Source of the DNA: an uncultured Eubacterium sp.
GTDB lineage: Bacteria; Bacillota; Clostridia; Lachnospirales; Lachnospiraceae
Reading direction: 5' to 3'
NCBI GenBank assembly: GCA_905236225.1
Contig: CAJOPM010000122.1
Coordinates: 1 to 34,555, forward strand
DNA: 34,555 bases
Positions 1 through 34,555 of the stretch are shown here, piece by piece (position 1 is the stretch's first letter; every line of letters begins with the position of its first letter). The position numbers and the translations under genes are program-made. A model generated the notes under the pieces. The model was not told the DNA's origin, did no database searches, and saw only the letters and a list, made by a program, of their open reading frames with translations.

Positions 1-285
1 ATTAAAGGTACATTAATAAATGTAAGTGGCGGTGGAGTTAAGATAATAATAAGTGAAGAGCTAAAAGAAAAAGAATTGATTTTGGTTAAATTTTCACTTT
101 CCTCAGATGAGAATGAGAAAATATATCAGCTTATGGCAGAGACAATAGCATGTACTCCGTCTGAGAAGGCAAAAGGACAATATGATGTAAGACTTAAATT
201 CGTAGCAATTGATAAAGCAGTGCAAGATGATTTGGTAAAACAAATCGTTAATGAAGAAAGACGCTTGCTCAAGAAGAGGAAATAA
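1..285 (+). CDS. PilZ-domain (YcgR-like flagellar brake) protein, 3' end only
   Basis: Frame 1 is open from base 1 to TAA at 285. Translation IKGTLINVSGGGVKIIISEELKEKELILVKFSL... matches a PilZ C-terminal half. Sits directly upstream of cheB in a motility operon. Confidence 0.7.
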   Translation: MKGTLINVSGGGVKIIISEELKEKELILVKFSLSSDENEKIYQLMAETIACTPSEKAKGQYDVRLKFVAIDKAVQDDLVKQIVNEERRLLKKRK

Positions 286-288
286 GTT

Positions 289-1353
289 ATGAAAAAAAAT
301 ATTCTGGTTGTAGATGACTCTGCACTTATGAGAAGGGTTATATGTGATATAATCAACACAGATGATATCTTTGAGGCAAATGATGTCTGCAAAGATGGAC
401 TGGAGGCTTACGAAAAGCTTAAGACTACCAAATATGACTGCGTACTTCTTGATGTGAATATGCCGCATATGGATGGTCTGCAGCTTTTAGAAAGACTCAA
501 AAAAGAACATATTAGAGCAACCGTCATAATGGTTAGTACATTGACCACTAAGGACGCCGATGTAACTATTAAAGCTATGGAGCTTGGAGCAATTGATTTT
601 GTCACTAAACCCGACAATGTTCTTCAAGCTAAGGGAGAGGATTTTAAAAATCAGCTTCTTTCTATTGTCAGTGCGGTACTAAAATCCGGCAATACCAAGA
701 TGTTGTTCCATAAAACTCCTACGACTAAGCCGAAGCTTCAACAGTCAAGCACTATGCCACGCTCTAAGGGTGGTAAGAAGTGCGTAGCCATAGCCAGTTC
801 AACCGGAGGTCCAAAGGCGCTTCAGAGTGTAATACCCTACATTTCTAAGTCTATCGATGCACCTATTATCTTAGTTCAGCATATGCCGGTCGGATTTACT
901 AAGTCAATGGCTGAAAGACTCAATGAGCTTAGTGAGTTAGAAGTCAAAGAGGCGCAAGAGGGTGATAAACTTGAGAAGGGCAAAGTGATTATAGCAAAGG
1001 GAGGCTCGCATTTTGAAATAGTCCCTTGTCCTGACGGTTCTCACAAAGTTCATCTTGGCAATCAGCCGCCGGTGGGTGGCCTAAGACCATATGCCAATTA
1101 TATGTATGAATCTCTTAAGAACAGTAAGTTTGACGAGATTACATGCGTAGTTCTTACCGGAATGGGAGCGGATGGTACAGAAGGTATTATGTCTCTTAGA
1201 AAGGATAAGAAGGTCCATATCATCTCACAAAGTGAAGATACTTGTATCGTTTATGGTATGCCCAAAGCCATAGCGGAGACAGGATGTGTTGACGAGGTGG
1301 TGCCGCTAGACGACGTCGCGCCGACAATTATCAAGAACGTGGGGGTAAAATAA
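289..1353 (+). CDS. cheB: Chemotaxis response regulator / protein-glutamate methylesterase CheB
   Basis: N-terminal REC (ILVVDDSALMRRVI, DVNMPHMDGL) plus methylesterase motifs (ASSTGGPKAL, QHMPVGFT, LTGMGADG). Confidence 0.97.
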   Translation: MKKNILVVDDSALMRRVICDIINTDDIFEANDVCKDGLEAYEKLKTTKYDCVLLDVNMPHMDGLQLLERLKKEHIRATVIMVSTLTTKDADVTIKAMELGAIDFVTKPDNVLQAKGEDFKNQLLSIVSAVLKSGNTKMLFHKTPTTKPKLQQSSTMPRSKGGKKCVAIASSTGGPKALQSVIPYISKSIDAPIILVQHMPVGFTKSMAERLNELSELEVKEAQEGDKLEKGKVIIAKGGSHFEIVPCPDGSHKVHLGNQPPVGGLRPYANYMYESLKNSKFDEITCVVLTGMGADGTEGIMSLRKDKKVHIISQSEDTCIVYGMPKAIAETGCVDEVVPLDDVAPTIIKNVGVK

Positions 1354-1355
1354 TT

Positions 1356-3503
1356 ATGGATGTTAGCCAGTATCTAGAAATTTTTATCGACGAAACAAAT
1401 GGTCATATTCAGGATTTGAGCGATTGTATTATGACACTCGAAAGTGATCCTGAAAATATGGACATGGTCAATGAGATATTCCGCGCAGCACACTCCCTTA
1501 AGGGAATGGCTGGAACTATGGGATTCAAGCGCATGCAGCATTTGACGCATGATATGGAGAATGTATTTCAAGAAGTTCGAAGTGGCAATATGAAAGTCAA
1601 CAGCGAACTGATTGATGTTCTTTTCGAATGCTTAGATGCTATTGAGGGATATCTTGAAAATGTTAAAGGAACTTCAGACGAAGGTACAGAGGACAACGAG
1701 GCTATTATTAATGAGCTTAACAGGGTCTTAGCAGCCGGAACAGGACAGGAAGCACCCGAAGCTGCAGGTGATAAAGCGCAAGCAGCCGCAGATGATGCGT
1801 CCGAGGAAGGAACTGCTCAGACTGATAATAAGGCTAAATTTAAAGAAATATTCCTCGAAGATCCGGAAAGAGATGCTATTAAAGCTGAGATGGATAAGGG
1901 TCTTACTTTGTATGGTTTTTCTGTATATATTGATGAGGAGTGCCTGCTTAAGGCAGCTAGAGCGTTCCTTGTATTTAAAGCAGTAGAAGAGTTTGGACAG
2001 ATAATGGCATATATGCCAAGCTCACAAGATATAGAAGATGAAAAATTCGACTTTGATTTCCATTTTCTTTTGGTTACTGATCAGGAACTCGATCCTATTG
2101 TAAAGGCGGTAAAGGCTGTTTCGGAAATTTCCGAGGTTGTTGTTGAAAAATTAGATGAGCCGCCTACTAATGAGCCTGAAACTGAAGAACAGCCTGCAAA
2201 AGAAGAAAACGCCAAAGAAGAAAAGAAGGCCGAAGCTGTGGCAACTCCGCCGGCTAAAACTTCTGCACCGGCCGCAGCACCGGCTAAAGATACAGGAGCC
2301 AAGAAAGATGCACCTGCCAAGAAGTCCGGTGGTGGTAAGCCTGTTACCAGCAGGACAATCAGAGTTGATATTGAAAAACTTGATGCGCTTATGAATCAGG
2401 TTAGTGAGCTTATTATTGCTAAGAACTCACTTGTATCAATCAGTACATCTGATGATGGAAACTTTGATTCGCAGCTTTTCCACGAACAAATTGAATACCT
2501 TGAGAGAATTACCACTAATCTTCATGAATCTGTTATGAAGGTTAGAATGGTACCAATTGAGAGCGCTGTAAATAAATTCCCGAGAATGATTAGAGATCTT
2601 TCTAAGAAGCTCGGAAAAGATATGGTATTGCAGATGAGTGGTGAGGATACTGAGCTTGATCGTACCGTTGTTGATCAGCTTGGAGATCCATTGCAGCATC
2701 TTCTTAGAAATTCAGCTGACCATGGACTTGAGTCTGCTGAGCTTAGAAAAGAAAGAGGCAAGCCTGCTACCGGAACTATTACGCTTAATGCATTCCAGGA
2801 AGGAAATAACGTTATCATTGAAGTTAGCGATGATGGTAATGGTATTGACGTTGAAGCTGTAAGAAGCAAAGCGGTAGAAAGAGGTCAGTTCTCTGAAGAA
2901 CAAGCATCAGCAATGAGTTCAAAAGAAATTATTGACCTTTTGTTCCAGCCGAGTTTCTCTATGGCAAAACAGATTACTGATATCTCCGGAAGAGGCGTAG
3001 GACTTGACGTAGTTAAGTCAAATATAGAAGCTTTAGGCGGAGATGTCGAGGTCAAGAGTACCTTGGGATATGGTACCAAATTTACAGTTAGACTTCCGCT
3101 TACACTTGCTATTATTCAAGCATTGATGGTAGAAGTTCGAGATGAGAAGTTTGCTATTTCACTCGGTTCCATTCAGACAATAGAATATATCAATATTAGC
3201 GATATCAAATACGTACAAGCCAATGAAGTAATACATATAAGAGGATCGGTTATACCACTTATCAGACTTAACGAACTTTTGGATATAGAAGCTCTTGAAA
3301 ATGATGGCGACAGTATTACCGTTGTTATTGTTTCAAAGGGAGAAAAGCAGGTAGGTCTTGTTGTCGACAATCTTATGGGACAGCAGGAAATAGTTATTAA
3401 ATCACTAGGCAAATACATCAACGGCAATAAGATAATAAGCGGTGCTACCATACTTGGAGATGGTGAAGTTGCTCTTATCCTTGATGTTAATACTTTGATG
3501 TAA
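1356..3503 (+). CDS. cheA: Chemotaxis histidine kinase CheA
   Basis: P1 HPt motif AAHSLKGMAGTMGF, HATPase motifs (HLLRNSADHGLE, DDGNGID, GRGVGLDVV) and a C-terminal CheW-like domain. Ala/Pro/Lys-rich linker near 2180-2340. Confidence 0.97.
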   Translation: MDVSQYLEIFIDETNGHIQDLSDCIMTLESDPENMDMVNEIFRAAHSLKGMAGTMGFKRMQHLTHDMENVFQEVRSGNMKVNSELIDVLFECLDAIEGYLENVKGTSDEGTEDNEAIINELNRVLAAGTGQEAPEAAGDKAQAAADDASEEGTAQTDNKAKFKEIFLEDPERDAIKAEMDKGLTLYGFSVYIDEECLLKAARAFLVFKAVEEFGQIMAYMPSSQDIEDEKFDFDFHFLLVTDQELDPIVKAVKAVSEISEVVVEKLDEPPTNEPETEEQPAKEENAKEEKKAEAVATPPAKTSAPAAAPAKDTGAKKDAPAKKSGGGKPVTSRTIRVDIEKLDALMNQVSELIIAKNSLVSISTSDDGNFDSQLFHEQIEYLERITTNLHESVMKVRMVPIESAVNKFPRMIRDLSKKLGKDMVLQMSGEDTELDRTVVDQLGDPLQHLLRNSADHGLESAELRKERGKPATGTITLNAFQEGNNVIIEVSDDGNGIDVEAVRSKAVERGQFSEEQASAMSSKEIIDLLFQPSFSMAKQITDISGRGVGLDVVKSNIEALGGDVEVKSTLGYGTKFTVRLPLTLAIIQALMVEVRDEKFAISLGSIQTIEYINISDIKYVQANEVIHIRGSVIPLIRLNELLDIEALENDGDSITVVIVSKGEKQVGLVVDNLMGQQEIVIKSLGKYINGNKIISGATILGDGEVALILDVNTLM

Positions 3504-3519
3504 CGGAGGTGTTTAAGAT

Positions 3520-3984
3520 ATGGCAGACTTAATGGAGCCCGTTGAGGTTGAAACTACCCAGTATATTGTAGTTAAGATAGGCAGCGAGCAGTATGGAATT
3601 GATATTAGCTTTATTGATAACATTGTTCGTATGCAAAAAATCACTCGAGTACCTAAAGCGCAGCATTATTTTAAAGGTATAATAAATCTTAGAGGTGAAA
3701 TTGTACCTGTAATGAGCATTAGAATTAAAATGGGACTTGAGGAAGATACCTTTACTAATTCATCCAGAATTATTATACTGAAGATTGAACAGCAAGGAGC
3801 ACTCGGAATTATTGTTGACGAGGTTAAAGAGGTAGTTAATTTGTCTGAGGATCAAATTGACAAAAATGCCCAAGATATGAATGATGAAAAGTCTAATTTT
3901 ATCGATGGCATAGGAAAGAATGGAGAGCAGCTAATATCATTATTTGACATTAGTAAGATTATTGAAGAAAAAGAGACTGTATAA
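3520..3984 (+). CDS. cheW: Chemotaxis coupling protein CheW
   Basis: YIVVKIGSEQYGIDISFIDNIVRMQKITRVPKA...GIINLRGEIVPV. Follows an RBS (ACGGAGGTG). Confidence 0.95.
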   Translation: MADLMEPVEVETTQYIVVKIGSEQYGIDISFIDNIVRMQKITRVPKAQHYFKGIINLRGEIVPVMSIRIKMGLEEDTFTNSSRIIILKIEQQGALGIIVDEVKEVVNLSEDQIDKNAQDMNDEKSNFIDGIGKNGEQLISLFDISKIIEEKETV

Positions 3985-4028
3985 TTTCTATCGTTAATTA
4001 TTACTTTCCATATCAAACTAAAATTAAT

Positions 4029-4064
4029 AGGGCTGCATTTTAATTGGATGATTTATGCAGCCCT
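4029..4064 (+). terminator. Stem-loop between cheW and cheC (possible intra-operon attenuator/terminator)
   Basis: Perfect 10-bp inverted repeat AGGGCTGCAT (4029-4038) / ATGCAGCCCT (4055-4064), 16-nt loop. Only a weak U tract (GTTTGT) follows. Confidence 0.5.
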
Positions 4065-4156
4065 GTTTGTAAGAAGTGGTTAAATTTTGCCATTAATTGT
4101 ATGGTGATTTTGTATGCCAAAAGTTTTATTTGATTACTCAAGTTAAGGAGAAGAAA

Positions 4157-4780
4157 ATGGCTGAAAATGTTAGTTTTGACACTATAAATACAATGTATTT
4201 TGATGTGCTTAGGGAAATAGGAAATATCGGAGCCGGTAATGCTACGACAGCTATAGCGAATATGTTAGGGCTTAAGGTTGATATGAGTGTTCCAAGTGTA
4301 GAACTTATGGGATTTCAGGAGCTTCCTACGGCTATTGGTCCTGAAGAAGATGTTATTGCCGGAATTTACCTTGAGGTAATAGGGGATATATCAGGCAGTA
4401 TGATGTTCCTATTAAGTCTTGATTCAGCACATTATCTTGTTAATACGCTTATGGGTAGAGATCCGGGTTATAGTGAAGAATTTGACGAGATGGATTTATC
4501 TGCTCTTAAAGAAATTGGAAATATTATTGGCGGATCATATTTGTCGGCACTTTCAGGTCTTACTAATCTTAATATTCAGCCATCTGTACCAGCGTTGGCA
4601 ATTGATATGGAGGCGGCCATACTTAGTGTTCCTGCCTCAGTATTTGGACAATACGGTGACAATGCGTTGCTTATTGAAACTAAGTTTGGAGATGATGTAG
4701 TTATAGAGGGCTATTTCATACTTCTGCCTGATCCTGAATCGTATGAAAAAATATTAAATGCTTTGGGAATTCAGTTATAG
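4157..4780 (+). CDS. cheC: CheY-P phosphatase CheC
   Basis: Two E..N phosphatase motifs (REIGNIGAGNA, KEIGNIIGGSY). Start placed at the ATG after AAGGAGAAGAAA; the longer ORF from 4097 is not supported. Confidence 0.93.
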   Translation: MAENVSFDTINTMYFDVLREIGNIGAGNATTAIANMLGLKVDMSVPSVELMGFQELPTAIGPEEDVIAGIYLEVIGDISGSMMFLLSLDSAHYLVNTLMGRDPGYSEEFDEMDLSALKEIGNIIGGSYLSALSGLTNLNIQPSVPALAIDMEAAILSVPASVFGQYGDNALLIETKFGDDVVIEGYFILLPDPESYEKILNALGIQL

Positions 4781-4795
4781 TAGTGGGGTTGAGCA

Positions 4796-5281
4796 ATGGG
4801 TAAAATGATTAAAATTGGTATTGCCGATTTGAATGTATGTAAGGCTCCTGACTCAATCACAACATTAGGACTTGGGTCTTGTATAGGAATTGCATTATAT
4901 GATAAAACAACCAAAATTGGCGGACTGGTTCATATTATGCTTCCGGACAGCACTCAGATTAGGAATAATACTAATAAGGCAAAATTTGCAGATACCGGAA
5001 TAGAAGAACTTGTCGAAAAAGTTACCAAAGCCGGAGCAAACAGAGCTTCTCTTAAGGCAAAAATTGCCGGCGGAGCAAAGATGTTTGAAGTATCAGGGAA
5101 TACCGGAGTCGGAAATGTCGGCGAGCGTAACATCGAGGCAGTTAAGAAGAAATTAAAGGAATTAAATATAAGAATTATAGCAGAAGATACAGGACTTAAT
5201 TACGGAAGAACTGTAGAACTTCATTGTGAGACAGGTGAGTATCATATTAAAGCTGTTGGAAAGCCGCTTAAGATAATCTAA
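4796..5281 (+). CDS. cheD: Chemoreceptor glutamine deamidase CheD
   Basis: TTLGLGSCIGIALYDKTTKIGGLVHIMLPDS and IAGGAKMF, conserved CheD motifs. Follows cheC. Confidence 0.95.
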   Translation: MGKMIKIGIADLNVCKAPDSITTLGLGSCIGIALYDKTTKIGGLVHIMLPDSTQIRNNTNKAKFADTGIEELVEKVTKAGANRASLKAKIAGGAKMFEVSGNTGVGNVGERNIEAVKKKLKELNIRIIAEDTGLNYGRTVELHCETGEYHIKAVGKPLKII

Positions 5282-5297
5282 TAAAGGACATATAATT

Positions 5298-5636
5298 ATG
5301 GGAACGAAATCTCTGCCCCTTATAATTATGCTTATAGGTGGGGCGGCCTGTTGTGTAGTATGTATTTTAGTTGGTGTAGATACAAAAGTTATGCTCGAAA
5401 GACTTCTTGTAACACTTATCTGTTTTCTTATTATTGGTTGCATAGTAAAGGTTATAGTAGACAAGAACTTTGCTGATGTACTTAATCCAACTAAAGAAGA
5501 TACAGATCAAAATGGTGAAGAAGAAAGTGAAGAAGGCGAGAACTTAGGTAGTGATGAAGATATCAGCACCGAAGAAGAACCACAAGATAGCGCAGAGGAA
5601 GAGGCGCAGACTTCTGAAAACGAAGAAGAGACTTGA
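5298..5636 (+). CDS. Small membrane protein with acidic C-terminal tail, in motility operon; function unknown
   Basis: Two hydrophobic segments, then a Glu/Asp-rich tail. Co-directional and tightly spaced between cheD and the sigma factor. Confidence 0.7.
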   Translation: MGTKSLPLIIMLIGGAACCVVCILVGVDTKVMLERLLVTLICFLIIGCIVKVIVDKNFADVLNPTKEDTDQNGEEESEEGENLGSDEDISTEEEPQDSAEEEAQTSENEEET

Positions 5637-5660
5637 TAATAAATTATTAGGGGCTATAGC

Positions 5661-6425
5661 ATGAAAAATGATGAAAAAGAAAAGCTTTGGAGGGATTACC
5701 AAAAGAATCCGACCCCACAGCAAAGAGAAAAAATAATACTTGAATATGCCCCTCTTGTTAAGTTGGTGGCTGGCCGGCTTAGTATGTATTTAGGGTATAA
5801 TGTTGAGTATGATGACCTGGTAGGTTATGGCATATTTGGATTAATTGATGCAATAGATAAATTTAATATAGACAAAGATGTTAAATTCGAGACATATGCA
5901 TCACTTAGAATTAGGGGAGCTATCTTGGATCAGATTCGAAAGATGGATTGGATTCCAAGAACAGTCAGACAAAAACAAAAGAAAATTGATGAGGCCATTA
6001 AACATATAGAGTCAACTACAGGTAAGCTTGCAACAGATGATAAGGTTGCACAATATCTTCAGATAAGCGAAGATGAATTGAATAATTGGCAATCTCAGCT
6101 TAAGGTTACAAATGTTGTTTCTTTAAATGAGTATGTAGAACAAGGTAGTGAGCCTGCAATGGATACTCATAGGAATTCTCATTTTGAACAACCTGAAGCC
6201 GTTGTAGAAAAGAGTGAACTTAAAGAGACTCTTGAAGAATGTCTTCATATTTTAACTGATAAAGAAAGAAAAGTAATATTGTTGTATTATTACGAAGAGA
6301 TGACTCTTAAAGAAATCAGTAAGATATTAAGCGTTTCTGAGTCTAGAGTTTCTCAGCTACATACTAAGGCACTTGTTAAAATGAAAAAGAAAATGGGTAA
6401 TTATTTCAATATTCTTGTGCCATAA
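5661..6425 (+). CDS. fliA: RNA polymerase sigma factor, FliA/SigD/WhiG family
   Basis: Region 2 (YDDLVGYGIFGLIDAIDKF...FETYASLRIRGAILDQIRKMDWIPRTVRQK) and region 4 (EEMTLKEISKILSVSESRVSQLHTKAL). Confidence 0.93.
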   Translation: MKNDEKEKLWRDYQKNPTPQQREKIILEYAPLVKLVAGRLSMYLGYNVEYDDLVGYGIFGLIDAIDKFNIDKDVKFETYASLRIRGAILDQIRKMDWIPRTVRQKQKKIDEAIKHIESTTGKLATDDKVAQYLQISEDELNNWQSQLKVTNVVSLNEYVEQGSEPAMDTHRNSHFEQPEAVVEKSELKETLEECLHILTDKERKVILLYYYEEMTLKEISKILSVSESRVSQLHTKALVKMKKKMGNYFNILVP

Positions 6426-6442
6426 TATTAGAGGGGATATTA

Positions 6443-7882
6443 ATGGGTGATATTGAAAAGGAAAAGACTAATGATTTAGAGCCCGGCGATACTGCCAATG
6501 AGAATAAAGATGAAAGTATGAATATCTTTATTCAACAAGATAAAATGAAAGTGTTTTGTAGATTTCATAAACCTGTCGGTGAGGGACAATTACTAACCTA
6601 TGATCAGATAATGAGGGAACTTAAGGTCGCAGGTGTTGTTTTTGGAATACAGGATGATGAGATTAAAGACTTTCTTAATGACAGACAATATGAGGTGGAT
6701 TATATAATCGCAATCGGAAGGGCAATGGAGCTTGGTAAGAATGGTTCTATTGAGTTGCGATTTGATACGAATAGTAATTTGACACCTGAAGTTGATGAGT
6801 CGGGCAATGTTGATTACAAAAACCTAAATCTTGTAAATCAGGTTAAAAAAGGTGATATATTAGCTGTAAAGATACCGCATTCCGTTGGAGCCGATGGGCA
6901 GGATGTCTTAGGACATGTTGTCCCTGCTGTTCCGGGAAAAGCGGCTAATTTTGTTTATGGAAAAAATGTATATGTAAGTGAAGATGGCTTAAATCTTATA
7001 TCAAATGTTGATGGGCATGTTACTTATAAATCTGATAAAATTGCGGTTTCTGAGGTATTAGAGATTAAAGAAGACGTAGATTTGTCTACAGGTAATATAA
7101 AATTTAACGGACAAGTACTTGTACACGGCAGCGTGAAGAGCGGTTTTAATATTCAGTGTAAAGGCGATGTAATTGTCGAAGGAAGCGTTGAAGATGCTGT
7201 TATAGTTTCGGGGGGAGATGTAATAGTAAAAAGAGGCGTACAAGGCGGCGGCAAGGGCGTTATCACAGCAAAGAAAAATTTAATCGCAAAATTTATAGAA
7301 AATGCAACCGTTATTGCCGGTGGTGATGTAAAAAGCGAGTCTGTACTATACAGCCAGGTTACGTGTAACGGAAATCTGCATATTTTAGGCAAAAAAGGTA
7401 TGCTTACCGGTGGAAGAATGCAGGTTTTAGGCTCAATTGATGCTGTATCGGTCGGAAGTAATATGGGGACTGCGACCAGAATAGAACTTGGAATTGACCA
7501 GCAAACAAAAAAAGAATATGATACTGTTAGACGCCAAATAAGAGAACTTACCAATAGTCTTGATAGTATGAAGATGATTGTAGAAAGTTTTACACAAAAA
7601 ATTAAGGCCAAGGTTCCGCTAGCTGAGGATAAAGTTAATTATTTTAAGCAGACTCTCCAAAAGTTTAAATTCCAACAAAAAATGCTTGAAGAAGCAAAAG
7701 ATAAAGAACAAAAGCTAATGGAGAGCTTAAGAAGAGGGACGGATTCCTATTTGGCCGTTACTGCAGAGACATATCCGGGAGTTATTATTGTAATTAAAGA
7801 CGTAACATATAATGTTGAGGCAGTAGAACATCATATTAGATTTGTTAAGACTGATGAGGGGATTAAGAAAGTGCCGCTATAG
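6443..7882 (+). CDS. FapA / DUF342-family polymer-forming protein
   Basis: Beta-helix repeats (GDVIVEGSVEDAVIVSGGDVIVKRGVQGGGKGVITAKKNLIAKFIENATVIAGGDV) and a C-terminal coiled coil. Confidence 0.85.
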   Translation: MGDIEKEKTNDLEPGDTANENKDESMNIFIQQDKMKVFCRFHKPVGEGQLLTYDQIMRELKVAGVVFGIQDDEIKDFLNDRQYEVDYIIAIGRAMELGKNGSIELRFDTNSNLTPEVDESGNVDYKNLNLVNQVKKGDILAVKIPHSVGADGQDVLGHVVPAVPGKAANFVYGKNVYVSEDGLNLISNVDGHVTYKSDKIAVSEVLEIKEDVDLSTGNIKFNGQVLVHGSVKSGFNIQCKGDVIVEGSVEDAVIVSGGDVIVKRGVQGGGKGVITAKKNLIAKFIENATVIAGGDVKSESVLYSQVTCNGNLHILGKKGMLTGGRMQVLGSIDAVSVGSNMGTATRIELGIDQQTKKEYDTVRRQIRELTNSLDSMKMIVESFTQKIKAKVPLAEDKVNYFKQTLQKFKFQQKMLEEAKDKEQKLMESLRRGTDSYLAVTAETYPGVIIVIKDVTYNVEAVEHHIRFVKTDEGIKKVPL

Positions 7883-7922
7883 ATACAGGTTACAATTTAG
7901 TTTTAAAGAAAGGATGAGTTGT

Positions 7923-8249
7923 ATGTCTATCAGACCGGTTGATATTAATGGAATGATTCAAAATACAGCCGAAATAGGCAATCTTAAACATAGTGACGAG
8001 ACTAAACCTCTTGCACAGCAACAAAATATTCAAGTTGAAATGACAAGGCAGATGGATGAAAGACCGACCAGGGTCAATAATCCGGATAATGCTGATGAGA
8101 CCAATAATCAATTTGAACAAAAAGATGCCTCTCAACAAGGCAGTAATTCTTACGAAAAAAGACAGGGTATGAAAAAGAAAAAAGAAGAAGCACCTAAAGA
8201 TAGAGTGATAAAAAAGGGTAGCGAACACAAATTTGATATTTCAATCTAG
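7923..8249 (+). CDS. Hypothetical protein in motility operon
   Basis: AAAGG upstream of ATG at 7923 (MSIRPVDINGMIQNTAEIGN...). Low-complexity charged C-terminus. The ORF-track start at 7842 overlaps FapA and is unlikely. Confidence 0.6.
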   Translation: MSIRPVDINGMIQNTAEIGNLKHSDETKPLAQQQNIQVEMTRQMDERPTRVNNPDNADETNNQFEQKDASQQGSNSYEKRQGMKKKKEEAPKDRVIKKGSEHKFDISI

Positions 8250-8265
8250 AGTTAAGGAGACGAGC

Positions 8266-9021
8266 ATGTTAGCCATAGAAGGCATTTTGATAGCTGTTGG
8301 AGTTGTTCTTTTTATAGGTAGTTTTTTTGTTACAGAAAAACTTTCACCCAAAGAGCTTGAGACTTTAGCAGATTTAAGTGATGAGGAAATTAAGAAAATT
8401 GTAGAAAATGCGCTTATTAATGCCGAAGGTCAGGTAGATGAGAAAATAGATATTTTAGTAGAAGATTCTATGGAAAAGGTTGATGTTGCTTTAGATAAGA
8501 TTACCAATGAAAAGATTATGGCAGTTGATGAGTTTTCCAACACCGTAATTGAAAAGATTAATACAAATCACAGTGAGGTTATGTTTTTGTATAGCATGCT
8601 TAATGATAAGCACAGCGAACTAACCGATTTTGCAAATGATCTTCAAGAAAAATTATCTTTGATGAAGTCTCAAAAGCAAGAAATTGAGAAGATAAAATAC
8701 AGTGCACAGACAGCTGTTAAAACTGTACAGGCAATAGGAACAGGCGCACTTCAGACAAAAGAAGAAAAAGATGTTATCATTGATGAGTCGATTTTAGATA
8801 TTCAAGATGATGAGGAAATTTTTGAGTCAATAGATGACGAAACAAATATAGACGAGCAGTTTGAAAAAGAGTTGGATGAGGCTAATCATAATACTAAGAT
8901 ACTAGAGAGATTCAGGGCAGGACAGACACCGGTTCAAATAGCAAAGGAACTAGGAATTGGATTGGGAGAAGTTAAGCTCGTTATAGATTTGTTTGAAGGG
9001 GATAAGATAAGTGAAGTTTAA
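8266..9021 (+). CDS. DUF6115/SwrB-like membrane-anchored protein with C-terminal HTH-like motif
   Basis: N-terminal TM (MLAIEGILIAVGVVLFIGSFFV), coiled coil, C-terminal ILERFRAGQTPVQIAKELGIGLGEVKLVIDLF. Position between the sigma factor and rpsB matches B. subtilis sigD-swrB-rpsB. Confidence 0.7.
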   Translation: MLAIEGILIAVGVVLFIGSFFVTEKLSPKELETLADLSDEEIKKIVENALINAEGQVDEKIDILVEDSMEKVDVALDKITNEKIMAVDEFSNTVIEKINTNHSEVMFLYSMLNDKHSELTDFANDLQEKLSLMKSQKQEIEKIKYSAQTAVKTVQAIGTGALQTKEEKDVIIDESILDIQDDEEIFESIDDETNIDEQFEKELDEANHNTKILERFRAGQTPVQIAKELGIGLGEVKLVIDLFEGDKISEV

Positions 9022-9562
9022 ATATTATCTTAGAGGTGTTGCTATTGGCGTAATTGTAACTGTTATTATAATGGCTATAGCATTTAATATTCATGAAGAT
9101 CAACTAACAGATGAAGAAGTAATACAAAGAGCACAAGAGCTCGGAATGCAGATGAGCGATGAAGGCGTTATAGCTGATAAAGAGACTGAAAGTGAAGGGG
9201 TATCATCTGATAATGAGGCGCAAAGCCAAGAAAGTGATACGCAGGATAGCTCAGACAATACTCAAGAAGAAACATCCGAAGAAGATGACGAAGATGCAGC
9301 ATCAAATAAGAGTAAGTCTACAAAAAATAGTGATAGTGATGATGAAGAGTCGAAAAAAACAATCACTGTAAAAATTACAAACGGAAACTCTTCTGATGAT
9401 ATTGCATTGCAGTTATATAGTGCCGGTGTTGTAGATGATGCATCTGATTTTAATGATTATCTTATAGAACATGGATATGATTCAAGTCTTAGAACAGGGA
9501 CTTTCACATTTGAATATGGTGCAAGTTATGCGCAAGTGGCCAAAGTCTTAATCAGGAAATAA
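9011..9562 (+). CDS. Membrane protein with MltG-like (LysM-like subdomain) C-terminus, no catalytic domain
   Basis: GTG start overlapping the previous gene by 11 bp. TM, acidic/Ser linker, then ITVKITNGNSSDDIALQLYSAGVVDDASDFNDYLIEHGYDSSLRTGTFTFEYGASYAQVAKVLIRK. Confidence 0.65.
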   Translation: MKFKYYLRGVAIGVIVTVIIMAIAFNIHEDQLTDEEVIQRAQELGMQMSDEGVIADKETESEGVSSDNEAQSQESDTQDSSDNTQEETSEEDDEDAASNKSKSTKNSDSDDEESKKTITVKITNGNSSDDIALQLYSAGVVDDASDFNDYLIEHGYDSSLRTGTFTFEYGASYAQVAKVLIRK

Positions 9563-9600
9563 GAATAAAATTATTTTATCTAACACTGCAATTTTATTGC

Positions 9601-9629
9601 TTTACATAGTAAAAGATCTATGGTAGAAT
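9601..9629 (+). promoter_or_regulatory. Candidate sigma-A promoter for rpsB-tsf
   Basis: TTTACA (9601-9606), 17-bp spacer, TAGAAT (9624-9629), extended -10 TGG immediately upstream. Confidence 0.6.
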
Positions 9630-9649
9630 TTACGCCGTAGGTCTTTTTT
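9611..9649 (+). terminator. Rho-independent terminator of the motility operon
   Basis: AAAAGATCTATGG (9611-9623) pairs with CCGTAGGTCTTTT (9635-9647) over 13 bp with G.U pairs; 11-nt loop and U tract. Confidence 0.7.
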
Positions 9650-9686
9650 AGTGAAAGACTTGCATTTAAGAGAACTATTTACAAAA

Positions 9687-9759
9687 CACATATGTGGATC
9701 ACCGGGTCGGTGCCATTTGGTTATCCGGAATTGAAACATATGGAAGAACAACCAAACGG
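9687..9759 (+). promoter_or_regulatory. Structured rpsB 5' leader, candidate autoregulatory RNA
   Basis: Palindrome CACATATGTG (9687-9696), hairpin CACCG-GGT-CGGTG (9700-9712), and 9713-9722 (CCATTTGGTT) able to pair with 9750-9759 (AACCAAACGG) over the 5' edge of the Shine-Dalgarno. Confidence 0.4.
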
Positions 9760-9770
9760 AGGAAACAAAA

Positions 9771-10499
9771 ATGAGCGTAATTTCTATGAAGCAGCTGTTA
9801 GAGGCAGGAGTCCATTTTGGACATCAGACAAGACGTTGGGATCCTAAGATGGCTCCTTATATTTACACAGAGAGAAATGGTATTTATATTATCGATTTGC
9901 AGAAGTCTGTTGTTAAGGTTGATGAGGCATACAAAGCTGTATTTGACATTGTAGCAGGCGGAGGTAAGATTCTCTTTGTAGGAACTAAGAAGCAGGCGCA
10001 GGATTCTATTAAAGCAGAGGCTGAGCGTTGCGGAATGTATTATGTAAATGAAAGATGGCTTGGAGGAATGCTTACAAACTTTAAGACCATACAGAGCCGT
10101 ATTAAGAGATTAAAAAATATTGAGCAGATGGAAGCTGACGGAACATTTGAAGTACTTCCCAAAAAAGAAGTAATTGCTCTTAAAAAAGAGCAGGAGAAGC
10201 TTGAAAGAAATCTTGGCGGTATCAAAGAAATGAAGAAAATTCCGGATGCTATATTTGTTGTAGATCCCAAGAAAGAAAGAATTTGTATACAGGAAGCACA
10301 TTCTCTTAACATACCACTTATCGGAATTGTTGATACAAACTGTAATCCTGAGGAGATTGACTATGTAATTCCGGGAAATGATGATGCTATTCGTGCCGTT
10401 AAGCTTATTGTCTCAACGATGGCTGATGCGGTAATAGAGGCAAACCAGGGAGCTGAAGGAACAACAGAAGAGCAGCAGCAGAGTGAAGAAGAAGCATAA
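9771..10499 (+). CDS. rpsB: 30S ribosomal protein S2
   Basis: [46 protein letters not shown], canonical S2. Confidence 0.99.
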
Positions 10500-10550
10500 A
10501 AAATACTTTAGTTGATAATATATGCATATAATCAGGAGGAATGATAAGAT

Positions 10551-11486
10551 ATGGCTATTACAGCATCACAGGTTAAAGAGTTGCGCGAGATGACAGGCGC
10601 AGGAATGATGGATTGTAAGAAGGCACTCACCGAAACTGACGGTGATATGGATGCCGCTGTAGAATATTTGAGAAAGAACGGACAGGCAAAGGCTGAGAAG
10701 AAAGCCGGAAGAATTGCAGCTGAAGGTCTTTGTGCAATTGCAGTAGATTCAGATCAGGTTGCAGCTGTAGTTGAAGTTAATTCAGAGACAGACTTTGTAG
10801 CAAAAAATGAAAAATTTCAAACCTATGTTAGTGCAGTAGCAAAACAGGCTTTAGCATCTGACGCTAAGGATTTAGATGCATTTATGCAGGAAAAATGGAA
10901 CGAGGATACTTCTAAGAGCGTTCAGGAAGCTTTAGTGGAAAAAGTCGCAACAATCGGAGAGAATCTTACAATTAGAAGATTTGAGAAGGTTACGGCTTCA
11001 AATGGCTGCGTTGTGTCATATGTTCATGGTGGCGGAAGAATCGGTGTTATTGTCGAAGCTGAATGCGGCAATGTTAATGATACAGTTAAAGAGGCACTTA
11101 CCAATGTAGCTATGCAGATTGCTGCTCTTAATCCAAAATTTGTTGACAGAAGCGAAGTTAGCAAAGAGTATCTTGACCATGAAGAAGAAATCCTTATGGC
11201 TCAGATTCAGAATGATCCTAAGGAGTCACAGAAACCTGAAAAGGTTATTCAGGGAATTATCAAGGGTAGAATTAATAAAGAGCTTAAAGAAATTTGCCTT
11301 GTAGATCAGGTTTATGTTAAGGCCGAAGATGGAAAGCAGACAGTTGGCAAGTATCTTGAACAGGTATCTAAAGAAGCCGGTACAGATGTTAAGGTTGCTC
11401 GTTTCGTTCGTTTTGAAACAGGCGAAGGAATTGAGAAGAAAGAGGAAGATTTTGCAGCTGAGGTTGCAGCTCAGATGAACCAGTAA
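10551..11486 (+). CDS. tsf: Elongation factor Ts
   Basis: MAITASQVKELREMTGAGMMDCKKALTE...; NSETDFVAKNEKF. Confidence 0.99.
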   Translation: MAITASQVKELREMTGAGMMDCKKALTETDGDMDAAVEYLRKNGQAKAEKKAGRIAAEGLCAIAVDSDQVAAVVEVNSETDFVAKNEKFQTYVSAVAKQALASDAKDLDAFMQEKWNEDTSKSVQEALVEKVATIGENLTIRRFEKVTASNGCVVSYVHGGGRIGVIVEAECGNVNDTVKEALTNVAMQIAALNPKFVDRSEVSKEYLDHEEEILMAQIQNDPKESQKPEKVIQGIIKGRINKELKEICLVDQVYVKAEDGKQTVGKYLEQVSKEAGTDVKVARFVRFETGEGIEKKEEDFAAEVAAQMNQ

Positions 11487-11507
11487 AAACAATACAATGA
11501 ATTTATA

Positions 11508-11559
11508 AAGATAAAAACCCCGAAAATGCGACTTTTCGCAGATTCGGGGTTTTTATCTT
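11508..11559. terminator. Strong bidirectional rho-independent terminator after tsf
   Basis: AAGATAAAAACCCCGAA / TTCGGGGTTTTTATCTT, 17-bp stem, with a nested TGCGA-CTTT-TCGCA hairpin. Confidence 0.95.
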
Positions 11560-11584
11560 GTTTAGGTTGCTGGTTGTTTTTTCC

Positions 11585-11613
11585 TTGAACTAAGGACTTA
11601 AGAGTTTTATAAT
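11585..11613 (+). promoter_or_regulatory. Sigma-A promoter for the REC-GGDEF-EAL-REC gene
   Basis: TTGAAC (11585-11590), 17-bp spacer, TATAAT (11608-11613). Confidence 0.75.
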
Positions 11614-11652
11614 AATTTATGAGACTGTAGAGGTTTTAATGGGAGAATATGT

Positions 11653-13803
11653 ATGGCCTTTGGAAATGTTGTTTTAATTGTAGATGATCAGAATATTAAT
11701 CGAGTTATTTTGAAGAATCTCTTAGAAAATGATTATGAGCTTCTTTTTGCAGAAAATGGACAGATTGCTATGCAACAACTAGAAGATCACTACGAAGATA
11801 TTGCGGTTGTTGTACTTGATATAGTTATGCCGGTAATGGATGGCTATGAAGTTCTTAAAGCTATGAAGGCTGATGATAATTATAGCAAGATACCGGTTGT
11901 AGTCATTACAATTATGGATAATTATTCATCAGAACTAAAAGCTGTTGAGCTTGGGGCTGTTGACTTTATATCAAGGCCATATGAACCTGAAATAGTAAGG
12001 CTTAGGATTAAGAATACAATTCAACTTAGATATATGTCAAATATGATGGATATTGTTACTAAGGACAGCCTTACAAATGTATATAATAAAGAAACATTTT
12101 ATGAGATGGTAAAAGAACGCATATCTGAAAAAGAAGATGGCGTAGAATATGACATTTTATCCGTAGATATTGAAAATTTCAAACTTATTAATGAAGTTTA
12201 TGGCAATCCGGAAGGCGATAAGATACTAAAATATATGTCAAGAGTTCTTCTTGGCAAGGAAAAAGAAATAGGCGGTATATGTGGACGCATTTCAGCAGAC
12301 CATTTTGTTATGCTGCATCCTCTTAAGGGTGATAATTTAAAAAATGCCAAGAATTTTGAGACTGATTTTGCGGATGATTTTTATCAGTGCATGGTTTCAT
12401 ACCCGATTGGTATAATGGTCAGCCCAAAAATGGGAGCTATTCGTATAGAAAATACAGATGAAGAAATATCCGGTTTGTGTGATAGAGCATATTTAGCTGC
12501 AAACGAGATTAAAGGAATATATAATAAGCATATTTCGTTTTACAATAATACTGTAAGAGACAAAATGTTGTTAGAACAGCAAATAGCCGGTGAAATGAGA
12601 AATGCTCTAAACGATGGAGAGTTTACTATATATTTCCAACCAAAGATAGATATAACAACAGGAAACCATGTTGGTGCAGAAACGCTTGTCAGATGGGAGC
12701 ATCCTAAAAAGGGGTTGCTTTCGCCTATGAATTTCGTTCCTTTGTTCGAAAAGAATGGATTTATTACCGAGATGGATAATTATATCTGGAATGAGGCAAG
12801 CAGCTTCATAGCAAGGCGCAAGGCTGAGGGTAAGCCCTACGTGCCATTATCGGTAAATGTATCCAGAAGAGATATATATAACGAAAAGCTTCCTCAGATT
12901 TTAACAGATATAGTCAGTAAACATGGAATTTTACCAAAAGACTTACATTTAGAGATAACCGAAACTGCTTATACTGAAAAGCCTGAACAGATAATAAGTG
13001 TTGTTGAGAAATTAAAAAGCTCCGGATTTGTTATAGAAATGGATGATTTCGGTTCGGGATATTCTTCGCTTAATATGCTGTCTGATTTACCGGTTGATGT
13101 TTTAAAACTTGATATGAAATTCCTTCAAAACGAAAGATTAAGAAAAAAGCAAACAGGAAGTATATTGAATTTTATTATTTCTCTTGCAAGGTGGATGAAT
13201 CTGGAAGTAGTTGCGGAAGGTGTAGAAACCAGAGAGCAACTTGACTTGCTTAGATCATTGGAATGTGATCAGGCTCAAGGATATTATTTTGCTAAGCCTA
13301 TGCCTGAAGAGGAATATATTAAGCTGCTTGAAAAAGAAGGGCCGACATTTAATCTCGGAGATGAGATTGATAAAGATATGCCGGTTAAAATCGAAGGATT
13401 AGTCGGTGGCGAGACTATGCTTGTAGTAGATGATATGAGCATAAACAGAAATATTGTAAGAAAAATCTTTAACGATTCATTTAAGATAGCAGAGGCGGAA
13501 AATGGCAAGTTAGCTCTAGAGTATTTGCGTAATCATCCCGGAGAAATCAGCATTATTTTGCTTGATCTTATTATGCCTGAGATGGATGGATATATATTCC
13601 TGAAAAATATAAAAAAGGATCCCAATCTTAAGGATATACCTATTATTGTGGCCTCTCAAAGAGGTGAAATGAATGAAAAACGTGTGCTAAAACTTGGAGC
13701 GGATGATTATTTGGAAAGACCGTTTTACGCTTCGGTAGTTAGGAAAAGAGTCAGTAATGTGATGGCAAAGAAGTATTTTGAGAACCTTATAGACAAAAAA
13801 TGA
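11653..13803 (+). CDS. Two-receiver c-di-GMP regulator: REC - degenerate GGDEF - EAL - REC
   Basis: REC1 VLIVDDQNIN..LDIVMPVMDGYE. GGDEF site replaced (GRISADHFVML). EAL motifs present (AETLVRWEHP, LEITETAY, MDDFGSGYSSL, VAEGVET, QGYYFAKP). REC2 MLVVDDMSIN..LDLIMPEMDGY. Confidence 0.93.
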   Translation: MAFGNVVLIVDDQNINRVILKNLLENDYELLFAENGQIAMQQLEDHYEDIAVVVLDIVMPVMDGYEVLKAMKADDNYSKIPVVVITIMDNYSSELKAVELGAVDFISRPYEPEIVRLRIKNTIQLRYMSNMMDIVTKDSLTNVYNKETFYEMVKERISEKEDGVEYDILSVDIENFKLINEVYGNPEGDKILKYMSRVLLGKEKEIGGICGRISADHFVMLHPLKGDNLKNAKNFETDFADDFYQCMVSYPIGIMVSPKMGAIRIENTDEEISGLCDRAYLAANEIKGIYNKHISFYNNTVRDKMLLEQQIAGEMRNALNDGEFTIYFQPKIDITTGNHVGAETLVRWEHPKKGLLSPMNFVPLFEKNGFITEMDNYIWNEASSFIARRKAEGKPYVPLSVNVSRRDIYNEKLPQILTDIVSKHGILPKDLHLEITETAYTEKPEQIISVVEKLKSSGFVIEMDDFGSGYSSLNMLSDLPVDVLKLDMKFLQNERLRKKQTGSILNFIISLARWMNLEVVAEGVETREQLDLLRSLECDQAQGYYFAKPMPEEEYIKLLEKEGPTFNLGDEIDKDMPVKIEGLVGGETMLVVDDMSINRNIVRKIFNDSFKIAEAENGKLALEYLRNHPGEISIILLDLIMPEMDGYIFLKNIKKDPNLKDIPIIVASQRGEMNEKRVLKLGADDYLERPFYASVVRKRVSNVMAKKYFENLIDKK

Positions 13804-13881
13804 TTTTTCGTTATATTTTTGTATGTATTTTCTATAAAGTGTGGTACAATTAGTTGTCAAAATTTTATATGGAGGAGTTTT

Positions 13882-14820
13882 ATGGGAAATCTTGACCCAT
13901 CTTCCAACTTAAAGGAGAACTATAGGCGCCACAAGAGAGTACAGCGTTTAAAGAATACCATACTTCTTATCGCTTTTATTTGGATAATAGTTTCTATTAT
14001 TTCCATTATTGGCTTAGCTGTTTATGTTAGAACATTAAAGGTACGCCTTACCAAATTAGAGGAAAATACCACAGTTTTAGAACAGCTTATTACAGGTGAA
14101 GAGACCACAATCTCGACGGATAGTAATTCGAAGGACGATAATTCTTCCAGCGTAAGTACTGGTATGCAAGAAGATGATGAGGTTGATCAGATGAAGGTCT
14201 ATCTTACATTTGATGATGGACCTAGCGATAATACTTCGCAGATTCTTGATATTCTTGATGAATACGGTGTAAAGGCGACGTTTTTTGTAATTGGAAAAGA
14301 AGATAGTGAGTCTAAGGCATTATATAAAAGAATTGTAGATGAGGGGCATACAATAGGTATGCATTCGTATTCGCATGATTACAGTAGTATATACTCATCT
14401 TTAAAAGCATTTAAGAAAGACTTTAAGAAAATAAAGAATTGCATATATGAAGCAACAGGAGTAAATCCGGTTTATTATAGATTTCCCGGAGGAAGCTCGA
14501 ATCAAGTAAGCAATGTTTCTATGTATAAATTTATTTCGTATCTTAACTCGCAAGATATTACATACTTTGATTGGAATGTTTCTAGCGGCGATGCTACAAG
14601 TGAGGCATATTCTACGGAAGATCTAATCTCAGCTGTTATGGGAGATGTTGTTAACTACAATTCGTCAGTTGTTTTGCTTCATGATACTGAAGCAAAGGAT
14701 ACTACAGTAGATGCGCTTTCTTCTCTAATTGAAGAACTTCAAGCTTCAGGAGCACAGATATTGCCGATTGATGAAGATACGGAACTAGTACAGCATATTT
14801 ATTACAAAAGTATAGAATAA
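13882..14820 (+). CDS. Membrane-anchored NodB-family polysaccharide deacetylase
   Basis: TM near N-terminus; NodB motifs TFDDGPSDNTSQILDIL, HTIGMHSYSHDY, YYRFPGGSSN, VVLLHDTEAK. ATG follows GGAGGAG; extended -10 TGGTACAAT at 13842-13850. Confidence 0.92.
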   Translation: MGNLDPSSNLKENYRRHKRVQRLKNTILLIAFIWIIVSIISIIGLAVYVRTLKVRLTKLEENTTVLEQLITGEETTISTDSNSKDDNSSSVSTGMQEDDEVDQMKVYLTFDDGPSDNTSQILDILDEYGVKATFFVIGKEDSESKALYKRIVDEGHTIGMHSYSHDYSSIYSSLKAFKKDFKKIKNCIYEATGVNPVYYRFPGGSSNQVSNVSMYKFISYLNSQDITYFDWNVSSGDATSEAYSTEDLISAVMGDVVNYNSSVVLLHDTEAKDTTVDALSSLIEELQASGAQILPIDEDTELVQHIYYKSIE

Positions 14821-14843
14821 TTATATTTTAGGAGGATAGACGG

Positions 14844-15806
14844 ATGAGTTTTTTTAAAGATTTCAAAGAAGACCTCGATCAGGCCACAAAGGAAATCTTA
14901 TCCGGTGAGGATGATGAATTTGCAGGTTCAGTTGATGCGAATGTTGATGATGGGAGCCTTGAGAGCGATATAGACGCACAGTCTGAGCTGGCAAAACTCG
15001 ATGGATTCTTAGAGGAAGTTGATGAAGAAGCAATAAACGAAGAATCTAAACCTTTTGCAGTGGATGAAGATGATAAGTCATTTGTAATGCAAGATGATTC
15101 TGAAAAAGATGAACAGATTGCAGAAGAAATAAGTGAGGAATTGCCTGAAGATACATTAGATAATACTAATGATGATCAGTTTAATGAAGAAAATAACATG
15201 GAGGAAAATGTAATGGACACAATGGACAACGGAGAAATCAAAGAAGAATTTGCACAGGAGGTTACTGAAGAAATAAACACTGATAGTCTTGATAATAATG
15301 ATTCAGTAACTGAAGTTGATACCGTGGGAGTAACAGAAGAAGATGATGAAATCTCTGATGAAGAAGCTATTATTACTCAGGGTATGACGATTACCGGTGA
15401 TGTTGAAACTGCAGGATCAATTGAAATTCGCGGTAATGTTAAAGGTAATGTTAAGTGCCGTGGAAAGCTTGTAGTTACCGGAAATATCGCCGGCAATACA
15501 AACTCTTCAGAGTTCTTTGCTGATTCAGCAAGAATTAACGGAGAAATTGAAAGCACCGGAACCGTTAAGGTTGGTCTTGGCTCTGTTATTGTTGGAAATA
15601 TTAATGCAACATCAGCAGTTGTTGCCGGTGCAATAAAAGGTGATATAGACGTTAAAGGCCCCGTTGTTGTTGATACATCAGCTGTAATTGTTGGTAATAT
15701 TAAATCACGTTCAGTTCAGATTAATAATGGCGCTGTTATTGAAGGATTCTGCTCGCAGGCTTATTCAGACGTTGATGTAACTGAAATTTTCCAAGAGGCT
15801 GAATAA
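14844..15806 (+). CDS. Bactofilin with a long acidic N-terminal extension
   Basis: C-terminal bactofilin beta-helix (ITQGMTITGDVETAGSIEIRGNVKGNVKCRGKLVVTGNIAGN...) preceded by about 175 Asp/Glu-rich residues. Confidence 0.88.
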   Translation: MSFFKDFKEDLDQATKEILSGEDDEFAGSVDANVDDGSLESDIDAQSELAKLDGFLEEVDEEAINEESKPFAVDEDDKSFVMQDDSEKDEQIAEEISEELPEDTLDNTNDDQFNEENNMEENVMDTMDNGEIKEEFAQEVTEEINTDSLDNNDSVTEVDTVGVTEEDDEISDEEAIITQGMTITGDVETAGSIEIRGNVKGNVKCRGKLVVTGNIAGNTNSSEFFADSARINGEIESTGTVKVGLGSVIVGNINATSAVVAGAIKGDIDVKGPVVVDTSAVIVGNIKSRSVQINNGAVIEGFCSQAYSDVDVTEIFQEAE

Positions 15807-15807
15807 T

Positions 15808-16503
15808 ATGAAGAGAGTACTGCTTAAACTTAGCGGAGAAGCTCTTGCCGGAGATAACAAGAGTGGATTTGATGAAGAAACGGTGCGCCGTGTTGCAAAA
15901 CAGGTGAAAAGCATTGTATCATCCGGTGTTGAAGTTGCTATTGTAATTGGCGGCGGTAATTTTTGGCGAGGCAGACAAAGTAATGCAATTGACAGGACAA
16001 AGGCAGATCAAATTGGTATGCTTGCCACTGTTATGAATTGTATTTACACCTCAGAGGTCTTTAGATCAGAAGGCTTAAAGACAGAGATTATGACACCGTT
16101 TGTTTGTGGCGCTTTTACAAAGCTTTTTTCTAAGGATGAGACAAATGCAGCATTTAGCGAGGGTAAAGTAGTATTCTTTGCCGGTGGTACCGGTCATCCG
16201 TATTTTTCTACTGATACAGCAACTATTCTTAGGGCTGTTGAGATAGAAGCTGATGCTATATTACTTGCAAAGGCAGTGGATGGTGTATATGACAGTGATC
16301 CTAAGACAAACAGGGATGCTAAGCGATATGATGAAGTTACAATTCAAGAAGTAATTGACAAAAAGCTTGCTGTTGTTGATTTGACTGCTTCTATTATGTC
16401 AATGGAGAACAAGATGCCGATGTATGTTTTTGCATTACAGGAAGAGAATAGTATTATCAAAGCGATAAGCGGCAGTTTTAATGGGACATATGTTAGTGTC
16501 TAA
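15808..16503 (+). CDS. pyrH: UMP kinase
   Basis: [54 protein letters not shown]. Confidence 0.98.
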
Positions 16504-16513
16504 GGGAGGAAAG

Positions 16514-17068
16514 ATGGACGAGAGATTAAATCAGTATGAAGTTAAGATGGGAAAATCATACGATAATTTAATAAATGAATATGCATCTATCAGAGCCGGA
16601 AGGGCGAATCCACATGTTCTTGACAGCATAAAGGTAGATTATTACGGAACACCTACACCTTTGCAGCAGGTCGCAAACGTATCTGTTCCTGAGCCTAGAT
16701 TAATTCAAATCCAGCCTTGGGAAAACAGTATGGTAAAGGAAATTGAAAAGGCTATTCTTACATCAGATTTAGGGATTAATCCTACTAATGATGGAAAGGC
16801 TATTAGACTGGTATTTCCTGAACTTACCGAAGAAAGAAGAAAAGAGCTTGCAAAAGATGTCAAGAAAAAAGGAGAGAATACCAAGGTTGCAGTCAGAAAT
16901 ATCAGACGTGATGCGAATGATGCAATGAAAAAACTTGGTAAATCCTCGGATATTTCTGAAGATGAGATTAAAGAGCTTGAAGAGGAAATTCAAAAGCTTA
17001 CCGATAGTTATATCAAGAAGATAGATGAGGCCGTTGAGGTCAAGTCTAAAGAGATACTTACAGTATAG
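16514..17068 (+). CDS. frr: Ribosome recycling factor
   Basis: [65 protein letters not shown] after GGGAGGAAAG. Confidence 0.98.
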
Positions 17069-17091
17069 ATTATTATTAATAAATGTGATTT

Positions 17092-17133
17092 AAAGCCTGT
17101 CTGAGAATATTTAATTGTGCGGACAGGCTTTTG
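17092..17133 (+). terminator. Rho-independent terminator/attenuator between frr and uppS
   Basis: AAAGCCTGTC (17092-17101) / GACAGGCTTT (17122-17131), perfect 10-bp stem followed by TTG; 22 nt before the uppS ATG. Confidence 0.75.
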
Positions 17134-17153
17134 TATAGATTGTGAGGTCGCTT

Positions 17154-17864
17154 ATGAATATACCGCAACATGTAGCCATTATACTTGATGGTAACGGAAG
17201 ATGGGCTAAACAAAAAGGTATGCCGAGAAACTATGGTCATATGCAAGGTGCTAAAACCTTAGAAGAAATAGTAGAAGCTGCATGGGATTTTGGAATTAAA
17301 TATTTGACTGTATATGCTTTTTCGACTGAAAACTGGAACAGACCGGACGGAGAAATACATGCCCTTATGAATTTGTTTAGAACATATCTAAAGAAATGCC
17401 ATAAATTATGTGTAAAGCATAATATTAAGATGAAGATAATTGGTGATATAGAGGGGCTTAGTGAAGATATCCGGGAACTAATTGTAAATCTTGAGGAGAT
17501 ATCAAAGGATTTTACAGGATTAAATCTTGTGATTGCACTTAATTATGGAAGTCGTAATGAGATGATACGTGCAATCAAAAAGATGACACATAAAGTTATA
17601 TCAAACGAAATTCAAATTGATGATATCGATGAGCAGCTTTTTAGTAATATGCTTGATACAGCGAAAATTCCGGATCCGGATTTTTTGATTAGAACGAGTG
17701 GAGAACTAAGGATTTCTAATTATCTTTTGTGGCAAATAGCATATAGTGAACTTTATTTTACTGATGTTGCTTGGCCTGATTTTCATAAAGACAAACTAAA
17801 AGAGGCACTTGATGAATATTCATCAAGACAAAGAAGATTTGGAAAGGTTGATGTAAATGCTTAA
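17154..17864 (+). CDS. uppS: Isoprenyl transferase (undecaprenyl diphosphate synthase)
   Basis: PQHVAIILDGNGRWAKQKGMPRNYGHMQGAKTLEEI; FSTENWNRP; DFLIRTSGELRISNYLLWQIAYSELYF. Confidence 0.97.
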   Translation: MNIPQHVAIILDGNGRWAKQKGMPRNYGHMQGAKTLEEIVEAAWDFGIKYLTVYAFSTENWNRPDGEIHALMNLFRTYLKKCHKLCVKHNIKMKIIGDIEGLSEDIRELIVNLEEISKDFTGLNLVIALNYGSRNEMIRAIKKMTHKVISNEIQIDDIDEQLFSNMLDTAKIPDPDFLIRTSGELRISNYLLWQIAYSELYFTDVAWPDFHKDKLKEALDEYSSRQRRFGKVDVNA

Positions 17865-18660
17865 AACGCGTGTTATAAGCGGCGCAATATTAGCGCTGAT
17901 TCTGTTTGTTTTGCTTATTGCAGGCGGTAACTATCTTCTGATAGCTACCGGGGCTGTATCTGTAATTGGTATGTATGAACTTTATAAAGTTTTCAAGATT
18001 CAGAATAATGCAATAGCCTATGTTGGTTATATTGCATCTGTGGTTTATTTTTTAAATCTTAAATTTTCATTTATTGCTGATGTTAAGATGCTGTTTTTGT
18101 TAGCTCTTATTGTTATGCTTTTTATTTTTGTTTTTTCTTATCCTAAAGTACATGCTACCCAGTTGATGGCAGCGTTTTTTGCTATATTTTATGTTGCACT
18201 AATGTTGTCTTGTGTTTATCTCACAAGAGAGCTTGAGGCAGGGAAATATTTAGTTTGGCTTATTTTCATATGCTCATGGGTTTGTGATACTTGTGCTTAT
18301 TTTGTTGGGGTAAAATTTGGAAAGCATAAGATGGCACCTGTTTTAAGTCCCAAAAAATCAAAAGAAGGTGCGATAGGAGGTATAGTCGGCTCGGCCGTAA
18401 TTGCGCTTCTATTTGGAATAATATTTGGAAGAAATATGGATATGAGTTTTACGCAGATACTGCTTTTCCCGGTTATTTGTGCTATTGGCGGTTTTATTTC
18501 AATGATAGGTGATTTAGCTGCATCAGCTATAAAAAGATTTTATGAAATCAAGGATTATGGCAATCTTATACCCGGACATGGAGGTATTTTGGACAGGTTT
18601 GACAGCGTAATTATTACAGCGCCAATAGTTTACTATTTGTCGGTTTATTTTTTTAGATAA
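17857..18660 (+). CDS. cdsA: Phosphatidate cytidylyltransferase
   Basis: Polytopic membrane protein; WVCDTCAYFVGVKFGKHKMAPVLSPKKSKEGAIGG and CdsA signature SMIGDLAASAIKRFYEIKDYGNLIPGHGGILDRFDS. Confidence 0.97.
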   Translation: MLKTRVISGAILALILFVLLIAGGNYLLIATGAVSVIGMYELYKVFKIQNNAIAYVGYIASVVYFLNLKFSFIADVKMLFLLALIVMLFIFVFSYPKVHATQLMAAFFAIFYVALMLSCVYLTRELEAGKYLVWLIFICSWVCDTCAYFVGVKFGKHKMAPVLSPKKSKEGAIGGIVGSAVIALLFGIIFGRNMDMSFTQILLFPVICAIGGFISMIGDLAASAIKRFYEIKDYGNLIPGHGGILDRFDSVIITAPIVYYLSVYFFR

Positions 18661-18671
18661 GAGTGATTAAA

Positions 18672-19823
18672 ATGAGAAAAATTTCAATTTTAGGTTCGAC
18701 CGGTTCTATAGGAACTCAAACATTATCTGTAATTGAAGAACAAAAAGATATAAAGGTAGTAGCTTTATCGGCAGGAAAGAACATTGAACTTTTAGAAAAA
18801 CAAATTAGAGCATTTAACCCACATATTGTTTCCGTTGCGGATGAGGATGATGCAAAAAAACTAAAGGTTGCAACCAAAGATATTTCTAATCTGGTCATTA
18901 TGCATGGTATGGAAGGTTTAGAAGCAGTTGCCACAGAAAAAGACGCAGAGGTTGTAGTTACGGCAATAGTTGGAATGCTGGGAATTAAACCGACGATTGC
19001 TGCGATTAATGCCGGTAAAGATATTGCATTGGCAAATAAAGAGACATTAGTTTGTGCCGGACACATAATCATGCCGCTTGCTGCAAAAACGGGCGTAAAA
19101 ATTATTCCTGTTGACAGTGAACATTCAGCGATTTTTCAATCATTAAACGGAGAGAGAGCTAATCATATAAATAAAATTCTACTTACAGCTTCAGGCGGGG
19201 CATTTAGAGGCATGAATAAAAGCATGCTTTGTAATGTTACGGTTGAACAGGCGCTCAAACATCCAAATTGGTCGATGGGAAAAAAAGTTACTATTGACTC
19301 TGCTACACTGGTGAATAAAGGATTAGAAGTAATTGAGGCACATTGGCTCTTTGGCGTTGAACCTGATAAAATATGTGTTTTAATACATCCGCAAAGCATT
19401 GTTCACTCTATGGTGGAGTATGTTGACGGAGCAGTTATAGCGCAACTTGGCGTTCCAACAATGAGACTGCCTATACAGTATGCTCTTTATTATCCTATAA
19501 GAAGACCTCTTTTGGGTACTAAGCTGGATTTATTTGATGTAGCCAAGTTGGAATTTTATAAGCCTGATATCGATACTTTTAAAGGTTTAAAGCTTGCATA
19601 TGATGCTATAAATAAAGGTGGAAATATGCCGACGATTTTTAATGCTGCAAATGAAGAAGCAGTAAAATTGTTTCTAGATAACAAGATTAAATTTCTTGAT
19701 ATATATGATGTGATTTGCAGACAAATGGATGATATGCAATATATTGAAGAGCCTACAATAAATCAGATTTTAGATGATCAGCAGATGATTATTGAGAATA
19801 TAAATAGCCAATTTGCGAGGTAA
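18672..19823 (+). CDS. dxr: 1-deoxy-D-xylulose 5-phosphate reductoisomerase
   Basis: KISILGSTGSIGTQTLSVI; ALANKETLVCAGHIIMP; VDSEHSAIFQSL; IDSATLVNKGLEVIEAHWLF. An alternative GTG start lies at 18663. Confidence 0.97.
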   Translation: MRKISILGSTGSIGTQTLSVIEEQKDIKVVALSAGKNIELLEKQIRAFNPHIVSVADEDDAKKLKVATKDISNLVIMHGMEGLEAVATEKDAEVVVTAIVGMLGIKPTIAAINAGKDIALANKETLVCAGHIIMPLAAKTGVKIIPVDSEHSAIFQSLNGERANHINKILLTASGGAFRGMNKSMLCNVTVEQALKHPNWSMGKKVTIDSATLVNKGLEVIEAHWLFGVEPDKICVLIHPQSIVHSMVEYVDGAVIAQLGVPTMRLPIQYALYYPIRRPLLGTKLDLFDVAKLEFYKPDIDTFKGLKLAYDAINKGGNMPTIFNAANEEAVKLFLDNKIKFLDIYDVICRQMDDMQYIEEPTINQILDDQQMIIENINSQFAR

Positions 19824-19831
19824 GGATAGAA

Positions 19832-20881
19832 TTGATTGTATTAAAGATAATAATTGCAATTATAATTTTTAGCATAATTATAATATTTCATGAATTTGGG
19901 CATTTTTTACTGGCAAAATTAAATGATATTCAAGTGAATGAATTTTCGCTTGGGTTTGGACCGACAATAGTCAGTATTCAGGGAAAAGAAACTAAATTTT
20001 CTCTCAAATTGTTGCCTTTTGGAGGTTCATGTGCAATGGAAGGCGAAGATGGTGATAGCGATAGCAAGAGAGCTTATTCTAATAAAAGTGTTTTAGCGAG
20101 GTTTTGCGTTGTCGCAGCAGGTCCTGTATTTAACTTTATAATGGCTTTTATATTTTCTGTTATATTGATTGGTAGTATTGGAATTGATCTTCCTGAGATT
20201 TCTCAGGTTATGGATGGATATCCGGCACAAGAAGCGGGAATTTTGGAAAATGATAAGATTATTAAATTAGACAACACCAAAATTTATACGTTTAGAGATG
20301 TCTCTATGTATACGTTCTTCCACTCGGGGCAAAAAATTAATGTAACATATCAAAGGGGTGATGAGATTTATAATACAGTTATCACACCGCGATATGACAA
20401 AGAGTCTGATGCATATTATATAGGTTTATATGGCAGCTCAAACAGAAGTAAAGTTGGTGCGCTTAGTGTTATCGGATATGGAATACATGAGGTTAAATAT
20501 TGGATTAGTTACACTATCCATTCGCTTTTTTGGCTTCTAACAGGTCGTATAAGCCTTAATGATATGTCTGGACCGGTTGGTATAATACAGACAATAGGTA
20601 ATACATATGAAGCTGGTATGCAGTCGGGAGGATTAACGCTTGCAGTTGTTAATCTTTTGAATATTTCAATATTGTTATCGGCTAACTTAGGTGTGGTTAA
20701 CCTGATTCCGTTTCCGGCTTTAGATGGCGGAAGATTGCTTTTTATGATAATAGAAGGAATCAGACGTAAAAAAATTAATCCTGACAAAGAAGGGTATGTG
20801 CATTTTATTGGGTTTGTAATTTTGTTAGGATTTATGGCTATTGTGCTATTTAATGATATCAGGAAATTGTTTTTACAATAA
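19832..20881 (+). CDS. rseP: Site-2 intramembrane metalloprotease RseP/RasP family
   Basis: HEFGHFLLAKLNDIQVNEFSLGFGP (HExxH), PDZ region, NLIPFPALDGGRLLF. TTG start. Confidence 0.93.
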   Translation: MIVLKIIIAIIIFSIIIIFHEFGHFLLAKLNDIQVNEFSLGFGPTIVSIQGKETKFSLKLLPFGGSCAMEGEDGDSDSKRAYSNKSVLARFCVVAAGPVFNFIMAFIFSVILIGSIGIDLPEISQVMDGYPAQEAGILENDKIIKLDNTKIYTFRDVSMYTFFHSGQKINVTYQRGDEIYNTVITPRYDKESDAYYIGLYGSSNRSKVGALSVIGYGIHEVKYWISYTIHSLFWLLTGRISLNDMSGPVGIIQTIGNTYEAGMQSGGLTLAVVNLLNISILLSANLGVVNLIPFPALDGGRLLFMIIEGIRRKKINPDKEGYVHFIGFVILLGFMAIVLFNDIRKLFLQ

Positions 20882-20903
20882 AGAGTCAACAGGTAGTTTA
20901 ATT

Positions 20904-21962
20904 ATGATTACAAGAAGAAAATCAGATGTAATAAAAATTAAGGACATATATATCGGCGGAGATAATCCTATAGCTATTCAATCTATGGCAAATGTTGCAA
21001 CGACTGATACGGATGCGGTTATCAAACAGATTTTAAGTTTAGAAGAAGCAGGTTGCGATATTATGAGAGTCGCTGTATCTGATATGGAAGCAGCTAAGGC
21101 AATTTCTGTAATACAAAAGCATATACATATTCCGCTTGTAGCTGATATACATTTTGACTATAGGCTTGCGATTGCGGCCATGGAGTATGGAGCCGACAAG
21201 ATACGTATTAATCCCGGAAATATTGGCTCTTTTGATAGAATAAGAGCTGTTGTAGAAAGAGCAAAACAAGGGAATATACCAATAAGAGTAGGTGTAAATT
21301 CCGGTTCTTTAGAAAAAGATATCATAAAAAAGTACGGTGGAGTGACTGCAGCGGGATTAGTTGAGAGTGCGCTTGATAAAGTAAAGATTATAGAAGATAT
21401 GGGATATAAAAATCTTGTTATCAGCATTAAATCATCTGATGTAATGATGTGTGTGGATGCTCATAAAATGATAGCTGATAAGACTCCCTATCCTTTGCAT
21501 GTTGGTATTACTGAAGCGGGAACGCCATTTAGCGGGAATATTAAGTCGGCGATAGGCCTTGGACTTATTATCGGAGCAGGAATCGGAGATACCATTAGAG
21601 TCTCACTTACATCTGATCCAATAGAAGAAATAAAATCAGCTAAAGAAATACTTAAAACACTTGGCATAAGGAAATCAGGCATTGATGTAGTGTCATGTCC
21701 GACATGTGGACGCACAAAAATTGATTTGATTTCTTTGGCAGAAAAAGTGAACGATATTACCGATAATTATGATGCAAACCTTAAGGTGGCTGTTATGGGA
21801 TGCGCGGTTAACGGACCTGGTGAAGCTAAAGAGGCAGATCTTGGAATAGCCGGAGGATGTGGTGAAGGACTTATATTCTCGAAAGGAGAGATTATAAAAA
21901 AAGTTCCGGAAGATATGCTTTTGGCTGAATTTACAAAAGAACTAGAAAAACTTTTAAATTAG
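20904..21962 (+). CDS. ispG: 4-hydroxy-3-methylbut-2-enyl diphosphate synthase
   Basis: IGGDNPIAIQSMANVATTDTDA; VADIHFDYRLAIAAMEYGADKIRINPGNIG; SCPTCGRTKIDL; GCAVNGPGEAKEADLGIAGG. Confidence 0.97.
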   Translation: MITRRKSDVIKIKDIYIGGDNPIAIQSMANVATTDTDAVIKQILSLEEAGCDIMRVAVSDMEAAKAISVIQKHIHIPLVADIHFDYRLAIAAMEYGADKIRINPGNIGSFDRIRAVVERAKQGNIPIRVGVNSGSLEKDIIKKYGGVTAAGLVESALDKVKIIEDMGYKNLVISIKSSDVMMCVDAHKMIADKTPYPLHVGITEAGTPFSGNIKSAIGLGLIIGAGIGDTIRVSLTSDPIEEIKSAKEILKTLGIRKSGIDVVSCPTCGRTKIDLISLAEKVNDITDNYDANLKVAVMGCAVNGPGEAKEADLGIAGGCGEGLIFSKGEIIKKVPEDMLLAEFTKELEKLLN

Positions 21963-21974
21963 TCGGGTGATAAA

Positions 21975-24900
21975 ATGTCAAAAAGCTTTCAGGAAGTATT
22001 TCAGGGATTAAATTTTTCCGAAGATGAAAAAAATGTATTTTTAGAATCCACAATAGAAAGACTTTCAGTTAACAAGAAAAAAACTTATTTCAGAGTTTAT
22101 TTATCAGCACATCATCTAATTGAAAAAAAATATATTATAGCACTTGAAAATCGTATAAAATCTCAGATTTTCAGTAATGAAAATACCATTGTAAAAGTAT
22201 ATGAAAAATTTGATCTTTCATCACTTTATAATGCTAAATATCTTTGGGAGCAATATAAAGACAGTATCTTTTACGAGTTAAAGAGCATTAATATGCTTGA
22301 CTATCAGATACTTAGTGATGCAAAGATCGAATTTATCGATGAGCGCAAGATGCTTATACGTATAGAAGAGACAATCATTGCTGAAGAAAGAGCGGCAAAG
22401 CTTATAGAGTATCTTGATAAAGTATTTTCTGAGAGGTGTGGTATTGATTTAGAGATTCGGGTTGAGTATATAAGAGGAAATTTCGAAAAAGAAAAAGAGA
22501 TATCTAAATACGAGATGGATATGCAGATTAGCCGAATTATAGACTCTAAGGCTGAGCATTTAAATCAAAAAGAAGCAAGCGTTAATAAAGCTAAGATTGA
22601 TACTAATGATGTTCTTAAGAAAAGGCATTCTTTAAAAGATAAAGGCAAACAAATAAAAAAGCAAAATTCATCTGTAATATTTGGCTATGACTTTGATGAG
22701 AGTGAATTTAGTGATATTAACAGCATCGAAGGTGAAAATGTTGAGGTTATTATAAGAGGAGAGATTATATCACTTGATGAAAGGGAACTTAAGAACTCTA
22801 AATATCTTATTACATTTGCAATAACAGATTTTACTGATACAATTAAAGCTAAGATTTTCCTTAAGCAAGAGATGTATGAAGAGATTATTCCTGTGCTTAA
22901 AAAGGGTGAGTTTGTTTTTGTAAAGGGAAATATAACGTTTGACTCTTATGATAAAGAAGTGATGATTTCGCATGTAAAGGGCATAAAAAAAGCGGCTGAC
23001 TTTAGAAGTGTTCGTGAAGATGATTATCCGCAAAAGAGGGTAGAGCTTCATTGTCATACAAAAATGTCTGAGATGGATGCTGTCACTGATGTCAAAGATT
23101 TGATAAAACGCGCAAAAAAATGGGGACATAAAGCCCTTGCAGTTACAGATCATGGAGTAGTGCAGGCATTTACCGATGCAAACCATGCAGTTGACCCTTC
23201 GGATGATTTTAAGGTTATATATGGTGTTGAGGCTTATTTAGTAGATGATTTAAAAACAGTCATATTCAATAATAAAGGGCAAACCCTTTTAGATGATTTT
23301 GTGGTCTTTGATATAGAGACCACCGGTTTTAATGCCCAAAATTGCAATATTATCGAAATAGGTGCAGTTAAAATTTCCAAAGGAAAAATTGTTGATAATT
23401 TCTCAAGCTTTGTTAATCCGCATAAACCTATACCTCTTAGAATTGAACAATTAACACAAATTAAGGATGAAATGGTCATAGATGCGCCGGATATCAGCGT
23501 AGTATTAAAAGACTTTATGGAATTTTGCAAAGGATGTGTGCTTGTTGCACATAATGCGGAATTTGATACCGGGTTTATAAAGAAAAACTGCGAGGATTTA
23601 TCTATAGAATATGATTTTACGCATGTTGACACTATGCAGATATCAAGAATGCTTCTAACTGATCTTGGCAAGCATACATTAGACCGAATTGCCAAATATC
23701 TTAAAATTCCGCTTGAAAGCCATCACAGAGCAGTGGATGATGCAAAGTGTACAGCTCAGATTTTCCTGCGATTTATAAAAATGTTTGAAGATCTTGATAT
23801 AAATAATCTTAGCCAGATAGAGAAGATGGCCAAAACTTCTGTAGACTTGGTTATGAAATCCCCCTCGTATCATGCGATAATACTTGCTACTAATGATATT
23901 GGCAGAATTAATTTATATAGATTGATAAGCCTCTCACACCTTAAATACTTTTATAAAAGGCCTAGAATACCTAAGAGCGAATATATGAAATATAAAGAAG
24001 GCCTTATTATTGGAAGCGCGTGTGAAGCAGGTGAATTATACAGAGCGATATTAGACGGGGCCAGTCCTGAGCGTATATCAAAACTAGTTGAATTTTATGA
24101 TTATCTTGAAATACAGCCATTGGGAAATAACGAATTTTTGACTTTAGGAGATGATCCGCGCCTTAAATCGATGGAGGAAGTTAAACAGATTAATATGCAG
24201 ATTGTTAAACTTGCCGAGCAGTTTGATAAGCCGTGTGTTGCAACGTGTGATGTGCATTTTATGGATCCTGAGGATGAAGTGTACAGAAGAATTATAATGG
24301 CGGGTAAAGGGTTTAAAGATGCAGACAATCAGGCGCCGCTTTATCTTAGAACAACCAAAGAAATGCTTGAGGAGTTTTCGTATTTAGGAGATGAAAAGGC
24401 AAAAGAAGTAGTTATAACAAATACGAATAAAATAGCAGATATGTGTGAGAAAATATCGCCGGTACGCCCTGATAAATGTCCGCCGGTAATAGAAAATTCA
24501 GATCAAACACTTAGAAAAATCTGTTATGATAAAGCGCATGATATGTATGGGGATGACTTGCCGAAAATTGTTGAAGAAAGACTCGAAAGAGAACTTACAT
24601 CAATTATTTCCAATGGATATGCAGTAATGTATATTATTGCGCAAAAACTTGTATGGAAATCAGTAGAAGATGGATATTTGGTCGGTTCTAGAGGATCTGT
24701 TGGCTCTTCGTTTGTGGCTACTATGTCAGGAATTACTGAAGTTAATCCGCTTAGGGCTCATTATAGATGCGAAAATTGTAAATACAGTGATTTTGATTCT
24801 GAGCTTGTACTATCATATGGTGGAAAATCCGGATGCGATATGCCTGATAAAACATGTCCTGTATGTGGCAAGCCGCTTACAAAAGATGGTTTTGATATTC

Positions 24901-26378
24901 CGTTTGAGACTTTTTTGGGATTTAAAGGTAATAAGGAGCCTGATATCGACCTTAACTTTTCCGGAGAATACCAAGGTAAGGCTCATAGATATACCGAGGT
25001 AATATTCGGTAAAGGACAAACTTTTAAGGCCGGCACAATCGGTGGATTGGCAGATAAGACGGCATATGGTTATGTGAAAAATTATTATGAAGAAAGAGGC
25101 ATTAGTAAGCGAAACTGTGAGATAGAACGTTTATTACAAGGATGCGTGGGAATAAAAAGAACAACAGGCCAACATCCCGGAGGTATTGTTGTTCTTCCAA
25201 AGGGTGAGGATATGAATACATTTACACCGATTCAGCATCCGGCCAATGATATGACATCTGACGTTATAACTACGCATTTTGATTATCATTCTATTGATCA
25301 TAATTTGTTAAAACTTGATATATTGGGACATGACGATCCGACTATGATCAGAATGCTTGAAGATATTACGAATGTTAAAGCGACAAAAATTCCATTAGAT
25401 GATAAGAAAGTAATGTCGCTTTTCAAAGATACCAGTGCGCTTAACGTAACCGCACAGCAACTTAGAGGAATATCTTTAGGTTCTCTTGGTGTGCCTGAAT
25501 TTGGTACGGAATTTGTTATGCAAATGCTTGAAGATACAAAGCCTACATCTTTTTCCGATCTTATTAGAATATCAGGTTTATCACACGGAACCGATGTATG
25601 GTTATCTAATGCGCAAACTCTTATACAAGAGGGAAAAGCTACTATTTCTACTGCGATATGTACGCGTGATGATATTATGATTTACCTTATATCTATGGGA
25701 ATTGAGAGTGAAACCTCATTTACTATCATGGAATCAGTCAGAAAAGGTAAGGGGCTTAAACCGGAGTGGGAAGAGATTATGAAAGAACATGGCGTCCCGG
25801 ATTGGTATATTTGGTCGTGTAAGAAGATTAAATATATGTTTCCGAAGGCTCATGCTGCAGCATATGTAATGATGGCGTGGAGAATTGCTTATTTTAAAGT
25901 GTACTATCCACTTGCGTATTATGCAGCCTTTTTCAGTATCAGAGCAACAGATTTTAATTATGAGCTTATGTGTATGGGGCAGGAACGTTTGGGCACATAT
26001 ATGGATGATTATGAAAAAAGGAAGGATACACTTAGCAAAAAAGAGAAAGATACTCTAAAAGACATGAGAATAGTATGGGAAATGTATGCCAGAGGTTTTG
26101 AATTTTGTAAATTTGATATATATAAAGCTAAAGCAAGACATTTTCAGATTATAGATAACAAGTTGATGCCTTCGCTTTCTTCAATAGAAGGTCTTGGAGA
26201 AAAAGCCGCTGATGCAGTGGAAGAAGCGGCAAAAAACGGCAAGTTCTTATCAAAAGATGATTTCAGAGAAAGAACTAAAACCAGTAAAACAGTTGTGGAT
26301 TTAATGTCCAGGCTTGGAATACTTAGTGATTTGCCCCAGACCAACCAGTTATCGGTATTTGATATGCTTATGGATTAA
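21975..26378 (+). CDS. polC: DNA polymerase III PolC-type alpha subunit
   Basis: 1467 aa. PHP (ELHCHTKMSEMDAVTDVKDLIKRAKKWGHKALAVTDHG) split by DEDD exonuclease (FVVFDIETTGFNAQ); polymerase motifs (GSRGSVGSSFVATMSGITEVNPL, KEPDIDLNFSGEYQ). Confidence 0.98.
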   Translation: MSKSFQEVFQGLNFSEDEKNVFLESTIERLSVNKKKTYFRVYLSAHHLIEKKYIIALENRIKSQIFSNENTIVKVYEKFDLSSLYNAKYLWEQYKDSIFYELKSINMLDYQILSDAKIEFIDERKMLIRIEETIIAEERAAKLIEYLDKVFSERCGIDLEIRVEYIRGNFEKEKEISKYEMDMQISRIIDSKAEHLNQKEASVNKAKIDTNDVLKKRHSLKDKGKQIKKQNSSVIFGYDFDESEFSDINSIEGENVEVIIRGEIISLDERELKNSKYLITFAITDFTDTIKAKIFLKQEMYEEIIPVLKKGEFVFVKGNITFDSYDKEVMISHVKGIKKAADFRSVREDDYPQKRVELHCHTKMSEMDAVTDVKDLIKRAKKWGHKALAVTDHGVVQAFTDANHAVDPSDDFKVIYGVEAYLVDDLKTVIFNNKGQTLLDDFVVFDIETTGFNAQNCNIIEIGAVKISKGKIVDNFSSFVNPHKPIPLRIEQLTQIKDEMVIDAPDISVVLKDFMEFCKGCVLVAHNAEFDTGFIKKNCEDLSIEYDFTHVDTMQISRMLLTDLGKHTLDRIAKYLKIPLESHHRAVDDAKCTAQIFLRFIKMFEDLDINNLSQIEKMAKTSVDLVMKSPSYHAIILATNDIGRINLYRLISLSHLKYFYKRPRIPKSEYMKYKEGLIIGSACEAGELYRAILDGASPERISKLVEFYDYLEIQPLGNNEFLTLGDDPRLKSMEEVKQINMQIVKLAEQFDKPCVATCDVHFMDPEDEVYRRIIMAGKGFKDADNQAPLYLRTTKEMLEEFSYLGDEKAKEVVITNTNKIADMCEKISPVRPDKCPPVIENSDQTLRKICYDKAHDMYGDDLPKIVEERLERELTSIISNGYAVMYIIAQKLVWKSVEDGYLVGSRGSVGSSFVATMSGITEVNPLRAHYRCENCKYSDFDSELVLSYGGKSGCDMPDKTCPVCGKPLTKDGFDIPFETFLGFKGNKEPDIDLNFSGEYQGKAHRYTEVIFGKGQTFKAGTIGGLADKTAYGYVKNYYEERGISKRNCEIERLLQGCVGIKRTTGQHPGGIVVLPKGEDMNTFTPIQHPANDMTSDVITTHFDYHSIDHNLLKLDILGHDDPTMIRMLEDITNVKATKIPLDDKKVMSLFKDTSALNVTAQQLRGISLGSLGVPEFGTEFVMQMLEDTKPTSFSDLIRISGLSHGTDVWLSNAQTLIQEGKATISTAICTRDDIMIYLISMGIESETSFTIMESVRKGKGLKPEWEEIMKEHGVPDWYIWSCKKIKYMFPKAHAAAYVMMAWRIAYFKVYYPLAYYAAFFSIRATDFNYELMCMGQERLGTYMDDYEKRKDTLSKKEKDTLKDMRIVWEMYARGFEFCKFDIYKAKARHFQIIDNKLMPSLSSIEGLGEKAADAVEEAAKNGKFLSKDDFRERTKTSKTVVDLMSRLGILSDLPQTNQLSVFDMLMD

Positions 26379-27390
26379 ATATTTGAACAGATATATCGCC
26401 TTTTGTCGGAGTGCGATAAGTGGAAATTTCATTACTAAAATCATGGAAATAGGTGTATTCAGAGGTAATGCATATATCTCTGTATTCACCTGTTGCTACT
26501 TTTGAGACGGTTTTGTCATCAACATTCATTCGCATAAGAGCGCTCTCATCGGTGTTATCATTATGTACCTGGTAATATATGACATTTTCATATACGTTAA
26601 AATTTTCAACAAATTCATCCACAAGCACTTCGTAAGAACTTTCACCCTCGCTCATATTTATGCGGCAGAGGCAGTAATTATTTGCATTATCGAGAAAATA
26701 AATGTATTCAGAGGAGACCTGAGGCTGCCAATAATTACCCATATACAGCAGTGAGGTATTTCCTGAGGTTGTATCTAATCTATGTATATAATGATCAGAG
26801 CTGCTGCCCACATAATACAAAAACTTGCCGCTGCAACCGCAGGGATATATTGGCTCATCAAATACGACTTCAGGTTTAGAACCGTCATTTTTAACTTTAT
26901 ATAGTGTTGTGGCGGTTTCATCATCATAGTGAAGGTAATATATATAGTTACCTATCAGAGTTGCATACATACATGGCTGAGAATCAAGAGTTATTTCATT
27001 CTTTCCGTCTAGATCACAACGAAACAGAGCGTAATTATTAAAATTCATAAATGATAGAAAGTCGTGATTAATGCTTTCGCTGTCTTGAATATAATATATA
27101 TAATTGTCGTCGACATTTAATGAGACTACTTTGTGATCGGCAAGTTTGGTAAGATTTTCTCCGGATGATGACATAGAATAGAGATTATAATTATCGGCCG
27201 GATTTGCAAAATATATAGTATTATTATGTTCGCAAAACAGGCTGCCGTTATAGCTGTTGCCGGCGGTTGTTCCATTATAGGTATCGTCGTTTGGTACAAC
27301 TTGGGTTTTATATTTGGTAACAACAACGATAGCTATGATTGCAGCAACAATAATTATCGGAATTAACAATCGCCTAAAACTAATTGACAT
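26368..27390 (-). CDS. DUF5050-like membrane-anchored or secreted beta-propeller protein
   Basis: N-terminal TM/signal (RRLLIPIIIVAAIIAIVVV), then repeated Y-I-Y-Y blades (DNYIYYIQDS, GNYIYYLHYD, GKFLYYVGSS, SEYIYFLDNA). SD AAGGGGGC on the minus strand. Confidence 0.75.
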   Translation of the reverse strand: MSISFRRLLIPIIIVAAIIAIVVVTKYKTQVVPNDDTYNGTTAGNSYNGSLFCEHNNTIYFANPADNYNLYSMSSSGENLTKLADHKVVSLNVDDNYIYYIQDSESINHDFLSFMNFNNYALFRCDLDGKNEITLDSQPCMYATLIGNYIYYLHYDDETATTLYKVKNDGSKPEVVFDEPIYPCGCSGKFLYYVGSSSDHYIHRLDTTSGNTSLLYMGNYWQPQVSSEYIYFLDNANNYCLCRINMSEGESSYEVLVDEFVENFNVYENVIYYQVHNDNTDESALMRMNVDDKTVSKVATGEYRDICITSEYTYFHDFSNEISTYRTPTKGDISVQIFNP

Positions 27391-27477
27391 AATATAAGCC
27401 CCCTTGCAATCATTCGTGATTACAATTATTATAGCATTATTGTTCGAAAAATATCAAAGGAAGGATAAAATATTGTA

Positions 27478-28623
27478 ATGCAGGATATAAATGAAATTCG
27501 CAAAAAAATAGATGAGGTTGACAGTAAGCTTATAGATTGTTATCTAAAGAGGATGGAACTTACCGAAGAAGTAGCAAAACTTAAGATGAATACCGGTAAG
27601 AAAATATTCGATAAGAAAAGAGAAGAAGAAAAAATAGAAAATGTTATGAGCTATGGACGGACGCAGTTTGAGCAAGAAGCACTTAAAGAGATGTTCGAAC
27701 AGATTATGTCTATAAGCAGAAAACGTCAATATCAATATTTAAGTAAATGTAGCGATTCTGTTATGGGGGATTTCGAGGCCATAGATAGTTTAGATGTAAA
27801 AGATAAGATTGTAGTATTTCAAGGCACAGACGGGGCATATTCACAGATGGCACTCAAGGCATTTTTTAAGGATGAGTGCAAAAGTTATCATGTTGATAGA
27901 TGGCGTGATGCTATGGATGATCTTAAGAATGATAAAGCTGACTATGCCGTTATCCCAATAGAGAATACAGTTGCGGGAAGTGTAACGGAAAACTATGATT
28001 TGTTAAGTGAATACGGACACTGTATTGTAGCTGAACTGGTTATAGAGATAAAGCATGCTTTATTAGCAAAAAAGGGAGCGAAGCTTTCGGATATAAAGAG
28101 GATATGCTCGCACCCGCAAGCCTTAAGGCAATGTTCGAATTTCTTGAATTCTCACAAAGATATTTCGCAGATGACAACTAAAAATACAGCAATGGCAGCA
28201 CAAATGGTTTCCGAAGGAGACGATTATTCGCTAGCGGCAATTGCAAATCCAATAAATGCTGATTTATATAATCTGGATATTCTTAGCGACAATATTATAA
28301 ACGTTGATACAAATGCAACAAGATTTATTATTGTATCAAAGAAAAAAGTTTTTGTTTCAGATTCAGATAAGCTTTCTGTAAGTTTTGAACTTATGCATAA
28401 AACCGGAACTTTGTATTATATGTTGTCACATTTTATATATAATGGGCTTAATCTTACGAAAATTGAGTCAAGACCAATAGAAGGAAGCAGTTTTGAGTAT
28501 CGTTTTTATTGCGATATAGAAGGAAATCTATTAGATGAAGCGGTTAAAAACGCGCTGACAGGCATAAACAGCGAGGCCAAAAATGTTCAGATAATCGGAT
28601 GTTACAGGGCTGCTAATAACTAG
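27478..28623 (+). CDS. pheA: Bifunctional chorismate mutase / prephenate dehydratase
   Basis: Chorismate mutase DINEIRKKIDEVDSKLIDCYLKRMELTEEVAKLK; dehydratase VFQGTDGAYSQMALKAFF, PIENTVAGSVTENYDLL, NATRFIIVSKK; ACT region ESRPIEGSSFEYRFYCDIEG. Confidence 0.96.
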   Translation: MQDINEIRKKIDEVDSKLIDCYLKRMELTEEVAKLKMNTGKKIFDKKREEEKIENVMSYGRTQFEQEALKEMFEQIMSISRKRQYQYLSKCSDSVMGDFEAIDSLDVKDKIVVFQGTDGAYSQMALKAFFKDECKSYHVDRWRDAMDDLKNDKADYAVIPIENTVAGSVTENYDLLSEYGHCIVAELVIEIKHALLAKKGAKLSDIKRICSHPQALRQCSNFLNSHKDISQMTTKNTAMAAQMVSEGDDYSLAAIANPINADLYNLDILSDNIINVDTNATRFIIVSKKKVFVSDSDKLSVSFELMHKTGTLYYMLSHFIYNGLNLTKIESRPIEGSSFEYRFYCDIEGNLLDEAVKNALTGINSEAKNVQIIGCYRAANN

Positions 28624-28637
28624 AGATGAGGGAAGAT

Positions 28638-29906
28638 ATGATTACAGAACAGTTTATACTTTATAATAATTTTAAACACTGTGATATTTTAGAAGGGGTA
28701 TGCAGATTAAAAGGTAAGAGTCTAAGTGATGAAGAGCGACAGGACGCTGTAAATGATGTTGTCAGACAGCTGCTTAAAATGACGGCGCAATATGGATTTA
28801 GAGGAAACTTATGGCATACTTATATTGCATTTCTGATTGTTAATAATGAAAATCCTTATTCGCTGGCTTGTGAAGTAAGAGGAGAAGTAGAAGGAAGTAT
28901 AAATATTGCGGCACAACATGACTTTGAACTTTTTATTGAATTGTTTGATTATGACAAAACTGTTTTAGAGGGCAATATTACTCCTGAGTTATTTGATATT
29001 ATAAGCAATTTTGAAGATTTTGGCTTAGAAAGTTTAGTTTTTAATAAGCATATTAGAGACCAAATATGCAATCTTTCTAAAAATCTTAAAAATGCTGCAA
29101 CAGTAGATGAGTTCCAAAAGCTTGTTAGTGCGTTTTACGGTAAATATGGAGTAGGAGAGATTGGGCTTCATAAAGCATTTCGTATAGAGAATGCAAAAAT
29201 TGTTCCTATATCCAATATAGCGCAAGTAACGTTAGATGATATAGTAGGTTACGATGCTGCTAAGAAAAAAATTATTGATAATACAGAGGCATTTGTTCAA
29301 AAAAGACCTGCTAATAACTGTTTGCTGTATGGTGCTGCAGGTACAGGAAAATCAACTTCTATTAAAGCAATAGCAAACATGTACTATGACAAGGGCTTAA
29401 GACTTATTGAAGTCTATAAACATCAATTTAAAGAATTGTTTGATGTTATAGCTCAAATAAAAAACCGTAATTATCGCTTTATAATATATATGGACGATTT
29501 ATCCTTTGAAGAATTTGAGATTGAATACAAATATCTAAAAGCTGTAATCGAAGGCGGACTTGAAAAAAAACCCGAAAATGTACTTATATATGCTACGTCT
29601 AATCGCAGACATTTGGTAAGAGAGAAATTTAGTGACAAAAAAGATCGAGATGATGACTTACATTCATCTGATACCGTTCAGGAAAAATTGTCCTTGGGTG
29701 CGAGATTTGGCATGCAGATTTATTTTGGTGTTCCGGACAAAAAAGAGTTCAATGAAATAGTTTGCACTCTTGCGGACAAATATAATATAGCGATGAGCCA
29801 AGATGAGCTTTTGCTTGAGGCAAATAAGTGGGAGCTATCTCATGGGGGATTATCCGGAAGAAGTGCGCAGCAATTTATTGATTATCTTAGGGGAAATAGC
29901 GAATAA
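28638..29906 (+). CDS. DUF815-like AAA+ ATPase
   Basis: Walker A LLYGAAGTGKSTSIKA; Walker B-like FIIYMDDLSFE; NVLIYATSNRRHLVREKFSD. RBS GAGGGAAG before ATG at 28638. Confidence 0.88.
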   Translation: MITEQFILYNNFKHCDILEGVCRLKGKSLSDEERQDAVNDVVRQLLKMTAQYGFRGNLWHTYIAFLIVNNENPYSLACEVRGEVEGSINIAAQHDFELFIELFDYDKTVLEGNITPELFDIISNFEDFGLESLVFNKHIRDQICNLSKNLKNAATVDEFQKLVSAFYGKYGVGEIGLHKAFRIENAKIVPISNIAQVTLDDIVGYDAAKKKIIDNTEAFVQKRPANNCLLYGAAGTGKSTSIKAIANMYYDKGLRLIEVYKHQFKELFDVIAQIKNRNYRFIIYMDDLSFEEFEIEYKYLKAVIEGGLEKKPENVLIYATSNRRHLVREKFSDKKDRDDDLHSSDTVQEKLSLGARFGMQIYFGVPDKKEFNEIVCTLADKYNIAMSQDELLLEANKWELSHGGLSGRSAQQFIDYLRGNSE

Positions 29907-29908
29907 TA

Positions 29909-30005
29909 TTATATCTCAGACGAGATGCCCCCCGCCTCTAAGCAAAGCGTAGGCGGGGGAGAAAAACTTGTTTCAGGCGGGGTTCAATCTCCGTCTGAGA
30001 TATAA
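29909..30005. repeat. Structured intergenic element, copy 1 (long inverted repeat with nested G/C-rich hairpin)
   Basis: Outer stem 29909-29922 / 29992-30005 (14 bp) plus AGAT/ATCT beyond a bulge. Inner hairpin CCCCCGCCT (29929-29937) / AGGCGGGGG (29951-29959). Homologous to 34466-34555. Confidence 0.9.
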
Positions 30006-30009
30006 CTAT

Positions 30010-30858
30010 CTATTTGACTCTGCTTAGTTTAATAGTTTCAAGAAATTTATACGGGACTGACATTGCGCCTCGTCCTATGCCAAGACTGATATCAGGTTTA
30101 ATTGAACCATGAAAGTCTGACCCACCTGAAAGCAGCAGATTATATTCATTTGCAATATTGGTAAAATACAGTTCATCATCATGATTATATGTTGAATATA
30201 CAGCTTCTAAGCCATCAAGTCCTGCTTCTTTAAATACAGATAAGGCTTCTCTTAATTGTGCATCAGTATATTTACAAAGACCGGGATGGGCAAATATCGC
30301 TGTTCCGCCTGCTTCTTTTATTAAAGCTATGGCATCTTGCGAAGAAATCAAAGAGCGTTCAACAAAGCATCTTTTGCCATCGCCTAAATATTTTGAAAAT
30401 GCTTCCTTTTTATCTTTAACAAAGCCTTCTTCAATAAGATAATCCGCAAAGTGAGCTCTGGTGATAGTGCCGCCTGTTCTGTTAAGAAGCTTTTCGAAGG
30501 TAATGCTGCTGCCTTCTTTTTGAAGTAAAGAGACGATTTTTTTGTTGCGTTCATCACGTTTTTTTATGAACTCTTTTAAGTTTGTTAGCAAAGGCTTATA
30601 TGTTTTGTCAATAAAAAGGCCTACCATATGTAGCTCTTTGCCGTTATATTCGGTGGATAATTCGACGCCCGGAACAAATTCGATATTGTATGAATTGGCG
30701 GCCGTTTGCGCTTCGCCCAAACCATCTATAGTATCGTGATCGGTTATTGCTATGGCGCTAAGGCCGGATTTAAAAGCAAGCTTTATAAGATCTGAAGGTG
30801 TATATGTGCCGTCCGATGCAGTGGAATGAACATGTAAATCTATAGTTTTTGTTGACAT
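30010..30858 (-). CDS. PHP-domain phosphoesterase
   Basis: DLHVHSTASDGTYTPSDLIKLAFKSGLSAIAITDHDTIDGL; IFAHPGLCKY; LLSGGSDFHGSIKP. Confidence 0.92.
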   Translation of the reverse strand: MSTKTIDLHVHSTASDGTYTPSDLIKLAFKSGLSAIAITDHDTIDGLGEAQTAANSYNIEFVPGVELSTEYNGKELHMVGLFIDKTYKPLLTNLKEFIKKRDERNKKIVSLLQKEGSSITFEKLLNRTGGTITRAHFADYLIEEGFVKDKKEAFSKYLGDGKRCFVERSLISSQDAIALIKEAGGTAIFAHPGLCKYTDAQLREALSVFKEAGLDGLEAVYSTYNHDDELYFTNIANEYNLLLSGGSDFHGSIKPDISLGIGRGAMSVPYKFLETIKLSRVK

Positions 30859-30888
30859 TTAAGCGTTTCCTTTCGTCTTTTTTCAAAT

Positions 30889-30917
30889 AGTATAAAATAA
30901 CCAAAAAAAACTGGCAA
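30889..30917 (-). promoter_or_regulatory. Sigma-A promoter for the PHP gene
   Basis: Minus strand TTGCCA (30917-30912), 17-bp spacer, TATACT (30894-30889). Confidence 0.7.
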
Positions 30918-30923
30918 GTAATA

Positions 30924-30952
30924 TTGACATTAAGAAATAATTGTGTTAATTT
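30924..30952 (+). promoter_or_regulatory. Sigma-A promoter for infC-rpmI-rplT
   Basis: TTGACA (30924-30929), 17-bp spacer, TAATTT (30947-30952). Confidence 0.65.
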
Positions 30953-30964
30953 ATTGTAGTTGTT

Positions 30965-31082
30965 AGAAAGAAGAGTATCCACTCTCACCTTAGCGCATGG
31001 GCGACTCGGGTTATTTTAATATGATTAGCAGCATATGCTGCCATATTTTGCGTGGATAGTCTGATTATGACTATCTTTTTTG
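30965..31082 (+). promoter_or_regulatory. L20-type leader with transcription attenuator upstream of infC
   Basis: TATCCAC (30976-30982) can pair with GTGGATA (31052-31058), competing with terminator GATAGTC (31055-31061) / GACTATC (31069-31075) plus U tract. Internal palindrome GCAGCATATGCTGC (31028-31041). Position matches the infC-rpmI-rplT L20 leader of Firmicutes. Confidence 0.75.
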
Positions 31083-31119
31083 ATGTGTTGGGAAATTTTG
31101 TTTTACGGAGGTGTAAGTC

Positions 31120-31635
31120 ATCAGCGAATTATTTATCAATGAGCAGATCAGAGATTCTCAGATCCGCCTGATAGGAGAAAACGGAGAACAGTTGGGCATT
31201 ATGTCCACAAGAGAAGCACTTAAACTTGCAGAAGAGGCAGAACTTGATCTTGTCAAGATAGCCCCTAAGGCAAAGCCGCCTGTTTGTAAGATTATTGATT
31301 ACGGTAAATACAGATATGAACAGGCAAGAAAAGAAAAAGAAGCTCGCAAGAAGCAAAAGACAGTGGAACTAAAAGAGATCCGTATGTCTCCTAATATTGA
31401 GGAAAATGATTTAAACACCAAGGTTAATGCGGCCAGAAAATTCCTTGCAAAAGGGGATAAAGTCAAGGTTACTTTAAGATTTCGCGGTCGTGAGATGGCC
31501 CACGTTCAACAGACGAAACATATTCTTGACGATTTCTTTGAGAAGGTTGAGGATGTTGCTGTTATAGAGAAGCCTGCTAAGATGGAAGGACGTAACATGT
31601 CCATGGTTATAGGTCAGAAGAAAGATAAGAAATAA
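31120..31635 (+). CDS. infC: Translation initiation factor IF-3, predicted non-canonical ATC start
   Basis: [77 protein letters not shown], in-frame TAA at 31114-31116, and no ATG/GTG before the conserved N-terminal domain. Confidence 0.92.
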
Positions 31636-31651
31636 TAGGAGGAATATTGTA

Positions 31652-31849
31652 ATGCCAAAGATGAAGACAAAAAGAGCTGCTGCAAAGCGCTTCAAGAAAA
31701 CAGGAACAGGAAAATTGGTCAGAAATAAGGCATATAAGAGCCATATATTGACAAAAAAGACTACTAAGAAAAAAAGAGAACTCAGAAAAGCAGTCGTTGC
31801 AGATCCGGCAAATCAGAAGAGCATGAAGAAAGTATTGCCTTATCTGTAA
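31652..31849 (+). CDS. rpmI: 50S ribosomal protein L35
   Basis: [46 protein letters not shown]. Confidence 0.98.
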
Positions 31850-31873
31850 AATCAATAATAGGAGGAATATGTC

Positions 31874-32230
31874 ATGGCAAGAATTAAAGGCGGACAGAAC
31901 GCTAAGAGAAAACATAAAAAGGTATTAAAATTAGCTAGAGGATATAGAGGAGCTAGATCTAACCAGTATCGTGTTGCTAAACAGTCAGTTATGAGAGCTC
32001 TTGCAAGCTCATATGCAGGAAGAAAGCAAAGAAAACGTCAGATGCGTCAGCTTTGGATAGCAAGAATTAATGCTGCTGCAAGAATAAACGGACTTTCATA
32101 CAGCAAATTTATGCATGGACTTAAGCTTGCAGGCGTAGAAGTTAACCGTAAGATGCTTGCAGAAATGGCTGTAAGTGATGCTGAAGGTTTTGCTTCACTT
32201 GTAGATATTGCAAAAGAAAAAGTAGCATAA
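31874..32230 (+). CDS. rplT: 50S ribosomal protein L20
   Basis: [70 protein letters not shown]. Confidence 0.99.
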
Positions 32231-32238
32231 CATATCAA

Positions 32239-32269
32239 GACCGGATGATTATAATCATCCGGTCATTTT
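32239..32269 (+). terminator. Terminator after rplT
   Basis: Perfect 26-nt palindrome GACCGGATGATTATAATCATCCGGTC followed by ATTTTG. Confidence 0.75.
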
Positions 32270-32285
32270 GCACAAGGAGATAATT

Positions 32286-33302
32286 ATGGCAATACTTGTT
32301 ACCGGTGGCGCAGGATTTATTGGAAGTCATACTTGCGTAGAATTGCTTGATAAAGATTACGAAGTTGTAGTGGTAGATAACTTGTCTAATTCAAGCGAAA
32401 AATCAATAGAGCGCATAAAAGAAATAACAAAAAAAGATCTTAAATTTTATAAAGCTGACATTTTAGATAAAAAAGCTCTTAAAGATGTTTTTGAACAAGA
32501 ATCAATAGATGCCTGTATACATTTTGCAGGACTGAAAGCTGTTGGAGAATCCGTTGAAAAGCCTTGGGAATATTATCATAATAATATAAGTGGTACTTTA
32601 AATTTGCTGGAAGTAATGAAAGAGTACGGTGTTAAGGACATTATTTTTTCCTCATCAGCTACTGTTTATGGTACTCCTCAGTTTGTTCCGATTACTGAGA
32701 AATGTCCTAAAGGTCAATGTACTAATCCATACGGATGGACAAAGTCAATGCTCGAACAAATACTTATAGATATTCAGGCGGCAGATAATGAATATAATGT
32801 TATTCTGCTTAGGTATTTTAACCCTATAGGTGCGCACAAGAGTGGATTAATTGGGGAAGATCCTAAAGGAATACCTAATAATTTAATGCCTTATATTACA
32901 CAGGTCGCGGTGGGGAAACTAGATAAATTAGGTGTTTTTGGTGATGATTATGACACACCGGATGGGACAGGAGTAAGAGATTATATACATGTCTGTGATC
33001 TTGCAAAAGGACATGTAGCTGCAATATCAAAACTTAAAGAAAAATGCGGACTTAAGACATATAATCTCGGTACAGGCGTTGGATATAGCGTTCTTGATAT
33101 TATAAAAAACTTTGAAAAAGCTAATGGCGTAAAAATACCGTACGAAATAAAAGCGCGCAGAGCCGGAGATATAGACAAGTGTTATGCAGATGCTTCTTTG
33201 GCGAAAAAAGAACTTGGATGGCAGGCTCAATACGGTATTTATGATATGTGCAAAGATTCTTTTAACTGGCAAATAAAGAATCCAAATGGATTTGAGGATT
33301 AA
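32286..33302 (+). CDS. galE: UDP-glucose 4-epimerase
   Basis: MAILVTGGAGFIGSHTCVELL; SSSATVYGTPQFVPITE; NPYGWTKSMLEQIL; LRYFNPIGAHKSGLIGEDP. ATG after AAGGAGA. Confidence 0.95.
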   Translation: MAILVTGGAGFIGSHTCVELLDKDYEVVVVDNLSNSSEKSIERIKEITKKDLKFYKADILDKKALKDVFEQESIDACIHFAGLKAVGESVEKPWEYYHNNISGTLNLLEVMKEYGVKDIIFSSSATVYGTPQFVPITEKCPKGQCTNPYGWTKSMLEQILIDIQAADNEYNVILLRYFNPIGAHKSGLIGEDPKGIPNNLMPYITQVAVGKLDKLGVFGDDYDTPDGTGVRDYIHVCDLAKGHVAAISKLKEKCGLKTYNLGTGVGYSVLDIIKNFEKANGVKIPYEIKARRAGDIDKCYADASLAKKELGWQAQYGIYDMCKDSFNWQIKNPNGFED

Positions 33303-33305
33303 ATT

Positions 33306-34241
33306 ATGAAGACAAAGGTATATATTGATGGACAAAGCGGCACAACAGGCCTTCAAATTAACGACAGAATTTCTAACCGAGATGATTTAGAGCTTCTAAA
33401 GATTGATGATGATAAGAGACACGATATAGAAGAAAGAAAAAAATATCTTAATATGGCAGATGTTATTTTTTTATGTTTGCCTGATGAAGGGGCTATAGAA
33501 GCCGTATCATTGGTTGAAAATGAAAATGTAAAAATAATAGATGCATCAACTGCTCATAGAACAAATGATAATTGGGTATATGGATATCCGGAACTGAATA
33601 AGGAACAAAGACTAAAGATAAAACAGTCTAATAGAGTAGCTAATCCCGGTTGTCATGCAACAGGTCTTATTTCCACAACAGCTCCGCTTATCAGCATGAA
33701 AATTTTACCGCCGGATTATCCTCTTAGTTGTTATTCTTTAACCGGATACTCAGGAGGCGGCAAGAAAATGATTGCCTCATATGAGAGTGCGGATAAACAA
33801 GAAGAACTTATGGCTCCCGGAATTTATGGATTAAATCTAATGCATAAGCATATACCGGAGATGCAAAAGATTAGCGGACTAAGCAAACCGCCGATATTTA
33901 TGCCAATAGTTGATGATTACTATAAAGGTATGGCGACTACTATAATGCTTGATAATTCATACCTTTATGGGAAACCAAGTGCTAAAGAAATATGTGATAG
34001 ATTAGCCGAATATTATCAAGATGAACATTTTGTGAGTGTGCGGGAATATGAACAGTCACCGTCAACGCTTTATGCCAATACTTATGCCGGAACAAATAAG
34101 CTTGAGATAGTAGTATGTGGACATGACAAACAAACCAGTATAACTGCTCTGTTTGATAACTTAGGCAAAGGAGCATCCGGGGCTGCAGTGCAGAATATGA
34201 ACATAATGCTTGGATTAGACGAAACAGTAGGTTTAGAATAA
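33306..34241 (+). CDS. argC: N-acetyl-gamma-glutamyl-phosphate reductase (short/type 2 form)
   Basis: KVYIDGQSGTTGLQINDRI; FLCLPDEGA; RVANPGCHATGLI; SLTGYSGGGKKMI. Confidence 0.92.
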   Translation: MKTKVYIDGQSGTTGLQINDRISNRDDLELLKIDDDKRHDIEERKKYLNMADVIFLCLPDEGAIEAVSLVENENVKIIDASTAHRTNDNWVYGYPELNKEQRLKIKQSNRVANPGCHATGLISTTAPLISMKILPPDYPLSCYSLTGYSGGGKKMIASYESADKQEELMAPGIYGLNLMHKHIPEMQKISGLSKPPIFMPIVDDYYKGMATTIMLDNSYLYGKPSAKEICDRLAEYYQDEHFVSVREYEQSPSTLYANTYAGTNKLEIVVCGHDKQTSITALFDNLGKGASGAAVQNMNIMLGLDETVGLE

Positions 34242-34276
34242 AAATCACAAAAAATCCTGTTATTTTAAAATAATAC

Positions 34277-34305
34277 TTGCAAAATAATATATTATGCTAT
34301 ATAAT
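34277..34305 (+). promoter_or_regulatory. Sigma-A promoter for tRNA-Glu
   Basis: TTGCAA (34277-34282), 17-bp spacer, TATAAT (34300-34305). Confidence 0.8.
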
Positions 34306-34344
34306 ACAATTCGTTGCACTTAAGGAAAGATGCGCAACGAATAT

Positions 34345-34416
34345 GGCCTGTTGGTCAAGCGGTTAAGACGCCGCCCTCTCACGGCGGAATCAGGGGTTCG
34401 ATTCCCCTACAGGCTG
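34345..34416 (+). tRNA. tRNA-Glu, anticodon CTC
   Basis: Acceptor GGCCTGT/ACAGGCT, anticodon stem CCGCC/GGCGG with loop CTCTCAC, T stem AGGGG/CCCCT with TTCGATT loop. CCA not encoded. Confidence 0.97.
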
Positions 34417-34426
34417 CTTTATTACT

Positions 34427-34463
34427 AGGATATTTCCGAATATGGGAATATCCTTATTTTTTT
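34427..34463 (+). terminator. Terminator after tRNA-Glu
   Basis: AGGATATTTCC / GGGAATATCCT, 11 bp with one G.U pair, 6-nt loop; U-rich tract follows. Confidence 0.9.
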
Positions 34464-34465
34464 AA

Positions 34466-34555
34466 CTCAGTCGGAGAAATCCCCCACCTCTAAGCGTTAG
34501 CGTAGGTGGGGGTTATGACAAACTATACTCAGTCGGGGCAGGCGCTCCGACTGAG
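34466..34555. repeat. Structured intergenic element, copy 2
   Basis: Outer repeat CTCAGTCGGAG (34466-34476) / CTCCGACTGAG (34545-34555); inner hairpin CCCCCACCT (34481-34489) / AGGTGGGGG (34504-34512); internal CTCAGTCGGGG (34528-34538). Homologous to 29909-30005 and truncated by the window edge. Confidence 0.9.

Follow-up and report, generated by a model that had tools for sequence, protein, structure and literature searches.

The structured element at positions 29909 to 30005 of the window, that is, of the whole 34,555-nucleotide contig that was analysed, is most likely a copy, without the tail, of an interspersed repeat that is modular, non-coding and non-autonomous and that would spread at the DNA level with the help of a trans-acting factor. 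The feature is real, it is not a product of chance and it is not an orphan. The repeat is dispersed through the genome that carries it, is built from modules whose structure is conserved, occurs across genera and is present or absent at one orthologous locus. This genome (G000) is known from a 1.8-Mb, 94%-complete assembly of 235 contigs, of which the window (C122) is one.

The element nearly fills the 103-nt gap (29907-30009) between the convergent DUF815 ATPase and PHP genes (Table 1). The preliminary description had already seen a gap-filling structure here, and the sequence, the gene coordinates and the folding energy confirm it: the RNA fold of 29900-30015 reaches -48.0 kcal/mol against -27.2 ± 3.3 kcal/mol for 200 dinucleotide shuffles (z = -6.36), none of which was as good. 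The nested fold proposed at that time holds with one qualification. The 14-bp outer stem, the C bulge, the four base pairs and the nested hairpin are all present, and it is for the outer stem, which covaries, that comparing genera gives support; however, the lowest-energy fold of copy 1, obtained from the single sequence, is an alternative that pairs the right arm with an internal partial repeat, and the nested fold resembles the centroid instead. In terms of modules, copy 1 is a complete left (5') module of 95 nt (29910-30004) with one extra T:A pair and without the tail module, which a search with model R1 did not find anywhere in the window. The GC hairpin followed by a T-tract that defines an intrinsic terminator is likewise not seen in copy 1: neither strand carries a T-tract, and no terminator-like site occurs on either strand of 29600-30300. 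The suggestion of a mobile bidirectional terminator therefore fails for this copy, even if other genera have a sister architecture that lies immediately downstream of native terminators.

Table 1. Positions of the repeat copies, their parts and the neighbouring genes in the window.
Feature	Position	Strand	Basis or remark
DUF815 ATPase gene	28626-29906	+	
Interspersed structured repeat, copy 1	29909..30005	+	sequence; similarity to about 36 places in own genome; model R2, 94.9 bits
Outer stem, left arm TTATATCTCAGACG	29909..29922	+	sequence, fold, covariation
4-bp AGAT/ATCT stem	29923-29926 / 29987-29990	+	sequence
Nested 9-bp hairpin, left arm CCCCCGCCT	29929..29937	+	sequence, fold
Nested 9-bp hairpin, right arm AGGCGGGGG	29951..29959	+	sequence, fold, relatives
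Internal partial repeat TTTCAGGCGGGG, alternative partner of the right arm	29971..29982	+	lowest-energy fold; corresponding segment in all aligned relatives
C bulge	29991	+	sequence
Outer stem, right arm CGTCTGAGATATAA	29992..30005	+	sequence, fold, covariation
PHP gene	30010-30858	-	stop at 30010; convergent with the DUF815 ATPase gene
Second element, TTTAACTCAGTCGG subfamily	34461..34555	+	immediately follows the T-tract of the terminator downstream of the tRNA gene at 34345-34416; cut by the contig end

The homologous copy reported about 4.5 kb away is real, but two copies greatly understate the family. Copy 2 matches model R2 at E = 6.8e-10, a value that is not independent since R2 was trained on sequences including copy 1 itself and relatives of copy 2, and its subfamily is itself multi-copy in G000. 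In this genome as a whole, BLASTN placed the left module at about 36 sites (E <= 1.2e-9), and a first look for the tail gave 126 candidates in the 1.8 Mb. Most copies are 89-98% identical over the matched stretches, and the genes around them are unrelated from copy to copy; many are found at contig ends, as is expected of a repeat that breaks the assembly. Rfam 15 returned no match at the gathering score and, for the copies in the window, nothing above chance level at the permissive threshold of E <= 10. The earlier suggestion of a dispersed, non-coding, structured element that is probably mobile and non-autonomous is supported, and its family, which has many further copies in the genome and in relatives, was not found catalogued. 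We found no description of the family in the open-access literature, the coverage of which was incomplete.

Behind the left module there is normally a tail of 92 nt, made of CGCTCCGCGAGGATGCGC and two hairpins. A full element thus contains a left hairpin module of about 35-130 nt and the constant CGCTCCGCGAGGATGCGC, then a hairpin with a bulge and, last, a hairpin that ends in CTTGAA or CTTGAC, and its usual form reads TATATCTCAGACG..CGTCTGAGATATA, then CGCTCCGCGAGGATGCGC, the bulged hairpin and CAAGTCTCGCGAGCGAGACTTGAA. The forms range from a 22-nt minimum (TATATCTCAGACGAGACTTGAA, at L087 and L088) through about 61 nt ending in ACTTG and 95 nt to 190 nt, and the longer ones may carry an optional insert of about 35 nt. 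Copy 1 represents the form that stops right after GATATA, as do three other copies (L006, L009 and L020). Short direct repeats (CGAGA, ACTTG) and hairpin bases mark the junctions between forms, which suggests deletion. At one of these loci (L006, on contig C27 of G000), the repeat is followed downstream by a cluster of other, GTCATTCTGAACGAAGTGAAGAATCC-type repeat-like sequence and then by what appears to be an inverted end of the same repeat family.

Comparison of the copies reveals strong compensatory changes, by which the structures of the tail and of the outer stem are conserved. Among 12 tails from 7 genomes, 93.6% of the cells are paired and 14 of the 29 pairs show two-sided changes; none of 500 shuffles scored as high, and sliding the partner by 1-3 columns gave far lower values. 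For the outer stem, the untouched alignment across genera contains two-sided changes in 7 of the 13 pairs, and in a hand-registered table 185 of the 195 cells pair and 10 of the 13 positions covary. The nested hairpin has weaker support than the outer stem and is badly placed by the automatic alignment. It nevertheless stays paired when its bases change, for example where G:C has become A:T at two positions in copy 2 and in relatives, in which CCCCCACCT pairs with AGGTGGGGG.

The repeat is not restricted to one genome or genus. Using model R1, whose E-values are rough, we detected the tail in 77 of 200 genomes of the same family, corresponding to 76 of 199 genera, and in 23 of 295 genomes of an order-wide sample. 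In this wider sample, a second family (f24) has the tail in four genomes of a single genus, of which three carry at least a dozen copies; two additional families have a single weak copy each. A near-identical subfamily consensus is common to four genomes from three genera (G001, G002, G014 and G157). The only copy in G157 lies between lepA and hemW, as these genes were named by reading their translations; the same element is identical in G480 and absent from its congener G481, in which the two genes are 7 nt apart. As the junction in G481 also differs beyond the element, this is presence and absence at one locus and not a clean empty site, and no clean pair of empty and filled sites was found. 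None of the relatives examined has such an element after the DUF815 gene, and in congeners the protein at the window locus is only 58-64% identical and is followed by other genes; orthologous copies of a related type do persist in G238 and G270. Phage and plasmid records held no match to the repeat. Two matches to viral contigs in IMG/VR were set aside, being 19-mers that look like chance.

Two 5' architectures, types A and B, share the same tail, and copy 1 belongs to the type A class. In type A the arms are fixed (TATATCTCAG, TTTAACTCAG, ATATCAGATG and others). The core of type B is AGGAAA..TTTCCT, and the arms of this core extend back into a native terminator's T-tract. Of 28 type B copies, 22 lie immediately next to a hairpin with a folding energy of -9 kcal/mol or better; the same holds for 5% of type A copies and for 5% of random positions. 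The right arm of type B is best fitted by the flank of its own locus in 27 of 30 copies (7/7 in G005 and 11/11 in G128), and that of type A in 1 of 41. In G360, three copies (at L282, L283 and L284) have the same 89-nt tail and mirrored arm differences. These mirrored flanks point either to arm synthesis templated by the target or to rapid quasi-palindrome correction. According to the former reading, a type B element inserted behind a terminator would create an inverted copy of the target flank, giving the order host flank, hairpin core, reverse complement of the host flank and CGCTCC-tail, and insertion would be fold-back or hairpin-primed; we regard this as a rather unlikely scenario. The mirrored arms may instead result from later quasi-palindrome correction or from selection, and the type B arms of G238, which look inherited, are in line with this. 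One type A copy of G000 (L239, on contig C40) is an exception to the fixed arms of its class, with a mirrored arm change, TGTAAC/GTTACA. In G007, a related element found directly behind terminators at L065 and L072 has a ATGTCAGCTAAAGCTGAC core and a different lead, TTATCGCAGAGCCGCCG, and is probably a third architecture.

Could the element be a functional RNA or DNA structure under selection, such as a stabiliser of mRNA 3' ends, an insulator of convergent genes or a bidirectional terminator, with spread being secondary? The strong covariation speaks for it, as do the placement of copies in 3' UTRs, in 5' leaders and behind terminators, and the A-tract that precedes the GC hairpin in the sister architecture, the other strand of which resembles an intrinsic terminator. 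However, a hairpin needed for mobility would also produce covariation, copy 1 has no T-tract, and relatives do not keep the copies at orthologous sites. Moreover, all gene orientations occur: by a rough ORF-based call, 24 of 55 type A copies lie between rightward genes, 8 between leftward, 9 between convergent and 9 between divergent ones. Several copies begin only a few bases away from a stop codon or seem to provide it themselves. Together, the mixture of orientations and the closeness to stop codons fit a tolerance of harmless sites and not one regulatory role, and we consider selection for such a function improbable as the main explanation. It could also be that the repeats spread only by recombination and are kept for a function. 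At L010, L028 and L212, the repeats begin in or right after the 3' end of a coding sequence and seem to supply its last codons or its stop.

The preliminary description had likened the nested hairpin to the right-end or omega-RNA hairpins of IS200/IS605 elements, which would make the repeat a PATE-like derivative of a TnpA/TnpB element moved by a Y1 transposase. This is very unlikely, even though the hairpins near both ends, the lack of an evident target duplication and the lack of a long terminal inverted repeat in the tailed form agree with it. Neither Y1_Tnp (PF01797) nor the TnpB zinc ribbon (PF07282) has a match in the 94%-complete G000, while control genomes match both. Y1 does not track the repeat either, which is carried without it by G000, G003, G005 and G014. 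No fixed TAM-like word lies 5' of TATATCTC, the flanks being diverse in G000 and showing only a T-rich tendency on the left in G001, and no Rfam family was returned. A SINE-like retro-element moved by a reverse transcriptase (RT) is less probable still and hardly worth retaining. Its appeal comes from a gene of G000 (L223:2069-4099) that fuses an exonuclease III-like endonuclease to a group II-like RT, a LINE-like pair of domains, and from G005, in which endonuclease and RT are neighbouring genes. However, only 4 of 200 genomes of the family encode strong relatives of the fusion protein, against 77 of 200 that carry the repeat, the RT loci lack the tail module, and truncations are internal or 3' rather than 5'; we therefore rejected this driver. 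The fusion gene itself, on contig C226, adjoins a UvrB-like gene and runs off the contig, and it possibly encodes a domesticated repair RT. The adjacent genes of G005 lie at L225:1514-4414, and G001 encodes a protein of 1080 aa that carries RT and HD-CE domains (L228:352-3594).

Among known repeat families, those that rely on Y1 enzymes are contradicted by the features tested, namely IS605-PATE and REP-RAYT. REP/BIME sequences are likewise hairpin repeats dispersed between genes in high copy, but RAYT transposases are Y1-like and expected to match PF01797, which no gene of G000 does, and the unit here has several hairpins and the almost invariant CGCTCCGCGAGGATGCGC. With PATEs and IS200/IS605 ends, our repeat shares hairpins near the ends and no evident target duplication; it differs in that no TnpA/TnpB, TAM-like target word or matching element was found. 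In the way it works, the repeat resembles those of the BOX type or MITE-like ones. Terminal inverted repeats and a TA target characterise MITEs such as RUP and the Correia elements, and the tail-less form here has palindromic ends (TATATCTCAGACG/CGTCTGAGATATA) that can be read as TA-flanked TATCTCAGACG repeats. However, the ends of the tailed form are unlike each other (TATATCTC and CTTGAA), and the left TA is missing in some copies (L018, L025). The BOX elements of Streptococcus pneumoniae, which are modular (boxA, boxB and boxC) and have terminal inverted repeats and target duplications (PMC3049150), are like the repeat in kind: in both cases the units are small, structured, modular and intergenic, are present in many copies per genome, vary in their internal modules and have no obvious mobiliser. 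This likeness is one of description, and we claim no kinship in sequence with BOX. The tailed form here differs in that neither terminal inverted repeats nor target duplications were seen, and the family occurs in many genera, while BOX hardly extends beyond the pneumococcus and its close relatives.

We therefore return to the non-autonomous interspersed repeat, whose movement may be pictured as follows. A recombinase acting in trans, or a process linked to replication, would recognise the folded single strand or a cruciform at the hairpin ends, and new copies would be pasted without a recognisable target duplication. No target duplication longer than a possible TA was seen, and inverted ends occur only in the tail-less form. 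Two results speak against the reading: the search for a transposase or an autonomous partner yielded none, and no clean pair of empty and filled sites came to light. The element lies between genes, close to stop codons, behind terminators or in 5' leaders, where it does little harm, and the shorter forms would arise by loss of segments between the short direct repeats and hairpin bases.

With a presence in roughly 40% of the sampled genera of the family and tens of copies or more in some genomes, the repeat is a sizeable and apparently uncatalogued component of these genomes. It fragments their short-read assemblies and, being located in 3' UTRs and 5' leaders, can alter gene expression. It also seems to spread in the absence of the transposases that commonly go with hairpin repeats. 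The form next to terminators, with its mirrored flanks, is a lead to an unusual insertion mechanism which, if true, would be unlike the direct target duplications of ordinary transposons, and it makes a concrete and testable proposal of how such a repeat may be inserted.
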